From the NCBI RefSeq assembly GCF_000144915.1, contig NC_014374.1, positions 1,054,001 to 1,118,000 on the forward strand: a stretch of 64,000 nt of DNA, written 5' to 3'. A model generated the notes under the pieces. The model searched no databases, had not been told where the DNA came from, and saw only the letters and a program-made list of their open reading frames with translations. Source of the DNA: Acidilobus saccharovorans 345-15 (GTDB lineage: Archaea > Thermoproteota > Thermoprotei_A > Sulfolobales > Acidilobaceae). The position numbers were made by a program, and so were the translations under genes. How positions within the stretch are numbered: the stretch's first letter is position 1; every line of letters starts with the position of its first letter. Positions 1 to 64,000 of the stretch are shown here, one piece after another.

Positions 1-134
1 GCCAGCGTTATTACTAGCGACTCCTCGTGCCTGCCCACGAATGGTGCCTCAAGCTCGGTAAGAAACTGCGAGGCCAGCTTCATTAACTCCTCAGGCTGCC
101 GTTGGGTTGACACCCACGTAACACCTATGCTCAG
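1..134 (-). CDS. Unknown protein, N-terminal fragment (runs off window)
   Basis: An open frame on the minus strand runs from just after a stop near 135 to the window edge. It reads as a plausible protein start (WVSTQRQPEELM, then EAPFVGRHEESL). No ATG is visible; a GTG at 113 or a CTG near 132 are the possible starts, so the start is unsettled. The pattern 'VSTQRQPEEL...PFVGRHEESL' loosely recalls the N-terminus of some archaeal and Firmicutes SAM-dependent methyltransferases, but about 40 residues are too few to assign a family. It lies downstream of the por operon on the same strand. Confidence 0.35.
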   Translation of the reverse strand, partial: MSIGVTWVSTQRQPEELMKLASQFLTELEAPFVGRHEESLVITL

Positions 135-268
135 CTACCTAGATAGTAATTGGAGGTGAAAAACCTGCACTCCTAGCAGGCTTCTGAATACCAAAATTTT
201 CTAACTAGGCGCTGACCGTTAATAAAAACGTGGAGTGGCATAAAGGGGTTAAAACAAAGGTGGAGGCC

Positions 269-1186
269 TCACTTCAGCGCCTGAGGGCCGTACTTCTCCA
301 GCATCTCTATCCAGCGCCACATGGCGTCAATCTCTTCCTGCAGGCCCTTGAGCTTCTCCGGGTCCTTAAGCACGGGCTGGAACCTGCCCTGAAGCTTTAG
401 GTACTCTGCAAGGGGCGCCCTCTTCTGTGGGTTCCTATACATGCCGCTGTAGGAGCTCAGCCTGAACTTGCCGTTCTCATACTCGAACAGGGGGAAGACC
501 CCTGTCTGAACCGCCAGCTGGGCTATCTTAGCGGTAAGCCCTGGGTCGAACCTCCACCCTATCGGGCATGGCGCGTGTAGGTGTATGTACTTGAAGCCCT
601 TTATCGAGGCTGCCTTCCTAAGCTTCTCTATAAAGTCCTGCGGGTAGCCGACGCTGGCGGTGGCCACGTAAGGCACGTTGTGGGCTATCATTATGAAGGG
701 CAGGGGCTTCTTCTTCTCAGTCTTTCCTGCGTAGGTTGTGGTAGTCCATGCACCATATGGCGTTAGACCGCTCCTCTGAATGCCGGTGTTCATATAAGCC
801 TCGTTGTCTACGCATATGTAAATTATGTTGTCATTGCGCTCGGCGGCCCCGCTCATGGATTGGAATCCTATGTCGGCGGTTCCACCGTCGCCGGCCCAGA
901 CAACTACGTTATAGTTCTTGCCCATCATCTCGAAAGCAGCTTCCATGCCAGCTGCAGAGCTCGCCGCTGAGGCGAAGACTATGTTGAGCACTGGGAAGTT
1001 TATGCCGCTCTTAGGCACTATTCCCTGGATGACGCTGCTACAGCCAGCGGGTATCACTAGCACCACGTTGTCCCCAAGCGCCATCTTAACATATCTTAGC
1101 CCCATGGTCTCGGGGCAGCCAGGGCACGCGGCGTTCCCTGGCATCCCGTACCTTCTCCTGGGAAGGTCGGCCAGCCTTATGGGCAT
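269..1186 (-). CDS. porB: Pyruvate/2-oxoacid:ferredoxin oxidoreductase, beta subunit
   Basis: This subunit binds thiamine pyrophosphate in the complex that decarboxylates pyruvate (or related 2-oxoacids) to acyl-CoA and reduces ferredoxin in the cytoplasm. An N-terminal CPGCPE motif (about residues 21-26) supplies cluster cysteines, and the TPP-binding signature GDGGTADIGFQ...DNEAY lies around residues 98-130. The length, 305 residues, is typical for the separate beta chain. Its ATG overlaps the porA stop in a TGATG arrangement, so translation is coupled. It is the last gene of a porG-porD-porA-porB operon. The exact 2-oxoacid cannot be read from sequence; POR and VOR are close relatives. Confidence 0.93.
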   Translation of the reverse strand: MPIRLADLPRRRYGMPGNAACPGCPETMGLRYVKMALGDNVVLVIPAGCSSVIQGIVPKSGINFPVLNIVFASAASSAAGMEAAFEMMGKNYNVVVWAGDGGTADIGFQSMSGAAERNDNIIYICVDNEAYMNTGIQRSGLTPYGAWTTTTYAGKTEKKKPLPFIMIAHNVPYVATASVGYPQDFIEKLRKAASIKGFKYIHLHAPCPIGWRFDPGLTAKIAQLAVQTGVFPLFEYENGKFRLSSYSGMYRNPQKRAPLAEYLKLQGRFQPVLKDPEKLKGLQEEIDAMWRWIEMLEKYGPQALK

Positions 1187-2388
1187 CAGAGGCCCACCTC
1201 CTTACCTACCTGGGCATACTTCTTAGGCAGCATCCACCTCTGCGGTTCATACACGAGGCCCACCTCCTCAACCCTGCCTACGAAATCCATAACCTCAGAC
1301 ATTATGTCATCAGGCCTCACGTCGACGCCTCCAAGTCCCGCTATGACGCCTCTCATGGACACCTTGGTTCCGTACAGCGTTGCCGCCGTGTCGCTGAAGA
1401 GCTGCCCATAGCTTCCAAATGAGACGCTCCTGTCAAACACTATTACCCCCTTCTTGTTGGATAGCTTATCCCTGAGGTCCTCCTCAGGCCATGGCCTGAC
1501 AAACCTGATCCTCGCGACGCCCGCCCTAACTCCCTTGTCCCTCAACATATCAGCGGCCTTCTTAGCGTCGCCGGCCCAGCTGCCCGTTATTACTATCACG
1601 TAATCCGCGTCGTCGCAGCGGTAGCACTCCACCAGTCCGCCGTAAGACCTTCCAAAGGCCTTTCCATACTCAAGGTCAACCTCACTTATAACCTGCTTGG
1701 CCGCCTTCATGGCCGCCTGTATGGAGTACCTCATCATGAAGTAGTCCTCGTCCGACGCTATGTTGCCCATTACCACGTTGCTCTCAGGCGTGATCACGTA
1801 GGGCTGCCTCCTCGGCGGCAACCAGTTGTCGACCTCCTCCTGTGAAGGTATGTCTACGGGGGCCACTGTGTGGGATAATATGAAGCCGTCAAGTGTGACG
1901 ATCATGGGAAGGTATACCCTGGGGTCCTCGCTTATCCTGAAGGCCTGCAGCGTCAGGTCAAACGCCTCCTGGTTCTCCTGGGCCACAGATATTATCCACC
2001 CGGTGTCCCTCTGATCCATGACGTCGCTGTGCTCAACGTGGATGTTCCACGGCGGCCCTATGGCCCTGGCCGCCACAGCCATAACGACCGGTATCCTGGC
2101 CCCTGCGGTCCACCAGAGCACCTCATGCATATACAGGAGCCCATGACTTGAAGTTGCCGTGAAAGCCCTGGCCCCTGCTGCCGCCGCTCCTAGGGTGGCT
2201 GCTAGGGCGCTGTGCTCGCTCTCCACCCTTATCATCTTAGCCTCAAGCTCGCCTTTGTCCACCATCTCGGCGAGCTTCTCAACCATGGTTGTCTGAGGAG
2301 TTATCGGGTAAGCCGCTATTACCTCGACCCTAGCCAGCTTCACAGCTTCAGAGACCGCATGGTTGCCTGTCAGAGCTTTCATTGTCAT
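1186..2388 (-). CDS. porA: Pyruvate/2-oxoacid:ferredoxin oxidoreductase, alpha subunit
   Basis: The alpha chain forms the catalytic core with PorB and contributes to pyrimidine-end TPP and substrate binding. The hallmark YPITPQT motif is at about residues 26-32, followed by the ESEHSALAA segment and the GARAFTATSSHG stretch typical of POR alpha chains. At 400 residues it is full length. It overlaps the end of porD by four bases and shares a TGATG overlap with porB, showing tight coupling in the porGDAB operon. Nothing looks truncated or displaced. Confidence 0.94.
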   Translation of the reverse strand: MTMKALTGNHAVSEAVKLARVEVIAAYPITPQTTMVEKLAEMVDKGELEAKMIRVESEHSALAATLGAAAAGARAFTATSSHGLLYMHEVLWWTAGARIPVVMAVAARAIGPPWNIHVEHSDVMDQRDTGWIISVAQENQEAFDLTLQAFRISEDPRVYLPMIVTLDGFILSHTVAPVDIPSQEEVDNWLPPRRQPYVITPESNVVMGNIASDEDYFMMRYSIQAAMKAAKQVISEVDLEYGKAFGRSYGGLVECYRCDDADYVIVITGSWAGDAKKAADMLRDKGVRAGVARIRFVRPWPEEDLRDKLSNKKGVIVFDRSVSFGSYGQLFSDTAATLYGTKVSMRGVIAGLGGVDVRPDDIMSEVMDFVGRVEEVGLVYEPQRWMLPKKYAQVGKEVGL

Positions 2389-2696
2389 GCCCTCTCACTC
2401 CCTAGCGATGGTTCAGGTACCATCTCTATCGCGTGCGTTGGGCATGCCTGAGCGCAGATGCCGCACCCCTTGCAATAGTCATAGTCCACATAAACATAGT
2501 CGTCCTCCCTCCTTAGTATTGTGTCCTCGGGGCAGTAGAGCCAGCAGAAGAGGCACTTAATGCACTTATCCAAATGCACCACCGGCCGCTCAGTCCTCCA
2601 GAGGCCTGTCTTGCCTGAGGACCCCTCGGCCGGATATGATATTGGCACCGCCCAATACGTGCGGGGTTTCTCTACTAGCGCCTCCGTCGCAGACAC
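2385..2696 (-). CDS. porD: Pyruvate/2-oxoacid:ferredoxin oxidoreductase, delta (ferredoxin) subunit
   Basis: This small subunit carries two [4Fe-4S] clusters that pass electrons from the TPP site to external ferredoxin. The two sets of ligands are visible as C45-x2-C48-x2-C51-x3-C55 (followed by P) and C75-x2-C78-x2-C81-x3-C85-P. The predicted start is GTG, preceded by an AAGGGGTG stretch. A 96-base spacer separates it from porG, and that spacer holds a TATA-like element, so porDAB may also be transcribed from an internal promoter. Confidence 0.94.
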   Translation of the reverse strand: MSATEALVEKPRTYWAVPISYPAEGSSGKTGLWRTERPVVHLDKCIKCLFCWLYCPEDTILRREDDYVYVDYDYCKGCGICAQACPTHAIEMVPEPSLGSERA

Positions 2697-2747
2697 CCCT
2701 TCCTAATGTACCCATTACTGAATACCAAACTCTACTGTAAATAAGCT

Positions 2748-2755
2748 TTATATGT
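2748..2755 (-). promoter_or_regulatory. TATA-like box upstream of porDAB
   Basis: Reading the minus strand, CATATAAA sits in an AT-rich stretch within the porG-porD spacer, about 52 bases before the porD GTG. This spacing would give a transcript start near 2724 with a short leader. It suggests porDAB can be made separately from porG, or that porG reads through. Inference from position and composition only. Confidence 0.45.
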
Positions 2756-2792
2756 ACTGGGTAAGATTATTTTGTTAAGCCCACTTTTAAAA

Positions 2793-3344
2793 TTAGCATT
2801 GCGTTATCTCTTCGAAAGCCTTTACTGCTGCGTCGCTGTTAGCTTTAGCTAGCGATGGAGAGCTGAAGTACTCGCTTATGGCCTTTACCACGGAATCTAT
2901 GCTAACAACGCCGCTGGCCTTGGCCAGAGCGCCCACCATTGCAGTGTTAACCGTTGGCCACCCGCTGACCACAAGGTTCAGGTCCTTAGCAATCCTAGTT
3001 GCGTTGACACAGAAGGTCCTGAACTTAGGGAAGGGGCTTGTGTTAACCGGGGAGTTTAACACTACGATGCCTTCAGGCTTCAGGCCCTCCGTAACGTCTA
3101 CCAGCTTCAGAAGCTCATAATCAAGGACTACCACTATGTCAGGTTCTACGACGGTGCTGTGCACCTGAATAGGCTTATCAGAGATCCTCGCATAGACGCG
3201 GACAGGGGCGCCCCTCCTCTCGGCCCCGAACTCGGGTATTGCCTGGGCCCACTTGCCCTCAAAGAGCGCTGCTCTTGCAAGTATGGTAGCTGCGGTTACT
3301 GCGCCCTGCCCTCCCCTGCCATGAAATCTAAGCTCTGTATACAT
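2793..3344 (-). CDS. porG: Pyruvate/2-oxoacid:ferredoxin oxidoreductase, gamma subunit
   Basis: The gamma chain completes the four-subunit archaeal enzyme and contributes to coenzyme A binding. The family start, YTELRFHGRGGQGAVTAA, is intact at residues 2-19, and ERRGAPVRVYARIS follows near residues 42-55. At 183 residues it is normal length. It is the first gene of the por operon and reads away from the candidate replication origin immediately upstream, so it is co-directional with a fork leaving that origin leftward. Confidence 0.93.
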   Translation of the reverse strand: MYTELRFHGRGGQGAVTAATILARAALFEGKWAQAIPEFGAERRGAPVRVYARISDKPIQVHSTVVEPDIVVVLDYELLKLVDVTEGLKPEGIVVLNSPVNTSPFPKFRTFCVNATRIAKDLNLVVSGWPTVNTAMVGALAKASGVVSIDSVVKAISEYFSSPSLAKANSDAAVKAFEEITQC

Positions 3345-3414
3345 TCTTTCGCCCAGCTACTAAAGGCTCCTGATCTTTTTTAGCGTTGTTGCTAAGCCGG
3401 CCAGCGGGAGGGGG

Positions 3415-3439
3415 CTCCAGAGGAAACGGAGGGGTGTAT
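3415..3439 (+). repeat. Origin recognition box copy 1
   Basis: The first 20 bases read CTCCAGAGGAAACGGAGGGG, followed by TGTAT. The dyad half (TCCAGAGGA-AAC) and the G-string (GAGGGG) match the ORB layout bound by Orc1/Cdc6 proteins. The G-string points right, toward copy 2. Confidence 0.75.
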
Positions 3440-3469
3440 TTAAGGCCTGGGCTCTTGGACTAGCTGGGC

Positions 3470-3492
3470 CACCCCTCTGTTTCCTGTGAAGA
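3470..3492 (-). repeat. Origin recognition box copy 2 (inverted)
   Basis: Read on the minus strand it is TTCACAGGAAACAGAGGGGTG in order, beginning at 3490. It carries the same GGAAAC plus GAGGGGTG core as the other copies, in opposite orientation. With copy 1 it could also fold into a 19-base-pair stem with a ~37-base loop, so a structured RNA reading is a weaker alternative. Confidence 0.72.
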
Positions 3493-3550
3493 TGAGACAC
3501 GGCCTCTTTCGTGGATCGTTCCCTCACTATTTGTCTTCTCGAGGCATTAG

Positions 3551-3610
3551 ATGTAATTTAAAAACATAAAAATAATATTAATAAATATTGTTATAAAAAC
3601 ATATTATACA
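3551..3610. other. AT-rich DNA unwinding element of the candidate origin
   Basis: Sixty bases with only five G or C, made of runs such as ATTTAAAAACATAAAAATAA. It lies between ORB copies 2 and 3, whose G-strings both point away from it. No other intergenic stretch in the left half of the window combines such AT content with flanking ORBs. Confidence 0.7.
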
Positions 3611-3708
3611 AACCGAATACTTTTCATCAACAAAGAACTCAGAGGACCTCCGCCCTGCGACCCCTACGCGCTGCAATAGAAGTTGAGGGGCGACTGTGCC
3701 ATAGGCGC

Positions 3709-3733
3709 CTCCAGAGGAAACAGAGGGGTGTAT
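3709..3733 (+). repeat. Origin recognition box copy 3
   Basis: It starts CTCCAGAGGAAACAGAGGGG and continues TGTAT, differing from copy 1 by one base. It lies 294 bases from copy 1 and ends 18 bases past the tiaS stop codon. Confidence 0.75.
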
Positions 3734-3750
3734 ACTGGGGAGTTAACACA

Positions 3751-5064
3751 TCAGTAGACCCTCAGAACATCGCTGACGTTAATAGTAACTGGAAGCCTGT
3801 CCATCGTTGGCAACCTAGCTCCGACTGGGGATAGGTGCCTGGCCCTGCCGATCTTATAATAATAGCTGCCGGGCAGCAGCTCCCTCTCGACGACGAGTGA
3901 TTGCTTGTGACCGCTTGATCTCAGGCCACACCTGGGGCACCGATATCCCTTGCCTCTCCCCAGGCTCTCCATTCGTGCTCCACACCTAGGACAGCGAGGG
4001 GGGACCTGCACGCGGCGTTGGGCCACGCCGACGACCTTCATAGCCTCGACAGAGATGGTCAGTTTTCCCCGGGGCGAGTATGGCCTAACGCCTCCGGCTA
4101 TGATAATGACGTCCCCTGGATAGAGCAGCTCTGCAGCCCTGGCCAAGGGACCCGAGTCCTCATAGAAGGCAGCGTCATATGTGTTCACCCCGTCGCTGAC
4201 TTCAACTATAACATGCCCCCCAGGAAGCTTAAGCGGAGGGGACCTAACGGTTACTGTAATGTTCACGGAGCGATATATCCTAGGCTCCTGGGCCTGCAGG
4301 TGAACCCCCGTGTGCTGGTTCGACCTGTAAAGTACTGCGAAGTGGGGCCTCTCGCACAGGGCCTCGTCAAACCTCCAGAGCTCCCCAGGGTCCGTGCCCC
4401 TGAAGCCGGCCAGCACGGGGTCAGGGCCGCCCGGGGCCGCGCTTGTAGTGCCCTCGTCAAGCTCTAAGTTGTTCAGCGTGCCGCTGCTCTGGCCTTCTAG
4501 GTAAGCCACTTTGTCGGAGTAAACGCACCTCCTGCTCCCCCAGTTCTCCGGCCTTCTGTAAAAGGTCAGCTCAAAGGTGTAAGGCTCGCCGGGGGAGAGG
4601 GCCGCTAAAGAGGAGGCAGCTCCTATCACCCCCCTGCCGCCACGCCATAACGCTCCATACTTGCTGAGGCTCTCGGTGGCTACGTCAAGTGTAACGACGT
4701 CAGAGAGGGCCTTGCGGTAAAGCCATCTAAGTCGCTCCGACTCCCAGGGACTCCCGGGGGCCACCACTAGGCCTGGCGACTTACCAGGAAGGGGAGGGCG
4801 GGGCTCCGTGTACTCCTCTATTATGGACCACAGAGTTTCCATGAGCTCCTTAGGGTCACCGTCATAAAGAAGCCTGAGCACCGTGGCGGCGTTGCCCCTG
4901 GTCCTCCACGGTATGTTTGGGTTAAGCCTAACTAGGAGCGGGTAGTCGGCCAAGAGCGCCCTGTTGCCAAGCTCCTTAAGTATCAGTCCAGTCAGGTGCG
5001 TTGTGCAGCCCCCATACTGGCTATCGGTGTCGTCTATGGCAACGCTGAGCAGCTGATGCTCCAA
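3751..5064 (-). CDS. tiaS: tRNA(Ile2) 2-agmatinylcytidine synthetase TiaS
   Basis: TiaS uses ATP and agmatine to convert C34 of tRNA-Ile(CAU) to agmatidine, so that the tRNA reads AUA codons as isoleucine. The N-terminus shows the family start LLSVAIDDTDSQYGGCTTH (residues 5-23), a TCKD-like catalytic domain follows, then an OB-fold region (about 270-345) and a C-terminal zinc ribbon with paired CPRCG motifs (about 355-385). The length of 437 residues is typical. The start is TTG. A TATA element (TTTAAA, 5112-5117) lies upstream on the minus strand. The likely substrate tRNA is encoded at 13301-13374. Confidence 0.94.
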   Translation of the reverse strand: MEHQLLSVAIDDTDSQYGGCTTHLTGLILKELGNRALLADYPLLVRLNPNIPWRTRGNAATVLRLLYDGDPKELMETLWSIIEEYTEPRPPLPGKSPGLVVAPGSPWESERLRWLYRKALSDVVTLDVATESLSKYGALWRGGRGVIGAASSLAALSPGEPYTFELTFYRRPENWGSRRCVYSDKVAYLEGQSSGTLNNLELDEGTTSAAPGGPDPVLAGFRGTDPGELWRFDEALCERPHFAVLYRSNQHTGVHLQAQEPRIYRSVNITVTVRSPPLKLPGGHVIVEVSDGVNTYDAAFYEDSGPLARAAELLYPGDVIIIAGGVRPYSPRGKLTISVEAMKVVGVAQRRVQVPPRCPRCGARMESLGRGKGYRCPRCGLRSSGHKQSLVVERELLPGSYYYKIGRARHLSPVGARLPTMDRLPVTINVSDVLRVY

Positions 5065-5424
5065 CTTCGCAGCCCTTCCTAAATGGGATCAGCAAAGGTT
5101 AAGAAGGAGCCTTTAAATCAGGCCCGTTAAAGCGTCAGCCTACGTAGTTACGCGTCTATATGACTTCAACAGCTATAACAACTATCGAAGGTCCAGAAAC
5201 GGCTGGCGGCACATAAATCAAAACAAGCCTATTAAGGTTAGCTTAGAAGTGGCTGGCCGCCTTAGTGAGGCTGCAGAGGTAACTGAGCCATGTTAGGGCA
5301 GCAATAACAACAGAACAGTTACGGGTCCTTTTAACACCCTAGGTCGACTATTTTTACTTAACTAAGTTAATTTTCAAGTAGCCAGAAACCACGCAGCTTA
5401 TAAGGACTCTTTCACAGGCCAGTC
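5065..5424. promoter_or_regulatory. Divergent promoter region between tiaS and an MFS gene
   Basis: The stretch carries a minus-strand TATA (TTTAAA at 5112-5117) for tiaS and a plus-strand TATA (CTTATAAG, 5397-5404) centred 25-26 bases before the MFS start, implying a leaderless transporter mRNA. A perfect inverted repeat, TTAACT-A-AGTTAA (5358-5370), sits just upstream of the second TATA and could be a regulator site. No coding frame or RNA gene is recognised in the remaining middle part. Confidence 0.5.
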
Positions 5425-6798
5425 TTGGTGTCCGGCTTGAGCACAAAGGGCTCGCAACAGTGGCTGGCCTTCGCGGCCCTGTCCATAGGCATGATAGTTT
5501 ATGGACTAGCGGAGAGCTACGGCCCTGTCAGCGTGGCAAGTAACGTAGTGCCCAGCTCCTACAGCTGGCTTGGCTATAGCTTGCCATACATATTTGGTGG
5601 GCTGGGGGCCATATTTGCTGGGATCACGCTTGACAGGTTAGGAAGGAGAAGAGCGTTTCTGCTGACATCAGCCGTATTAATAGTTGGGCTGCTGCTTTAC
5701 GTTCCCGTCTACTTCTTTAACGTGGACAACCTGGCGCTGCTGATAGCCTCGATGGCCCTGGTGGGCATGGCTGCCATAGGCCTTGAAAGTCCTGTGCTCA
5801 CGGCCATAGCTGAGAGCTACGACCCGGCCAGGAGAAGCAAGCTGCTGGTACTAGCCCCCAACTTCGGTAATCTGGGCGTGGCGCTGGCCTTCGTGCCGCT
5901 GCTTCTGTTCCACGGCAACGCCGCTTCAACCATGAACGAGAGGCTGGCCCTCATGCTAATGTACATAGCGCCTGTGGTGGCTTTCATTATTGCGTGGATA
6001 GGCCTTTCAGAGAGCCTTCCGTGGAAGGCCGCGAAGGAGGGAGCCTTGGACCTTAAGAGCGCGTGGAAGGCCGTTGATGGGGGCTCCGCTGCGCCGGTAG
6101 TCCCTACGACCGGCATAGGGCTCAGGTTTGCAACTCTCCTGGCCCTAGGCATATCGCAGGACGTGGCCTTCGTGTACATAACCTATGGGATAACCTATGC
6201 TTACTTCTCATCTTCACAGTTTGCCGGCATGAGCGTAACAACGCTGGTACCGCTTCTGGGAGGCTTCATAATGACCATTGTTGGCATCATAGCGGCGTTT
6301 GCGATAACGCCTAAGGCCGAAAGGAGGACCTTTGCCACGCTTTCATTTGGCCTTCAGCTAGCCATGTGGATTGTGCTGGCTGCTATGGCTTATGTCTATC
6401 ATCTAGCCTTCACTCTGCCGCTCTTAATCGCGTTTGCTGCCACGTTCATACCGGTGGAGTTGACCTGGGCCGCCAGGGCCCTGCTGGAGCCCGAGCTGTT
6501 CCCAACCAACAAGAGGGGCCTCTACGTGTCAGCCGTCAGGGCCCTCGTGTGGATACTCACGGGCGTAATAACTGGGGTCCTCGCACTGCCGTACGTTAGT
6601 AGCAGCTTCGTTCTAGGCGCCTCAATAATGACAGCCATGGCATTCCTCGGCATCGGCGGCGCCATCATATGGAGGCTCTTCGGTTTCGAAACTGCTAACA
6701 GGAGCCTAGTTGGTCTCGACCTAAGCCACCTAGCCCCTATAACGGGAAGCGCCTCTGATCCTTCCTCCGATCCTTCAAAGGACAGGAACGTCCATTAA
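5425..6798 (+). CDS. Major facilitator superfamily transporter
   Basis: A membrane carrier of about 12 transmembrane helices in 457 residues. The loop signature DRLGRRRAF after helix 2 (about residues 70-78) is the MFS motif between helices 2 and 3, and the first helix holds the pattern GMIVYGLAESYGPV. The substrate cannot be inferred; it resembles the broad drug/metabolite and sugar-porter part of the superfamily. Start is TTG 5425 (or GTG 5428), matching the predicted leaderless transcript. The C-terminal tail is short, hydrophilic and rich in serine, aspartate and proline. It stands alone, with an inverted repeat in its promoter. Confidence 0.8.
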   Translation: MVSGLSTKGSQQWLAFAALSIGMIVYGLAESYGPVSVASNVVPSSYSWLGYSLPYIFGGLGAIFAGITLDRLGRRRAFLLTSAVLIVGLLLYVPVYFFNVDNLALLIASMALVGMAAIGLESPVLTAIAESYDPARRSKLLVLAPNFGNLGVALAFVPLLLFHGNAASTMNERLALMLMYIAPVVAFIIAWIGLSESLPWKAAKEGALDLKSAWKAVDGGSAAPVVPTTGIGLRFATLLALGISQDVAFVYITYGITYAYFSSSQFAGMSVTTLVPLLGGFIMTIVGIIAAFAITPKAERRTFATLSFGLQLAMWIVLAAMAYVYHLAFTLPLLIAFAATFIPVELTWAARALLEPELFPTNKRGLYVSAVRALVWILTGVITGVLALPYVSSSFVLGASIMTAMAFLGIGGAIIWRLFGFETANRSLVGLDLSHLAPITGSASDPSSDPSKDRNVH

Positions 6799-6891
6799 GC
6801 AAAAACACCCTCTTATTATGGCCCCTAAAAGGCGGTCGGAGAGGCTACCCTAATAGCCCTTTGTCACAGCTGTCCGACCAGGAGCTGAGGC

Positions 6892-7314
6892 TTGGAGCTT
6901 CCAGTTGAGCTCACTAAGAGCCGCAGGGGTTTACACGTAAAGAGAACCGTAGTTGTTGTGATTAGTAGGCAGAACCAACGTGTTATAGCAGAACCCCAGA
7001 GGCCTGGCAAGGGAACTTACAGCAGGGGCAAGGCAGGTTACGTTGAAGTCAAGCTCAGCCACGGTGAGTATGCGGTGGTGGCCTCGCTTATCATGGGGCC
7101 CAGAAAGAGAGTTAAGGGATCATTCACAGTGTATGACGAGAGCGGCGCCGAGAGGCTTAGAGTCAAATATGAGAGGTTCAAGCTGAGGCTGTCCAGGGGA
7201 TCCCCGGAGCTCTCCTGGGTCGTCGACGCCGCTGTGGGGGCTCTAGGTCTGGACAAGTTTGTGAGGCGCAGGAACTATGGAAAGCGTGGAGAGGCTAGAA
7301 GAACTTCTCAGTAA
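6892..7314 (+). CDS. Unknown basic protein upstream of and overlapping a helicase gene
   Basis: A 140-residue protein rich in lysine and arginine; no family is recognised. It begins TTG; the sequence ELPVELTKSRRGLHVKRTVV is strongly basic, the middle is predicted beta-rich (GYVEVKLSHGEYAVVASLIM), and the tail ends in a basic cluster RRRNYGKRGEARR. Its last 38 bases overlap the start of the helicase gene in another frame, so the two are probably co-translated. A nucleic-acid partner role for the helicase is a reasonable guess from charge and context, not shown. Confidence 0.6.
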   Translation: MELPVELTKSRRGLHVKRTVVVVISRQNQRVIAEPQRPGKGTYSRGKAGYVEVKLSHGEYAVVASLIMGPRKRVKGSFTVYDESGAERLRVKYERFKLRLSRGSPELSWVVDAAVGALGLDKFVRRRNYGKRGEARRTSQ

Positions 7315-9535
7315 GGCTGTTAGAGGTAACAACGGAAAGGTCATTTACCTATATCATGAGACTGAGGGCGAACCTGAACCGGGCCCCTCAGTTGCAGACC
7401 TTGGGCTTCCTGAAGAGCTAGTTAGGTCCCTGGAAGTCCGAGGCATAGCCAGGCTCTACAGGTTCCAGTGGGATGCCATATCAAGGATAAGGCAGGGCAA
7501 GGACACTATAATAGTGGCTGGCACGGGGACAGGCAAGACCGAGGCCTTTATGATACCCCTCATAGAGAGGGCGCTCAAGAGCAGAGGGGAGAGGTTCCTG
7601 TTAGTTTACCCCACCAAGGCCCTTGCCAGGGACCAGGCCAGAAGGCTTTCCTCACTGCTATCGGGCGTCGGCTTAAGGTATGCTGTGCTCGACGGCGACA
7701 CGCCCTCAGCGGAGCGCAGAGCAATATACGAGGACCCCCCATCGTTCATAATCACGAACCCTGACATGATACACATAGGTTTGGCCGAGTCCAAAGACTT
7801 CAGGGAACTTGTGTCTGGGATAAGCGCGGCCGTGTTTGATGAGATGCACGTGTACCAGGGCGTGCTGGGCTCTCACGTCAAGTGGGTCATATACAGGCTT
7901 TCTCAGGCAGCTGGCGCGCTGCAGCTGGTGGGGGCGGGGGCCACTATAGGCAACCCGGGTGACCTGGGGACTAAGCTCTTCTCTAGGCAGGACGTGGAGG
8001 TAGTCGAAGGCCCCAGGAGGCGTAGGGGGGAGGCGGTTCACGCGTTCGTCGACTATGGCAGGCTCAGCAGGTGGTCCTTCGCGGCCTACTTAATAGCCTC
8101 CCTGGCCTCGGAGGGCCTCAAGGTTTTGGGCTTTACTGACTCGCAACAGATGGCCGAGCTGGTGGCAAGGATCATTAAGAGGAACTATAACGTCAGCGCG
8201 GAGGTCCACAGGGCGGGGCTCCCGGCCGAGCACAGGAGGAAAGTTGAGCGTGAGTTTGCGGAGGGCTCCCTTAATGCTGTCGTGGCGACGTCAACCCTGG
8301 AGCTCGGCATAGACATAGGCGACCTGGACGCCGTGGTCATGGCGTCCCTTCCGAAGAGCTACTCGAGCTACGTTCAGCGCGCCGGCAGGGCGGGCAGGAG
8401 GGGAAGGCCAGGGCTCGTGGCGACGCTTATGGGGGACGACCCTATAGAGGCCTACTACGCCTCGAGGCCTCAGGAGTTCTTCTCAAGGGAGCCCGACCCT
8501 GGCTACATAGAGCCGGGCAACACTGAGGTGACGAAGCTACACCTCGTGGCACTGGCAATGCAGAAAGGCGTCCTGAGAAGGAGCTCCCTGCCCGGGGAAC
8601 TCCAGGTCCCCATAACGTGGGCTGCCGACAAGGGACTTCTAAGCCTAAAGGGAGACATAATAATGCCCCAGTGGAGGTCCGCCCGCGAGTTTCTGGCATC
8701 ACATGGCTTGAGATCCACGGGTCCCATGGTAAAGATAGTCCTCAACAACAAGGTAGTGGGCGAGAGGGAAATGCCCATGGCGCTTTACGACTTACATCCG
8801 GGAGCGCTGTACTACCACGCAGGGCAGCCGCTGCTCTCGTCAAGGCTCGACCTCAGCTCTATGAAGGCCTACACGGTAAAGCTTTCAGAGAACGTCAACT
8901 TTTACACGAAACCCCTGTACAGCATAGATATACTTGAAGTCAGGGCTGAGAGCTCCACCAACTACGGGCCCGTGGCTGCCGCCTATGGGGACGTCCACGT
9001 TCAAGTTTCAGTGACGGGGTATGTGATTAAGGATGAGCTCAGCGGCGCTACGCTCAACGAGGTAGAGTATGAAAGCCCCATAACTTGGGACTACTGGACC
9101 AAGGGGGTGGCCCTGAGGTACCCGCTGCTGGATTTTGACACGCTAGAGTCGTCGCTCAGTGCCTATCACGCGTTGGAGCACGTGCTCATAGCAGCCTCAA
9201 GGCCTGTCGTGGGGGCCAGTGATACAGACTTAAGCGGCGTCAGTTACCCCACAGGCCACATAGTTATCTATGACTCCCACGTAGGAGGTAACGGCGCCTC
9301 CAGGCTAGTCTACGAGAGACTGCTTAAGATACAGGAGATAGCAAAGAGCATAGTTTCATCGTGCACCTGTGAGGATGGGTGCCCCCGCTGCGTCTACTCG
9401 CCGTACTGTGGTAACAATAATAGGTACCTCTCGAGGCACGGCGCGCTGAAAGTTCTCAACAGCCTTACATTAGCAGAGAAGGGGAAGCTGGAAGTTGACG
9501 AGATATTAAGGTGGCGTAAGCTTAAGGCGGCCTGA
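7277..9535 (+). CDS. DEAD/DEAH helicase with C-terminal zinc domain, Hrq1/MrfA-like
   Basis: A superfamily 2 DNA helicase of the Hrq1/MrfA type, a family linked to interstrand-crosslink and mitomycin-damage repair in yeast and Bacillus. Walker A GTGTGKT is at residues 82-88, the DExH box reads DEMH at 188-191, and motif VI is QRAGRAGRRGR in the second RecA domain. The C-terminal DUF1998/MZB-type domain ends in a cysteine cluster (CTCEDGCPRCVYSPYC from residue 696) that should bind zinc. 752 residues is normal for archaeal members. The start ATG lies inside the preceding unknown gene, implying coupling. Confidence 0.88.
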   Translation: MESVERLEELLSKAVRGNNGKVIYLYHETEGEPEPGPSVADLGLPEELVRSLEVRGIARLYRFQWDAISRIRQGKDTIIVAGTGTGKTEAFMIPLIERALKSRGERFLLVYPTKALARDQARRLSSLLSGVGLRYAVLDGDTPSAERRAIYEDPPSFIITNPDMIHIGLAESKDFRELVSGISAAVFDEMHVYQGVLGSHVKWVIYRLSQAAGALQLVGAGATIGNPGDLGTKLFSRQDVEVVEGPRRRRGEAVHAFVDYGRLSRWSFAAYLIASLASEGLKVLGFTDSQQMAELVARIIKRNYNVSAEVHRAGLPAEHRRKVEREFAEGSLNAVVATSTLELGIDIGDLDAVVMASLPKSYSSYVQRAGRAGRRGRPGLVATLMGDDPIEAYYASRPQEFFSREPDPGYIEPGNTEVTKLHLVALAMQKGVLRRSSLPGELQVPITWAADKGLLSLKGDIIMPQWRSAREFLASHGLRSTGPMVKIVLNNKVVGEREMPMALYDLHPGALYYHAGQPLLSSRLDLSSMKAYTVKLSENVNFYTKPLYSIDILEVRAESSTNYGPVAAAYGDVHVQVSVTGYVIKDELSGATLNEVEYESPITWDYWTKGVALRYPLLDFDTLESSLSAYHALEHVLIAASRPVVGASDTDLSGVSYPTGHIVIYDSHVGGNGASRLVYERLLKIQEIAKSIVSSCTCEDGCPRCVYSPYCGNNNRYLSRHGALKVLNSLTLAEKGKLEVDEILRWRKLKAA

Positions 9536-9537
9536 AG

Positions 9538-10965
9538 TTAACCAGAATGGTGCGGCACGGGTACTGGGGACTCAACAACTAGCTTTTCCTTGCTGGCCTC
9601 CTCAAGGGGCACCATCTTGGTCTCGGGTATGAAGGCGGCAGTTATTATCATAGCTATGACACTGACAACGGCCAGTAGGCCAAAGATGAACGCTAGCCCT
9701 AGGCTGCTGCCCAGGGAGGCCTTTATCAGTGGGAACGCAAACGTCGTTATTGCTGCACCCGCCTTACCTGCGGCGGCCGAGATCCCATGGCCTGTAGATC
9801 TATATCTGACCGGGTAGACCTCCGCTGGCAGTATGAATGTAGTGGTGTTTGGCCCCAGGTTAAGTGCGGTGAACGAGAGCCCGAAGAAGGCATAGAGTAG
9901 GTAGCTGTTTACGCTTATGAACTTCATGTAGTAGAGCGCCATGGGGATGTAGATGGCTGTTACTATGGCGAACCCAATTAGCTGAAGGGGCTTCCTGCCA
10001 AGCCTGTCGACAAGCGCTGCTGCAGCGAAGTAGCCAGGTATCCCTATTAGCAGGGGTACGCCGGCCCTCAGGACAGAGGCGGTCAAGCTCTTTGTAGGCA
10101 GCAGCGATGAAGTCACGTAGGACGAGAACACGCCGGTGCCGTAGAGCGCCATGTCCATAAACGTCCATGGCAGTGTGGTGCCTATAAGCAGGGGCCAGTA
10201 CTCCCTGAAGAACTCAGAGATGGGCGTGCGCCGCGCCTTTGCCTTGGCGACCTCGCCGTCAGAGCCTAGGACTAGCCTGAGGCCCCTCCTGGCTTCGCTG
10301 GCGTCACCTTTTACAAGCAGGGAGTACCTGGGCGTCTCGGGCACGTGCCTTCTGAAGTAGACAACGAAGGCGGGGGGTATCGCCCCTACAAAGGCCACCA
10401 CCCTCCAGGCCATGTCTGCAGGCAGGTATGCGGCCGCCAGGAGGCCCGTGATCACCGCTGTGGCTATGCCAAATCCCTGCATTGAGAAGACGAGTGCAAC
10501 GCTCTTGCCCCTGCTAGAAGTGGGCGCGTACTCACTTGCTATGGTGGCTGAGGCCGGGTAATCGCCGCCTATGCCTAGGCCCATGATGGTCCTGGTGGCC
10601 AACAACATTGTGAAGTTGGTTGAGAAAGCGCTGAGTACAGCTCCAGCGGCAAGTATGCCTGCCTCTATTCCATATATCTTCTTCCTTCCAAGAAGGTCCA
10701 GAAGCCTCCCAAAGAGCAGCTGACCTACGATTGCTGAGAATATGGCTGAGGAGGCTAGCAGCGACTCCTGCACGCTAGTGAGGTGCCACAGGGGCGTCAG
10801 GAAGAGCAGCATTATGTTGATATTGAAGAGGTCGTAGGCATCCGTGAAGAAACCCATTCCGGAGATCAAGACGACTTTGAGGAGGCCCATGGTAAACCTT
10901 CCTTTGTCAAGAAGACTGAATGGGGAGCCCTTCGCGCTATTGCCTAATTGTTTTCCGTCGGACAC
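9538..10965 (-). CDS. MFS transporter, phosphate:H+ symporter (PHS)-like
   Basis: A 12-helix carrier of 475 residues. The N-terminal stretch GMGFFTDAYDLFNINIM and the GIGGDYPASATIASE signature near residues 120-135 are those of the PHS branch (inorganic phosphate and organic acid symporters); the loop motif GRLLDLLGRKK is present near residue 85. The family match suggests proton-coupled uptake of phosphate or a carboxylate, but substrate choice is unproven. Start is GTG. The gene is convergent with the helicase (two bases apart) and divergent from cytidine deaminase, with an 18-base palindrome in the shared upstream region. Confidence 0.82.
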   Translation of the reverse strand: MSDGKQLGNSAKGSPFSLLDKGRFTMGLLKVVLISGMGFFTDAYDLFNINIMLLFLTPLWHLTSVQESLLASSAIFSAIVGQLLFGRLLDLLGRKKIYGIEAGILAAGAVLSAFSTNFTMLLATRTIMGLGIGGDYPASATIASEYAPTSSRGKSVALVFSMQGFGIATAVITGLLAAAYLPADMAWRVVAFVGAIPPAFVVYFRRHVPETPRYSLLVKGDASEARRGLRLVLGSDGEVAKAKARRTPISEFFREYWPLLIGTTLPWTFMDMALYGTGVFSSYVTSSLLPTKSLTASVLRAGVPLLIGIPGYFAAAALVDRLGRKPLQLIGFAIVTAIYIPMALYYMKFISVNSYLLYAFFGLSFTALNLGPNTTTFILPAEVYPVRYRSTGHGISAAAGKAGAAITTFAFPLIKASLGSSLGLAFIFGLLAVVSVIAMIITAAFIPETKMVPLEEASKEKLVVESPVPVPHHSG

Positions 10966-11028
10966 CAGCTCACCGAATAGCCCCGTGCTACTTATCCTAT
11001 TTAAGCAATTCTATACTATATGCAGAGT

Positions 11029-11046
11029 TCTATAGAATTCTATAGA
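11029..11046. promoter_or_regulatory. 18-base perfect palindrome between divergent promoters
   Basis: TCTATAGAATTCTATAGA is a perfect palindrome lying between the PHS-like transporter and cytidine deaminase genes. The heptamer TTCTATA recurs three times within 11009-11046. A TATA-like element for the transporter (minus-strand GCTTAAATAGG, near 11000) lies beside it. It looks like an operator for a dimeric regulator; no cognate regulator is evident nearby. Confidence 0.5.
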
Positions 11047-11152
11047 TAATATATATGCTATGTTGTAATAATTGAGACTATAGGAACTATGGGGAGCGAT
11101 GTTGAGAAGCTCTTTAGGCGAACGGTCGGAACTTATAAAGGGTGTTTAGTCC

Positions 11153-11572
11153 ATGAGCGCGCCCGAGGACCTGTTAAAGGAGGCCAGAGAGACGATAGAC
11201 AGGGCTTATGCGCCCTACTCCGGCTATCGGGTGGCCTCGGCCGTAAGGGCAGGCTCTGGGGCCATTTATAGTGGCGTTAACATAGAGAACGCGAGCTATG
11301 GACTAAGCATGTGCGCCGAGAGGGTTGCTATATTCAAGGCTGTAAGCAGCGGGGAGAGAAAAGTGAAGGAAGTCCTAGTCATGGTAGAGAGGGGGGAGCC
11401 AGCCCCTCCCTGCGGGGCGTGCCTGCAGGTGATAGCTGAGTTTGGCGATGACGACACAATAATATACTCGTTCTCAAAGGAGGGAAATAAGTTAAAGGTT
11501 TGGAGGCTCTCGGAGCTGTTGCCTCACAGGTTCTCAAAAGAGTTCTTAGGGATCAAAGAGGGTCAGAAGTAG
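11153..11572 (+). CDS. cdd: Cytidine deaminase
   Basis: It deaminates cytidine and deoxycytidine to uridine forms in pyrimidine salvage. The family's zinc site is complete: the CAER motif at residues 53-56 (cysteine plus the proton-shuttling glutamate) and PPCGACLQ at about 86-93. The substrate loop NIENASYG (43-50) is also intact. At 139 residues it is the small homotetrameric type. The gene is convergent with the flavoprotein downstream, overlapping by ten bases. The exact start is uncertain because a TATA-like ACTTATAAAGG lies only about 17 bases before the ATG. Confidence 0.93.
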   Translation: MSAPEDLLKEARETIDRAYAPYSGYRVASAVRAGSGAIYSGVNIENASYGLSMCAERVAIFKAVSSGERKVKEVLVMVERGEPAPPCGACLQVIAEFGDDDTIIYSFSKEGNKLKVWRLSELLPHRFSKEFLGIKEGQK

Positions 11573-12951
11573 GGCCTCAGGGCATAGTTTATGGACTCGA
11601 ACGTCAGCGGGTGAGGCCCTGCCATCCATGCTAGGTTCTTGGCGGTCAGGTTGTTCTCTATAGCTGCCGCAAACACAGCGCTCAGCTCAGCGGCATCGTG
11701 GGCGTAGGCCTCAAAGCCCAGTATCCTGAGGGACTCCCTTTCGAGCAGTATCTTCATCCAGCCCTCCCTGCGGCCCACGATCTCTGACTGGGCGTCGTGC
11801 TTAAGCGAGTAGTTGACCACCTCGTACTGTATCCCCAGAGCCTTCAGCTCGTCCTCCGTGTAGCCAACCATGGCAATCTCAGGGTATGTGAATATAGTAT
11901 ATGGCACCGAGTGGTAGTTAAACCTGTAGACCTCCTTACCGGTAAGTATGTTCTTTGCCACAATGACGCTCTCCTTAACTGCGGCGTGGAAGAGCATGGC
12001 CTTGCCGGTGACGTCGCCAGCGGCATACACGTTAGGCAAGGTAGTCCTGAGGCCAGGCGTCACCTGCACGCCGGTCTTGTCGACTTTAAGCCCCTGGCTC
12101 TCGAGCGCTTCCAGCCCATAGCCCCTGGTCCTGGGCCTCCTCCCCACCGCCATTAGTACCTCTTCCGCTTCAACTTCAACCTCCTTGCCGTCGGCGCTCT
12201 TAGCCTTAAGCACCTTATATTCTCCCCTCTTCTCGATGCTCTGGGCTGGGCTCCTGAGGTACACATCAACGCCTGCCTCCTTCATGCGCTGCATTGCGGC
12301 CTCTGAGAGCTCCGGAGGCATGTTGGGCAGGAGCCTGTCCATCATCTCCACAATTGATACGTGAGTACCAAGCCTGCTCAGCATGTCAGCTACCTCAACC
12401 CCTATGTAGCCGCCACCTACTATTGCCAGGGACTTTGGCAGGTGACCCATCGTCTTCTGGTAGGCGAAGAGCGCGTCGCTAGTGATGGCGAGCTCCTTAC
12501 CAGGAATTGGTATTATCACGTGCTCCGCCCCAGCACCTATGACGAGCCTCTTGGTTTCGACCTCAAAGGTTCCCTCCTCAGTGTCCACCTTAACCTTGTT
12601 AGGTCCAAGTATTGTGGCCCAGCCCTTAGCAAAGGATAGGTTAGGCTCATGCTCTTTTATTTCCTCCATGTGGTGTTCGTACCTGATCCTCTGGACCTCC
12701 TCCTTGGCCTTCACGACCTCCTGCCATATCTGCTCGGGGTCTATCCTATTCGTGGTCGAGGTGTACTCCAGGATCTTTGTTCTTACAGTCTTTGATGGTA
12801 TGCAGCCTGCGTAGAGGCAGTCGCCCCCCAGGTTGCCCTTCTCGTCAACCATGAGCACTGAGAGCCCTGCTTCCGCCAGCTCGAATGCCCCAGGATAAGA
12901 GGCGCCACCACCGCCTATGAATACCACGTCAACCTTCTCTGGAAGCTTCAT
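11563..12951 (-). CDS. Dihydrolipoamide dehydrogenase-like FAD disulfide reductase
   Basis: A flavoprotein of the pyridine-nucleotide disulfide oxidoreductase class I. The FAD motif GGGGASYPGAFELAEAG, the redox pair in GGDCLYAGCIPSKT (CxxxxC) and the NAD(P)-binding GGGYIGVEVADMLSRLG are all present. The dimerisation domain ends with AGPHPLTFES, where lipoamide dehydrogenases have HxHPT; this variation makes the true substrate (lipoamide, a thiol or a metal) uncertain. The ATG at 12951 is favoured over the upstream TTG at 12966. No E1, E2 or lipoate genes lie nearby. Its promoter has a TATA at about 12992 and a 14-base palindrome. Confidence 0.85.
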   Translation of the reverse strand: MKLPEKVDVVFIGGGGASYPGAFELAEAGLSVLMVDEKGNLGGDCLYAGCIPSKTVRTKILEYTSTTNRIDPEQIWQEVVKAKEEVQRIRYEHHMEEIKEHEPNLSFAKGWATILGPNKVKVDTEEGTFEVETKRLVIGAGAEHVIIPIPGKELAITSDALFAYQKTMGHLPKSLAIVGGGYIGVEVADMLSRLGTHVSIVEMMDRLLPNMPPELSEAAMQRMKEAGVDVYLRSPAQSIEKRGEYKVLKAKSADGKEVEVEAEEVLMAVGRRPRTRGYGLEALESQGLKVDKTGVQVTPGLRTTLPNVYAAGDVTGKAMLFHAAVKESVIVAKNILTGKEVYRFNYHSVPYTIFTYPEIAMVGYTEDELKALGIQYEVVNYSLKHDAQSEIVGRREGWMKILLERESLRILGFEAYAHDAAELSAVFAAAIENNLTAKNLAWMAGPHPLTFESINYALRPYF

Positions 12952-12966
12952 AGGCACCGCCGTCAA

Positions 12967-13300
12967 AAGGAGAGAGCTGTATACAGCTGCTTAAAAGCCT
13001 ATTTTAAGGTCTTCAATTCACCCATTAGCTGAATATATTTTACTTATCTATAAGTTTTTCTAGTAGGAAAAGAGCTAAATATGCGCAGTTACTTAAAAGG
13101 GCAGCTCAGGGGATAGTCGCACATCATTATTCAGAGTCGCTCCACCGTCCTCATCGCTGCCACTTATTGAGCTGTGGCTTGCACTCTTTTACTCTTACGT
13201 AACCTTTACCGTTGAGATAATGATCATCTGTTGGCCAAGGGTTAGGCTGTGGCTGAACGTAGAAGAGCTCCGTGGGCTTTACTAAAACCTCAGGGGGCTA
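12967..13300. promoter_or_regulatory. Upstream region of the flavoprotein gene with 14-base palindrome
   Basis: AGCTGTATACAGCT (12975-12988) is a perfect palindrome placed between the minus-strand TATA-like GGCTTTTAAGC (about 12989-12999) and the flavoprotein start, a position where a repressor would block transcription. The rest, to the tRNA gene, holds AT-rich patches and no recognisable gene. Confidence 0.45.
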
Positions 13301-13374
<74 letters not shown>

Positions 13375-13408
13375 TCACGGTAGAGCCTTCCTGCGCTAAC
13401 TTTAAAGC

Positions 13409-14479
13409 TTATCTTTTATCCTCTCGCCTCGCGAGCATGGAAGCTATGGCTTGAGGGGCAGCCCTCAGAAAGTCGTCTAGGCCAAACTCTTGCCTGACGT
13501 AAAGGTCCCAGGCCCATTTAGGCATATTCCTCAGGAGGCCCTCAGCCAAGGGGGATCTGTAACTGGCCCTAGTTAGAAGCCGTGATAGCACAGCTGAACT
13601 TAAAAGACTGGATATGCCCTCAGAATATTTCTTAAGGATGGAGGTACGGTCTTCAATGCCATAACTTGATATTGCACCGGCTAACGCTTCCGCAGAAACT
13701 ATGGAGGGCCTGTTGCCCTCGCCGCTCCATGCCATTACAAGGCCTGCGGCCTCGCCTACGTTAATAATGTCGCCGGTGCTGAGCGAGGGGTTAGTGAACA
13801 CGTTTATGGGTGCGCCCTTAACTTCCAAAACATCAAAGTTCTGGCTTATCTTTTCTTTAATGTAACCTCGGACCAAGCCCTCTAGGTGGACGGCGTCATA
13901 AAGCCCGACAAAGCCAGCGCCTACGTTTATTAAGTGGCCGCTGTCATCATAAGGGAATACCCAATAAAGGCCTCCTAAAGAGGGCCTAAAGTCAAGGATT
14001 GCCTCCTCAGAGCTCCACGCGGGTACCTTAGCTATAACCCTTAGTGCAAGGACTTCCGATGAAAGAGGCAGGTTGTAGGGCCCCCTTGAATCTATGGTCA
14101 GGGCCCCTCGCTCGCCATTCCACGGCCTCCTTATTATATCAACACCGTTATCCAGGGCTGACCTCCTGAGCGACATTATAAGTCGGGGCTTGTCTATTAT
14201 GGCCCACCTGGAGTTTCCGCTCATGTTGGTCGTGGTTATGTATTTACCCTCAACAAAAACGTGGACAAAGTTTACTATGGTCTTTATGACATCATAGGCC
14301 TTGGCTAGCCTTAATGGCAGCTCCTCGAGTGTCAGCTGCTCGCCGCATGGCTTAACGTAAGAAGACTCTACGGGTTCAAAGGCCGTCACCTTAAAGCCTC
14401 TTTCGGCAAGCCTTAGTGAGAGCAGGGAGCCGGCGAGTCCTAAACCGGCGATCACTACGTCGCCTGTAAGCTTTCTCAA
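13409..14479 (-). CDS. Geranylgeranyl reductase family FAD enzyme
   Basis: A flavoenzyme of the geranylgeranyl reductase family, which saturates isoprenoid chains of archaeal membrane lipids. The N-terminal dinucleotide motif reads VVIAGLGLAGSLLSLRLAERG (residues 8-28), followed by the YVKPCGEQ segment (about 41-48) typical of the family, and a central GLYWVFPYDD...INVGAGFVG portion. At 356 residues it is slightly short of the usual 390-450. Start is TTG. Whether it acts on archaetidic lipids, quinones or other isoprenoids is not determined. It is not in an operon; the tRNA-Ile2 promoter begins right at its stop codon. Confidence 0.78.
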   Translation of the reverse strand: MRKLTGDVVIAGLGLAGSLLSLRLAERGFKVTAFEPVESSYVKPCGEQLTLEELPLRLAKAYDVIKTIVNFVHVFVEGKYITTTNMSGNSRWAIIDKPRLIMSLRRSALDNGVDIIRRPWNGERGALTIDSRGPYNLPLSSEVLALRVIAKVPAWSSEEAILDFRPSLGGLYWVFPYDDSGHLINVGAGFVGLYDAVHLEGLVRGYIKEKISQNFDVLEVKGAPINVFTNPSLSTGDIINVGEAAGLVMAWSGEGNRPSIVSAEALAGAISSYGIEDRTSILKKYSEGISSLLSSAVLSRLLTRASYRSPLAEGLLRNMPKWAWDLYVRQEFGLDDFLRAAPQAIASMLARREDKR

Positions 14480-14650
14480 GGGAGGTCACGCTCTTTACAA
14501 GATCTTGTACTGCCGACCCTTAATTCCGCAGACAAATACTCTTTTTAAGGATGTAAACCCAGGCAACAGGATTTAAGTATAGTCGCTGCCAACAACTAGC
14601 GCTTAACAAAATATTATATGAAGGCATGGGGTGAACAGGACTCATTCCTT

Positions 14651-14899
14651 TTAGCTTCTCTCCTTTCCAACGACTATTATGCTGGTAAGCGTGCTCTTTA
14701 CTCCGTTAAGCTTCCTTATCTTGTCAGTTATCAGCGACCTGAGCTTATCCATGTTCTCCGCTTCCACAAAGGCCACAAGATCGTGAATGCCGTACACCAT
14801 GTAGACTTTCTTGACCTCATCTATCTTAAGAAGCTCATTAAATATGTCATTCTCCTTGCCGACGTCCGTGTTTATCATAACGATGGCCTGTGCGCCCAT
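14651..14899 (-). CDS. Stand-alone RAM (Lrp/AsnC effector) domain protein
   Basis: A single alpha-beta RAM domain of about 82 residues without the DNA-binding helix-turn-helix that Lrp/AsnC regulators carry. The pattern MGAQAIVMINTDVG, EVKKVYMVYGIHDLVAFVEAEN and KSTLTSIIV is the standard fold. Stand-alone RAM proteins bind amino acids and form rings that may modulate full-length Lrp proteins. The ATG at 14899 fits the family start and has a GGGG stretch upstream; a longer form to 14917 is possible. It is flanked by TATA-containing spacers, and no partner regulator is adjacent. Confidence 0.82.
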   Translation of the reverse strand: MGAQAIVMINTDVGKENDIFNELLKIDEVKKVYMVYGIHDLVAFVEAENMDKLRSLITDKIRKLNGVKSTLTSIIVVGKERS

Positions 14900-15118
14900 A
14901 TACAGTCCCCAAACCACTTTATATTATCTAAGGCTCTGCCGAATATAACCTTTAGTGGCTCATTAGGCATAATGGTTTTACGTTAGGGAAAGTGCTAGCT
15001 TATAAAAAGTCCCGCTTAACTTTCTCGTTAGGCTGACATGTAATACACGTCCTTGAGGGTTCGCTTTAACTTATAGAGCTAAATTCCTAAGACTCAAAGA
15101 AGCTCAAGGGCGCGGGCC

Positions 15119-16015
15119 TTGTATGCAGTAGTGTCAGGCCCAGATGAGGTGTCTAGGGCTTTCGCTAAGTCGCTGGCTAACTCGATAAATGGGTCCCTGT
15201 GTGAGCCCCAATACAAGGAGTTCCCTGATGGAGAGCAGTATATTAGAGTTACATGCGATGTTAAGGGCGTGGACGCGATATATGTCAAGACCATGATACC
15301 CAGGCAGGACTCGTCAGTGGTGGCCAGCCTGCTGGCGGCTGACTCGCTTAAGGCTTCTGGGGCTAACAGGGTCATACTGGTAGCTCCCTATCTTGCATAT
15401 GCCAGGCAAGACAGGCAGTTTCTTCAGGGGGAGCCGGTCAGCGTAAGGTCTGTGCTGAGAGCCCTCTGGTCAGCCGGGTTTACCCACATAGCTACAGTGG
15501 AGGTCCATAAAGCCGAAAGCCTAAGGCAGTTCCCTGGCGTCGCACTTAACGTGAGGCCCTATTCTTACATGGCTGACATACTTGGGATAAGCGGCCCTAA
15601 CTACGTGGTCCTGTCGCCTGACCTTGGAGCCCTTGAAAGGGCAAAATCGCTCGCAGAGCACCTGGGAACATCTTATGATTACATTGAAAAGCAAAGGGAT
15701 AGAGTCACAGGCGAGATCACCATGAGACCAAAGCAGTTGGACGTAGCTGGCAAGGACGTGATAATAGTGGACGACATCATTAGCACAGGGGGCACGGTGG
15801 CCAAGGCTGCAGAAATGCTTAAGGAGCAGGGCGCCAGGAGCATCATTGTTATGGTTGCGCACGCCGTCTTAGCTCAGGGAGCCGAAGAGAGGCTTAGGTC
15901 TGCAGGCATAACCCAGGTTTATGCTGCTAACACCACGCCGGCTCAGAGCAGCATCGTCAAACAAGTTGACGTGGCGCCGCTAGTCGCTAAAGAGCTATCC
16001 AAAGCCTTAGCTTAA
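15119..16015 (+). CDS. prs: Ribose-phosphate pyrophosphokinase (PRPP synthetase)
   Basis: It makes PRPP from ribose 5-phosphate and ATP for nucleotide and amino-acid synthesis. The catalytic segment LVAPYLAYARQDRQF (about 88-102) and the PRPP loop DVIIVDDIISTGGT (about 212-225) are complete. At 298 residues it is the short archaeal class. The start TTG is chosen because the protein then begins YAVVSGPDEVS as expected. Possible TATA elements lie at 14999-15006 and around 15068. It is convergent with, and overlaps by four bases, a PRTase-fold regulator, so both PRPP synthesis and a PRPP-sensing candidate sit together. Confidence 0.94.
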   Translation: MYAVVSGPDEVSRAFAKSLANSINGSLCEPQYKEFPDGEQYIRVTCDVKGVDAIYVKTMIPRQDSSVVASLLAADSLKASGANRVILVAPYLAYARQDRQFLQGEPVSVRSVLRALWSAGFTHIATVEVHKAESLRQFPGVALNVRPYSYMADILGISGPNYVVLSPDLGALERAKSLAEHLGTSYDYIEKQRDRVTGEITMRPKQLDVAGKDVIIVDDIISTGGTVAKAAEMLKEQGARSIIVMVAHAVLAQGAEERLRSAGITQVYAANTTPAQSSIVKQVDVAPLVAKELSKALA

Positions 16016-16674
16016 CCCCTTATTTCTAGCAGAGCCTCCGAGTTCTCGGCAACTTTCCAGTCAGTTCCCACGGCCACCACTACGACTGTTCCAACGAGCT
16101 TAGCCCCAGCCCTCCTGACAAGCTCTGCCAGGGCCCTGAGCGTGTGGCCATGTATGCTAAAGTCGTCAACTATTAGGACCCTGGAGTCCTTGGGAAGCTC
16201 CCTCTTAGTCACGTAGAATACCGTGTAGGAGGCTGGCCCGGAGAGGTACATGGCCTCAAGTATGGGTTCCTCCGAGGGCGGCCTCTGCTTTCTGGCGACC
16301 ACTATGGGCACGTTAGCTGCTAGGCCTATGGCGGTGGCCAGGCTTATGCCCCCGGCCTCAGGCGTCAGCACGCACGTGAAGGTCTTGTCAAACCTCTTTA
16401 CAACGTATTCAGAGACCAGTGTTAAGGCCATGGGGTCGAGCGTTACGCCGGTTATGTTGTAAAAGCCGTTATACACCTTTATGGCCTTGGCCACAATGCT
16501 TGTGATGACTTCCCTCGAGAGGAGGGAGTCCACGATTTTCTTAGCGTTGCCCTCGGAGGGCAGCGTACTGCCATTGATGTAACGTGACAGCATGGGAGAC
16601 GATAAGCCCGTTATCTTAGACAGGTCAGTGAGCTGAAAGAAGGCCCTGGCTGCCCTAAGGAGCTTGACAGACAT
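16012..16674 (-). CDS. HTH-phosphoribosyltransferase regulator, GfcR-like
   Basis: A two-part protein: an N-terminal XRE/Cro-like helix-turn-helix (about residues 12-50, with TDLSKITGLSSPMLSRYING) and a C-terminal type I phosphoribosyltransferase fold. The PRPP-binding motif VLIVDDFSIHGHTLRAL (about 168-184) is intact. Such proteins, including haloarchaeal GfcR and PurR-type regulators, use the PRTase fold as a ligand sensor. It lies tail-to-tail with PRPP synthetase, which fits a role in nucleotide or sugar metabolism control; its targets are unknown. A related but degenerate copy lies at 59081-59926. Confidence 0.83.
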   Translation of the reverse strand: MSVKLLRAARAFFQLTDLSKITGLSSPMLSRYINGSTLPSEGNAKKIVDSLLSREVITSIVAKAIKVYNGFYNITGVTLDPMALTLVSEYVVKRFDKTFTCVLTPEAGGISLATAIGLAANVPIVVARKQRPPSEEPILEAMYLSGPASYTVFYVTKRELPKDSRVLIVDDFSIHGHTLRALAELVRRAGAKLVGTVVVVAVGTDWKVAENSEALLEIRG

Positions 16675-16795
16675 GTACCTGAGCTCGTTAAAGTTAAAGT
16701 CGCTCAGATCTAGACCCCAGTACCTGTTAGCCTTGTGAGAGCTTAAAGGCCTCCCGATTTCTGAGTGGAGAGGAGCTAAGAACAGGTGGGCGCAG

Positions 16796-17377
16796 TTGTA
16801 CGCCGAGTATACGCTTTACGAGTGGGTTGGGGTGAGGCCTGAGTTAGCCTACAGCGGTGAGATAAAGCAGGCAGTGCTTCAGTCGCTTCGAGAGGAGCTT
16901 GAGGGCCAAGTGGATGAGACAATGGGTATTATAATATCTGTGATAGACGCTGACGTAGAGGGTGATGGGGTGCTTCTGCCTAACGACCCCCAGATTTACT
17001 TCCCCGTCAGGTACAGGGTTCTGAGCTTTGAGCCCCTGCTCCAGGAGGTCGACAAAGGCATAGTAAGCGACGCAAGGGAGTTCGGCGCCTTTGTGAGCCT
17101 CGGGCCTACCGACGGCTTTGTACACAGGACCCAGCTAATGGACGAGGACGCTGACTTCATACAGGAGACCAGGAGCTTCAAGGGCCGCGAGAGCGGCAGG
17201 GTAGTTGGAGTTAATGACATAGTCAGGGTGAGGATAACTCAGGTCAGCAAGGCCTCTAGGAGAATGGCAGCGGTTAGAATAGGCCTAACCATGAGGCAGC
17301 CCTACCTTGGTAAGGAGGAGTGGTACACAGAGAAACAGCAAGTTGCGGGAGGAGGCGAGGGGGGTGAAGCCTCTTGA
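16796..17377 (+). CDS. rpo7: DNA-directed RNA polymerase subunit Rpo7 (RpoE')
   Basis: Rpo7 forms the stalk of archaeal RNA polymerase with Rpo4 and binds the nascent transcript. The N-terminal tip domain (YAEYTLYEWVGVRPEL) and the C-terminal S1 domain (about residues 80-165, with DAREFGAFVSLGPTDGFVH) are clear. At 193 residues it is normal. The start is TTG 16796. Its stop overlaps the next gene's TTG start in TTGA, so the two are coupled. In many archaea spt4 follows directly; here spt4 is at 60424, so the ancestral order is broken. Confidence 0.94.
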   Translation: MYAEYTLYEWVGVRPELAYSGEIKQAVLQSLREELEGQVDETMGIIISVIDADVEGDGVLLPNDPQIYFPVRYRVLSFEPLLQEVDKGIVSDAREFGAFVSLGPTDGFVHRTQLMDEDADFIQETRSFKGRESGRVVGVNDIVRVRITQVSKASRRMAAVRIGLTMRQPYLGKEEWYTEKQQVAGGGEGGEAS

Positions 17378-17742
17378 GCCAGGAGGGCCAGCCGCAGGGC
17401 CAAGCAGGTGACAACATTATTGATTACTCCGAGTTCGCAAAGGTAGACCTGAGGGTTGGCAAGGTTTTGTCTGCAGAGCCAGTAGCTAATAGCAGGAAGC
17501 TGATAAGGCTCACTGTTGACCTTGGGTCAGAGCAGAGGCAGATACTCGCCGGGCTGCTTAAGTGGTATAAGCCTGAAGACCTGGTGGGTAAGTATGTAAT
17601 AGTTGTAGCTAACCTTAAGCCTAAGCAGATGGCAGGGCTGACGAGCCAGGGCATGCTGTTGGCGGCTCCGTGCGGGGACTCTGAGAAGCCGGTTATACTT
17701 ACCGTGGCCGAGCCTGTCCAGCCCGGCTCAAAGGTCTGTTAG
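17374..17742 (+). CDS. tRNA-binding protein, methionyl-tRNA synthetase beta-subunit-like
   Basis: A single EMAP/Csaa-type OB-fold domain of about 122 residues. The family landmarks FAKVDLRVGKVLSAEPVANS, ADLKP-like NLKPKQMAGLTSQGMLLAA and the KLIRLTVDLG strand are all visible. It corresponds to the C-terminal dimerisation and tRNA-binding part of MetRS, encoded as a free subunit in many archaea. The N-terminus is a short glutamine- and glycine-rich extension. It begins with TTG overlapping the Rpo7 stop, so its synthesis is coupled to RNA polymerase subunit Rpo7. Confidence 0.88.
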   Translation: MSQEGQPQGQAGDNIIDYSEFAKVDLRVGKVLSAEPVANSRKLIRLTVDLGSEQRQILAGLLKWYKPEDLVGKYVIVVANLKPKQMAGLTSQGMLLAAPCGDSEKPVILTVAEPVQPGSKVC

Positions 17743-17784
17743 CTACTTTTGACTTCCAGGCACCGTTAGCTCAGGGGGCTGGCT

Positions 17785-18249
17785 ATGAAGAGGGTTTTAA
17801 GAGGGGACCCCTTTGAAGGGGATGACCTAGAACCCACGCCAGGAGCCAGCTCCCTCTGCCTGGAGGAACTGTTTACGAGCCTTAGCAGAGATGATGTCTA
17901 CGAGCTGTTCTCACAGCTGGTCTCAAGCGAGGTAAACTACGTTGACGTGCTAGTTCACTCTGATGACAACAGAGAAATTTACGCCAGGTGCTTCGTGTCC
18001 CTTACATGCCTCGAGGTCCTAAAGGTAGTGGTGAGGCTCTGTGAAAATGAAGCTCGCCTAGACGCCATCAATTTGCCTGAGGTGGACGCAGCCAGCTTGG
18101 AGGGTGACTGCGTCGAGCTTATATCAAGGCCTGACCCCCCTATAAAGATAAGGAACCTCCTGAGAAAGCTAGGTGTAGGAGAGCCCAGCGAGGTGCAGGG
18201 CTATAGGTTACTAAAGGATGATCAAGTTGGAGATCCCACCGAGGTTTAA
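17785..18249 (+). CDS. Unknown acidic protein overlapping the XPB-like helicase gene
   Basis: A 154-residue acidic protein with no recognised family. It starts MKRVLRGDPFEGDDLEPTPG, contains a helical stretch LEELFTSLSRDDVYELFSQL, and a middle beta-rich part with three cysteines (YARCFVSLTCLEVLKVVVRLCE). Its last 32 bases overlap the next gene's start, so it likely forms a unit with the XPB-like helicase. In Sulfolobus, XPB is paired with the nuclease Bax1; this protein shows no clear similarity to Bax1 that I can see, so it may be a different partner. Confidence 0.62.
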   Translation: MKRVLRGDPFEGDDLEPTPGASSLCLEELFTSLSRDDVYELFSQLVSSEVNYVDVLVHSDDNREIYARCFVSLTCLEVLKVVVRLCENEARLDAINLPEVDAASLEGDCVELISRPDPPIKIRNLLRKLGVGEPSEVQGYRLLKDDQVGDPTEV

Positions 18250-19843
18250 GGTGCGCGGCTGGCTCAGCGACGAGGACTTTCAGAGGATCCTCGAGTTCTC
18301 TAAATACGTGGGCCGCGACAGAGGGTTCTCCATATTTGAGTTGAGCGATGAGAAGGCCAAGGAGTCAGGCCTAGGCCCTGTTGACATATTAAGGGAGCTG
18401 GAGGAGCTCAAGGACTCCATTCCCCAACAGGACCTGGAAACATTGAGGGAGTACTTGAGGAGAAAGGGCACGGTTAAGATAGGTCTCAACTCTAGCAGCG
18501 AGGTCGTAATATCCAGCGAGCTCATGCTGAAACCATACCTGCAGGAGTATCTTGCGCAGCTTAAGTACAGCAAAGAGCTAAGAAGCTACATAGCCAAGCC
18601 TTACCTATACTATGACCTTGTCAGGCACTTGAACAGTAAGGGGATAATAGTTGATGATAAGATAGGGCTACTGGAGAGGGCTAAGCTGCCCAGGCAGGTA
18701 AAGTTCGTGGGCCAGCTAAGGCCTTATCAGCAGGAGGCTCTTGACGCCTGGTCAAAGAACAACAACAGGGGGGTAATAGTCCTGCCGACAGGCGCGGGCA
18801 AAACGGTGGTGGCCATAGCTGCCATAGCAGCAGCCAATGTGAAGACCCTCATAGTGGCCTACACTAAAGAGCACGTGAAGCAATGGAGCGACGCCATAAG
18901 GAGGTTCACAGATGCCGGTGGCCTGCTGGGGGCGTTCTATGGAGACGAGAAGTCCATAGGCGACATAACAGTGACCACCTACCAGACAGCATATAGGTAC
19001 GTGAGGCAGCTGTCCCCGAGGTTTGCCCTGGTAATTTTTGACGAGGCTCATCACCTACCGGCGGACAAGTTTAAGGCAATAGCGGAGTACATGTTGGCCC
19101 CATATCGCATGGGGCTTTCCGCCACAGCAGTCAGGGAGGATAACAAACAGGAGGAGGTGTTCCCGCTGGTAGGAGGCATAGTTTATCAGAAGAGCGCGTC
19201 CGAGTTAATGCAGGAGGGTTTCCTGGCGCCCTACGTGATAAGGAGAGTCACGGTCAAGCTCGCGCCGGAGGAGCAGAAGCTATACGATGAACTGAGGAAG
19301 CGGTACGCCTCATTCGCTATGGGAAGGACTTTCCAAGAGGTCCTTGAGGCTGCAAAGAAGGGCGAGCAGAACGCCATACAGGCCCTGAGGATCAGGGCCC
19401 AGATGCAGTCTATAGTGCAGGAGAGCAGAAGCAAGCTGGACAAGGTAGTTGATATTGCAAAGCAGGAGCTGAATAAGGGCTCCAAGATAATAATATTCAC
19501 GCAGTATAAGAGGCAGGCCGAGGAGCTTGCTCAGAGGCTCGGTGCGCTCCTCATACATGGAGGCCTTGAGAGGGAGGCCAGGGACAGGGCCCTTGACGAG
19601 TTTAAGAAACTTAAGAGCGGCGTGCTCGTAGTTACCACTGTAGGCGATGAGGGCCTTGACATACCTGACGCCAACGTTGGGATACTCGTCTCTGGAACTG
19701 GCTCTAGGAGGCAGTTCATACAGAGGCTTGGCAGGCTGTTAAGGCCTATGCCTGGCAAGACTGCAGTGCTATACGAGGTTGTGGCAAGCGGCACCAGCGA
19801 GGTTGTGCAATCAAAGAAAAGGAGGGAAGCAGTTGGGGACTAA
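18218..19843 (+). CDS. XPB/Rad25-like superfamily 2 DNA helicase
   Basis: An ATP-dependent DNA helicase/translocase related to eukaryotic XPB, a TFIIH subunit used in excision repair and promoter opening. The damage-recognition-like N-terminal part runs to about residue 160; Walker A LPTGAGKT is at about 188-195, the DEAH box at 274-277, and the second RecA domain carries VVTTVGDEGLDIPDANV and QRLGRLLRPMPGK. The 541-residue length is normal for archaeal XPB. The ATG overlaps the upstream unknown gene. A repair or transcription-linked role is inferred by family. Confidence 0.87.
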   Translation: MIKLEIPPRFKVRGWLSDEDFQRILEFSKYVGRDRGFSIFELSDEKAKESGLGPVDILRELEELKDSIPQQDLETLREYLRRKGTVKIGLNSSSEVVISSELMLKPYLQEYLAQLKYSKELRSYIAKPYLYYDLVRHLNSKGIIVDDKIGLLERAKLPRQVKFVGQLRPYQQEALDAWSKNNNRGVIVLPTGAGKTVVAIAAIAAANVKTLIVAYTKEHVKQWSDAIRRFTDAGGLLGAFYGDEKSIGDITVTTYQTAYRYVRQLSPRFALVIFDEAHHLPADKFKAIAEYMLAPYRMGLSATAVREDNKQEEVFPLVGGIVYQKSASELMQEGFLAPYVIRRVTVKLAPEEQKLYDELRKRYASFAMGRTFQEVLEAAKKGEQNAIQALRIRAQMQSIVQESRSKLDKVVDIAKQELNKGSKIIIFTQYKRQAEELAQRLGALLIHGGLEREARDRALDEFKKLKSGVLVVTTVGDEGLDIPDANVGILVSGTGSRRQFIQRLGRLLRPMPGKTAVLYEVVASGTSEVVQSKKRREAVGD

Positions 19844-19847
19844 TGAT

Positions 19848-20729
19848 TTAGGCTCTCTTGAGGGCCTCGCTCACAAGCTTAGGAATCTCATAGGGCGTTA
19901 TGGCCACCCTTACCCCAGCGTCCTCCAGCGCGGCAACTTTGTCTTTGTAGGCCCCAGTGCCAAGCATTATTATGGCGCCTGCGTGGCCCATTCTCTTGCC
20001 CTCGGGCGCTGTGCGGCCGGCTATGAACGCTACTATGGGCTTCCTTATCTTGCCTTCCTTGACCATCTTGGCCACCCTTTCCTCAGCGTCGCCGCCTATC
20101 TCGCCCACCATAACTATAGCCTTAGTCTGCGGGTCTCTCTCGAACATCTCGGCTACCTCTGGGAACGTGAGCCCAGTTATGGGGTCACCGCCAACTCCTA
20201 TCACCGTTGACTGCCCTAGGCCGGCCTTGGAGAGGAAGTAGCTCACCTCATAGGTGAGGGTACCGCTTCTAGACATCACTCCAACGGGCCCTGGCGTGAA
20301 GACGTTGGCTGGCATTATGCCAACCTTGGTCTTGCCTGGATTTATTATGCCTGGGCAGTTGGGCCCTATTATTATGGAGCCCTTCTCCTTGGCGTAATTG
20401 ACGAATGCCATGGCGTCGTGTATGGGTATGTGCTCAGTTATGACTACTATGGTCTTAATGCCGGCATCTATGGCCTCAAAGACGGCGTCAGCGGCAAACT
20501 TAGCTGGCACGAATATTATTGACGTGTTGGCGTCAGGGTGCGCCTTCACCGCCTCATCCATGGTATCATAAACCGGCACGCCTTCAACAGTAGTGCCTCC
20601 CTTGCCTGGGGTCACGCCGGCGACTACCTTGGTGCCATACTGAAGCATTAGCCTTGTGTGGAATGAACCCTCCCTGCCAGTTATGCCCTGTACGATTACT
20701 TTAGTGTTCTCGTCAACTATTATGCCCAT
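19848..20729 (-). CDS. sucD: Succinyl-CoA synthetase, alpha subunit
   Basis: With SucC it interconverts succinyl-CoA, ADP and phosphate with succinate, ATP and CoA. The CoA-binding Rossmann part starts [19 protein letters not shown], the [16 protein letters not shown] motif follows, and the phosphohistidine segment [12 protein letters not shown] is intact near residue 250. An ATG at 20729 (giving [10 protein letters not shown]) is chosen because GAGGTG lies six bases upstream; 20735 is the alternative. It begins within a few bases of the sucC stop, so both chains are made together. Confidence 0.95.
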
Positions 20730-20739
20730 CCCCATCACC

Positions 20740-21876
20740 TCACAGGTTCTTAAGCGCCTGAAGCGCCTCCAGCGGGTCACTGTATGGCGTTATGCCCACT
20801 TCCTTAAGAATCTCCCTTCCCTGCTCCTCGTTGGTCCCAGTTAACCTCACAACTAGGGGCTTGGCCTTGTTGCCCAGGTCCTTGAGCGCCATTACTATGC
20901 CCCTGGCAACTTCGTCGGCCCTAGTTATGCCTCCGAATATGTTTATGAACACCTTCTTGACCTTGGGGTCACTCATAACGAACTCAACGGCATCCCTTAT
21001 GTGCTCAGCCTCAGCTCCCCCTCCTACGTCAAGGAAGTCGGCAGGCTTCATTCCAAACTCGTAGACGAGGTCCATGGTGGTCATAGTGAGCCCTGCCCCG
21101 TTTCCGATAACCCCGACATCACCGTCAAGTTCCACGTAGGCAAGGTCCTTCTCTCTGGCCGCTATCTCCCTCTCGCTGAGCTCTCCGAGCCTCTCCTTCT
21201 CGGTGGCGGCGTACTCCGTGTGCCTGAAGAGGCTATTGTCGTCGATTATTATCCTGAGGTCGAGGGGCAGAACCTTGTCTGGCAGAAGCGCCAACGGGTT
21301 GCTCTCGGCGAGCTCAGCGTCATAGTCCATAAATGCCCTGTACAGCGCCTGCAGGAAGTTCTCAAAGCTTGAAAGTGCTTTGCCTGTGAGGCCAAGCTGC
21401 TTGCCCAGTATTCTGGCCTCATAATTTCTTAGTCCCTTGTATGGGTCCACGTAGTACTTTATTATGGCCTCGGGGTGCTCCCTGGCAACCTCCTCAAGAT
21501 CCATGCCACCGTACTTGCTTACCAGCACGAGGGGCTTCCTCTCGGCCCTATCAAGCACTATTCCAGCGTAGAGCTCCGCATCATGCTTTATGGCCTGCTC
21601 TATAAGCAGGATAGAGGGCTTTATTCCCTTGATTGGAGTCTTGAAGAGCTGCTGGGACACCGAGACGGCCTCGTCAACGTTATTTACAAGCTTTATTCCG
21701 CCGGCCTTGCCCCTTCCGGCAACCAGGACCTGCGCCTTAACGGCCAGTGGAGGGGTTAGGCCCGAGCTTTCTATGGCCTTCCTTATATCGTCACCCTCGC
21801 GCACTACGACGCCCTTCGGCGTTTCGATGCCGTACTTCCTTATGATCTCCTTAGCCTCATACTCAAACAGCTTCAC
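20740..21876 (-). CDS. sucC: Succinyl-CoA synthetase, beta subunit
   Basis: The beta chain binds the nucleotide through an ATP-grasp domain and sets nucleotide choice. It opens [19 protein letters not shown], contains [17 protein letters not shown] near residue 50, and carries the C-terminal [14 protein letters not shown] and [15 protein letters not shown] blocks of the family. A GTG at 21876 preceded by GGGTGGG fits the family start; 21888 is possible. A minus-strand TATA-like GCTTATTAATTAATCC lies near 21905-21920. It is divergent from the amylase gene. Confidence 0.95.
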
Positions 21877-21964
21877 AGGCCCACCCACGCCTCCCAGTCT
21901 CAGGATTAATTAATAAGCTCTGAAGAGACCCCTTCTAGCGTTTCGGAAAGTCGTTGGCGAAATG

Positions 21965-21983
21965 AAAGGCAAGCCTTGCCTTT
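21965..21983. promoter_or_regulatory. Inverted repeat between sucC and amylase genes
   Basis: AAAGGCAAG-C-CTTGCCTTT is a perfect inverted repeat with a single central base in the 170-base divergent spacer. The spacing suits a dimeric regulator contacting both promoters; with a one-base loop it is a poor RNA hairpin. Which gene it controls is unknown. Confidence 0.4.
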
Positions 21984-22046
21984 TGGGCGGGAGGAGGGTC
22001 AGCGCTGCTGTCAGCGGACACTCAAGAGTAGACAGCAATTAACTTT

Positions 22047-24197
22047 ATGCTAACTCAGAGCCCACAGCTACCCTTATTTACATGGAGCAAGCTAGACCGT
22101 AACGTAAATATGGAACGCCTAAAGGCGCAGGCCGGTGTTGAAGCCATGTATATGAGCGTCAGGCCACGGCTAGGCAAGGACAGGTATGGTGAGCCAGACC
22201 TTATCTTCAGCTATCCGTGGCCTGAGGTGGCCGCGGGAAAGCACATATACTTGGTGTCAGAGTTCACGTCATACTTCCCGGGCAGAGTTGAGCTGAAGAG
22301 GAAAGGCAATAGGGGAGTTGCGCGGGTACCCGTCAGGGAAGGACTTTATCATTATGCGTTTGTCGACAGCCTTTACAGAGTCTACACGGACTATGAGAAC
22401 CCAAGAGCCGCTGAGGTGGATCTAGGCCTAAACATGGGAAGAGTGATGGCCAGCGTGGCCGAGGCAGGACTTAAGGAAATCAGGGATGCCATTTCTGAGG
22501 GCGGGCTTCACGGTAACCTTATACTGCACGACGAAAGGTGGCCAGGTTACCTCTCGGGCTATGGAGGAATCACTGCTGTGAGGGTTTTTACTGTGCGGGA
22601 AGAGGTGGACTCCGTAACACTGCTGGCTCTCGTGGAAGGATCATGGAAGCCCTTTGAAGCGGAACTGGCCTTAAGGGACTCCTACAGGGACTACTACGAG
22701 GCGAGAGTCCCCGGAAGAGTCGAGGCATACTACTTCTTGCTTTCAGTCGACGGCAAGAAATTGCCTTTCGGGTTTGATGGTCTGGGATCAAGGGAGCCAT
22801 GGATGGCAGAAAGCGGCTACTACAGTGATACTATACCATGGTACCTGGGCACTTCATATTATCTTGTGTTTCCGGACAGCTTCGCGGGCTATAGGGAGGA
22901 TTTTGTTAAGCTAAAAACAAGGCCCAGGGAGCGCATAGGAGGCAACCTTAAAGGGCTTGCAGAGAAGCTCAGTTACATAAAATCCGTCGGGTTCGAAGCC
23001 ATATACTTAACTCCCATATATGTCTCTAACAGCTATCATCGCTATGACGTTATAGACCAACATCGCGTAGATCCATCGCTGGGCGGCGAGGAAGCCTTAG
23101 AGGACTTAGTGAAGGAGTCCCATAGGCTTGGAATTAAGGTGGTTTTGGACCTAGTGGTACATCACACGTCTCCCTGCTCTAAGGAGTTTTCTGACGCTTT
23201 GAAGGGGTGGAAGAGCTCGGTTTACTGGAACTGGTACAGATTCCTTGTGGACTCAAAGGATGAGGTGGCCCACGATGCAGAGCTGCTCGAGAGGTACGTT
23301 GATTCTGGCTGTAGGAGCTTCCCTGAGGAACTTCGCTCTAAGGACCCGTTCTATGAGACCTTTGCAAAGCTGTGGGGAATGCCAAAGCTAAACCATCAAA
23401 ACAGAGCCGTCCTGGACGAGCTCTGCAGGGTAGTAAGCGACTGGGTGGCAAGAGGCATAGATGGCTTTCGCATAGATGTAGCGCACGGGCTTCCCGACGA
23501 CGCTATGAAATACCTGTACGAGTGCATAGTGAACAGGAGGTCTGAGTCGCCGGTTATAATGGAAATAATGGGTGAGCTCTCTGCATTCCCCATGGGAATA
23601 ATTTCGAACTCCGCTATGAACTACGAGGCCAGGGGCCCTATACTGAGCTTCTTCAGGGGCGAGATGACGGCCTTCGAGCTCTCGGAAAAGCTCAATAGGC
23701 AGTACCTTAGGTTGCCCCTACATGTTGCCAACGCGCTCTATAACCTGCTGGGCAGCCACGACACGCCTCGCGTAATGGACATATTAGGCTCTAAGGATCT
23801 CGTCGCCAGAGCTTTAGTTCTAACGGCCCTCATGTACGGTTCCTTCAGCGCCTACTATGGCGATGAGGTTGGGCTCAGGGGAGGCAAGGATCCTGACAAC
23901 AGGCTTCCAATGCCATGGGATGAGAGCCTGTGGGACAAGGACCTTCTCGACTTAGTTAGGAAGCTCATAGCCCTTCGGAAAGCATCTAAGGCCTTGAGGT
24001 ATGGCTACTTTAAGGCGAGCCCCTTAGGTTCCGACGCTATTTATGTAGAAAGGACCTACGGAGGGGAAACAATAATGGGTTACGTAACTCGCCGTGCCGT
24101 AGAGCTGTCCTCGCTAGTAGAGTGTGGGGAAATACTGCTGGAGGGCGGCTTAAGGAACAATTATCTGGACGGATTCGTTCTGTGCAGAGCTAAGTGA
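22047..24197 (+). CDS. GH13 alpha-amylase family enzyme (cyclomaltodextrinase/neopullulanase-like)
   Basis: A starch- or maltodextrin-degrading hydrolase of 716 residues. The N-terminal ~250 residues look like a carbohydrate-binding beta domain plus linker, as in GH13_20 enzymes. The (beta/alpha)8 barrel starts near 265 with YYLVFPDSFAGYR. Conserved regions: DLVVHH (368-373), GFRIDVAH with nucleophile D477, acid/base E506 in VIMEIMGE, and SHDTPR with D572. No signal peptide is visible, so action is probably inside the cell on imported oligosaccharides. It is followed closely by a phosphorylase-like gene, suggesting joint glucan use. Confidence 0.85.
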   Translation: MLTQSPQLPLFTWSKLDRNVNMERLKAQAGVEAMYMSVRPRLGKDRYGEPDLIFSYPWPEVAAGKHIYLVSEFTSYFPGRVELKRKGNRGVARVPVREGLYHYAFVDSLYRVYTDYENPRAAEVDLGLNMGRVMASVAEAGLKEIRDAISEGGLHGNLILHDERWPGYLSGYGGITAVRVFTVREEVDSVTLLALVEGSWKPFEAELALRDSYRDYYEARVPGRVEAYYFLLSVDGKKLPFGFDGLGSREPWMAESGYYSDTIPWYLGTSYYLVFPDSFAGYREDFVKLKTRPRERIGGNLKGLAEKLSYIKSVGFEAIYLTPIYVSNSYHRYDVIDQHRVDPSLGGEEALEDLVKESHRLGIKVVLDLVVHHTSPCSKEFSDALKGWKSSVYWNWYRFLVDSKDEVAHDAELLERYVDSGCRSFPEELRSKDPFYETFAKLWGMPKLNHQNRAVLDELCRVVSDWVARGIDGFRIDVAHGLPDDAMKYLYECIVNRRSESPVIMEIMGELSAFPMGIISNSAMNYEARGPILSFFRGEMTAFELSEKLNRQYLRLPLHVANALYNLLGSHDTPRVMDILGSKDLVARALVLTALMYGSFSAYYGDEVGLRGGKDPDNRLPMPWDESLWDKDLLDLVRKLIALRKASKALRYGYFKASPLGSDAIYVERTYGGETIMGYVTRRAVELSSLVECGEILLEGGLRNNYLDGFVLCRAK

Positions 24198-24282
24198 AGT
24201 GTCGCCCAATTAAGATTCTCTAATTGCGGCTCTAACGATATAAATATTATTTGCCAGGAGCCCTGCTCCTGCAGGTGAAAAT

Positions 24283-25878
24283 ATGGCAAAGGACGTGATA
24301 GTCTCCGTCACGCCGGAAATAGCGCTGGACGAGCTGTATAGCTACGCTGGAGGTCTAGGAGTTCTTGAGGGGGACAAGTTTTACGCTATGGCAAGGAGAG
24401 GCGCTAAATATTACGTAATAACGCTTCTCTATAGGCATGGGTACATTGACTATACCTTTGAGGAGGACAACACTCCTGTGCCCAGGGAGCAGGAGCAGCC
24501 CATCGAGCTTGAGACCCTGCTAAGGCCAGAGAAGGAGTTTGTAGTGAAGGTGAAGGGAAACAACGTAATAGCAAGGCCTTGGATCTATGATAGGGGTAAA
24601 GCTAAAGTAGTGTTCATGGAGGCGGTGTGCCCTGAATGGGCGAGGAGGTACAGCGAGCAGGCTTACATAGAAAACTGTTTTGAGGAGAACATCTACAAAT
24701 ACATATTCTTAGCCAAGGCTGCCGCCACCTACATCAGGGACTACATAGGTCTCGACAATGTAAGGAACATAGACCTGCAGGAGGCATATACGGTGCTGGT
24801 CATGTTGGCTTTGCCCGAGTTTAAGCAGTACCGCTTCATAACTCACACGCCAGGACCCTGGGGGCACCCCGTGTACCCTACAGCGGTCCTAGGCGAGGAG
24901 TTCGGCTTTGGCAGTCCAGATCCATACGTCATATTAACCAAGGTAGGCATGGAGCGCGCAGTGGTAACTTACGCCGTCTCAGCAAAGCATGAGGAGATAA
25001 CGAAGAAAACGTTCAAGGAGTACTCCGAGAAGATATCCCATATAACCAACGGTGTCGACGTTGAGAGGTGGCAGCACCCCGCACTGAAGCAGCTGATAGC
25101 ATCTAAGGGCCTTGATAACTTAGCAGAGGATGACGTGTGGCAGGCCCACGCTCAGGCTAAGAAGGACTTCATTAACATGATAAAGGCTTACAAGGACATA
25201 GGCGATAAGTACCTGGACAAGCCTGTTATAGTGTGGCTTAGAAGGAACACGCGCTACAAGAGGCCCTACTTCATAGCCAGATTCATAGAAGAGAACGGTT
25301 TAAGCGACGTGCTCTTCGTGGTTGGCGGTAAGGCGCATCCAAGGGACACGGATGGCCTTATGTACATGAAGGAATTCCACAGGCTCTCAAAGCAGTTCCC
25401 AAACGTGGTACACATATACGACTACGACGTAGTTAAAGCTAAGGTTCTTCAGGCAGGGGCTGACATACAGACCTTCACCCCCTTCTCAGGATGGGAGGCG
25501 AGCGGCACCAGCTTCATGAAGTCCCTTGCAAATGCCATACCGGTGGTAGCTTCCAAGGATGGCGCTGTAGTGGAGGTTGTTCAACATGGAGTCAACGGAT
25601 GGCTCTTTGGGGAGGACCTTAGAGACCTTATAAACATCTACACGGATCCAAAGGCGCAGGAAATTGATGAAAAGGATTACGAGGAGTTCTCCAAGTATCT
25701 CAACGAGGCTATAAACATATATGGGAGCGAGAAGTACAAGTCAATGGCCCTCTCCGCACTAAAGACGTCATATAAGTTCGTTGACATAAACAGGACCCTT
25801 AACGAGTTCTACTTTAAGGAAGAGCAAGCAAAGACTTCACAGACGATAAGTAAGGAGGAAAAGGCTAGCCCCTCTTGA
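24283..25878 (+). CDS. Alpha-glucan phosphorylase-like glycosyltransferase
   Basis: It resembles the short archaeal branch related to GT35 alpha-glucan phosphorylases, which release glucose 1-phosphate from glycogen or maltodextrin. Signs: YAGGLGVLEGDKFYAMARRG near residues 22-41 (the phosphorylase GLGVLAGDH region), YRHGYIDYTFEED, and WEASGTSFMKSLANAIPVV with K413 at the place of the PLP-binding lysine. At 531 residues it is far shorter than classical 800-residue enzymes. The GT5/GT35 architecture means glycogen-synthase-like activity is an alternative. Start ATG with AGGTGA upstream and a TATA (gATATAAATA) near 24237. Confidence 0.75.
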   Translation: MAKDVIVSVTPEIALDELYSYAGGLGVLEGDKFYAMARRGAKYYVITLLYRHGYIDYTFEEDNTPVPREQEQPIELETLLRPEKEFVVKVKGNNVIARPWIYDRGKAKVVFMEAVCPEWARRYSEQAYIENCFEENIYKYIFLAKAAATYIRDYIGLDNVRNIDLQEAYTVLVMLALPEFKQYRFITHTPGPWGHPVYPTAVLGEEFGFGSPDPYVILTKVGMERAVVTYAVSAKHEEITKKTFKEYSEKISHITNGVDVERWQHPALKQLIASKGLDNLAEDDVWQAHAQAKKDFINMIKAYKDIGDKYLDKPVIVWLRRNTRYKRPYFIARFIEENGLSDVLFVVGGKAHPRDTDGLMYMKEFHRLSKQFPNVVHIYDYDVVKAKVLQAGADIQTFTPFSGWEASGTSFMKSLANAIPVVASKDGAVVEVVQHGVNGWLFGEDLRDLINIYTDPKAQEIDEKDYEEFSKYLNEAINIYGSEKYKSMALSALKTSYKFVDINRTLNEFYFKEEQAKTSQTISKEEKASPS

Positions 25879-26695
25879 TTACCCTTAGGACCTTTTCAAC
25901 CATATCATTTAGCGCGGAGAAGAAGCTAGGACCGTAGTGCGCCAAACTGTCGTAGTCAAGTATAACTATGTGATTCTCCTTAACAGCCCTAAGACTGTCA
26001 AGGCCCCTGGAGGCCAGCCTTCTGGCCACTTTTTCTGGCGTCGCGTTCTCTCCCAACTTCTGTTCGTAGACTACTACATCAGGGTCAAAGCTTTTAATAG
26101 CATCGGCGTCTGGGTTAACTATGTAGGGGATCCTGCTCATTGAAAATGGGTGTTCAGCCCCGAGGAAGTCAAAGGCGTCACCTATATAGCTGTGGGCCCC
26201 TACGCTCACGGGCCCTCCCAGGTCTATCTCATAGTAGAGCTTTACGCCCTTTAGAGCGCCTTTAAGGCTTATGAACTTACTGACCAGGCTTGATGCGAGG
26301 TCCCTGGCCCGTGGAAGTTCTCCAACCACTATGCCTGTTACAATAATATTATCAAGTATCCCATACATGCTGACTGGAAGTGGAATAGGGTACACTACGT
26401 AGCCTTTGGACTCCAGTTCAGAGATCTTATCCCTCTGGGCACCCGTGGTCACGAGCACTAGGTCAGGGCTTAGCTTCTGGAGCAGCTGATAATTTATGTT
26501 CAGGTAGGCACCGACCCTGGGCTTCTTGGAGACCTCTGGCGGCTTATCACAGAAGAAGCTTACGCCAACAACTCTGTCCTCAGCTCCTAGTAGGTAGAGG
26601 GTCTCCGTTATAGCGGGAGAGAGGCTGACGATCCTCGATGGCCTCTCTGGCACCTCAACCTCTTTTCCCAGGATTTCAGAGAATAACTTTACCAT
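25865..26695 (-). CDS. BtuF-like periplasmic-binding-fold protein without signal peptide
   Basis: A 276-residue protein of the cobalamin/iron-siderophore binding family (TroA-like fold): PSRIVSLSPAITETLYLLGA (residues 19-38), VGVSFFCDKPPEV and LSPDLVLVTTG are typical. BtuF delivers B12 to an ABC importer from outside the membrane, but this protein starts MVKLFSEILGKEVEVPERPS with no signal peptide or lipobox, and no BtuCD genes are nearby. The next gene, divergent, is B12-dependent methylmalonyl-CoA mutase. A cytoplasmic B12-handling role is an attractive inference; a wrongly placed start is the alternative, although no better upstream start is evident. Confidence 0.78.
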   Translation of the reverse strand: MVKLFSEILGKEVEVPERPSRIVSLSPAITETLYLLGAEDRVVGVSFFCDKPPEVSKKPRVGAYLNINYQLLQKLSPDLVLVTTGAQRDKISELESKGYVVYPIPLPVSMYGILDNIIVTGIVVGELPRARDLASSLVSKFISLKGALKGVKLYYEIDLGGPVSVGAHSYIGDAFDFLGAEHPFSMSRIPYIVNPDADAIKSFDPDVVVYEQKLGENATPEKVARRLASRGLDSLRAVKENHIVILDYDSLAHYGPSFFSALNDMVEKVLRVIKRG

Positions 26696-26833
26696 ATGGC
26701 CCCCCTTTTCTTGAGCCCCCAGATGTTTATAGGGTTAACTTAAATGCAGTAGTTATGTTCGTGTAGGTTTAGTTAAGCCCTTTAGATTACCTATAAAAAC
26801 TTTGTAATAGGTTATACCTTTGGGTGCTCTGCA

Positions 26834-28534
26834 TTGGGTGCAACGTTCAATAATGACGAAATTAAGAAGATAAGCGATAAGGCCTCAGAGTGGCGGAGAA
26901 CCACCTTACAGCAGTGGCTTCAGAGGCTTCCTGAGAGGCAGCAGGAATTTACTACACTGAGCGACATACCGATTAAAGAGGTCTACACTCCAGCCGACAT
27001 ACCTAACTTCGATTATATGGAAAAGCTTGGCCTGCCGGGCGAGTACCCCTTCACCAGGGGAATACATGCGACTATGTACAGGGCGCGCCTTTGGACGATG
27101 AGGATGTTCAGCGGCTATGGCAGCCCTGAGGACACTAACAAGAGACTTAAGTTCCTTATAGAGCATGGTGAGACAGGCCTAAGCTTAGCCTTTGATTATC
27201 CAACCCTTGTAGGCATAGATCCCGATGATCCTATGGCAGAGGGTGAGGTGGGCATCGTTGGTGTCAGCGTTCCAACCATAGTTGACATGGAGGTGGTCTT
27301 TGATGGCATAGACATGGGCAAGGTTACAACTAACATGACTATAAACCCGCCGGCGCCGGTGCTCCTCTCATTTTATGTGGCAGTTGCAGAGAAGCAGGGC
27401 GTGCCTTACTCTCAGATAGGGGGCACGACGCAGAATGACCCCCTGAAGGAATTCATGGCGCAGAAGAGCTACGTCTTCCCTCCAGAGCCCGCGGTCAAAG
27501 TGGCCATGGACCTAATAGAGTGGAGCGTCAAGAATCTCCCTAAGTGGAACCCGATAAGCATAAGCGGCTATCATATAAGGGAGGCTGGAGCCACCGCGGT
27601 TCAGGAGCTGGCCTTCACGCTGGCCGACGGCATAGAGTACGTGAGGCAGCTCAAGAACAGAGGCCTCGACGTTGACTTCTTTGCGCCTAGGCTCAGCTTC
27701 TTCTTTGACGCGCACATAAACTTCTTTGAAGAGATCGCCAAGTTCCGCGCGGCAAGGAGAATGTGGGCCAAGATTATGAGGGACTGGTTTGGCGCCAAGA
27801 ACCCCAGGAGCTGGTGGCTCAGGTTCCACACACAGACCGCAGGCGTCTCGCTGACGGCCCAGCAGCCGTGGAATAACATAGTAAGGACGGCCATAGAGGC
27901 GCTCGCCGCCGTGCTAGGAGGCACTCAGAGCCTACACACCAACAGTTTCGACGAGCCGTTCAGGGTTCCAAGCGAGTTCGCGGCGAAGATTGCCCTTAGG
28001 ACCCAGCAGATAATAGCCTATGAGACGGGGGTGGCGGATACTATAGATCCACTTGCGGGAAGCTACTATGTGGAGTGGCTAACGGATGAAATAGAGGAGA
28101 GGGCCTGGAAGTATATTGACAAGATAGAGAGCATGGGAGGCATGCTGGAGGCCGTCAAGAAGGGCTTCCCGCAGAGGGAAATAGCTGATGCCGCATATAA
28201 GTTCCAGAAGGACGTGGAGGAGGGAAGGAGGTTCATAGTAGGCGTTAATATATTTACAGAGAACGAGGTAGAAGACGTCAGGAAGGTGCCGCTCCTGGAG
28301 TTTGACCAGCAGGAGATAGAGAAGAAGCAGAAGCAGAGGATAGCGCAGGTGAGATCCATGAGGGACCAGCAAAGGTGGTCGAGAGCCCTAGACGAGCTTA
28401 GAAAGGCCGCCGAAAAAGGTGAGAACATAATGCCCTATATACTTAACGCGGTGAAGGCTTATGCAACCTTAGGCGAGATAATGAACACCCTCAAGGAGGT
28501 GTATGGAGTCTATGTCGAGCCTCCAATATACTGA
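26834..28534 (+). CDS. mcmA1: Methylmalonyl-CoA mutase, large (alpha) subunit
   Basis: The barrel subunit of the adenosylcobalamin-dependent isomerase that interconverts methylmalonyl-CoA and succinyl-CoA. Motifs include [20 protein letters not shown] (residues 76-95), [10 protein letters not shown] and [11 protein letters not shown] variants, and the [25 protein letters not shown]-terminal block. It lacks the C-terminal B12 domain, which is encoded by the next gene, the usual archaeal split. Start TTG, with a TATA (CTATAAAAAC) near 26791. Its product feeds succinyl-CoA synthetase (sucCD), also in the window. Confidence 0.95.
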
Positions 28535-28955
28535 GGAGAGGCCTTACAAAGTAATAGTGGCTAAGCTTGGCCTCGACGGCCACGACAGAGGGGCCAAGGT
28601 TATAGCAAGAGCCCTCAAGGACGCTGGCTTTGAGGTGGTTTACACGGGGATAAGACAGACCCCTGAGCAAGTCGCAAGGGCAGCCATAGAGGAGGACGCT
28701 GATGTAATAGGCGTTAGCATACTCAGCGGGGCTCATGTGCACCACGTCAGGCTGCTCATAGAGAAGCTAAAAGAGCTAGGAGGTGAAGATATACCCGTCG
28801 TGGTCGGAGGCACTATACCTATAGTTGATGTAGACGAGCTTAAGAGGCTAGGCGTCAAGGAGGTGTTCCTGCCGGGCGAGAGCCTAAGCAAGATGGCTGA
28901 AATAATAAGGGAGCTCGCAGCTAAGAAGCGTCAGTTGGAGGCTTTAATGGGGTGA
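28503..28955 (+). CDS. mcmA2: Methylmalonyl-CoA mutase, small B12-binding subunit
   Basis: A 150-residue cobalamin-binding domain. The lower-ligand motif DxHxxG reads [12 protein letters not shown] around residues 21-32, followed by the SxL (SILSGAH) and GG (VVVGGTIP) cofactor motifs. It pairs with the large subunit. The gene overlaps the end of mcmA1 by 32 bases; an internal start such as the ATG four codons on cannot be excluded. It is followed after seven bases by the chaperone GTPase gene. Confidence 0.94.
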
Positions 28956-28962
28956 CAAAATC

Positions 28963-29961
28963 TTGGCCGCGGTGGAAAGGGAGGCGCTGGAACAGCTTCT
29001 CGAGAGCGCTTCTAAGGGCAACCTGAGGAGCATAGGTAGGTTCCTGACACTCATGGAGAACCCCTACAAGCTGCCGTCAGAGATCTTCGACTCCATAGCC
29101 CGTATGGCCGGCAAGGCCCACGTCATTGGGATCACTGGCATACCAGGGGCCGGTAAGAGCACCCTAATATCGAAGCTTATCATAGAGTTCAGGAGACGGG
29201 GCTACAAGGTTGCAGTCATAGCAATAGACCCCAGCTCTCCGCTTACAGGCGGCGCCCTGTTGGGCGATAGACTTAGGATGCAGGAGAGGGCTGAAGATCC
29301 AGGCATCTTCATAAGGAGCGTCTCCACGAGGGGGCTGAAGGGAGGCCTTAGCCTGGCAGCCCTCTCAATGATAGAGGCCTTGGACGCCTTAGGATATGAT
29401 AAGATAATTATAGAGACTGTAGGGGTCGGCCAGTCAGAAACTGATGTCATGAACACCGTTCATACCGTTGTAGTAGTTACGATGCCTGGCGTTGGAGATG
29501 ATATACAGGCGCTAAAGGCCGGAGTTATGGAGATAGGCGACATATATGTGCTCAACAAAAGCGATATGCCGGGCGCCCAGGAGGCTTTCGAATATCTTTC
29601 GTTCGCTATAGACAAGGGGGAGTTAGGCCAGCAGAACCCTGGGTGGAAGCCACGACTCCTGAGGGCGAGCGCAGTGATGGGGTCAGGGATAGCGGACATA
29701 GCCAGCGCGATAGAGGACCACATGAGTTACCTGAGGAGTAACGGTATGGTAAATGAAAAAGTTGTGGCGAGAAGGCTCACACTGGTGAGGCTTATGGCTG
29801 AGCGGATGCTTGCCGACGAGGTTCAGAAAGCGCTCCAGGCTAGAATAAAGGAGGTCAGAGAGAGGGTAATAAATATCAACAGTATACTCGAGGTAGCCTC
29901 TGAGCTCGCACGCGATGCTTGCAGCTCTTTAAGTAACGCCTCCGAGCCTCCCAGGAGATAA
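28963..29961 (+). CDS. meaB: MeaB/ArgK-type GTPase, methylmalonyl-CoA mutase chaperone
   Basis: A G3E-family GTPase that protects and reloads the cofactor of methylmalonyl-CoA mutase. Walker A GIPGAGKST is at about residues 58-66; the switch segments AIDPSSPLTGGALLGDR and ETVGVGQSE, and the NKSDMPGA specificity motif follow. 332 residues is the family norm. The start is TTG. It completes an mcmA1-mcmA2-meaB operon; the methylmalonyl-CoA epimerase expected beside it is not in this window. Confidence 0.93.
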   Translation: MAAVEREALEQLLESASKGNLRSIGRFLTLMENPYKLPSEIFDSIARMAGKAHVIGITGIPGAGKSTLISKLIIEFRRRGYKVAVIAIDPSSPLTGGALLGDRLRMQERAEDPGIFIRSVSTRGLKGGLSLAALSMIEALDALGYDKIIIETVGVGQSETDVMNTVHTVVVVTMPGVGDDIQALKAGVMEIGDIYVLNKSDMPGAQEAFEYLSFAIDKGELGQQNPGWKPRLLRASAVMGSGIADIASAIEDHMSYLRSNGMVNEKVVARRLTLVRLMAERMLADEVQKALQARIKEVRERVININSILEVASELARDACSSLSNASEPPRR

Positions 29962-30090
29962 GCTGCAGTTACTCGTTATATCATTATTTAAGCAATTGCC
30001 TCCCAGCTGATCTTAACATCAAAATCCTCTGAGTATCACGGAGCCTGAACCTCAATAAGTCCTAAGCAGGTAATCTTCCCTGGGTCGAGG

Positions 30091-30474
30091 ATGAGCATCT
30101 TGAGGGCTACCTATGTGCAGGGTGTGATAGAAGAGAGGCTATCGGCTGCAGCCAAGATACGGGGCTCCCTTTCAACTAACGTCGTCAGCGCCTATGACTT
30201 TAAGCAGTTACAGTCCAACCTTCTCTCGTACGTGAGCGCTCTGAAGTCACTATTGATAACGGTACCCAGGGATTCCCTGGGAGACAATTACCTGCTCTTG
30301 TACCGTAGAGTAAGCGGGCTAGAGCCTCTTGTGTTGAGAGCAACTGACGTGCCTCAACTTCTAAAATATGTTGACTTGGCCGACGACATTTTCGTTGATA
30401 TAATTAACTCGCTCTTCAAGGCAGGCATAATAACGGAACCTAGCGCCTCTGCGCTTGTTGGAAGCAAGGGTTAG
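30091..30474 (+). CDS. Unknown helical protein downstream of meaB
   Basis: A 127-residue, mostly helical protein of unknown family. It begins ATG with MSILRATYVQGVIEERLSAA and carries leucine-rich helices (LQSNLLSYVSALKSLLITVP, then LKYVDLADDIFVDIINSLFK). No cysteine cluster, transmembrane helix or catalytic motif can be seen. A 129-base spacer separates it from meaB, so a link to the mutase is not implied. Confidence 0.6.
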   Translation: MSILRATYVQGVIEERLSAAAKIRGSLSTNVVSAYDFKQLQSNLLSYVSALKSLLITVPRDSLGDNYLLLYRRVSGLEPLVLRATDVPQLLKYVDLADDIFVDIINSLFKAGIITEPSASALVGSKG

Positions 30475-30705
30475 GGAACCCCAGGTTTATATTATAACCC
30501 TTGGTGCGCAGCAAAACGCTTTCGTTTCTCACGATAGTCTTTAAAAATATATTGTTGCGGGCTTTTGATAGAGTAGAAATGACCTACGCTACTTGGTTAT
30601 GTTTCAGCATAACATAATAGTTTTATTTAAAAGATTCCAAGCCTGTGCTAGCCTGAGTGATGAGAGCTTAAAATCACCTGAATAATCTACTGTGTGGGAG
30701 CACCT

Positions 30706-30957
30706 ATGAGCTCAGCAGGCGGCGCTCAGCAGGCCTCTGCAACAACAGAGGAGATAGGGTTCCCAGCCGAGGTTATACAGATAATAGGGAGAACGGGTGT
30801 TGCTGGCGAGGTAACTCAGGTAAGAGTTAGAATACTTGAGGGTAAAGACAAGGGTAGGATTATAACAAGGAACGTCATGGGCTCTGTGAGGGTGGGGGAT
30901 ATAATAATATTGAGGGAGACTGAAAGGGAGGCCAGGAAGCTCACGAAGAAGAGGTGA
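30706..30957 (+). CDS. rps28e: 30S ribosomal protein S28e
   Basis: A small OB-fold protein of the archaeal/eukaryotic small subunit. The conserved core [20 protein letters not shown] and the C-terminal [25 protein letters not shown] are unmistakable. The ATG at 30706 has GGGAG five bases upstream and is preferred to a GTG at 30694. The N-terminus carries a short alanine/glutamine/serine-rich extension. A TATA-like TTTATTTAAAAG near 30627-30638 fits the promoter. RNase P component 2 follows on the same strand. Confidence 0.95.
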
Positions 30958-31011
30958 AAACTAATAAACTTAGACATAGTAGCTTCCATACTGTTTTCGG
31001 CTGTAACTTCC

Positions 31012-31404
31012 TTGCTCGTCTCGCTGGTAGTTGCTAGAGCCTCTAAGCGTACCCTCGTAGTCTTTGCTCAGAGAAACAAGAAGTCCGGAGGTCGCGTAAG
31101 GAGAAGATACGTGGTGTTTGAGGTGGCCACCGTGGCCGAGATACAGGAGAGCGACCTAAGGGCTGCCATAGAGAACAAGTTTAAGGATATTTTCGGGCTA
31201 GAGGGCCTAACGCTGTCAGGGCTTAGGCTTATTATGTATGATCCAAAACTTAGGAGAGGCATCATAAGAGTTAGGTCTAACTATTTTGATCAACTAATGG
31301 CTACCCTGGGCTTTGTAAGAAGCATAAATAACTATAGGGTGTTTTTATATCCTCTAGCTACAAGCGGCACCATAAGGAGGGCCTTGAAGAAGCTTCGGTC
31401 CTGA
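31012..31404 (+). CDS. rnp2: Ribonuclease P protein component 2 (Pop5/Rpp14)
   Basis: A protein subunit of archaeal RNase P, which trims 5' leaders of tRNAs. The family core begins RVRRRYVVFEVATVAE (about residues 28-43) and continues GLRLIMYDPKLRRGIIRVRSNY and FVRSINNYRVFLYPLATSG. The start shown is TTG 31012, but the frame is open back to the S28e stop at 30955 with no ATG. Translated from there, it gives a strongly hydrophobic stretch (IVASILFSAVTSLLVSLVV) that looks like a membrane helix. A non-ATG upstream start would make a membrane-anchored Pop5. That point is unresolved. Confidence 0.85.
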   Translation: MLVSLVVARASKRTLVVFAQRNKKSGGRVRRRYVVFEVATVAEIQESDLRAAIENKFKDIFGLEGLTLSGLRLIMYDPKLRRGIIRVRSNYFDQLMATLGFVRSINNYRVFLYPLATSGTIRRALKKLRS

Positions 31405-31456
31405 GAGGCCTAAGAGATGTGAGGACAGAGAACTAATAATTATATCCCATCATATA

Positions 31457-32680
31457 TTAGCCTTTAGCTCCGGCCGCTACTATCTTAATTACATCATCAT
31501 CGTTGAGTCTATAGTCGGCGCCCACCCTTTGCTTTGTCTTGGCGTTTATTGCGTAAAGAAAAGTCTCTCCTAAGTCTGTGTGTATCCTGTAGGCTAGCTC
31601 CCTAGCAGTAGTACCTTTGGGCACTAACAGCACGTCAGGAAGCACCCTGCCGCTCTTATCAGTGTACTTGTTAAAATCTTCAACAGGATACGTTGCTATA
31701 AGCTTCAGCACATCAAACAGCGCCGTGTTTATAGCTTGTATGACGCCGGTGCCTCCGTATCTGCTAAACAGCTCTCTTATCATATCGACGGCCCTCTGGG
31801 TTCTCTGGTCCAGAACCCCCTTGACTTTGAAGTTCGAGTCGCCAGGTAGGTACTCTACAAGGCCCTGCTTTGATAACTTCCTTAGCAGAAGTTCAGCCAG
31901 TGCGCTTGTGGGCACTACTGGCACGTCAGGGAATGTTTGTTTAAGTCTCTCCACATTCTTCTCGGAACCCGGTATGTCAACCTTATTAGCAACTATTACC
32001 ATAGGCTTGGTCATCTTTCTCAGGGTCACCACGAGCTCCCTCAGCTGGTCGTCGCCCAGCTTGGGCAGCTCGGTGTCGCTTATCTTTAACGCCTCCAGGG
32101 CCGCCTCTACCTGAGCTTTAGTTATCCCAAAGCCCGATACTCGCTGGGAGAAGGCACCAACGGGATCCCTCAGGGCTCCTACTGAGGCCAGTTTTGTAAA
32201 TTTATCCCAATCACTTTTAATGGACTCATACATCCACTCATCCAGCTCGAACATAACGAACTTGACTTCCTCCACAGGGTCGTAGGCGCCAGGTCCCACC
32301 TGAACGCCCTCCGCAGTAGTTGAGCCGCTAGCATCAACAACTAAAAGAAAGACGTCGGACCTGCGTAAGTCGTCCAGGAACTTATTGCCAAGTCCCTTGC
32401 CTTCATGGGCTCCAGGTATGAGCCCTGCAACGTCCATTAGCTTAACAGGTATGTAGCGATACCCCATAATACATGCGCTGTTGGAGGCGTCGCACTTAGG
32501 CAGGCCAAGCTCCACGTGAACGCACTTCTTCCTTGCGTAGCCTATTCCTACGTTTGGCTCTATGGTAACAAAGGGCCTGTTCTCAATGGGGACTTCTATT
32601 CCAGTGGCGGCTGAGAAGAACGACGACTTGCCTACGTTGGTTTTGCCGACTATGCCGATTAGCGTGTTAGTTGGCTCCAT
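31457..32680 (-). CDS. YchF/Ola1-type GTP/ATP-binding protein with TGS domain
   Basis: A P-loop NTPase of the Obg/YchF group, conserved and often ribosome-associated. G1 reads [11 protein letters not shown] (residues 12-22), switch [19 protein letters not shown], and NKVD the base-specificity motif. The C-terminal TGS domain lies at about 330-405. It has an extra cysteine-bearing segment ([21 protein letters not shown]) between G2 and G3, characteristic of the archaeal branch. A TATA (TTATATATAT, minus strand) near 32705 precedes it. Confidence 0.9.
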
Positions 32681-32806
32681 ATACCGTCATCTGCCACGTT
32701 GTTAATATATATAAGGCACTTAAACGTTTTTAGAATGAAAGGCTTCATTTGATTTCATCAAAACTAGGAATTTACTAAGAGATATCATTTTAACGCTAAC
32801 AGGGCA

Positions 32807-33289
32807 TCAGGCCTTAGAAAGCTCCGTTCCTTCGGGATTCTTAGGGAGGCTTGGCTTCATCTTAGACAAGTCCTCAATAGCATTCTTGCAGGCCTCTGAC
32901 ACCTCAGGGCACTGGGAGCCATAGGTATTTGCGGCCTTTGTAAGAAGCTCCATGAGCACGCCCCGGACGAACTCCCAGGCACCAGGGGTGTCTTTAAGCT
33001 CGCCAAAGGTAAGCTCCACAAGGCCTCTCCACTCAGGACTAGTCAGATACTTGGCGATATTACGAGGGTCCCCTCCATATATGCTGAAATTATATTTTAT
33101 CTCGCCATTGCTCAGGCCCTTCTTTATATCTAGCAGAGCCGATGTTATCTTTTGGAGAACCTGTTTGCTCTCTTCTTGATTTTTAGCCTGTAGCTCCGCC
33201 CTGCCATTGCTTATATTGACCATGGCCAGCGCTAAGGCTGGATTAGCTATATGCCTAAGGAAGTCTATGTTAACCTTGCACTCACTCAC
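32807..33289 (-). CDS. Unknown helical protein
   Basis: A 160-residue protein of unrecognised family. It is largely helical (FLRHIANPALALAMVNISNG; ESKQVLQKITSALLDIKKGL), with three cysteines and a charged C-terminus (MKPSLPKNPEGTELSKA). No signal peptide or transmembrane stretch. The minus-strand TATA element CTATAAAG (about 33322-33330) is close to the ATG and supports it as a real, short-leader gene. Neighbours (YchF and a mannosyltransferase) give no functional hint. Confidence 0.6.
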   Translation of the reverse strand: MSECKVNIDFLRHIANPALALAMVNISNGRAELQAKNQEESKQVLQKITSALLDIKKGLSNGEIKYNFSIYGGDPRNIAKYLTSPEWRGLVELTFGELKDTPGAWEFVRGVLMELLTKAANTYGSQCPEVSEACKNAIEDLSKMKPSLPKNPEGTELSKA

Positions 33290-33516
33290 GGCCTCTACCC
33301 TTCTAATGCTTGGTAGTCGTAACTTTATAGCCTACGCTAACTAACCGTTAAACTCATGAGATATGAGATAACTACTTTTTGTTTATTATGAACAAGTTAG
33401 GTGTTTCGCTTAAGGCTTATTGATTTTCGCGCGAGGATAAGCTTTTGGAGATTATGAAGTGACGACTCCTATGAAAGACTAAAAGCTCTTGAAGAGAGAA
33501 ATGAGCGGGACACAGT

Positions 33517-34698
33517 TTGAGCTCAGGCAAATCTGCTGCAGATGAAGCCTTCCTTAGCAGGAGGCCCAGTAAGAAGCTCACGCTGGCAATATTCTTGGGT
33601 GGTCTGATAATAATAGCTCTGGCTTCTTATCGTATCGCCATGAAAACCTCTTGGTACGCCTCCCATGTCCAAGGAGGAGGTTATGATAACGCATATGTCA
33701 GCGATGAAATATATTACGTCGATGCTGCAAGGAGAATTCTTGTAAACGTATTTGGATATCATGGAAGGCTCTTTCCATATAGCGGTGAAACCGCGTCTAA
33801 TTACTATAACTTTGAGCATCCCCCGCTGGGCAAGTACATAATAGCGCTCTCTATGGCGCTTCTAGGAGATAAGCCATTTAATTGGCGGGTGCCAAGTATA
33901 ATCATGGCATCCCTTATTCCGCTGATAATATACATTGGGTTAGCGTGGGGCAAGGACCTCAGGTGGATAGCTATAGGCGCTATAGCTGGGCTTGCAGCGT
34001 CTGCAGATCACATACTAATTGCTATGGGCTCTGTTGCTATGCTTGACATATACGCGGCGTTTTTCTTATCTTTGGCTGTTGTGAGCGCCTTCAGGGAGCA
34101 TTATTATCTATCGGCAGTATTTGAGGGCCTTGCATGGGCTTCTAAAGAGACGGCGCTGCCAGGGCTTCTGGCCCTGCTTATTTTAGTAATCTCCCGCAGC
34201 CCTAACAGATCGGGCGTCTTGAAGTTCCTAAAGATATTCGCTATAGTTATTGGGATATTTATAATTACCTATATTCCTCTATTCATTCACTTCGGAGTTA
34301 TATATGTAATTCAAGAGACATTAGGAGGCTATAAATGGGATCTGGTAAGCCGCCCTCCAGGGCCGCCTACCAGTACGCCAAGCGGCTGGTTCTTCAATGT
34401 TGATCCCTTCGTGCTCTCCTATTCTCCATTACTTGCAGCGTCGATGACTATACAGCTGGAGCTTGTGGCGCTCGTGGCGGCCATAGCGCTGTTCGTGGTA
34501 GGCGTCTTAAGGGAAAGGGCCCTCATAAGGGCTGGTAGCACGTTCTTCGTCGCAGAGTTCGTGGGCCTCTGGGCCGTCTATATAGCCGGTAACCATACGC
34601 TTTACAGCTTTTACTCCGTAGTCTTTACCCCTGCAATGGCGGTCACTTTGGCCGAGGTCCTGGACATATTATCTAGTAAAGTAAAAATATTTAAATAA
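33517..34698 (+). CDS. Membrane mannosyltransferase, PMT/GT39-like
   Basis: An integral membrane glycosyltransferase of the dolichyl-phosphate-mannose-protein mannosyltransferase group. The first external loop has the DE motif in VSDEIYYVDAARR (about residues 59-71) and the EHPPLGKYII block (about 100-110), both typical of GT39. About eight or more hydrophobic helices follow. It probably transfers mannose from a lipid carrier to cell-surface proteins. 393 residues is shorter than eukaryotic PMTs (no MIR domains), as usual in archaea. The start is TTG. Confidence 0.8.
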   Translation: MSSGKSAADEAFLSRRPSKKLTLAIFLGGLIIIALASYRIAMKTSWYASHVQGGGYDNAYVSDEIYYVDAARRILVNVFGYHGRLFPYSGETASNYYNFEHPPLGKYIIALSMALLGDKPFNWRVPSIIMASLIPLIIYIGLAWGKDLRWIAIGAIAGLAASADHILIAMGSVAMLDIYAAFFLSLAVVSAFREHYYLSAVFEGLAWASKETALPGLLALLILVISRSPNRSGVLKFLKIFAIVIGIFIITYIPLFIHFGVIYVIQETLGGYKWDLVSRPPGPPTSTPSGWFFNVDPFVLSYSPLLAASMTIQLELVALVAAIALFVVGVLRERALIRAGSTFFVAEFVGLWAVYIAGNHTLYSFYSVVFTPAMAVTLAEVLDILSSKVKIFK

Positions 34699-34771
34699 AA
34701 ATTCTATATATGGTATGTGTTACTGTTTATATACTCTCGGAGACTATAAGAAGATAAGAGGCGACCGGCCA

Positions 34772-35188
34772 ATGGTAAATCCTAGCGCTATCAAACGCGA
34801 GCCGCTGATACAAAGAGTGAGAGCTAAGGTGCTGAGCGAATACGATAACATGAGAATGCAGCTCGTCAATGAAGGAGGTCTGCTAGTGACCACGGCATTG
34901 GACGACTCTGACGTTGAGAAGCTGGTGCTACTAGCGCTGGAGGAGGCAAAGTCACCTGTAAGCTGGAGGGAGCTGAAGGCTATTTTCCAGGGCATAGTAG
35001 GGGAGGACAGGCTGAGAAGGATACTGGGAAGCCTTAAGGCTAGAAACGTAGTTGCAGAGCTGACGCACACCAGATACAGTCTTCCAAATTATGTGCCGGA
35101 ACTTGAGATGAATAAGGTAAAGAACCCGCTAGTGTTTAGGAATGCCAACGAGGATCAAGAGAATTTATATGAGGACAATAGCAACTAA
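34772..35188 (+). CDS. Unknown winged-helix-like protein
   Basis: A 138-residue protein whose middle part (KLVLLALEEAKSPVSWRELK, then RLRRILGSLKARNVVAELTHTRYSLP) has the spacing of a winged helix: helix, recognition helix and beta-wing. It may bind nucleic acid, but no family is recognised. The ATG at 34772 is preferred over an upstream start at 34715 because the extra residues are not conserved-looking and the local sequence is promoter-like. It lies downstream of the mannosyltransferase on the same strand. Confidence 0.55.
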   Translation: MVNPSAIKREPLIQRVRAKVLSEYDNMRMQLVNEGGLLVTTALDDSDVEKLVLLALEEAKSPVSWRELKAIFQGIVGEDRLRRILGSLKARNVVAELTHTRYSLPNYVPELEMNKVKNPLVFRNANEDQENLYEDNSN

Positions 35189-35384
35189 GAACTTTATTTT
35201 GCTATTACGGGCTTAACGTGGTAATGGCCTAGGCCGAACTTTGGGCCAGCGAAGCTTCTAGCCGTGGAGGAACATCTCATGGACAGGGCGCATAAAAAGC
35301 GATGCTTTTGGTTAATGTAAAGAGAGAAAGTTCTTTTAGCCCGCTTTCTAAGCTAAAAAGGTTTTAACGTGTTATGGAGGCTGG

Positions 35385-35750
35385 GTGCGAGGCACGGACC
35401 TCGAACATAAGCTTTGCGAGATTTGCGGAGCCTCCGAGGCGCGATACAGATGTAAGATCTGCGGCAGAGAGGCCTGTGAGAAGCATTTTGATAAAGAGAG
35501 AGGGATCTGTGCGGTATGTGAGGGCTCTCTCTGCGAGCTGTGCCGTCAGAGGCCATCAATAACGTTCTGCCCCGTATGTGGAAGACTGGTGTGTTATGAA
35601 GATAGTGTTCAGATTGATGAAGTAAGGAGAGTTTGTAAGGAATGCTATGCTAAGGGGCTTGTAGGCTCTTACTTCAGTGGGTCCAAGATTAACATGACTT
35701 ATGTCGGCGGCGCTCTCAAGTTAGCCAGAAGGATTATAGAGTTATCGTAA
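35385..35750 (+). CDS. Small cysteine-rich zinc-finger protein
   Basis: A 121-residue protein packed with CxxC pairs: CEICG...CKICGREACEKHF, CAVCEGSLCELC, then CPVCGRLVCYED and CKECY. The pattern (four to six zinc half-sites, with a histidine in CEKHF) resembles B-box and HIT-type fingers, which mediate protein contacts. Start GTG is used because it opens the frame closest to the first finger. Acidic/basic balance gives no clear RNA- or DNA-binding sign. The gene is isolated. A 196-base spacer before it contains TATA-like GTTTTAACG near 35360 and nothing else recognised. Confidence 0.65.
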   Translation: MRGTDLEHKLCEICGASEARYRCKICGREACEKHFDKERGICAVCEGSLCELCRQRPSITFCPVCGRLVCYEDSVQIDEVRRVCKECYAKGLVGSYFSGSKINMTYVGGALKLARRIIELS

Positions 35751-35852
35751 CTGGGCGTTTACCCATGAGAGGCCCGAAAGAGCCGTTAGAGAGGTAAGAG
35801 ATATAGTTAAAGCCTCTCACCGCAAAGAAGACCTATTGGGGGCCATAAGTTA

Positions 35853-36425
35853 ATGTCACAGGAACCTAGAACCTCTTTACATATAGAGAGCATGAGGCTT
35901 AACCTCGATGGTAGGGTTTACGAAAACCCTCACATGATAGTTGTCGGCCTTAAGAAGCTCACCGGTGAGATATCCTTCGGCATAGTTAAGATTGATGGCG
36001 AGTTTGACGCGCTTCCTCAGGCCAGCTCCTCAGAGGACGTGGTTGAGGTCTCCTCAGGCGGAACCTTTGAGTCAGATGTCTCAGGCTCAGGGGTCATCAG
36101 CTTAAACGAGCTTGAAGATGGGTATATAATAGAGTTCAGCAAGGTTACCATAAAGTTCGACGTTGATGAGACCACTGGGAAGGTAAGCATAAAGGTGCCC
36201 AGGGTAGGTATACTTAAGGCTTCAAAGCTCTTACTTGACGTCGGTGGTAACGTGTCAATCAACCTGATAGTGAGTCCCTTCGTCGTGGGCGCGATAACCC
36301 TTTCCAATGATGGCAAGATAAAGATCACTGCAGGCGACGAGGTTAGGATAACCAGCGAGCTTGAGGACAGCAGCGTTGGTGGGTCCAAGCAGCTGCAGGT
36401 TCAGAGGGCGTCAGGAAGGGCCTGA
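35853..36425 (+). CDS. Unknown beta-rich protein
   Basis: A 190-residue protein, rich in beta-strand-forming residues, of unrecognised family. Segments such as HMIVVGLKKLTGEISFGIVK and VSINLIVSPFVVGAITLSND have alternating hydrophobic residues, as expected of a beta-sandwich. It has no signal peptide, cysteine or metal motif. It is convergent with the next gene, overlapping by about 15 bases. No functional claim. Confidence 0.6.
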   Translation: MSQEPRTSLHIESMRLNLDGRVYENPHMIVVGLKKLTGEISFGIVKIDGEFDALPQASSSEDVVEVSSGGTFESDVSGSGVISLNELEDGYIIEFSKVTIKFDVDETTGKVSIKVPRVGILKASKLLLDVGGNVSINLIVSPFVVGAITLSNDGKIKITAGDEVRITSELEDSSVGGSKQLQVQRASGRA

Positions 36426-36749
36426 CCTGGGCTTTGCGATAAGCATCTTGGCCTTACTTATTATGGCATCTGCAGCCTCCCTAGGATTATTGGCTAACAC
36501 GTAGAGGCCTCGCGGTGAGTATATGGCTTCCTCACAGCCGCTTACCTCATCAGTGAGCTTTACCAATATAAGGTCGGTATACCTCGGTTGTAAGAACACG
36601 AGCCTCACTACGTTATCATCTAGTTCGACGTAACTTTCAAGGCAGTCGCCCACATCTTCGGGCTCAGAACACCTGTAGCCTAGATCCCTGATCTCCTTAA
36701 CAACCTCCCGCGCCTCAGCTGCTATCTTCTTCATCTTCTCCCTCGACAT
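36411..36749 (-). CDS. Unknown small protein
   Basis: A 112-residue protein with a charged N-terminal helix (MKKIAAEAREVVKEIRDLGY) and a beta-rich rest (VVRLVFLQPRYTDLILVKLT). Three cysteines are dispersed. No family recognised. It starts 35 bases inside the preceding gene (ATG 36749; 36734 is an alternative), so the pair is translationally coupled and probably functions together. Confidence 0.55.
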   Translation of the reverse strand: MSREKMKKIAAEAREVVKEIRDLGYRCSEPEDVGDCLESYVELDDNVVRLVFLQPRYTDLILVKLTDEVSGCEEAIYSPRGLYVLANNPREAADAIISKAKMLIAKPRSGPS

Positions 36750-36939
36750 CTATTTCCACCTCCTCTTGGCTGTGAGGCGTGTACTCAACGCACTTAGGCA
36801 TCTGTCCGCCCTCAACTGTGACGTCAAGATTGTATCTTGCTATAAATGAGCAGAGGGTGTCCCATGGAATTACAGCCTTCTGGCCCAACTCCGTTTCAAT
36901 GAATGCAAGGTTACCTCTCTTGGTCACCCTGGCCTTCAA
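36715..36939 (-). CDS. Unknown small protein with acidic tail
   Basis: A 74-residue protein: basic N-terminus (MKARVTKRGNLAFIETELG) and a strongly acidic C-terminus (EEVEIDVEGEDEEDSS). No recognised family. It overlaps the following gene by 35 bases and sits just upstream of it in a two-gene unit, itself downstream of the sugar-nucleotidyltransferase gene on the same strand. Confidence 0.5.
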   Translation of the reverse strand: MKARVTKRGNLAFIETELGQKAVIPWDTLCSFIARYNLDVTVEGGQMPKCVEYTPHSQEEVEIDVEGEDEEDSS

Positions 36940-36969
36940 GCTTCTCCTGCCCTAGCAGTACTTTAATCT

Positions 36970-38208
36970 CTAGCACCTAAAGACCTCTCTACTCTTCACG
37001 TCTCTTCTGACGACGCAGCCAGGATATATTATTGCATAGGAGCCTACCTTAACTCCAGGCATAAGCGACACATTAATCCCTGTCTGGGAGTGGCCACCCA
37101 TTATCGCGCCGAGCTTCTGGAGGCCCGTGTCAACTAGTTGATCTTTAACTGACATTTTGATGGAATTATGATCAAATCGCAGGTTAGCCGTTATGGTGCC
37201 GGCGCCTAGGTTGACATCTTCACCTATTACACTGTCTCCAACGTAATTAAAGTGAGGCGCCCTGGCATACTCCATGAGTACAGAGCCCTTGAGCTCAACA
37301 GCATATCCTGCCTTGGAGCCGTCCAACAGCACGGTCTCCGGCCTGATGTGGGTGGAGGGCCCCACCTTGACGTTGTTCCCGATGTAAACCGGGCCCTCTA
37401 TAACGGTATAGGGGGCCACCTCAGATCCTTCCCCGATGTAAACCGGGCCCTCTATAACGGCTGTGCTATGAATTTCGCCCTTCACGATCTGCCCCTTTAG
37501 TTCTCTGAGGGCCCTTCTGTTAGCTAGCAGGTAATCCCATGGCCTGCCTACATCAAGCCAATCATCTACATCTATGGAAACCGTGTTAACATCATTCTTG
37601 CTGGCGAGCACGTTTATGGCATCTGTGACTTCAAATTCCCCCCTGGGCGAAGGCCTTATTCTACGCAGATATTCAATGAAGTCGTAGTCCACGGAAAGGG
37701 CCCCCGAGTAAACTAAGTCGCTTTTAACCTCCTCCTTGGGGGGCTTCTCAACGACGCCCGTTAGCTTGCCCTCGCTTATTTTTACAACGCCATAGTTCCA
37801 GGGTTCTTTGGCTTTTGCTGTCAGCACCGTGTAGGGCCTCATAGAAGATATTACATCATAAGCCCTCTCCGAGAGGAAAAGGTCTCCATAAACTATAAGG
37901 TATTTGCCTGGGCCTCCAAACTCCATGGCAACCCTTATGGCGTCCCCTGTGCCACGCTCTTCACCTTGGTCTACAAAACTAATCTTAAAGTTTAGGTTCC
38001 CTGCGCACTTAGTTATGGCATTAGATATTACGTCCTTCATGTATGAGGTTACAATAATAACCTCGTCTGGGCTAATGTGGTTGGCAAAAAGCCTTAGGTG
38101 CCGACAGAGCAGCGGTTCACCTAGTATGGGTAGCAGAGGCTTGGGCCTGGTCTCGGTAAGCGGTTGGAGCCTAGTTCCTTTGCCAGCGGCTAAGATCACT
38201 AGCTTCAC
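36970..38208 (-). CDS. Bifunctional sugar-1-phosphate nucleotidylyltransferase/acetyltransferase, GlmU-like
   Basis: The N-terminal nucleotidyltransferase (LAAGKGTRLQPLTETRPKPL at residues 6-25) joins a C-terminal left-handed beta-helix of hexapeptide repeats. In the Sulfolobus relative ST0452, this pair makes UDP-GlcNAc and related sugars. The helix contains the repeat VIEGPVYIG twice, encoded by a 29-base perfect DNA duplicate 54 bases apart (37378-37406 and 37432-37460). 412 residues is typical. It probably supplies activated sugars for surface glycans, with the PMT-like enzyme as a possible user. Confidence 0.88.
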   Translation of the reverse strand: MKLVILAAGKGTRLQPLTETRPKPLLPILGEPLLCRHLRLFANHISPDEVIIVTSYMKDVISNAITKCAGNLNFKISFVDQGEERGTGDAIRVAMEFGGPGKYLIVYGDLFLSERAYDVISSMRPYTVLTAKAKEPWNYGVVKISEGKLTGVVEKPPKEEVKSDLVYSGALSVDYDFIEYLRRIRPSPRGEFEVTDAINVLASKNDVNTVSIDVDDWLDVGRPWDYLLANRRALRELKGQIVKGEIHSTAVIEGPVYIGEGSEVAPYTVIEGPVYIGNNVKVGPSTHIRPETVLLDGSKAGYAVELKGSVLMEYARAPHFNYVGDSVIGEDVNLGAGTITANLRFDHNSIKMSVKDQLVDTGLQKLGAIMGGHSQTGINVSLMPGVKVGSYAIIYPGCVVRRDVKSREVFRC

Positions 38209-38214
38209 GGCTCG

Positions 38215-39111
38215 CTACCCTTTGGCCCTTATAAGCCAGGGCGAGCTGTCGGTTTTTAATTCTGCCACGCCGAGCTGCTGCAGCGAAATGGCGTAACCTA
38301 GAAGACTCCTAGCGCCTATCCATCTAATCACAGGACTAGCCTCAGGGTAAAGCACGTCTAAGTAATCCTTCAGGGGCCTCCACTGCCCGTCAAGGGAAGA
38401 GGCCAGTTTGGCCATCTTCTCAACTTTGCTCCTGAAGAGCTCCGAGAGCCATTGGGCTGCCTGCTCCCTGGTAACTTCTGGGCCATGACCTGGGTGAGCC
38501 ACGCGCCAGTTATCGATGGCAAGAAGCTTTAGCATAGAGCTCATGTAATCTGGCACGCTGAGCAATGTGAGGCCTTCGCCAGGATTTATAGAGTCGCCAA
38601 CGAAGGCGTGTCCTCCTACTATATAACATACGTGGTCGTCAGAATGGCCGGGGCATTCTACAGCACTAACATAGCCTAATCTCACTGGGTCGCACGATTT
38701 TATGTCAACCAGCTGGTCCCTTCTTTTAGAGAAGTGCTCGAGCACGGTAACGGTGTTGCCCAGGGATCTCTGAGCGACCGCTTCGAATTCCGCAGGCACC
38801 GCGCCAAAAGCGCTTTTCAGCGCCCGGAAGCCTTCATACATGGGAGGCTCCTTGGATATATAATTGATGGTTCTTGAGGAGGCGCAGATAACGGCGTCAA
38901 GGTCCGATCTTACTAGGCCCAGCACATGATCCCAGTGCCAGTGCGTCAACAGAACGTAGTCTATGTCATACGACTTTAAGTCCGGTATAGGTGACGATCC
39001 ACCGTCTATGAGCAAACTATACTTATTAGTTATCACAAGGTAACTGTTAGCAGGTCTATCAAGTGGGGCGCTCCACGTCTCAAACTTTATCAGCTCTTTT
39101 ACCTCTTCCAT
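38215..39111 (-). CDS. Metallo-beta-lactamase fold hydrolase
   Basis: A zinc-dependent hydrolase. The metal motif reads LLTHWHWDHVLGL (HxHxDH), and later histidines and aspartates occur in ECPGHSDDHVCY, VGDS and AHPGHGPEV. The C-terminal part resembles glyoxalase II/LACTB2-type proteins, so a thioester or RNA substrate is possible; the real one is unknown. The ATG at 39111 has GAGGAG just upstream and is preferred to 39144. It lies a few bases before the sugar-nucleotidyltransferase on the same strand. Confidence 0.82.
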   Translation of the reverse strand: MEEVKELIKFETWSAPLDRPANSYLVITNKYSLLIDGGSSPIPDLKSYDIDYVLLTHWHWDHVLGLVRSDLDAVICASSRTINYISKEPPMYEGFRALKSAFGAVPAEFEAVAQRSLGNTVTVLEHFSKRRDQLVDIKSCDPVRLGYVSAVECPGHSDDHVCYIVGGHAFVGDSINPGEGLTLLSVPDYMSSMLKLLAIDNWRVAHPGHGPEVTREQAAQWLSELFRSKVEKMAKLASSLDGQWRPLKDYLDVLYPEASPVIRWIGARSLLGYAISLQQLGVAELKTDSSPWLIRAKG

Positions 39112-39259
39112 CACTCCTCTCGTATATTGGCAACGAAGGCGCATTAATAGGTTAGGTCTGGGGGATGCTTAATGCGAGGGATCTTAGATCGTTTTTACGC
39201 TTTGAAGCCAGTTTAGCGTTTTAATCCGTCTCATTTACGACCCCGTGTAGGGGTGCGAA

Positions 39260-39685
39260 ATGACCGTTGAGAGGACCCTAGTGCTAGTTAAACCTGATGG
39301 CGTCAGGAGAGGCCTAATAGGCGAGGTTATCTCACGCTTTGAGCGAAAGGGCCTTAAGATCGTAGCTATGAAGATGCTACGGCTGTCCCGTGAGAAGGCC
39401 ATGGAGTTTTACTCTGTACATAAGGATAAGCCCTTCTTCAAAGACTTGGTGGACTTTATGACTAGCGGCCCAATAGTGGCAATGATACTGGAAGGGGACT
39501 CTGTGATCTCTGTGGTCAGGCAGATGATAGGTTCTACTGATGGCAGAAAGGCGCAGCCGGGCACCATAAGGGGTGACTTCGCTCTGTCAGTGCAGGAGAA
39601 CGTAGTGCATGCCAGTGACTCACCAGAAAGCTTCGAAAGGGAGTCCAAGGTTATATTTAGCGATGAGGATTATGTTAACTACTAA
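39260..39685 (+). CDS. ndk: Nucleoside diphosphate kinase
   Basis: It equalises nucleoside triphosphate pools by phosphate transfer through a histidine. The active-site segment is [15 protein letters not shown] (H at about residue 118), with the start [20 protein letters not shown] and [10 protein letters not shown] also intact. 141 residues is normal. Alanine replaces the usual glycine after the active histidine, a mild variation. A GGGGTG Shine-Dalgarno-like stretch precedes the ATG. Confidence 0.94.
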
Positions 39686-39812
39686 CAGCTTCATAATTTA
39701 GTCATTTTAGGTAATCCATAGGTTTTGGGCCAAAGGTTAATTACAAAATCTATGAGAGAAAGGACCTAAATGATTGCCAAGGGATGTTAAGGGGCTGCTC
39801 ATCAGTTAAAGC

Positions 39813-41642
39813 CTAGGATCCTAGCCTGTTTAGGACTACTACATACTCCTTTTGACCTAGCTTTTTCTTTAGTTCTGCTATCTCCTTTAGGACTATAACT
39901 TCATCGTCACTTATGAATTTCCTGAAATCAGTCAATAACTTAATTGCGTGGTCAACAGGCACGTCAGTGTAGACTATGTCGCCCTCATCTATTTGTCTGC
40001 CCACCATTACCTTGCCCTCTATTGAGATCGCTACCCTCGCGCCCGTCCTAACTACATCGAGGCTTTTGTCATTATCTTTTATGGCAAGGACTCTGCCCAC
40101 CTCCCTTCCCTTGGAGCTGATCAAGGGATATCCTGGCCTTACGACACCGCCTAGTACCTCTATCCCTACTATCACAGGGTCACTCCTTCTGAAGACAAAG
40201 CCGGGCAGTATCATGAATTTACCAGGTCTGACCAGCTGGTTTAGCTGCGCATTTATCTCTTCTTCCTTTAGCCTTTCGCGCCACTCGGTGTACTGGTCCA
40301 ACAGGTGATATATTATATTATCAGAGAATATCTTAACCCCGCTTCTGGCGGCCTCCTGCTCCGCCTCAGGTAAAACCTTCACGTTAAATGCAAGTATGAC
40401 TCCAAGGCTTTTGTCAGCCTTGGCGGTTAGGCTGGCCTCTAGCACGTCATTCTTGCTCACGTTGCCCACATCAGCTGACTTGACTGGCACGTTGAGCCTT
40501 CTAAGGGCTTCCAGTAAAGCCTCCAAGGTTCCCAGCGTGTCAGCCTTAACTATTACTCCAACGTTGTCACCCTTAAATATGAGCTCCTTAACCTCGCCCC
40601 TAAGCTTCTCTGCTATCTCTTTGGCTTCGTCAGGGCTCGTAGCTACGTAAAGTGAAGATCCGGCCAAAGCGTCGTCAAGTCCCGAGGCCGCTATCCTTAC
40701 GCCTGCGGCAGCCTGAACCTCCGGGACTGACACAAACTTAACGCCCTTCGCTCTCATGTCACTCAGCGGCGCTGGCATCAGGAGCGACCTTACAGTCGTT
40801 ATTATTGGTCCGTTTTTACCATTAAGGACTATGGTGTCGCCCTCCTTAATGACTCCATCGTAAATAATGGCATCTACCACTGTTCCAAGGCCAGGTATTT
40901 CCTTTACTTCAAGTATTGAGCCCTTAGCAGGCCCCTCAGCGTACTGTAGCCTCTTCTTAAGGTACTGCTGCGTGAGGCCCGCAAGCACGGCCAAAAGGTC
41001 CGGTATGCCCTCTCCTGTCTTGGCGGAGACGGGCACTACAGCCACGGTCTTGGTGAAATCCTTGATCCTAGTAAAGAGGTCGGCGCTGAAGCCCTGTTCT
41101 GATAGGCTTAGGACTATTTTACCATATATGACTTCCTCGAGGTTTCTCTTGGCTTCCTCGCTCTGCCTCTCGTATGATATTATAAATGGCTCGTCTGGGT
41201 ATGAGGTCCAACCAGGTATTCTGTCAATTTTGTTAGCAGCGACTAGGAAGGGCACTTTGCGAGACCGCAGCAGGTCGAGGCTTTCGTAGGTCTGATTCTG
41301 AAAGCCCTTGGTAACGTCGACTACTAGAATCGCAAAATCAGCTACGCTGCCCCCTCTTTTTCTTAAGTTTGAGAACAGCTCGTGCCCGGGGGTATCTATG
41401 AAGAGGAGGCCCGGTATCGACAGCTTGATTGGTATAAGTTTCCTGAGAGGCTCCGCCAGCTTCTCTATGACGTCGGCTGGAACTATGCTTGCTCCTATGT
41501 GCTGAGTTATGCCTCCCGCCTCCTTGGCAGCAACGGCCGTGCTCCTGATTTTATCGAGAAGGCTGGTCTTACCATGGTCAACGTGGCCCAGGACCACCAC
41601 TATGGGCTGTCTTAGCTTAGGCTGCTGCGACTGCGTTGACAT
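39813..41642 (-). CDS. infB: Translation initiation factor aIF5B
   Basis: The archaeal homologue of bacterial IF2/eukaryotic eIF5B, a GTPase that helps join ribosomal subunits. G1 is VVLGHVDHGKTSLLDKI (residues 16-32), G3 DTPGHELF, and G4 ANKID. The four-domain arrangement is complete, without the long eukaryotic N-terminal region. At 609 residues it matches archaeal orthologues. It lies alone between NDK (convergent) and a nucleotidyltransferase. Confidence 0.95.
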   Translation of the reverse strand: MSTQSQQPKLRQPIVVVLGHVDHGKTSLLDKIRSTAVAAKEAGGITQHIGASIVPADVIEKLAEPLRKLIPIKLSIPGLLFIDTPGHELFSNLRKRGGSVADFAILVVDVTKGFQNQTYESLDLLRSRKVPFLVAANKIDRIPGWTSYPDEPFIISYERQSEEAKRNLEEVIYGKIVLSLSEQGFSADLFTRIKDFTKTVAVVPVSAKTGEGIPDLLAVLAGLTQQYLKKRLQYAEGPAKGSILEVKEIPGLGTVVDAIIYDGVIKEGDTIVLNGKNGPIITTVRSLLMPAPLSDMRAKGVKFVSVPEVQAAAGVRIAASGLDDALAGSSLYVATSPDEAKEIAEKLRGEVKELIFKGDNVGVIVKADTLGTLEALLEALRRLNVPVKSADVGNVSKNDVLEASLTAKADKSLGVILAFNVKVLPEAEQEAARSGVKIFSDNIIYHLLDQYTEWRERLKEEEINAQLNQLVRPGKFMILPGFVFRRSDPVIVGIEVLGGVVRPGYPLISSKGREVGRVLAIKDNDKSLDVVRTGARVAISIEGKVMVGRQIDEGDIVYTDVPVDHAIKLLTDFRKFISDDEVIVLKEIAELKKKLGQKEYVVVLNRLGS

Positions 41643-41770
41643 GTCTCTTCCCTAGTTAGGTTAGCTAGGTCCTGCCGTTAAGAACTGTTAGTAGCTAAAC
41701 CTAAAATGAGAGCGGTTACCCTTAAAGGTCACGCGCTCGCTTAGTCGTATAAAAGAGGCCGTAACTCCGC

Positions 41771-42481
41771 TTAAATCAAAGGCGTTGCCTGTAAGTCTAC
41801 AGAGGCTTCCTCAAGATCCTTGTAGGTGTCAATGCTCTTCCAGTAGTTTTTCGTCAACTCATACTTAACAGCTATGAGCTTGCTCTCAGCAGCAAGCCTA
41901 GGGAACGCGGTTCTCTCTATATCACCCCTGTCCGGCAGGTACTCAACTATAGAGGATCTCATTACGTAAACTCCTGCATTTATCCAGTAGTTGCCTATGA
42001 TTGGTTTCTCCTTGAAGCTGATAACGTGGTTAAAGTTGTCCGTCTCAACAATCCCATAGGGGCTTCTAAGCTGCACTAGCGCCATGGCTGCTACGGCCTG
42101 AGGGTCTCCTTTAAGACTATCAAAGAGGGGCTCCACATCTATATTGGTTATGATGTCCCCATTCACTACAATGAAAAACTCCTGTGACGAGTAAATCAGC
42201 CTTGCGTTCTTTATAGCGCCTCCTGTACCAAGAGGCTCGTCTTCTATGACATATGATACCGATACTCCAAGCTTTGATCCGCTGCCCAGGGACTCTATTA
42301 TCTTCTCCTTGCGGTAGCCGGCTAATACCACGAAGTCGGTTATACCGTGTTTTTTGAGCCACTCTATCTGCCACACAATTATAGGCTTTCCGGCGACTTC
42401 GACCAGCGGTTTTGGCTTGTCATCAGTGAGAGGGCGAAGCCTCTTTCCATAACCCCCTGCTAATATCAGTGCAACCGTCAT
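41771..42481 (-). CDS. Sugar-phosphate nucleotidyltransferase
   Basis: A single-domain nucleotidyltransferase of 236 residues beginning ALILAGGYGKRLRPLTDDKPK, with the metal-binding region VVNGDIITNID and the EKPIIGNYWINAGVYV block. This is the short GlmU/RfbA/GMP-type class without a beta-helix, making NDP-sugars such as GDP-mannose or dTDP-glucose; the exact sugar is unclear. It lies just downstream of tRNA-Phe on the same strand, with a 31-base gap. Confidence 0.85.
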   Translation of the reverse strand: MTVALILAGGYGKRLRPLTDDKPKPLVEVAGKPIIVWQIEWLKKHGITDFVVLAGYRKEKIIESLGSGSKLGVSVSYVIEDEPLGTGGAIKNARLIYSSQEFFIVVNGDIITNIDVEPLFDSLKGDPQAVAAMALVQLRSPYGIVETDNFNHVISFKEKPIIGNYWINAGVYVMRSSIVEYLPDRGDIERTAFPRLAAESKLIAVKYELTKNYWKSIDTYKDLEEASVDLQATPLI

Positions 42482-42512
42482 CAGCTTACACCTTAATTAT
42501 TAACATTAAAGG

Positions 42513-42584
42513 TGCCGCCGGCGGGACTTGAACCCGCGACCACCCGGTCTTCAGCCGGGCGCTCTCCCGCTGAGCTACGGCGGC
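42513..42584 (-). tRNA. tRNA-Phe (anticodon GAA)
   Basis: Intact cloverleaf: acceptor GCCGCCG, D-arm, anticodon stem CCCGG/CCGGG with loop CTGAAGA, variable and T-arm (GGTTCAAGTCC), discriminator A. No intron, no encoded CCA (the discriminator is followed by CCT). A minus-strand TATA-like CTTAAAAG around 42611-42618 lies upstream. Confidence 0.93.
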
Positions 42585-42677
42585 ACCGCAATTTGTGCCT
42601 GTAGTGGCGACTTTTAAGCTCTTACATGGTTCACGTTCAGTTGGTGACGGCTTGAGTCAAGGCTATTCTAGGTTCAA

Positions 42678-43094
42678 TTAGAGAAGTAAATCCCATGATA
42701 AGCCTAGCCTTTTCCCACGATTTCTCAAGGACATGTAAGGTATAGCGGCTTCTCTTAACTTCCTTTGAAGCTCCTTGTCGAGGGTTGCAACCACCACAAG
42801 CTCATCCTCACTCTTAAGACTCTTTGCAAGGCTTACGATGGACTCATCACCATCTGCAATGTCTGTAGGAACTACTTTGATTTTAAGCCTTCTAATTATT
42901 TCGAGCGAGGCTCTGGCTATTCTTGAAAGTTCATCGTTATGCTTAGACATCTCGTTAAGCTCTTCTATTATTGAGTTAGTTGTTATTAAAGAATACTTCG
43001 CGTTCAAGACCTCATCTATCATGGAGGGAGCAACCGTTCCCTTAGAAATCTCAATTATAAAGTTGGTGTCAAGTATGACCTTGACTTCCCTCAA
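42678..43094 (-). CDS. PIN-domain nuclease, Fcf1/VapC-like
   Basis: A PIN-fold protein with the acidic active-site residues visible as ILDTNFIIE (first Asp), DGDESI and LVVVATLDKELQRKL. Archaeal Fcf1-like PIN proteins next to aIF2-gamma are implicated in rRNA maturation rather than toxin function, and no antitoxin gene is present here. The TTG at 43094 overlaps the aIF2-gamma stop (TTGA), giving about 138 residues and strict coupling; the longer version to 43127 would add unneeded residues. This gene order (S6e, aIF2-gamma, PIN) is conserved in archaea. Confidence 0.85.
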   Translation of the reverse strand: MREVKVILDTNFIIEISKGTVAPSMIDEVLNAKYSLITTNSIIEELNEMSKHNDELSRIARASLEIIRRLKIKVVPTDIADGDESIVSLAKSLKSEDELVVVATLDKELQRKLREAAIPYMSLRNRGKRLGLSWDLLL

Positions 43095-44365
43095 ACTTTG
43101 GCTAGCCCCCAGCCTATAAGGCGCCATCTGCCTGCCACGCGCCTGCTTATGGCAATTCTAACGTTCTTCCACGCAGCCACAGGCCTCCTAAGCCTAACCG
43201 TTACGACGTCCTTTGTAGATGATATAACGTCCCCCAGCGTGAGGGCCGGGCCTACGGCCAATAGAAGGGGTTCACCCTTGGTTATTGGTTCTACCCTGAC
43301 GCTCTCCTTCATACCTACGACGGTCTCAAAGAGGTGGTGCTCTATGCTGAGCGTATCAAATACCTCAGGCATATTATCAGCCCTGCCAACTACATTGCCA
43401 GCCAGGTTGTCCGCCTTTGTAACGGATGGGTCCAGCTTGGTGCCCACCGCTACTAGGCCCCCTGGTTTAGCTTCTTTGACTGGGTACTTACCAAAGTAGA
43501 GGCTTGTGACCTCGGTCTGTATGGGCTCATATCTTATCTTGGCGCCTTCCTTCACCTGTAGTCCTGGGCGAATCTCTATCTCGTCACCCACCTTTAGGGT
43601 ACCCGTTACCAGCGATCCTCCTAGGACACCGCCCACTAGCTCACTTGGGGGGGTGCCTGGTCTATTTACGTCAAAGCTCCTGATTACATACATCAGTGGA
43701 GGGCTGGAGAGGTCCCTCTCAGGCGTAGGTATGTACGCCTGTATTGCCGCCAGAAGCGCATCTATGTTGACCCTCTTCAGGGCGCTCACGGGGATAATTG
43801 GGGCATCCTCGGCCCAGGTGCCTTCAAGGAACTTCTTGATCTCCTTGTAGCTCTCGTGCGCCCTCTCGGGTGAGACTACGTCTACTTTGTTTTGGACCAC
43901 TATGAGATTTTTGATCCCAAGTATTGAGAGCGCAAGGAAGTGCTCCTTTGTCTGAGGCTGAGGTGCTGGCTCGTTGGCGGCAACCACAAGTATAGCTCCA
44001 TCCATGAGAGCTGCTCCTGAAAGCATAGTGGCCATAAGTATCTCATGGCCAGGGGCGTCTACAAATGACACCCTCCTGAGCAGCTTGGGCTTGGCGCCTG
44101 GGTTGCACTCGCACACGGGCTCTGTAGAGAACTTCTCTGGGAACTCGCAGCCCTCGCACTCCCAGATCTCGCCATCAGCATAGCCAAGCTTTATAGTCAT
44201 ACCTCTCTTTATCTCCTCGCTGTGCCTCATAGTCCAAACTCCTGTCAGGGCCTGGACTAACGTGGTCTTACCATGATCTACGTGACCCACAACCCCCACG
44301 TTAATTTCTGGTTGTGGCCTCTCCTCATCTTCACGCTTGACTTCGGTGGCGCTCTCCTCCGACAA
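43091..44365 (-). CDS. eif2g: Translation initiation factor aIF2, gamma subunit
   Basis: The GTPase subunit that carries initiator Met-tRNA to the ribosome. G1 is VGHVDHGKTTLVQAL (about 25-39), G3 VDAPGHEIL, G4 QNKVD. A four-cysteine zinc knuckle (CEGCEFPE...CECN) follows the switch region, typical of aIF2-gamma. 424 residues is full length. It sits in the conserved S6e-aIF2-gamma-PIN order, and its stop codon is used to start the PIN gene. Confidence 0.95.
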   Translation of the reverse strand: MSEESATEVKREDEERPQPEINVGVVGHVDHGKTTLVQALTGVWTMRHSEEIKRGMTIKLGYADGEIWECEGCEFPEKFSTEPVCECNPGAKPKLLRRVSFVDAPGHEILMATMLSGAALMDGAILVVAANEPAPQPQTKEHFLALSILGIKNLIVVQNKVDVVSPERAHESYKEIKKFLEGTWAEDAPIIPVSALKRVNIDALLAAIQAYIPTPERDLSSPPLMYVIRSFDVNRPGTPPSELVGGVLGGSLVTGTLKVGDEIEIRPGLQVKEGAKIRYEPIQTEVTSLYFGKYPVKEAKPGGLVAVGTKLDPSVTKADNLAGNVVGRADNMPEVFDTLSIEHHLFETVVGMKESVRVEPITKGEPLLLAVGPALTLGDVISSTKDVVTVRLRRPVAAWKNVRIAISRRVAGRWRLIGWGLAKV

Positions 44366-44472
44366 GCTTTATAGCACCACCTTATCTATCTTTGCACTCC
44401 CTTTTAAGCTAAGGTGCCTTTGTTAAAGGTCGCACAAAACAGCTTACGACATAGCAGCTCTTAAAAGGCCTC

Positions 44473-45213
44473 TCACTGTTGCACGGCCGCCTTCTGCTCT
44501 GCACGTCTGACTATTATTATATTAAGCTGCGCCAGCGAGGTCTTTCTTCTCTCGGCTCTAGGGTCTGGAACCCTGTTGCCGCGAACGGTCTTCTTTCTCC
44601 TCTCACCCTCCTTCTGGGGATGGAACCCTGGAGGGCCGCTGAGCACTATCTTTCTTCTTACAGACCCTGGAAGTCCTGGGTGCATAGGAAATCCTGAGGC
44701 GTCAGTGCCGCCGGTTATTCTCATCGTTATGCCAGGCATGCCTATAAGCACGCCATCAAACTCATCGCCTATCTTAAGGCCTGCAAGCCTTATGGCCACA
44801 TCGTCAGGGACTGCTATCTGCCAGGCCTTAGCCTTAAAGACGTAGGCCTCAGCTTCGTCGCTCCCGGCCGCCTCACTGACTAGGGCCTTGTGGGCCCACA
44901 CCTCATTCTCGGGCACCGAGTCATCAATTATGACCTTAGCTGGCACGTTAGTTTTACTGCCCTCGGACCTGAAAGATAAGGTTACCACGCCGACCTCATC
45001 GAGGCCAAGCTTCTGCGCCAGCTTGGAGCTCATTTTAACCTTCGGAAGCTCCGTTCTCTCAACTTCCTTAGTCTTCTTCATAGAGTCCGTGTAAGCTATG
45101 CTTTCATCGTCTATTCCCTTAACCTTAACCTTGAGTTCGAGCCCCTTTGCAGAGGGATCCGAAATCACTATCCTTAGTGGGGGCCGCTCCTCTCTTCCTG
45201 GCACCCTTAGCAC
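44473..45213 (-). CDS. rps6e: 30S ribosomal protein S6e, long crenarchaeal form
   Basis: An S6e protein of 246 residues, in the long form seen in Crenarchaeota. The family core KIGDEFDGVLIGMPGITMRI (around 144-163), ITGGTDASGFPMHPGLPGSV and RRKTVRGNRVPDP are all intact; a long insert of about 90 residues sits between the N-terminal strand LRIVISDPSAKG and the core. The alternative is an upstream domain fusion, but Sulfolobus S6e has a similar arrangement. It precedes aIF2-gamma. Confidence 0.92.
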   Translation of the reverse strand: MLRVPGREERPPLRIVISDPSAKGLELKVKVKGIDDESIAYTDSMKKTKEVERTELPKVKMSSKLAQKLGLDEVGVVTLSFRSEGSKTNVPAKVIIDDSVPENEVWAHKALVSEAAGSDEAEAYVFKAKAWQIAVPDDVAIRLAGLKIGDEFDGVLIGMPGITMRITGGTDASGFPMHPGLPGSVRRKIVLSGPPGFHPQKEGERRKKTVRGNRVPDPRAERRKTSLAQLNIIIVRRAEQKAAVQQ

Positions 45214-45284
45214 ACCCCAGCTTTGTTCGAACTAAAACGACCTCACTGCAAATTTTAAGCAATAATGAGTCGCCGCAGAGGACC

Positions 45285-46568
45285 TTAAGGCATCCCAATG
45301 GACTTCATAATTTTTAAGGCAGTGGGCACTATGAGCGTTCCGCTGCTGAGCACCCCGAGCGATCCCCTGGAACAGGTGACCTCGTCAAATTTGCTATGAC
45401 CTTCCTTTATAGATGGGTTGGAGAACATTATTGGTACTGGATCGTCGCTATGACTCTTAAGGTACCAGGGGGTTGAGTGATCAGAGGTCACTATAATTAG
45501 GGCGTCATCAAGGTTTATAGAGCTGAGGAGGCGCGAGAAGAAGTGTTTGTCTATAAGCTCTATAGAGGCCCTCTTAGCCTCATAGTTACCATCATGACCT
45601 GGCTCATCTGGGCCCTTTAAATGAATGTAGAACGCGTCAAACTTATCTAAGTTGTTTATAACCAGGTCCGCCTCCTCCCTAAGTATCTGCTCCTTGCTTT
45701 TGCCTTCAGTCTCGTAGTGCAGGTCATGTAAGCCGAAGGTTATTGCAATACCCCTCTCCACTGGCATCTCAGTTACGCTGGCAAAGTTGAGGCCGTGAAG
45801 GTCGCTTATCCTAGGCGCCTTTGGCAGGCTGTCCCCGGCGTCCCTTGAAAGCACGGCGTTAGCGGGCAGCTTGCCTGCCCTCCTTCTGGCCTCATTGACT
45901 GGGTGCTTGTCTAGCGTGTTTATGGCCTTCTCCGTGAACTCATTAAGCAGCTCGGCCGCCTTAACGGCGCCTTTGTCGGAGGGGTCAAGGGCCTTGCTCT
46001 TAAGGACATAAGGCTCAAAGCTCTGCCTGGCTTTACTTATGAGCCCCTCCCTCTCGTAAGCAGGGTCAGTGTTGCTTATGTTGGCGCTGAGCTTTATTTC
46101 ATCATGGCTTAGCACGAGAACTCCACGATGCGCTACAGTGTGGACGAAGTGCGCTACTCCATGTCCATAATCTAGCCTCATGCCATCTATGGCTTTAGCT
46201 AATTCCTTGCCCTCGGCGTCAGATACGTTGCGGCCAGCCCTGCGGTCTATTATTCTCATCGTGGTTGGATCTACAGTTGCTAGATCAGATCTCAGTGCGA
46301 CTTCGCCTTCCTTGAATGCTATTCCAGCACCCACGGCCTCGAGGGGGCCACGGCCCGTGTAGTACTTGTGCGGGTCATAGCCAAGTATGCTTATAACCGC
46401 TTCATCGCTCTCCGGCGCAATGCCCTTGCCTACAGTGTAGACGAGCCCGCAGACGGCATTTGATGCCAGCCTGTCTATGTTTGGCTTAAATGCCGTTCCA
46501 AGAGAGCTCTTGGGCGCGTTAAGGCCATCAGCGGCTCCGTCAAGGACCACATAAATTAGCTTCTTCAC
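45285..46568 (-). CDS. apgM: Cofactor-independent phosphoglycerate mutase (archaeal type)
   Basis: It interconverts 3- and 2-phosphoglycerate in glycolysis and gluconeogenesis with bound metals. Family markers: VKKLIYVVLDGAADG at the start (metal-binding Asp), PESDEAVISILGYDP with the nucleophilic serine, DYGHGVAHF and the C-terminal VTSDHSTPW with metal-binding Asp and His. The GTG at 46568 is used because the N-terminus then fits family members; 46589 is possible. About 427 residues is normal. Confidence 0.92.
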   Translation of the reverse strand: MKKLIYVVLDGAADGLNAPKSSLGTAFKPNIDRLASNAVCGLVYTVGKGIAPESDEAVISILGYDPHKYYTGRGPLEAVGAGIAFKEGEVALRSDLATVDPTTMRIIDRRAGRNVSDAEGKELAKAIDGMRLDYGHGVAHFVHTVAHRGVLVLSHDEIKLSANISNTDPAYEREGLISKARQSFEPYVLKSKALDPSDKGAVKAAELLNEFTEKAINTLDKHPVNEARRRAGKLPANAVLSRDAGDSLPKAPRISDLHGLNFASVTEMPVERGIAITFGLHDLHYETEGKSKEQILREEADLVINNLDKFDAFYIHLKGPDEPGHDGNYEAKRASIELIDKHFFSRLLSSINLDDALIIVTSDHSTPWYLKSHSDDPVPIMFSNPSIKEGHSKFDEVTCSRGSLGVLSSGTLIVPTALKIMKSIGMP

Positions 46569-46673
46569 CAACCTAGGTCCCCCTTTCACTGAGGTGGAGG
46601 TAGCTAAAACCTTTCCTTATGCGCTAAAGACTCATGAAGTGTATAATGGTTGCACGCGGCGACAAGTAGATCG

Positions 46674-46961
46674 CTACCTTGTAAATTTAGAAGCCTTCGC
46701 CAGGGAATCTATGGCTGCCTTCATGTTAATAATGAGGTCATCAAAGGTGTTTCTTAGCGTCAGTATCTTTGCGGGGTCCTCAGCCGGTGAAACCTCTATG
46801 TTGCAGACGAGAGTCTCATCATCAACAGGCTCGCAGGCTATCTTAAGATCCTTCGGAGCCCTTATGTTATCGGGCTGTAAGGCTCTGGCCACGGCGACCA
46901 TATCAACATCATTGCGCGACACTATAATTTGCAAACTTACTGATGCTGGCGAGGAATCCAT
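46674..46961 (-). CDS. pcc1: KEOPS complex subunit Pcc1
   Basis: The dimerisation subunit of the KEOPS complex, which with Kae1, Bud32 and Cgi121 makes threonylcarbamoyladenosine in tRNAs. A small alpha/beta fold, with the pattern ARALQPDNIRAPKDLKIACE near residues 26-45 and DLIINMKAAIDSLAKA at the C-terminal helix. 95 residues is normal. It overlaps the upstream 428-residue gene by 25 bases and belongs to the rps15-unknown-pcc1 group. Confidence 0.85.
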   Translation of the reverse strand: MDSSPASVSLQIIVSRNDVDMVAVARALQPDNIRAPKDLKIACEPVDDETLVCNIEVSPAEDPAKILTLRNTFDDLIINMKAAIDSLAKASKFTR

Positions 46962-48223
46962 ATCCTTACGCCCCTGGGCTCTGCCCCCTCCAGCGAGGTC
47001 AGCTTACTAACTCCTATATAACCAAAGGCCTCATAAACCTGCGGCAATGAGATGAGAAGCCCATCGTCGCTCTCAACTGCAAGGAGCGAGCGTGGATCTA
47101 TATACCCAAGCAGCTTCAAGGCTCTCCAGAGTAACTGAAGAGGCGCAGAAGGGCTGACGTCCTTAATGGAGTAGACCTTGAAGCCCGATATGTAACCTTC
47201 GTCAACAAGTTTAACATTATCGACTATATCGGTTATCGTGTTAGCCACAAGGTTTAGTTGGGAAGACGCCTGGGGGTATTCCTCATCATAGTTGGAAGCC
47301 AAAGACGCGGCTGCTTGAAGTCCCCAGGTCTCACTAGAGAGCTCTACTAGGTTAAGCGCTTCTCTTGGGTCGTTTATAATTAGCTTCTCCGATGCAAGAT
47401 AATTGCCTCCAACGAACTCTGTGACGTCAAAAGGCCTTTTTACAACATCTTTAAGGTATGTTAAGATGGTTTTTGCGAGCGCGTTAAGCTCATCTACATC
47501 CATCATAGAGGCCCTCTTTCTTGCTAGGCCTCCGAGGCCACTTGACTCGAACAGAACCATGCATTGTTCCTTGTTACCTGTGAGCCCCTTGTAGAACGGA
47601 TCTAAAGTAACTTGAAGCGAGTCGCAGACATCAAGCAGGTGAGCCCTGTAACTCTTTACAGAGGTTAGCATAAAGAGGGAGACCTTATCATCGTTCGCCA
47701 GAGCTGAGGCTAATATTTTATCTAGACCTGCCATGTGCCCTGCGACATCTATGTACCTGCTGGCATATGTAGATGAAATTGAGAGGACAGCGTATTCGGG
47801 CTCAATAGCGGTCTCATTGGCGCTCTTTAAGGCCATATAGGTGCATGCGCCGACGCTGCCCTCGCAGGATATATATGAGGCGTTGAGCGGTGGAGGCTCA
47901 TTGATGCCCGAGGAAATAGCTACCACGGAATCCCTCGTGGTCTCGTTGGTGTAGCCTAAGGGTGACTGAAATCCAAGCAGAAGAGTAGGCTCGTAAATAG
48001 CCGTAGGAGGCTTAGGCGACACTGACGCGGAGACCGTGAAGCTCTTCTTGTTGAGAACAGAGAAGGCTATCAGTAGAGCCACTATAGATTCCGAGCTTGT
48101 TGCCGAGACTATCCTTAAGAAGCCCTCCTCAGAGGCCGCCTTAATGAGATTTTTAAGCGCGGAACCGGCAGAGGCTAACGACTTATCCAAGTTTTGCCCT
48201 GGCTCTATCTTTATTGCTAGCAC
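46937..48223 (-). CDS. Unknown 428-residue protein in the S15-Pcc1 cluster, possibly a degenerate RecJ/DHH-like protein
   Basis: No DHH or DHHA1 catalytic motif is visible. Weak similarity lies in positions resembling RecJ-type segments (ISCEGSVGACTYMALKSA and ISSTYASRYIDVAGHMAGLDKI). In other archaea, a RecJ-like/Cdc45-like gene commonly sits between rps15 and pcc1, and this gene occupies that slot, so an inactivated member is plausible. Alternatively it is an unrelated replacement. It has no signal peptide and is co-transcribed with pcc1 (25-base overlap). Confidence 0.5.
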   Translation of the reverse strand: MLAIKIEPGQNLDKSLASAGSALKNLIKAASEEGFLRIVSATSSESIVALLIAFSVLNKKSFTVSASVSPKPPTAIYEPTLLLGFQSPLGYTNETTRDSVVAISSGINEPPPLNASYISCEGSVGACTYMALKSANETAIEPEYAVLSISSTYASRYIDVAGHMAGLDKILASALANDDKVSLFMLTSVKSYRAHLLDVCDSLQVTLDPFYKGLTGNKEQCMVLFESSGLGGLARKRASMMDVDELNALAKTILTYLKDVVKRPFDVTEFVGGNYLASEKLIINDPREALNLVELSSETWGLQAAASLASNYDEEYPQASSQLNLVANTITDIVDNVKLVDEGYISGFKVYSIKDVSPSAPLQLLWRALKLLGYIDPRSLLAVESDDGLLISLPQVYEAFGYIGVSKLTSLEGAEPRGVRIWIPRQHQ

Positions 48224-48310
48224 CCTTCAATCACCGCTTGGTCGCTATATTATTAGCAAAGGCGTTAAATATAGCCAGAGAGCCTACACTGTGGTTACAA
48301 AGAGCTTAGG

Positions 48311-48769
48311 CTACGAGGAGCCTGCGACCAAGAGTCTGGCCCTCTCTGGGTCATACTCCCAGTCAGACGGCAGCTTGCCTACCTCCTTATAGTACCTCAC
48401 AAGCCTCCTTATCCTTGACTCTACGAGTATCAAGCCACGCTTGCTGTCAAAGTCCTTGGGATGCTCCTGGAGGTGCCTCCTTAGGTTTACCGCCCTCTTC
48501 ATGAGGTTGAAGAGGTCCTCAGGTATCTTGGGCTCAAGGCCTCTCTCCTTTAGCACGTCAGTTATGTTCTTGCCAAGTATGGGCTTCACTAGCGGGACTC
48601 CAAACTGATCCCTAAGTATTAAGCCTATCTGACTTGGCGTGTACCCCTTCTGCGCCAGCTGCTCAATTATGGTCTCTATCTCGTCAGGCGTGAGAGACAG
48701 CCATGACGGAGGCCTCGGGTGAGCGGGCCTTGTGGAGTGTGATTGACCCTTCCTGCTCTTCTTGTGCAT
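48311..48769 (-). CDS. rps15: 30S ribosomal protein S15 (uS15)
   Basis: Binds 16S rRNA early in assembly. Archaeal features: N-terminal [20 protein letters not shown] and the C-terminal [21 protein letters not shown] segment with [12 protein letters not shown]. The ATG at 48769 is the family start; a longer frame to 48823 is not supported. A TATA-like GGTTTAAATCC on the minus strand near 48811 fits. It is divergent from rps3ae across a short spacer and precedes the unknown and pcc1 genes. Confidence 0.95.
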
Positions 48770-48884
48770 TCGCTCATCCCAGCCTCCTGGAACCCATACT
48801 GGATTTAAACCTTTATTCGGCACCCTGCAGCTGACATGAACATTTTATAATCCCTAACGGTGAGAGGTTCTGGGAGGAGCGGTA

Positions 48885-49556
48885 ATGCCAAGGCCAAAAG
48901 TGGCTACAAGGGAGAGCTGGAGGATAAAGAAGTGGTATGATGTAGTGGCACCCGAGTCCCTCGGAGGCATGGTAATAGCCTCTGTTCCAGCACTGGACCC
49001 CTCTTACCTGCCGGGAAGAACGGTAGAGATAACACTTTACGACATAACTGGCGATTTCACGCATGTTAACACCAAGCTAAAGTTCCAAATATACGGCGTT
49101 GATGGGACTACCGCAAAGACTTTCGTTAAGGGCGTAGAACTTATGAGAGATTACCTAAGAAGCCTTACAAGGAGGAAGAGCAGTAAGATAGCTCTCATAC
49201 ATAAGCTTACAACCAAAGACGGTGTAACGGTGAGAGTAACTGCAGTAACGTGGACCCAGTTTAGGTGCAAAAGCAGTCAGAAGCGCTCTATAAGGCTTCT
49301 CATGAAGGAAGTGCTTGAAAGCAAGGTACCTCAGATGACATTTGACGACTTCGTCAAGGCCGCCGTGTTCAGCGACCAGGAGGGCAGCCTGGCGCAAGAA
49401 ATAACGGCGAGAGTGAGAAAGATATGCTCTATAAGGAAAGTCGAGATAGCTAAGGTAAAGGTTCTCACACCACCCTCTTACGCTACCTCGATAGCAGCTG
49501 TGCCAACGGCTCAGCAGGCCGTGAAGGCAGGCCAGCAAAGCGCCGTAGTTTCTTAA
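48885..49556 (+). CDS. rps3ae: 30S ribosomal protein S3Ae
   Basis: An archaeal/eukaryotic-specific ribosomal protein of 223 residues. The family core (WRIKKWYDVVAPESLGG and EISLYDITGD-type ITLYDITGDFTHVNTKLKF) is intact, with the KLTTKDGVTVRVTAVTWTQ and IRKVEIAKVKVL blocks. It is divergent from rps15, sharing a compact regulatory spacer of about 115 bases. Confidence 0.95.
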   Translation: MPRPKVATRESWRIKKWYDVVAPESLGGMVIASVPALDPSYLPGRTVEITLYDITGDFTHVNTKLKFQIYGVDGTTAKTFVKGVELMRDYLRSLTRRKSSKIALIHKLTTKDGVTVRVTAVTWTQFRCKSSQKRSIRLLMKEVLESKVPQMTFDDFVKAAVFSDQEGSLAQEITARVRKICSIRKVEIAKVKVLTPPSYATSIAAVPTAQQAVKAGQQSAVVS

Positions 49557-49647
49557 GCCTAAGCAATATCAGCGCTCTTCTGGTCATAGAGCTATGAAAA
49601 AGTGGACAGGCCTAGAAGAATGTGGCTAACGTCTGTATATTTCTCAT

Positions 49648-49938
49648 TCACGAGGTCTGATCCCCATATTCGCCCATTTCATCGAGCACAAGCTCGTAAT
49701 AATCTTCTTTGGCCTGCTCTAGCTCCTCTTTGCTCTCCTCTTTGTTCTGCTGAACCTCCTTACTAACGACGGTAGTCGTCAGCACCTTCTTCTCGTCAGC
49801 CTTGGAGGCACCCTTGTAATCCCTCTCGCTTGACTTGTCAAGCGCCATTTCATAACCGCACCTGGTGCACTTAAGTATGGTCTTATCCCCCTTCTTAACT
49901 GGAACCATGACGCCTCCACATCTGGGACAGAACTTCAT
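49648..49938 (-). CDS. TFS-like protein with a single N-terminal zinc ribbon
   Basis: The N-terminus (MKFCPRCGGVMVPVKKGDKTILKCTRCGYEMAL) is the RPB9-like zinc ribbon of transcript-cleavage factor TFS and Rpo subunit M. The C-terminal cleavage ribbon, with its catalytic DE pair, is missing: after about residue 50 the protein continues as a glutamate-rich tail (ESKEELEQAKEDYYELVLDE). Nothing downstream in any frame restores the ribbon. It may be a TFS paralogue that competes with or regulates cleavage factors, as known for some Sulfolobus TFS paralogues. The ATG at 49938 has GGAG upstream. Confidence 0.75.
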   Translation of the reverse strand: MKFCPRCGGVMVPVKKGDKTILKCTRCGYEMALDKSSERDYKGASKADEKKVLTTTVVSKEVQQNKEESKEELEQAKEDYYELVLDEMGEYGDQTS

Positions 49939-50054
49939 ACTTCTCACTCCTAGGCTCTCACAGGCCTAAGAAAAGAACCCTGTAGAGCTAATATTGTTTT
50001 CTGCGGACTTTCGGGTCGGATCAGGAAAACACCAGGGAGATGGCATATTAAGGC

Positions 50055-51143
50055 TCACATTAGTGGTATAGAGGCTGCTCCAGCTTTATTTCTAAAGGCG
50101 CCAACTATATCAATCTTGGCCCCACACCTGGGACATCTGTTGTCCTTGGTAAGACGCCACGCGGTTACATAAAAGCCATACCTTTCTATCACGGGGTAGC
50201 CGCAGCTGGGGCAATAAGTATGTTCCAGTGGATGACCGGGTACGTTGCCTATATAGACATACTTGAGGCCCTCCTCTTTGGCTGCCTTGGCCAACCTCTC
50301 AAGCGTCTTGACAGGAGTGCTTTCAAGGTCTATCATCTTATACTCAGGGTAAAACTTTAGTAAGTGGAAGGGCACCCGGTCGCCTAGGTTATCGACTATC
50401 CATCTCGCAAGCTTCCTTATGTCGTCCTCGTTATCACCGTACTTTGGGACCACAAGGTTCGTGATCTCAATCCATATACCTTTCTCTTTCATGGCCTTAA
50501 GGGTCTCAAATATCGGCTCAGGGTCCGGCACTCCCATGAACTTCCTATAGAACTCTTTGTTGCCGCCGCCCTTGAAGTCCACTGTGGCGGCATCCATGTA
50601 ACTTCCGATCTCATCCACAGCCTCAGGCGTCATGTAGCCATTGGTGACCATAGTGTTGAAGAGGCCAAACTTTTTGGCGCGGACAGCCACGTCATACATG
50701 TACTCATACATTATTGTTGGCTCATTATAGGTGTATGAGATACCGTCAGCGCCAACATTGATGGCATCTCTGACAACATCATCAGGGGAGCGGTACTCGC
50801 CGTAAAGGCCCTTCTCAAGCCTGCTCTGGCTTATCTCCCAGTTCTGGCAGAACTGGCAGTAGAAGTCGCAGCCAACGGTGGATATGCTTAGCACCTCACT
50901 CCCTGGGTTAAAGTGGCTCAGAGGCTTCTTCTCTATGGGATCCAGATTATAAGCCGTGAGGAGCCCGTACACGTAGGTGTAAAGCCTTCCATCTAGGTTC
51001 CTCCTAACGCCACAGGCGCCCCACCTCCCTGGCGCTATTAGGCAGCGCCTGTGGCAGAGGTTGCACTTGACCCAGCCCTTCCTGTCTGCAAGGGGCTCCC
51101 AGAACTTAGCTTCCCTCAGGTTAGGCTTCTGCTCGTTGTTCAT
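50055..51143 (-). CDS. amrS: AmmeMemoRadiSam-system radical SAM enzyme
   Basis: A radical SAM protein of 362 residues. The cluster motif C92-x3-C96-x2-C99 (VGCDFYCQFCQN) is intact, with SAM-binding GADGISYTYNEPT and the following TVDFKGGG segment. An N-terminal CxxC pair (KCNLCHRRC) and a C-terminal zinc ribbon (TYCPSCGY...NRCPRCGAK) flank the barrel, as in AmrS proteins. The substrate of the AmmeMemoRadiSam pathway is not fully settled. It starts on the stop codon of the previous gene (TAATG), encoding a related protein. Confidence 0.9.
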   Translation of the reverse strand: MNNEQKPNLREAKFWEPLADRKGWVKCNLCHRRCLIAPGRWGACGVRRNLDGRLYTYVYGLLTAYNLDPIEKKPLSHFNPGSEVLSISTVGCDFYCQFCQNWEISQSRLEKGLYGEYRSPDDVVRDAINVGADGISYTYNEPTIMYEYMYDVAVRAKKFGLFNTMVTNGYMTPEAVDEIGSYMDAATVDFKGGGNKEFYRKFMGVPDPEPIFETLKAMKEKGIWIEITNLVVPKYGDNEDDIRKLARWIVDNLGDRVPFHLLKFYPEYKMIDLESTPVKTLERLAKAAKEEGLKYVYIGNVPGHPLEHTYCPSCGYPVIERYGFYVTAWRLTKDNRCPRCGAKIDIVGAFRNKAGAASIPLM

Positions 51144-52018
51144 TATATGATCACCGCTCTAGGGTCGTACCACCTAGTTCCTCCACCGCTTAGAGCTAGT
51201 AGCTGGGCGGAGGTTTTCTTTGATATTACATAATGAAACGGAAGTTCAAAGCCACATTTCCAGCACCTGGTTCCATCCTTTAGCTCAAGCGACCTGAGCG
51301 CGCTGCCCTCCCTATAGGCCACAGGGCTCCCACATCTTGGGCAATAGGTGTTTAGCTGCTCATAGAGATCTACGTGGACATATGTGTAGGGATTAACCCT
51401 AAGCAGGCTGTTATAGAGGTATCTAACAGCGCCACCGCCTTCATGCTCGAGCAAATGTACGTGAAGTGGAAAGCCGTAGCTTGCGGTTACCTCCGCCTCC
51501 CCGAGCACGTCCTCAACCCTAGGCCTTTCCAGGTACGTGTTTACCTCAACCCATTGACCGAGCTCCTTTGCGAGCCTGAGGGTTCTATCAAGGTCGAGCC
51601 CGCTGTAGGTATAACCGCTGTGGCAGTGCTTCAGGTAATCTATTGCAAGAAAGTCCAAGCCTTCCAGAGTTTCCAGTGATGGCGTCTTAATGCCGACCTT
51701 AAGTTCACGACTTCTTATATCTTTAGTCAACTCGCCAAGTTCCTTCATGGGCTTAATTACATCGAAGACAAGCCCTGATACCTTCCACCTCTCTGCAACC
51801 TTTAAGATGTCTTGGCTGTTAAGGCTCTTCAGGGAAGGGCCTTCTGCAGAGAGCCTGTAGACTTCACCGAGATCGCTAAAATTGTCGCAGTTTTCCGCGG
51901 AATATGAAGTCTTGGAGAAAACTACCACCCTCATAACGGACCCGCCGCTTAATATATGGAAAAGGGGTATTGCCTCAGCAGCCGCATATCCTAGGCTAGC
52001 CACTTCTAGTCTAGTCAT
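51143..52018 (-). CDS. AmrS paralogue without iron-sulfur cysteines (pseudo radical SAM)
   Basis: A 291-residue protein that aligns with AmrS in its second half: both have VEVNTYLERP/IEITNLVVP, a FPLHVHLLEH/PFHLLKFYPE equivalent and a zinc ribbon (TYCPRCGSP...TRCWKCGFE). The N-terminal half has only single dispersed cysteines and no CxxxCxxC, so it cannot hold a radical-SAM cluster. It is translationally coupled to amrS (TAATG overlap). It may be a partner or inhibitor subunit of the active enzyme. Confidence 0.72.
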   Translation of the reverse strand: MTRLEVASLGYAAAEAIPLFHILSGGSVMRVVVFSKTSYSAENCDNFSDLGEVYRLSAEGPSLKSLNSQDILKVAERWKVSGLVFDVIKPMKELGELTKDIRSRELKVGIKTPSLETLEGLDFLAIDYLKHCHSGYTYSGLDLDRTLRLAKELGQWVEVNTYLERPRVEDVLGEAEVTASYGFPLHVHLLEHEGGGAVRYLYNSLLRVNPYTYVHVDLYEQLNTYCPRCGSPVAYREGSALRSLELKDGTRCWKCGFELPFHYVISKKTSAQLLALSGGGTRWYDPRAVII

Positions 52019-52096
52019 GTGCCTTCATGAAAAACTTAGGCTAAGGGGACTTAAATCGGCTCTTAAAAGAGGGTCATAAGGAAACTGAACCTTCTC

Positions 52097-52117
52097 CCCG
52101 CCCCTTCCGGGGGCGGG
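52097..52117. other. GC-rich hairpin near the translin-AmrS-paralogue boundary
   Basis: CCCGCCCC-TTCCG-GGGGCGGG folds into an 8-base-pair stem with a five-base loop. It lies between the 3' end of the translin-like gene and the start of the AmrS paralogue, on the same strand. A T-rich stretch follows on the plus strand. It could be a transcription or processing signal; archaeal terminators are usually T-runs without hairpins, so the role is uncertain. Confidence 0.4.
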
Positions 52118-52165
52118 ACTTGTCGTTCTTTTTGTCATCAGAAGAAGGAGTCTTGGTTTTGTAAG

Positions 52166-52798
52166 TTAGACCCTTCTAGCCTCAGCTAATGCTCTTTTAA
52201 GTTCTTCTCTAGACTGGATGTCAACCAGAATCGCTTTAGTGTCGTCTATAAGGCTTCTTGCAACGTCGACCTTATGTCTAACTCCGGGAAGCACGGAATC
52301 AGGATAGTCGAGAGATCTCATCGAAGTATATATGGCCTCCATGATTTCTAAGAGCTTCCATGCAAGATCAATGTCGCCTTGTCTTAACTTTTCAAGCGCG
52401 AGCCTTCTAAGTTCTCCAACCACATCACCTAGCCCCTGCAGATAAGGCACTGGATGTACTTTGAGTTCCTCAAAGCTGGGAACTTTACCTTCGACTACTA
52501 TAGAGTAAAAGAGTTTGGCCTCCACGTACTCACTTACTGCATTATATACTAGTCCAGAGTACGCAAGCTCAGGATGGGCGGAGGAAAGGTCAAGCATTCT
52601 TCTGGTGAGATCCTCGCACTTGTCCAGATTTTCCTTAGCTTTGGCTATATCACCCTGATGTAGGTAGGTAATGCTCCAGCCGCTGTACCTTATGACATCT
52701 CTTGACGTTTTGACTATCTCTTCTCTGTCCGAGTCTAACGATTTAAGGAACCTGTCGGCGCTTTCAACAACCGAAGGTATCATATCCTTCACATCCAT
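52166..52798 (-). CDS. Translin-family protein
   Basis: A 210-residue all-helical protein. The N-terminal SADRFLKSLDSDREEIVKTSRDV and the C-terminal RDVARSLI-like segments fit archaeal translin (Afu-Trax-like) proteins, which resemble the RNase subunits of eukaryotic C3PO. The acidic catalytic residues needed in Trax-type nucleases cannot be confirmed by eye. The ATG at 52798 is used; the frame also runs through the tRNA upstream, but that cannot be protein-coding. It begins 42 bases after the tRNA-Ile gene on the same strand. Confidence 0.7.
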   Translation of the reverse strand: MDVKDMIPSVVESADRFLKSLDSDREEIVKTSRDVIRYSGWSITYLHQGDIAKAKENLDKCEDLTRRMLDLSSAHPELAYSGLVYNAVSEYVEAKLFYSIVVEGKVPSFEELKVHPVPYLQGLGDVVGELRRLALEKLRQGDIDLAWKLLEIMEAIYTSMRSLDYPDSVLPGVRHKVDVARSLIDDTKAILVDIQSREELKRALAEARRV

Positions 52799-52840
52799 TG
52801 CGAGCACCCCCAAGCAGGAGGCCTCAGGCCTTTTATGTGA

Positions 52841-52933
52841 TGGGCCCGGGGGGATTTGAACCCCCGACCGCCCGGTCTCTGACATACCTGGCTGATATCA
52901 GCCGGGCGCTCCACCGAGCTGAGCTACGGGCCC
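52841..52933 (-). tRNA. tRNA-Ile (anticodon GAT) with intron
   Basis: A complete cloverleaf (acceptor GGGCCCG/CGGGCCC, T-arm GGGGG-TTCAAAT-CCCCC, discriminator A) interrupted at position 37/38 by a 19-base intron. The spliced anticodon loop is CTGATAA. Apart from the anticodon and a few loop bases it closely matches the tRNA-Ile2 at 13301-13374. No CCA is encoded. A minus-strand TATA-like TTTTTAAAAC near 52957-52966 precedes it. Confidence 0.92.
52877..52895 (-). other. tRNA-Ile intron
   Basis: Nineteen bases between A37 and A38. Bases CTGA (positions 32-35) pair with intron TCAG; bulges TAT and AGA flank this four-base helix, which matches the bulge-helix-bulge cut by the archaeal splicing endonuclease. 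Cutting after the second base of each bulge gives exact ends 52877 and 52895. Confidence 0.88.
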
Positions 52934-52977
52934 TTCGGAGACCAGGTGGCTATTGAGTTTTAAAAAGATTAGTAGCG

Positions 52978-53598
52978 TCACTGGGGCGGCAAGGAAAGCT
53001 TCAGCAGGTTTGCATGCTCATCTGTTATGTCCATTTCCATGTACTTGGCTAGCGACACGCCGCCATCAGGGGCTACATTAACTGTGTGGAAGAAGAACTT
53101 CTTTGAGTTCGCGTCTGCAGTGAATAGCCTGATCTCCTTCAGCGACCTCAGGTACTCCCTCAGGTCTGGGTCAGACGTTATGGTCGAGAACTGCTTGGTA
53201 GCCAGCCATGCCCTGACGTGTATTAGGAGCGACCCTCTATAATTGGCTGACCTGAGCGACTTTAGCGTCTGCAGGACCATCTTAGCAACGTCGCTCATCC
53301 TCTGCTCCCCGCCAAAGGCTATGTAGACGGCCTCCGCGCCCCATGCAACTATCCTCTTGGCAACGTCATCCATGTTGTCTGTATAGTCAAAGAAGGCGAC
53401 CTTGCCGGGGCCGTAGCCATAGGTGTCTAGGTACGCAGTTGCGGCCGCCGCAGCTATGGACTCGCATATTCTGTCAGGGTAAGGTATAACTGCAATTCTG
53501 TTGAAGCCCTTGAAGAGCCCTATGCCCACTAACCTGCCCGTGAGGGCCCTTAAATACGCCTCCTCACCTATGGAAAGTTTGCCCGAACTTGCGTACAT
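52978..53598 (-). CDS. Unknown alpha/beta protein
   Basis: A 206-residue protein of unrecognised family. Alternating strands and helices (RIAVIPYPDRICESIAAAAA, EAVYIAFGGEQRMSDVAKM, SLLIHVRAWLATKQFSTI) suggest a Rossmann-like or periplasmic-binding-like core, but no cofactor motif is visible. No signal peptide. It is upstream of tRNA-Ile and lies alone. The ATG start is close to a TATA-like element (minus strand, near 53637). Confidence 0.6.
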   Translation of the reverse strand: MYASSGKLSIGEEAYLRALTGRLVGIGLFKGFNRIAVIPYPDRICESIAAAAATAYLDTYGYGPGKVAFFDYTDNMDDVAKRIVAWGAEAVYIAFGGEQRMSDVAKMVLQTLKSLRSANYRGSLLIHVRAWLATKQFSTITSDPDLREYLRSLKEIRLFTADANSKKFFFHTVNVAPDGGVSLAKYMEMDITDEHANLLKLSLPPQ

Positions 53599-53717
53599 AT
53601 GTATTGCGCCACTAATTAGAATGCATTTTCTGCTATAAAAATTTTTAGGTTAATTAAGGCTCTATAACGCTTAAAAACCTATTGGATGAAAGGTAAGATC
53701 TGCAGGAGGTACTGAGC

Positions 53718-53891
53718 ATGCCAGTAACTGACCCAGAGCTGGTTAAGATCGTCCAGGATAGGGTGTTCAATGTACTTATATGCAGGAAGTGCGGTGCTCA
53801 TAACCCTCCGGGCGCCACTAAGTGCAGGAGGTGCCATAGTAAGGATCTGAGGCCTAAGAGGAAGGAGCTGGCTAAGGTAAAGGCCGCCTAA
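53718..53891 (+). CDS. rpl40e: 50S ribosomal protein L40e
   Basis: A 57-residue zinc protein of the archaeal large subunit. It starts [20 protein letters not shown] and has the zinc finger CRKCGAHN...[16 protein letters not shown], matching L40e. The ATG follows a GGAGG-type stretch (GCAGGAGGTACTGAGC). It is easy to miss because it is short. Downstream is a 177-base spacer without genes, ahead of convergent S26e. Confidence 0.95.
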
Positions 53892-54068
53892 CGCCCTTAT
53901 TAGAGGTAAAGATAAAATAGTTAGTCGCCTCGGCTTTATGATTGTTATTCTATAGCGTCGGCTCCTGCTACATTACGTTAAAATTACTTGAGTGAAGAAA
54001 GGGGCTTTAGCAAGTACTGAAAGATATCCTTGCGCAGCCCTCTTTAGGTAGTTTATTTTAGGCCAGGT

Positions 54069-54356
54069 TTAGATTAAGTTCAGTCTTGGCTTTCTTTCGT
54101 CTTCAGGCCTTATCTTAACTAGGCCATAGTGTATGGCACAACTTATGCAGTAGCACTTGGTGACCGGGTACCTAGGTATTATAGCTCCCTTCTTTTCAAG
54201 TTCTGCGGCAAGCTGTGGGTCGACGGGAGAGTAATTCCTTGTGACGCAGATAGCCTTATCCTCAGGAACAAGCCTTCCGCAGTTGTCGCACTGAATCATC
54301 TTAGATTTGCCCTTATCGCCTTTTCTTCTTCCTCTGCTCTCCCTTTTCTTTGGCAT
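54069..54356 (-). CDS. rps26e: 30S ribosomal protein S26e
   Basis: A 95-residue zinc-binding ribosomal protein. The zinc ligands read CDNCGRLVPEDKAICVTRNY and KCYCISCAIHYG, with the basic N-terminus PKKRESRGRRKGDKG. It is divergent from LX over a 232-base spacer and convergent with L40e. S26e is seen in crenarchaea and eukaryotes but absent from many euryarchaea, supporting the crenarchaeal origin. Confidence 0.95.
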   Translation of the reverse strand: MPKKRESRGRRKGDKGKSKMIQCDNCGRLVPEDKAICVTRNYSPVDPQLAAELEKKGAIIPRYPVTKCYCISCAIHYGLVKIRPEDERKPRLNLI

Positions 54357-54588
54357 AAGTTAAGCACCTCATATCTGCTGCGACCCTGCGTTATTAAGTT
54401 ATTTTGAAGCGGAGCAAGACCTTCTCGAAGAAGTTGTGCGCCTCTTAGCACTGCTGTTTGTGAGTTCACTGGCTCAACCCGACAGTGCCGATAAGAGACC
54501 ATGCTATCACATCCCATTGCCAATGCATTTGAGGCGGCAGTACGCTTTTATTTCAGGTAAGTTCTAACTGGCTGAGAGGGGCTTACTC

Positions 54589-54855
54589 ATGAGCAGCGAC
54601 ACGAGGCCGAAGGTATACCTGGTAGAGGGCCAGATGATGCTATCTCATGATAAGTTCCCGGAATGGCATAAATTTAAGGTATTTGTAAGATCAGTCAAGG
54701 AAAGGGATGCTCTCGAAAGAGTCTACTCAGAGCTAGGGAGCAGGCATAAGCTGAAGAGGTATCATATAAGGATTCTCAGTGTGAAGGAAATTCCCTTAGA
54801 ACAGGTGACAGATGCACATATACTCTCCCTAGCAGAGGCTACCAGGGTGAAGTAA
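54589..54855 (+). CDS. rplX: 50S ribosomal protein LX (L18Ae-like)
   Basis: An 88-residue protein of the archaeal LX/L18Ae family: KVYLVEGQMMLSHDKFPEWHKFKVFVRS and ERVYSELGSRHKLKRYHIRI are characteristic. It heads a compact cluster of LX, prefoldin alpha and FtsY, an arrangement known from many archaea. The usual upstream L31e and aIF6 genes are not in front of it here. Confidence 0.93.
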   Translation: MSSDTRPKVYLVEGQMMLSHDKFPEWHKFKVFVRSVKERDALERVYSELGSRHKLKRYHIRILSVKEIPLEQVTDAHILSLAEATRVK

Positions 54856-54858
54856 AGT

Positions 54859-55314
54859 TTGGCTGAGCAGCAAAAGCGCGTCGTGACACTTGACGACCTA
54901 GTGGCTCAGCTAGACGCAATAAGGGCCGAAGTTTCAAACTTAAGGGACCTCCTCACTCAGCTGGTAGCTCAGAGGGACTCAGTCACCAGGACCAAGGAAG
55001 GCCTTGACGCGATAGCCAGGTCCCCTGAGGGCTCCCCAGTGCTCTTCCCGTTGAGCAGCGGCTACGAGGCCCTGGTAGAGGCAACGCCAAGCGACAGAAA
55101 TAAGGTGATAATTCATCTTGGGGCGGACATATACGCAAAGCTTGATGTAACCGAGGGCCTTAAGGTTCTGAGCGAGCGGGAGGGCGAGCTTAACAAGTTA
55201 ATAAATGAGGTGAGCCAGAGGCTCGCCCAGCTGGAGTCCCTGGAGGCCCAATATGAAAGCGTGATCCAGCAGGCCGTGGCCTCAGCCCAGCAGGGCAGGA
55301 CCAGGCAGGGTTGA
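54859..55314 (+). CDS. pfdA: Prefoldin alpha subunit
   Basis: The alpha subunit of prefoldin, a coiled-coil chaperone that passes nonnative proteins to the thermosome. Two long helices (LDAIRAEVSNLRDLLTQLVA; LNKLINEVSQRLAQLESLEA) flank the short beta-hairpin region with PLSSGYEALVEATPSDRNKVIIHLGADIYAKLD. The start is TTG, four bases after the LX stop. The C-terminal QQ-rich tail is typical. Confidence 0.9.
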   Translation: MAEQQKRVVTLDDLVAQLDAIRAEVSNLRDLLTQLVAQRDSVTRTKEGLDAIARSPEGSPVLFPLSSGYEALVEATPSDRNKVIIHLGADIYAKLDVTEGLKVLSEREGELNKLINEVSQRLAQLESLEAQYESVIQQAVASAQQGRTRQG

Positions 55315-55320
55315 GCCGTT

Positions 55321-56235
55321 GTGTTCGATAAGCTGAGAAGCGCGTTGAAGGGCTTCGCGGCATCTATAAAGGAGGCTGTTGAGAAGAAAGAACTGAGCGA
55401 GAAAGACCTGGAAACCCCCTTGGAGGAGCTTATGATTAACCTCGTCGAAGCGGACGTAGCCTATGATGTTGCAGAATCCATAGTCATGGAGCTTAGGACT
55501 AAGCTTATTGGAAGTAAGGTACCAAGAGGCATCAATGTAGAGGATTACGTCTTAAATTCTCTTAAGAGCTACATAGCTACGTTATTCAGCAACGGCATCG
55601 ACCTAGTGTCCGAGGCTAAGAGGAAGTGCAGCTCAGGGCTGCCCTACGTGATAACGTTCTTCGGAGTAAATGGAGTTGGAAAAACGACAACTATTGCAAA
55701 GGTAGCCTACATGCTAAAAAGCTCGGGGCTGACTCCAGTTATAGCTGCCGCTGATACCTTCAGGGCAGGGGCCCAGGAACAGCTGAGAACGCATGCTGAG
55801 AGGCTAGGGGTTGCATTTATAGGTGGCAGCTACGGCGCTGATCCTGCAAGCGTGGCCTACAACGCCATAAATTATGCTAAGAATAGAAGGGTGTGCGCTG
55901 TTCTAATCGACACGGCCGGCAGGATGCACGTAGATGCCGATCTAATGTCCGAACTTAAGAAGATAGTCAGGGTAGCTAATCCTGACCTGAGAGTACTGGT
56001 GGTCGATTCCCTTACAGGTAACGACGCTGTTGAACAGGCAAAGAGCTTTAACGAGAACGTGGGCATCGACGCTATAATACTCACCAAGTTGGACGCGGAC
56101 CTAAAGGGGGGCGTAGCCATATCTGTTGCAGCAACCACCAAGAAACCCGTGATTTACGTAGGTGTAGGGCAAAACTACAGCGACCTAAGGCCTTTCAGCC
56201 CAAATTATATAATTAGTGCGATATTTGGTAATTAA
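55321..56235 (+). CDS. ftsY: Signal recognition particle receptor FtsY
   Basis: The SRP receptor GTPase that docks ribosome-nascent chains at the membrane. N- and G-domains are complete: the G1 motif GVNGVGKTTTIAKVA (about residues 117-131), AADTFRAGAQEQLRTHAERL, DTAGRMH and the TKLDADLKGGVAI stretch. At 304 residues it lacks a long acidic A-domain, as in other archaea. The start is GTG 55321. It overlaps the next gene's 3' end by four bases (convergent). Confidence 0.94.
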   Translation: MFDKLRSALKGFAASIKEAVEKKELSEKDLETPLEELMINLVEADVAYDVAESIVMELRTKLIGSKVPRGINVEDYVLNSLKSYIATLFSNGIDLVSEAKRKCSSGLPYVITFFGVNGVGKTTTIAKVAYMLKSSGLTPVIAAADTFRAGAQEQLRTHAERLGVAFIGGSYGADPASVAYNAINYAKNRRVCAVLIDTAGRMHVDADLMSELKKIVRVANPDLRVLVVDSLTGNDAVEQAKSFNENVGIDAIILTKLDADLKGGVAISVAATTKKPVIYVGVGQNYSDLRPFSPNYIISAIFGN

Positions 56236-57104
56236 AGAACTCTGGCTGCCAGTTGCACTATGTCTTGCTTGGTAACTATTCCAATTAACTTTCCTGCATC
56301 GTCGATCACGGGTACGCAGCCTATTCTTTCAGCTGACATAGACCTTGCAACTGCTGCGGAATCCTCATCGCCCTTGGCCGTTATAAGCTCCTTTGACATT
56401 ATATCCTCGGCTACTGGCACTAAGTAACTCCTAAGGCTCACTATCTTATCCTTGAGTGGGTCTACGACCTTGTTTTTTATATACCTGTCCTTGCCCCTGG
56501 CCATGAAGAGGGCCGACGGCATATAGGCAAAGGCTAGGTCCTTCTTAGAGACCACGCCTATGGGCCTTCCGTCGCTGTCCACAATTACTACTTTGCGCAC
56601 TGGGCTCGACTCTATCAGCTTTGCTAAGTAATATATGCTATGGGTAGGGCTGGCCTTAGGGAAGTCCGTTCTCATGATGTCCAGGACCTTTAGTTTGCCC
56701 TCGTACCTATCTCCATAGGCTCTTACTACATCTGTGCGGGTGATTATACCCGCAAGCTTTCCATCCTTATCAACTACTGGAAGCCCACCTACTTTGTGTC
56801 TCATCATGAGCGAGGCCGCAGTTCTAAGGCTCTTGTTTTGATCTATGGTTATTATATTCTTGCTCATAGCCTCGGAGACCTTTATGTCATCGAGGGGTCT
56901 ATAATAATTCGAGCCGTAGAGCGAGTCTATGATATCGGTCATGGTTATAACTCCAACAGGCTTCTCTGACTCATTTACAACGACAAGCCTCCCTATGTCT
57001 TTCTTGAGCATCAGATTTCTGGCATGAGCAAGCGTATCGTTAGGTTTTACGACATAGACTGGACTGCTCATATAAGTGGAGACTCTCGGAGCCACATGCC
57101 TCAC
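56232..57104 (-). CDS. Four-CBS-domain protein (third of three tandem genes)
   Basis: A 290-residue protein of four CBS domains at about 8-60, 75-125, 143-193 and 236-288, i.e. two Bateman modules and no other domain. Each has the CBS ending GVITxTDII/GIITRTDVV/GVVSKKDLA/GIVTKQDIV. CBS modules bind adenosine nucleotides such as AMP, ATP or SAM. Its start overlaps the stop of the upstream CBS gene by four bases (GTGA), so the three CBS genes form an operon. No catalytic partner is fused. Confidence 0.85.
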   Translation of the reverse strand: MRHVAPRVSTYMSSPVYVVKPNDTLAHARNLMLKKDIGRLVVVNESEKPVGVITMTDIIDSLYGSNYYRPLDDIKVSEAMSKNIITIDQNKSLRTAASLMMRHKVGGLPVVDKDGKLAGIITRTDVVRAYGDRYEGKLKVLDIMRTDFPKASPTHSIYYLAKLIESSPVRKVVIVDSDGRPIGVVSKKDLAFAYMPSALFMARGKDRYIKNKVVDPLKDKIVSLRSYLVPVAEDIMSKELITAKGDEDSAAVARSMSAERIGCVPVIDDAGKLIGIVTKQDIVQLAARVL

Positions 57105-58081
57105 CTCAAGGCAATTGAGATAAGTACATCCCTCTCTGTAACTATACCCTTAACTTCGTTATTCTGATCTACAACTATGAGGCTGTTGGTGTTACGGGCA
57201 TTCATCAGTGAAGCCGCCTCTGCAATATCAGCGTCTTCGTTAATAGTGGCGACGTCCTTGCTCATAATTTCTGAAACCCTGGTGGAGAGCACGTCTTCTA
57301 TGTCATAGCTAGATAGCTTCTCAAAAGCCTCGTGAGATCCAAAGTATGAGATAAAGTCCATAGCGCTTACAACGCCAACCAGGTAGGAGCCGTCCGAGGA
57401 GAGCACAGGTATCCTCCTGAATCCATATAAAGACATCAGCTGCGCAGCCCTCTTAAGAGAGTCAGTTTCAAATGCCGCAACTAAGCTGGTTGTCATAACG
57501 TCCTTTACTTTGACATTGACATCTTTGTTTACAAGGTATCTTACTAGGTCATGTTCTGTAACTACTCCGTAAGGCGTGCCATCGCTTAAAATTATAGGTA
57601 CGAGGCCTATACCATTGAGCACCATTATCCTAAGGACCTCTGAGAGCTTTGACGAGGTGGTAGCATAAAGAGGTGTCGGGTTCATAAGGCTTTCAACGCT
57701 CTCGGACCTCAATGCGCTAAATACGTCCCTCTTATGACGTTGCTCTACTATAGAGTAAAGCTTCCCTCCTCCCAGGTAATTCACGATGTCAGTTGCCATA
57801 ATGGTGCCCCTCAGCTTGTTACTTGAATCGACGACCACTAGCCCCCTCACTCTCTTTGAATACATAAGCTCCAGGGCCTCTAGTATTGTGCTAGTGAAGG
57901 TTATAGATATGGCGGGCTTTGACGCTATCGAAATGATGTCGCCCTCCTTTTCCTTGACCCTCTGGCTCCAGTTAGGCTCGGAGTCAGCTCTAAGATATTT
58001 AGTGCCTTCCCACCTGCGAACTCCCACTGTAGACACTACCTTGGCGCTCCTCGATAGTCTGAGATTGTTCTGTCTGTTCAC
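57101..58081 (-). CDS. Four-CBS-domain protein (second of three tandem genes)
   Basis: A 326-residue protein with an extended N-terminal region (NRQNNLRLSRSAKVVSTVGV) followed by four CBS domains ending in GTIMATDIV, GVVTEHDLV, VGVVSAMDFI and GIVTERDVL. The region YSIVEQRHKRDVFSALR between the first and second pairs is a helical linker. Same operon as its neighbours, overlapping the next by four bases and following the third CBS gene by seven bases. The ligand and partner are unknown. Confidence 0.85.
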   Translation of the reverse strand: MNRQNNLRLSRSAKVVSTVGVRRWEGTKYLRADSEPNWSQRVKEKEGDIISIASKPAISITFTSTILEALELMYSKRVRGLVVVDSSNKLRGTIMATDIVNYLGGGKLYSIVEQRHKRDVFSALRSESVESLMNPTPLYATTSSKLSEVLRIMVLNGIGLVPIILSDGTPYGVVTEHDLVRYLVNKDVNVKVKDVMTTSLVAAFETDSLKRAAQLMSLYGFRRIPVLSSDGSYLVGVVSAMDFISYFGSHEAFEKLSSYDIEDVLSTRVSEIMSKDVATINEDADIAEAASLMNARNTNSLIVVDQNNEVKGIVTERDVLISIALR

Positions 58082-58088
58082 TTTTATC

Positions 58089-59123
58089 TCACCTCGTCAC
58101 CAGCCTGGCTATGTCTTCTCTATCAATGATGCCTACTAGTTTAAGTTCCTTACTGGAATTAACTATGGGGATCCTTCCGTAGCCGTGCCTTGACATTAGG
58201 CTCACGACTTCGTAGACTGTGGACCAAGGGAACAGATAAATGGGTCCCCGCGTCATAACGTCCTTAACGCGAGGCCCCCGTGATGCTCCAGCCTCGCTCT
58301 CAAGGTGTATTCTGCTGTAACCTTTGCTAATTAGGTCATACTGCGTTATCATACCTACGAGCCTCCCATTGGAATCAACTACTGGGAGACCCGCATACCT
58401 AAGCTCCCGCATCTTATTCCATATCTTAGAGATGAATTCATCCTCTTCAGCGGCGACGGGTCCCTTAGTCATGTAATTCTCAATCACAAGATCTTTAAGG
58501 TCATCCTTACAATAGTTGGCTGCCAGCGAGATCAGGTCATCAAATGTAAAGAAGCCAAGGAAGCGGCCATCAAGGCCAACTATTGGTGATGCCCACTCAT
58601 CAGCCTTTATCATAAGGGACACTGCCTCCTTAACAGACTGGTCGGGCCTTAAAGTAACTAGGGGTTGCTCGGCCAGGGAACCAGCCACGGCCTCAGTTTT
58701 GGAGGACGCCACAGTGAGTATGGTGCCCCTAGTTATGATGCCAAGCAATCTGCCATCATTGTCGACTACAGCAACGCTCCTAACGGCTTCCTCCCGCACG
58801 ATCCTTCTTACTTCTGAGAGCTTCGTCTGTGGGTTTACTGAAATCTTGGAGGAACGGCCTAAATCAATAACGTTCAATATCTTAAGTTCGCCTATCTTGC
58901 CTAATGAGGAACTTTTTTTCTTTGCGTCTGATAGCACAAGCTGTCCCCAATATTTTGTGGCTTTTAAAGGATTTAAATTGTAATAACTAGAGTTGCACGG
59001 CGCGCCAATTAACAATAAGTCATAAAGTGTTAGTTTAGGTTTTGCGCCACTTTCGGGACCTCTAGTCTTGGCCCAATAACTCAGAACTCTGTTACAGTCT
59101 CGCTCGGTGAGACTTTCCTGCAC
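58089..59123 (-). CDS. Four-CBS-domain protein (first of three tandem genes)
   Basis: A 344-residue protein with four CBS domains after a 90-residue N-terminal part (YDLLLIGAPCNSSYYNLNPL) of unknown role. Domains end GIITRGTIL, GFFTFDDLI, GMITQYDLI and VGIIDREDI. It starts inside the 3' end of the preceding HTH-PRTase-like gene (43-base overlap); the true start may be further in, but coupling is likely. Together the three genes encode twelve CBS domains. Confidence 0.82.
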   Translation of the reverse strand: MQESLTERDCNRVLSYWAKTRGPESGAKPKLTLYDLLLIGAPCNSSYYNLNPLKATKYWGQLVLSDAKKKSSSLGKIGELKILNVIDLGRSSKISVNPQTKLSEVRRIVREEAVRSVAVVDNDGRLLGIITRGTILTVASSKTEAVAGSLAEQPLVTLRPDQSVKEAVSLMIKADEWASPIVGLDGRFLGFFTFDDLISLAANYCKDDLKDLVIENYMTKGPVAAEEDEFISKIWNKMRELRYAGLPVVDSNGRLVGMITQYDLISKGYSRIHLESEAGASRGPRVKDVMTRGPIYLFPWSTVYEVVSLMSRHGYGRIPIVNSSKELKLVGIIDREDIARLVTR

Positions 59124-59926
59124 TCTTGAGGATTACGGTCGCAAAAATCCATGAGAGAAACAACTTTTACTTCGATGCCAAGTTTGTTCTTTAAGAACTC
59201 TTTAAGTTTGTTCTCAGACCCCATCACTACAACGACCCCGGCCAGAGAGGCTTGCCTAACTCTGACGACATCTATGAGCGATGAGAGCTGGAAGAGCTTA
59301 TTTCCATCTACGAGAACTATGACTACCCTGCCTTTGCGTGGGACGCATTCCTTAGGGAAGATCAGCGAGTCGTAGTAATCCTGCGCAACTTTATAGTTTT
59401 TGACTATTATATGGCGTGAGTAGGGGGTGCTTGAAGGGGCGCATAACCTGCAGTGAAACGCGTCAGAGAGCATGGCCCCAAAGGCTGTTGAATACCCGTC
59501 CTTGCCGGTCACTATAGCGCTTACCTTTTCACCCTTGAACAGTTCCATGGCCTTAAGCTCAGCCAGCGTCATTATACCAGGGTTGCTGAGTATCTGCCAC
59601 GGTTCATCGCTGTCTTGTAGGGACTTCTTTATGGCTTCATCTATGAGCCCCTCCCTCTCTATCTTTTGGAGTAGCTTCTCCGCCGTCACCCTCTCTGGGA
59701 CGCTCCTGAGAGAGACATAACGCCAAAGTATTTGCGCTGAGACCCCGAGTCTGCTTTCGAGTTCCTTAAAGGAATAGAAGTGCTTAAGGGCGCTTAGCAC
59801 CTTGAACAGGAGGAACTTGAGGTTACTGTCGCCATTTACCATCTGTGTATACTCCTGCTGCGGGGTGCTGGCGTCATGCAAGGGTCCTGCAGTATCCTTA
59901 GAGCCGCTTTCCCTGCCGCCCTCCAT
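59081..59926 (-). CDS. GfcR-like HTH protein with degraded PRTase site
   Basis: A 281-residue protein of the same layout as the regulator at 16012-16674: a helix-turn-helix (FKELESRLGVSAQILWRYVSL, about 54-74) then a PRTase-like fold. At the PRPP-binding position it reads VVIVLVDGNKLFQLSSLIDV, without the DDxxxxG/T loop, so PRPP binding should be lost. A long N-terminal extension (acidic, serine-rich) precedes it. Upstream of three CBS genes, and likely in one transcript with them, it may sense another ligand or act as a constitutive DNA-binding protein. Confidence 0.7.
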   Translation of the reverse strand: MEGGRESGSKDTAGPLHDASTPQQEYTQMVNGDSNLKFLLFKVLSALKHFYSFKELESRLGVSAQILWRYVSLRSVPERVTAEKLLQKIEREGLIDEAIKKSLQDSDEPWQILSNPGIMTLAELKAMELFKGEKVSAIVTGKDGYSTAFGAMLSDAFHCRLCAPSSTPYSRHIIVKNYKVAQDYYDSLIFPKECVPRKGRVVIVLVDGNKLFQLSSLIDVVRVRQASLAGVVVVMGSENKLKEFLKNKLGIEVKVVSLMDFCDRNPQECRKVSPSETVTEF

Positions 59927-60006
59927 AGGCTCTCTAACTCTCGTTAAGCTTTACGCCTGTTATGTTTAAAAGGCTGGCGCTTCTGAAAAACTTGAGATAT
60001 ATAATC

Positions 60007-60213
60007 TTAGAACTCCTCTTCCTCTTCTCCCTCTTCCTCTCCCTCCTCGCTCTCTTCGCCGCCCTCTTCCTCTCCCCAGTCCTCCTCTTCCTCTCCCTCC
60101 TCGTCGCCTACGTATTCTTCGTCCCACCCTTCCTCCTCTTCGCTTTCCTCAGGCTCTTCAGTCTCTTCCTCTCCCTCCTCGTCTTCGAATTCTATATCCT
60201 TGGGCACGTGCAT
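60007..60213 (-). CDS. Small glutamate-rich acidic protein
   Basis: A 68-residue, extremely acidic low-complexity protein (more than half Glu/Asp) beginning MHVPKDIEFEDEEGEEE. The start ATG follows GAGGTGA, and a TATA element (TATATAA, 60251-60257) lies upstream, supporting a real gene. Such proteins may mimic nucleic acid or act as basic-protein chaperones; no family can be assigned. It faces away from spt4. The antisense plus-strand frame is leucine-rich only as a reflection of GAG/GAA codons. Confidence 0.6.
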   Translation of the reverse strand: MHVPKDIEFEDEEGEEETEEPEESEEEEGWDEEYVGDEEGEEEEDWGEEEGGEESEEGEEEGEEEEEF

Positions 60214-60250
60214 TCACCTCGGCACTTTTTGATTGCTCTTTGTGTGAAAT

Positions 60251-60257
60251 TATATAA
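60251..60257 (-). promoter_or_regulatory. TATA box of the acidic protein gene
   Basis: TATATAA in the sequence ATTATATAAGTG, about 40 bases before the ATG, giving a predicted start site near 60228. It is the clearest evidence that the low-complexity frame is transcribed. Confidence 0.5.
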
Positions 60258-60423
60258 GTGTCTACTTGTGAGATACTACGGTATGGGTAACTCTAAACAT
60301 AAAATAATAGCAATACATGATAATGTGTAGTGAGCGGACTTGTCAGGAGAATTTATAAGGTGTTTTTGAAGGTAACTAGCCTTTTAAGCAGCTACTATAA
60401 CCTCACTTAACAAGGAGAGCAAA

Positions 60424-60654
60424 GTGCCTGTTAGGGCGCCAACAAAGAGAATGCCTTACAAGGCATGCAAAAACTGCGGCGCGCTGGTCCCTAGGGACTC
60501 AGACGTATGCCCTGTGTGTGGTGGGACAGCCTTCGTTGATGACTGGGACGGAGTAGTAGTGGTATTAGATAATTCAGAGCTTGCCGCGAGACTAAAGTTC
60601 GCAAAGAAGGGCATGTTTGCGCTCAAGGTGTCAGGCTCCTATGTGTTCAAGTAG
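60424..60654 (+). CDS. spt4: Transcription elongation factor Spt4 (RpoE'')
   Basis: The zinc-binding partner of Spt5, which keeps RNA polymerase processive. The four zinc cysteines are in KACKNCGALVPRDSDVCPVCGG (about residues 13-34), and the WDGVVVVLDNSE and FALKVSGSYVF blocks fit. 76 residues. The start is GTG with AAGGAGAGC upstream. In many archaea spt4 follows rpo7; here they are about 43 kb apart. It overlaps the next gene by 14 bases. Confidence 0.93.
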   Translation: MPVRAPTKRMPYKACKNCGALVPRDSDVCPVCGGTAFVDDWDGVVVVLDNSELAARLKFAKKGMFALKVSGSYVFK

Positions 60655-61204
60655 GAGAACTGCCGGCGCGCTAATAAGTTACGTCATACCAACTCCTGCA
60701 AGGATCGACTTCTCTAGCCCAAGAGGGGTTCTCGTGAGCGGGCAGCTTAGGCGTATTGTAGAGATGCAAGACTGGGTTAAAGTAATATGCCTTGGTGACG
60801 TGGTGTCGGCCTACTGCATGGAAAGCGCCAGGCTTCCCGACGTGATAGTCTTTGATGGCAAGACCCAGCGCGCTGAGAGTAAATTTGTCAAGGAAGACCT
60901 GCTCAGGGGCATGGGCTTCGGCTTAGTTGAAGTAAGCAATCCCCCAGGCGGCCTCAGCGTTGAAGCTATGGAGACCTTATGCGACGCCATAAACAGTTAC
61001 AACGGCAGAATCGCCATTAAAGTAAACGGTGAGGAGGACATGCTCACTCTCGCAGCGCTTTCCTGCGCGCCTGCCAACAGTCTTATAATTTATGGGATAC
61101 CAAATAGAGGTGCCGCAGTTGTAGTGACAAATACCATAATATCGCATGAGGTGCAGACCAGATTGCTTAGACTCGTCCCCTCAAGCATTATGGTCCAAGC
61201 TTAG
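60641..61204 (+). CDS. GTP-dependent dephospho-CoA kinase (DUF359)
   Basis: The archaeal final enzyme of coenzyme A synthesis, which uses GTP to phosphorylate dephospho-CoA. Markers: RGVLVSGQLRRIVEM near the start, VICLGDVVSAYCMESARLPDVIVFDGKT, SNPPGGLSVEA and VNGEEDMLTLAAL. The ATG at 60641 lies inside the end of spt4, matching the usual spt4-DPCK order in archaea, and gives about 187 residues; an earlier in-frame start at 60617 is less likely. Confidence 0.86.
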   Translation: MCSSRRTAGALISYVIPTPARIDFSSPRGVLVSGQLRRIVEMQDWVKVICLGDVVSAYCMESARLPDVIVFDGKTQRAESKFVKEDLLRGMGFGLVEVSNPPGGLSVEAMETLCDAINSYNGRIAIKVNGEEDMLTLAALSCAPANSLIIYGIPNRGAAVVVTNTIISHEVQTRLLRLVPSSIMVQA

Positions 61205-61257
61205 GCTAGACGATAACCTTTAGTTGAAGCTCGTGGGGTCTGCACTAAAACCATCGG

Positions 61258-61455
61258 CTAGCCGGTGTAGTTTCTCAGAAGCCACGAAGGGACGTTTTTA
61301 ACGAGCTCATAGGCCTCTTCCCAACCGTTTAGTGACAGCTCGCTGGCCAGCTGCTCTAGCGTCATATTAGTCTTGACGTATTTTCTAAGCAGCTTTATCA
61401 CTTCGTCAGTAAGCTCTATCTCCTTATCATCAATCTTAACTTTGGGCCTCTCCAT
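61258..61455 (-). CDS. Unknown small protein
   Basis: A 65-residue protein starting MERPKVKIDDKEIELTDEVI with the helical LLRKYVKTNMTLEQLASELS. The ATG at 61455 has a GGGAGG Shine-Dalgarno-like stretch five bases before, preferred over 61470. The composition and the L-x2-L-x3-L pattern hint at a small helical bundle; the family is not recognised. It lies between the dephospho-CoA kinase and tRNA-Pro genes. Confidence 0.55.
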   Translation of the reverse strand: MERPKVKIDDKEIELTDEVIKLLRKYVKTNMTLEQLASELSLNGWEEAYELVKNVPSWLLRNYTG

Positions 61456-61673
61456 ATAGCCTCCCAGCATCCTTCAGGTTGTTAGGTTTAAAAGTATTGA
61501 GCGCTTCAGGCTGAGCCGGCAAAGGTTTTGCAGTGATATACCTCTTATTGAGGCTTAATGTTGAGGTACAGATATTACCGGACGGCTTCATTTAACCTCA
61601 TAGCTCAATTATTAATTATAAGACAACTTTCATGCCAATTCAATAAGAGCGCTTATAGAGTCTTTGAAGAGAG

Positions 61674-61779
61674 TGGTGGGGCCGCGGGGATTTGAACCCC
61701 GGACCACCAGCGATCTAGGCGGCCTGGCATGGGGGTCCGCTCCCCAGGCTGGCATCCTACCAGGCTAGACGACGGCCCC
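61674..61779 (-). tRNA. tRNA-Pro (anticodon GGG) with intron
   Basis: A cloverleaf with acceptor GGGGCCG/CGGCCCC, D-arm with TCTAGCCTGGTAGGA, anticodon stem CCAGC/GCTGG, T-arm GGGGT-TCAAATC-type, discriminator A and an encoded CCA (61674-61676). A 29-base intron separates G37 from C38. A minus-strand TATA-like TTTAAAA (61808-61814) lies upstream. This is the only one of the four tRNA genes here that encodes its own CCA. Confidence 0.9.
61713..61741 (-). other. tRNA-Pro intron
   Basis: Twenty-nine bases. CTGG (32-35) pairs with intron CTAG (one G-U pair); the bulges are GGA and ATC; an inner GCGG/CCGC helix closes the loop. This matches a bulge-helix-bulge for the splicing endonuclease and gives unambiguous ends. 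Confidence 0.85.
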
Positions 61780-62156
61780 ACCATACCTCACACTGAAGCT
61801 CTATGGGTTTAAAACTGTTAACCAGGTCTTTGCCTGAAGTGCAAGCTCTTGGTAGATAACAGGACTTATGAGTATGATAGCGCATTACCTTTAAAATATT
61901 TACTGAAATTGGAATAGACATAGCTATATCAATAACATAGGATTTCAACTTCTTAAGATTTCATAAAAGCTGTGTAAAAGTATACCTTGTCATAATATTA
62001 TTTCAGAGGTGTTTTATGTAATAGCATTTAATGGCTTTCAACTTACTAGTCGCATGCTCTATCACGATCCTTTGGAAAAAGCCGACGCTGAGAGACCTCG
62101 ATTTCTATTAATGTAACTTCAGGGCAGGTATTACTTAGGAAGCCCGGTGGGGACTT
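61780..62156. other. Gene-free AT-rich stretch with tRNA-Pro promoter
   Basis: After the tRNA-Pro TATA (61808-61814) comes about 250 bases of AT-rich DNA with no convincing coding frame, RNA gene or repeat. A short minus-strand frame here has no start signal and no recognisable protein. The right end leads into the small zinc-protein gene. Confidence 0.4.
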
Positions 62157-62498
62157 ATGGAGAGCCTCAGAGGAGGGGTTGGTAGAATAATTATAAGATG
62201 TCATAATTGCGGCACCATCCTTTACAGGTACGCTATAGGAGATAAGAGCGATAGAAACAAATTTAATGGACCGCCACTTCCTAAGAAGGCCCTTAGCGGC
62301 TTCGATGGCATGACGTGCCCCGTATGCGGGGCTAGGCTATCGCCAAAGCCTGTAAGCATCAGGTTTCATTCAATGGAAGAATTTGGAAATCTATATATAG
62401 AGGATGAATATAAGCTTCTGCTGAGAAGCTCCTTGCCCGGCGGCCTGCTTCCCGCACAGCACCCTGCAGGCAGCACTGTTGATATAGAGGATGAGTGA
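62157..62498 (+). CDS. Unknown small zinc-binding protein
   Basis: A 113-residue protein with two CxxC pairs (RCHNCG at about 14-19 and TCPVCGARL at about 53-61) forming one zinc site on a beta-rich scaffold. The C-terminus is acidic and disordered. No recognised family. Start ATG with GGTGGGG upstream. It is convergent with the kinase gene. Confidence 0.6.
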   Translation: MESLRGGVGRIIIRCHNCGTILYRYAIGDKSDRNKFNGPPLPKKALSGFDGMTCPVCGARLSPKPVSIRFHSMEEFGNLYIEDEYKLLLRSSLPGGLLPAQHPAGSTVDIEDE

Positions 62499-62511
62499 GT
62501 TTTGAAAGGGT

Positions 62512-63291
62512 TTATTGTAAACTCTTACTATTTTTTATGTTATTTTTCACTGAATTTATGATGAAGTCTTCTACCTCGGTATACTCCCGAAAGCTACAAT
62601 CAGCCTCATATGCTCTGAGCAGTTCACGTATATGTTTAGAAACGCTGCCGTGGAACCTTATGAGAAAGAAACTTGCTACCTTGTTTACGTTACCACAGCC
62701 ATGGGAGGTGGATTCAAGATCCACTATTAAGGCATTGTTTAGATTCAACGGATCAGGGTACATTACGTTACTCAAGGGCCTGTTTAGCTCTGCATGAAGT
62801 AGGCCGGCCAAATCTAGCGCTCTCGCAGCCCTTAGGGCCCCCCTGACAGCGGCAGCTAAGTTATCTATGTTGTATATGTGTGCAAAGTATAGGTTTATCA
62901 CCTGCTTTAATGTAGTTGAACCTACGTAATCCATTAGTATCATGTTGTCGGTGTACCCATAAACCATGGGAGTCGCTCCATAGCGGGAGCTCAGAATAAG
63001 CTTTCTGGCCTCATCAGACAAACTTGTCCTCTTGCTGTCAGTCCTTTTGATCTTAAGCGCTCTTGGAGCGCCATCCGCTAAAACTTTCACCACTATCCCG
63101 GCATGACCTTTACCTAATACCCTAAGTCCCTTTAAGATAAAGTCAAGCCTTGTGGGGCCCTCTAGGCATATCCTGTCAACTCCCAGCGAGGAAGCCTCAG
63201 ATATGAGCCTGTTCACCTCACAGTCCGCAGTTGCATTAGGATAGCAAAACAGGAGTCTTGCTGCTAAGGAGCAGAGGGGGACACTAACCAT
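62512..63291 (-). CDS. Serine/threonine protein kinase-like protein, COG2112 family
   Basis: A 260-residue archaeal kinase-fold protein. The glycine-rich loop GKGHAGIVVKV (about 58-68), ATP-binding lysine in ALKIKR, catalytic segment LLHAELNRPLSNV and metal-binding VDLEST match the predicted kinases of COG2112, which use HGEL-type loops rather than HRD. It starts at ATG 63291, overlapping the 3' end of the CCA-enzyme gene by 28 bases, so the two are coupled. Its target is unknown. Confidence 0.78.
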   Translation of the reverse strand: MVSVPLCSLAARLLFCYPNATADCEVNRLISEASSLGVDRICLEGPTRLDFILKGLRVLGKGHAGIVVKVLADGAPRALKIKRTDSKRTSLSDEARKLILSSRYGATPMVYGYTDNMILMDYVGSTTLKQVINLYFAHIYNIDNLAAAVRGALRAARALDLAGLLHAELNRPLSNVMYPDPLNLNNALIVDLESTSHGCGNVNKVASFFLIRFHGSVSKHIRELLRAYEADCSFREYTEVEDFIINSVKNNIKNSKSLQ

Positions 63292-64000
63292 GCAGGCATC
63301 GATGCCAGTTCCTTGCGAATCCATTCCTTAAGCCCCCAGTCAGTCAGCCTGACGTCCCTTACATCATCAGATACCATAACTTTACAGTCCCTGGTGCCCT
63401 CGGGAAGGGGCGCCTGCTTGATAGCGAGATCTAGGAAAAACTCTATGTCTGGGCGGTTAAGCCTTTTTACGCTCATTAACTCCCCCTCGCCTATCCAGAT
63501 GCCATCATTAATTCTGTTAGCTATGAAGTCCTCTATATAGTCTACGTTAATGAACGGCTTAGGGCCTTCTATAACATCTAAACTGTTTAGCCGTAGCGTG
63601 TTAACTAGGAAACCTACTGCAGCTTTAGACTGCTCGTCGGTGAAAAACGAGTGTTTAATTAACTTAAACCCATACTTGGTCAGCAAAGTAGCTATGGACC
63701 TTGACGCTCTTGCAAGCCTTCCCCACACATCGCCTGGGGGGTAGTTTGCATAGTCGCCCTCGCAGATCACCATTGCCACTGGAATACCATACTTTATGCT
63801 AGCATATTTGGTGAAAATGTGGAAGAACTCCTTCCGGGGCCTCTTAAGGTAAAGCTTGGCTGCGACCACCGCAGTTGAGAGCTTCTCCAGGGTTACTGCG
63901 GCGGCGGCATTCCTTGCGGGGTCAACAGGGTCTACGACTATTAATGGCGAGTCAGGGTAGCGCCTAGAAAGCAGGTTCTTATTGCCAACATTCTCAGGGT
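63264..64000 (-). CDS. cca: CCA-adding enzyme, archaeal class I, C-terminal part (runs off window)
   Basis: It adds or repairs the 3' CCA end of tRNAs. Only the last ~245 residues are in the window: VDPVDPARNAAAAVTLEKLS continues into FFHIFTKYASIKYG and PLPEGTRDCKVMVSDDVRDV. The VDPxDPxRNVAAA-type block is diagnostic for archaeal class I enzymes. The frame stays open to the window edge, so the start lies beyond 64000. Three of the four tRNA genes here lack encoded CCA and need this enzyme. Confidence 0.9.
   Translation of the reverse strand, partial: PENVGNKNLLSRRYPDSPLIVVDPVDPARNAAAAVTLEKLSTAVVAAKLYLKRPRKEFFHIFTKYASIKYGIPVAMVICEGDYANYPPGDVWGRLARASRSIATLLTKYGFKLIKHSFFTDEQSKAAVGFLVNTLRLNSLDVIEGPKPFINVDYIEDFIANRINDGIWIGEGELMSVKRLNRPDIEFFLDLAIKQAPLPEGTRDCKVMVSDDVRDVRLTDWGLKEWIRKELASMPAWLVSPSAP

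Follow-up and report, generated by a model that had tools for sequence, protein, structure and literature searches.

A predicted oriC1-type replication origin next to tiaS in the chromosome of Acidilobus saccharovorans

Results

Anatomy of the Region between porG and tiaS

We analyzed a 64-kb stretch of the Acidilobus saccharovorans chromosome (hereafter the window) in which porG and tiaS, both recognized by Pfam and placed as in the original prediction, enclose an intergenic region without a substantial ORF (Table 1). No Rfam family, tRNA, or other RNA gene was found in this region. Elsewhere in the window, ARAGORN reported a tRNA-like gene of 93 nt at 52841–52933; its two-base anticodon, "ga," is undefined, and the call may be false or represent an intron-bearing tRNA.

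The region contains three strong origin recognition boxes (ORBs), each consisting of a TCCAnnGGAAAC dyad and a G-string, where oriC1-type origins have at least two. Two are direct and one inverted, as originally described, and the core GGAAACrGAGGGGTG is perfect at 3422–3436 (+), 3470–3484 (–), and 3716–3730 (+). Allowing up to three mismatches, the 15-mer core has no further match in the window, and three window matches at that threshold are, for the core alone, not beyond chance; genome-wide, at zero to one mismatch, there is one extra match, with one mismatch, at 1,118,305. The 22-mer CTCCAGAGGAAACNGAGGGGTG, searched with up to three mismatches across the whole closed 1,496,453-bp genome, has three matches, all at this locus, while the reversed control has none. 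The 22-mer is confined to these three sites; an even scatter of the motif over the genome had been named as evidence against an origin.

The lowest-GC 60-mer of the window, at 3546–3613, has exactly five G/C, in agreement with the 60-base stretch noted previously, and the sole cluster of 60-mers with at most eight G/C in the window constitutes the duplex unwinding element (DUE). It lies between the inverted ORB and the right direct ORB, so that ORBs of opposite orientation, at 3470 (–) and 3709 (+), flank an AT-rich DUE as in oriC1-type origins. Three parts come in addition to those of the original prediction: a ucm-like element in the AT-rich stretch, a quasi-palindrome touching the outer ORB, and a degenerate fourth ORB, which is weak alone and falls under the PWM cut-off; relatives carry an ORB-like sequence at that position.

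Table 1. Features of the predicted origin region and its neighbors (window coordinates)
Feature	Position	Strand	Sequence	Basis or remark
Predicted oriC1 region, intergenic	3345–3750			tiaS 3′ end to porG 5′ end
Left outer ORB	3415–3436	+	CTCCAGAGGAAACGGAGGGGTG	PWM score 37.2
Left inner ORB, inverted	3470–3491	–	CTTCACAGGAAACAGAGGGGTG	PWM score 32.4
AT-rich DUE	3542–3627 (86 bp)			60-mer GC scan
ucm-like element, presumed UBP site	3604–3614	+	TTATACAAACC	Only exact genome copy
Degenerate fourth ORB	3671–3692	+	CTGCAATAGAAGTTGAGGGGCG	Sequence reading and DUE listing of relatives
Right outer ORB	3709–3730	+	CTCCAGAGGAAACAGAGGGGTG	PWM score 35.4
Quasi-palindrome abutting right outer ORB	3731–3747		TATACTGGGGAGTTAAC	Fixed register in relatives
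Quasi-palindrome, second copy	3043–3059			Inside porG, codons for NSPVN
tiaS, conserved origin neighbor	3751–5064	–		Pfam PF08489, PF22641, PF23783
porG	2793–3344	–		Pfam PF01558

A ucm-Like Element and the Gene of Its Presumed Binding Protein

In Sulfolobus, the DUE of oriC1 contains an 11-bp element, ucm, that is needed for activity and bound by the protein UBP; oriC2 and oriC3 have a ucm too, as do the two origins of Aeropyrum pernix (PMC12141716). When we counted k-mers in the DUEs of 31 loci, TTATACAAA occurred in 20 and TATACAAAC in 17. In the 2,225,959-bp genome of S. acidocaldarius, TTATACAAAC lies next to orc1-1 at 579.5 kb and again at 1197.4 kb, where its neighbor is an ORF with two winged helices that we take as the candidate WhiP. 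Given these two placements and the conservation among DUEs, we conclude that TTATACAAACC, located between the inverted ORBs as in oriC1-type origins, is most probably ucm, its letters being deduced from conservation and position. The 11-mer occurs once in the A. saccharovorans genome, and the 10-mer TTATACAAAC occurs exactly twice, here and at 292,347.

We traced the UBP gene through an S. acidocaldarius ORF matching 9efd, 9efe, and 9eff, the PDB codes of UBP (PMC12141716). The A. saccharovorans ortholog, at 181,308–181,595 (–), matches the same three entries, and of 98 genomes from the order, 86 have an ortholog. The entries carry the label "Plasmid pARN4," so that UBP homologs would be missed in searches by name. 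With up to one mismatch, the A. saccharovorans genome holds five ucm copies, fewer than the 12 of the reversed control, which suggests that UBP may act mainly at origins in this species.

Initiator Genes

As predicted, neither an orc1/cdc6 nor a whiP gene is found next to the locus: the nearest orc1/cdc6 gene is about 250–300 kb away, and whiP sits at 292 kb. The genome has two Orc1/Cdc6 genes, at 758 and 1305 kb, and so encodes the Orc1-1 expected of a genome with an oriC1-type origin. The first (757,998–759,080, –; ∼300 kb from the predicted origin) is orc1-1. Its product aligns to the ORB-bound A. pernix protein (PDB 2v1u) with 501 bits across 383 residues, the two being nearly identical along part of the C-terminal winged-helix domain, and to S. 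solfataricus Cdc6-1 with 445 bits. Its identity to the orc1-1 found at the oriC1 of Sulfolobaceae is 56–59%. The gene at 1305 kb matches A. pernix ORC2 (1w5s).

The missing linkage had been called unusual. This is correct in comparison with Sulfolobus, where orc1-1 is adjacent to the origin, a trait not needed for membership in the oriC1 type. It does not make the locus exceptional, however, because neither cdc6 gene of A. pernix adjoins an origin (PMC5333045). In all complete Acidilobaceae genomes examined, orc1-1 is unlinked from the ORBs, the respective positions being 758 and 1057 kb in A. saccharovorans, 331 and 445 kb in A. pernix, 891 and 1282 kb in G054, 333 and 455 kb in G069, and 0 and 549 kb in G046. 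The gene is nevertheless retained in nearly all family genomes that are complete enough. Candidatus Tiamatella, where orc1-1 is ∼4 kb from the ORBs (L112, 6603–11658), is intermediate between the linked Sulfolobaceae and the unlinked Acidilobaceae; the spacing fits a loss of ancestral linkage, if we infer the direction of change correctly.

Conservation of the Neighborhood

The original prediction proposed a search of related genomes for synteny and ORBs, and ORBs beside tiaS turned out to recur across the family and beyond. They adjoin tiaS in many Acidilobaceae loci and are near it in eight loci of other Desulfurococcales. The order ORB(+), 50–70 bp, ORB(–), AT-rich stretch, ORB(+) is common to Acidilobus and Aeropyrum, with a similar layout in Caldisphaera, and the AT-rich minimum has the same place in Aeropyrum and the relatives of Acidilobus. 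On the other side, porG adjoins the ORBs in Acidilobus, Caldisphaera, and some others, with rpiA in its place in Aeropyrum. The conserved oriC1 neighborhood is present in A. saccharovorans, with tiaS adjacent and GGGPS, SWIM, and rpiA ∼6–9 kb off. In Sulfolobaceae, the tiaS–GGGPS–SWIM–rpiA neighborhood contains both ORBs and orc1-1, and the locus is therefore, by position, an ortholog of Sulfolobus oriC1.

A Quasi-Palindrome at a Fixed Register

The outer ORB's G-string is directly followed by the quasi-palindrome GTTAACYGGGGRGTTAAC, which has the form (T/A)TAACYGGGGRGTT(A/T)A and at times a reversed center, CTCCCCGG. At the outer ORB, it keeps a fixed register in nearly all Acidilobaceae loci, two other lineages, and Sulfolobaceae (13 loci were recorded with it beside the outer ORB or near origins), while the inner ORBs are without it. 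Allowing one mismatch, we counted 6 copies in A. saccharovorans; 18, 2, 6, and 31 in four other Acidilobaceae; and 20 and 17 in two Sulfolobaceae, with 0 to 1 in the reversed controls. Within the five complete Acidilobaceae genomes, 10 of the 63 copies are at most 2 kb from a predicted origin in comparison with 0.33 expected, the P values treating the genomes as independent, which they are not fully. In S. acidocaldarius, copies are found at oriC1 (579,393) and oriC3 (1,196,456 and 1,198,575), and another, at 2,225,165, is just upstream of the orc1-3-like gene with which the sequence record begins, where oriC2 is presumed to be.

The second copy in the window encodes NSPVN within porG (Table 1). 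It is near-identical in Caldisphaera and absent from the porG paralogs away from the origin, which suggests selection at the DNA level. Since most copies are elsewhere in the genomes, the quasi-palindrome is not origin specific and could be a site of regulation or segregation that origins share. A bolder reading, to which we give somewhat less than even odds, is that it represents an undescribed crenarchaeal origin element, bound by a dimeric protein and common to origins with Orc1-1, Orc1-3, and WhiP initiators; that protein would then act at several kinds of origin, as UBP does at ucm, and might serve, among other possible roles, licensing, sequestration, or parS-like segregation. A text search of the literature by sequence string returned three unrelated papers and no description of the quasi-palindrome, sequences printed only in figures being outside such a search. 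SegB was considered as the binding protein and ruled out, as its motif is TCTAGASTCTAGA (PMC12284271).

Separately, dense clusters of 10–15 copies were observed in S. acidocaldarius (395–427 kb) and S. tokodaii (1311–1352 kb). The copies are mostly intergenic, amid small repeated ORFs, and possibly mark an integrated element or the regulon of one DNA-binding protein. A comparison of the clusters of the two species for a shared binding-protein gene gave no clear candidate, just the small repeated ORFs.

A Second Predicted Origin and Base Composition

A WhiP ortholog, 41% identical to the S. acidocaldarius candidate, is encoded at 292,444–293,118 (–). An inverted ucm is located 87 bp past the end of the gene, ACTACTA/TAGTAGTAG repeats are found on both sides, and the surrounding interval (292250–293250) contains two copies of the quasi-palindrome. 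We predict that this is a second origin, of the WhiP-dependent oriC3 type, nearly opposite the locus by tiaS; the adjacent whiP gene typical of oriC3 is found there and not at 3345–3750. The spacing between the two predicted origins amounts to 0.457–0.489 of the chromosome in five complete family genomes. A. pernix has two active origins by marker frequency, corresponding to oriC1 and oriC3 (PMC10769869).

We sampled GC skew and GC content in stretches totaling 699 kb, 47% of the genome. GC content reaches its minimum near the two predicted origins (Spearman correlation with distance, 0.81), an outcome matched or beaten by 34 of 299 rotations, and raw GC skew climbs from left to right across them, where 14 of 299 rotations do at least as well. 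The direction is as expected, but the rotation tests are weak, and we set base composition aside as proof of the origins. As a separate observation, the repeat GGAAACYAAGGAATG occurs in many copies, several of them ∼64 bp apart, at positions 1–1100, 19.7–22.4 kb, and 1496.2–1496.4 kb of the genome; these are probably CRISPR arrays.

Discussion

The genome-unique ORBs, their conserved arrangement beside tiaS, the ucm-like element in the DUE, and the encoded trans factors together argue for the original reading of the region, and we predict it to be a chromosomal replication origin of the oriC1 type with a probability of roughly 0.93. The locus is very probably the chief replication start of the A. 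saccharovorans chromosome. Our analysis established which DNA elements are there, that they are conserved and keep their register, the synteny of the locus, and that the genome encodes orthologs of the trans factors. These findings strongly support the locus as oriC1, orthologous to the oriC1 of A. pernix and of Sulfolobus.

Of the competing explanations, the best is that the locus is oriC1 by descent but dormant, the WhiP-type origin at 292 kb being the main start of replication. That locus has WhiP, ucm, and flanking repeats, and dormant origins occur in haloarchaea (PMC4595724). On the other hand, none of the three ORBs has been lost, nor have the DUE and the perfect ucm, orc1-1 persists across nearly all sufficiently complete genomes of the family, the skew leans weakly to two origins, and A. 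pernix fires both of its own (PMC10769869); we consider dormancy very unlikely. Even less credible is that the ORBs are regulatory sites through which Orc1-1 acts on the transcription of tiaS or the por operon without initiating replication. While the region borders directly on the start of porG and an archaeal Orc1 paralog, Orc1-2, can regulate transcription (PMC9738581), the ORB cluster remains by tiaS in three loci that lack por genes and have rpiA as the neighbor, an operator has no need of a DUE and a ucm, and the genome is without a second ORB cluster to serve as oriC1. Chance repeats in an AT-rich intergenic gap, with the small size of the motif core as their sole support, are already refuted by the 22-mer matches, three in the genome and all here against none for the reversed control; the register is, in addition, conserved across families.

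If the region functions as an oriC1, the events at it can be sketched by analogy with relatives, from which we infer Orc1-1 binding, MCM loading, and origin firing. Orc1-1, expressed from its distant gene, would bind the ORBs as monomers whose polarity is given by the G-strings. Two MCM hexamers would then be loaded onto the AT-rich element from the ORBs that point toward one another from its two sides, namely the inverted inner ORB on the left and the ORBs on the right. UBP bound to TTATACAAACC between the ORBs may aid the exit of MCM from the origin, as proposed for S. islandicus, and forks would leave in both directions, with the WhiP-dependent origin at ∼292 kb presumably serving as the second origin.

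The oriC1 kind of origin and the unlinked initiator, the latter in A. pernix, are already known; the quasi-palindrome may be a new part. Its role at origins is testable at once in the genetically tractable S. acidocaldarius or S. islandicus. For A. saccharovorans, a base-resolution map of both predicted origins is now available. From Sulfolobaceae to Desulfurococcales, oriC1 appears to have stayed beside tiaS while the initiator gene did not, providing a natural experiment on the linkage of origin and initiator.

Among known systems, A. pernix oriC1 (1,669,696-bp genome; predicted ORBs at 444.9–445.2 kb) has the same order of ORB(+), ORB(–), AT-rich stretch, degenerate ORB, and ORB(+), a palindrome abutting the last ORB, tiaS close by (3–5 kb away), an unlinked orc1-1, and a second origin with WhiP nearly opposite. 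It differs in that rpiA is next to the ORBs, where Acidilobus has porG, in its ucm variant TGATACAAAAACC, and in a less AT-rich DUE, with 16 G/C in the lowest 60-mer. The Sulfolobaceae oriC1 (eight loci) shares the G-string ORBs, the inverted pair around the DUE, TTATACAAAC or a close sequence within the DUE, the palindrome abutting the outer ORB, and the tiaS–GGGPS–SWIM–rpiA neighborhood, whereas it has orc1-1 directly adjacent, no por genes next to it, and, on one side, a pair of direct ORBs with a distance of 41 bp between them. In Candidatus Tiamatella, the ORBs are between tiaS and porG as in A. saccharovorans, but orc1-1 is still close by. Finally, the WhiP-type oriC3 of S. acidocaldarius (1197 kb) and its predicted counterpart at 292 kb have ucm and the quasi-palindrome in common with the locus described here and are set apart from it by an adjacent whiP, inverted repeats of the TACTAC type, and no ORBs found at oriC3.
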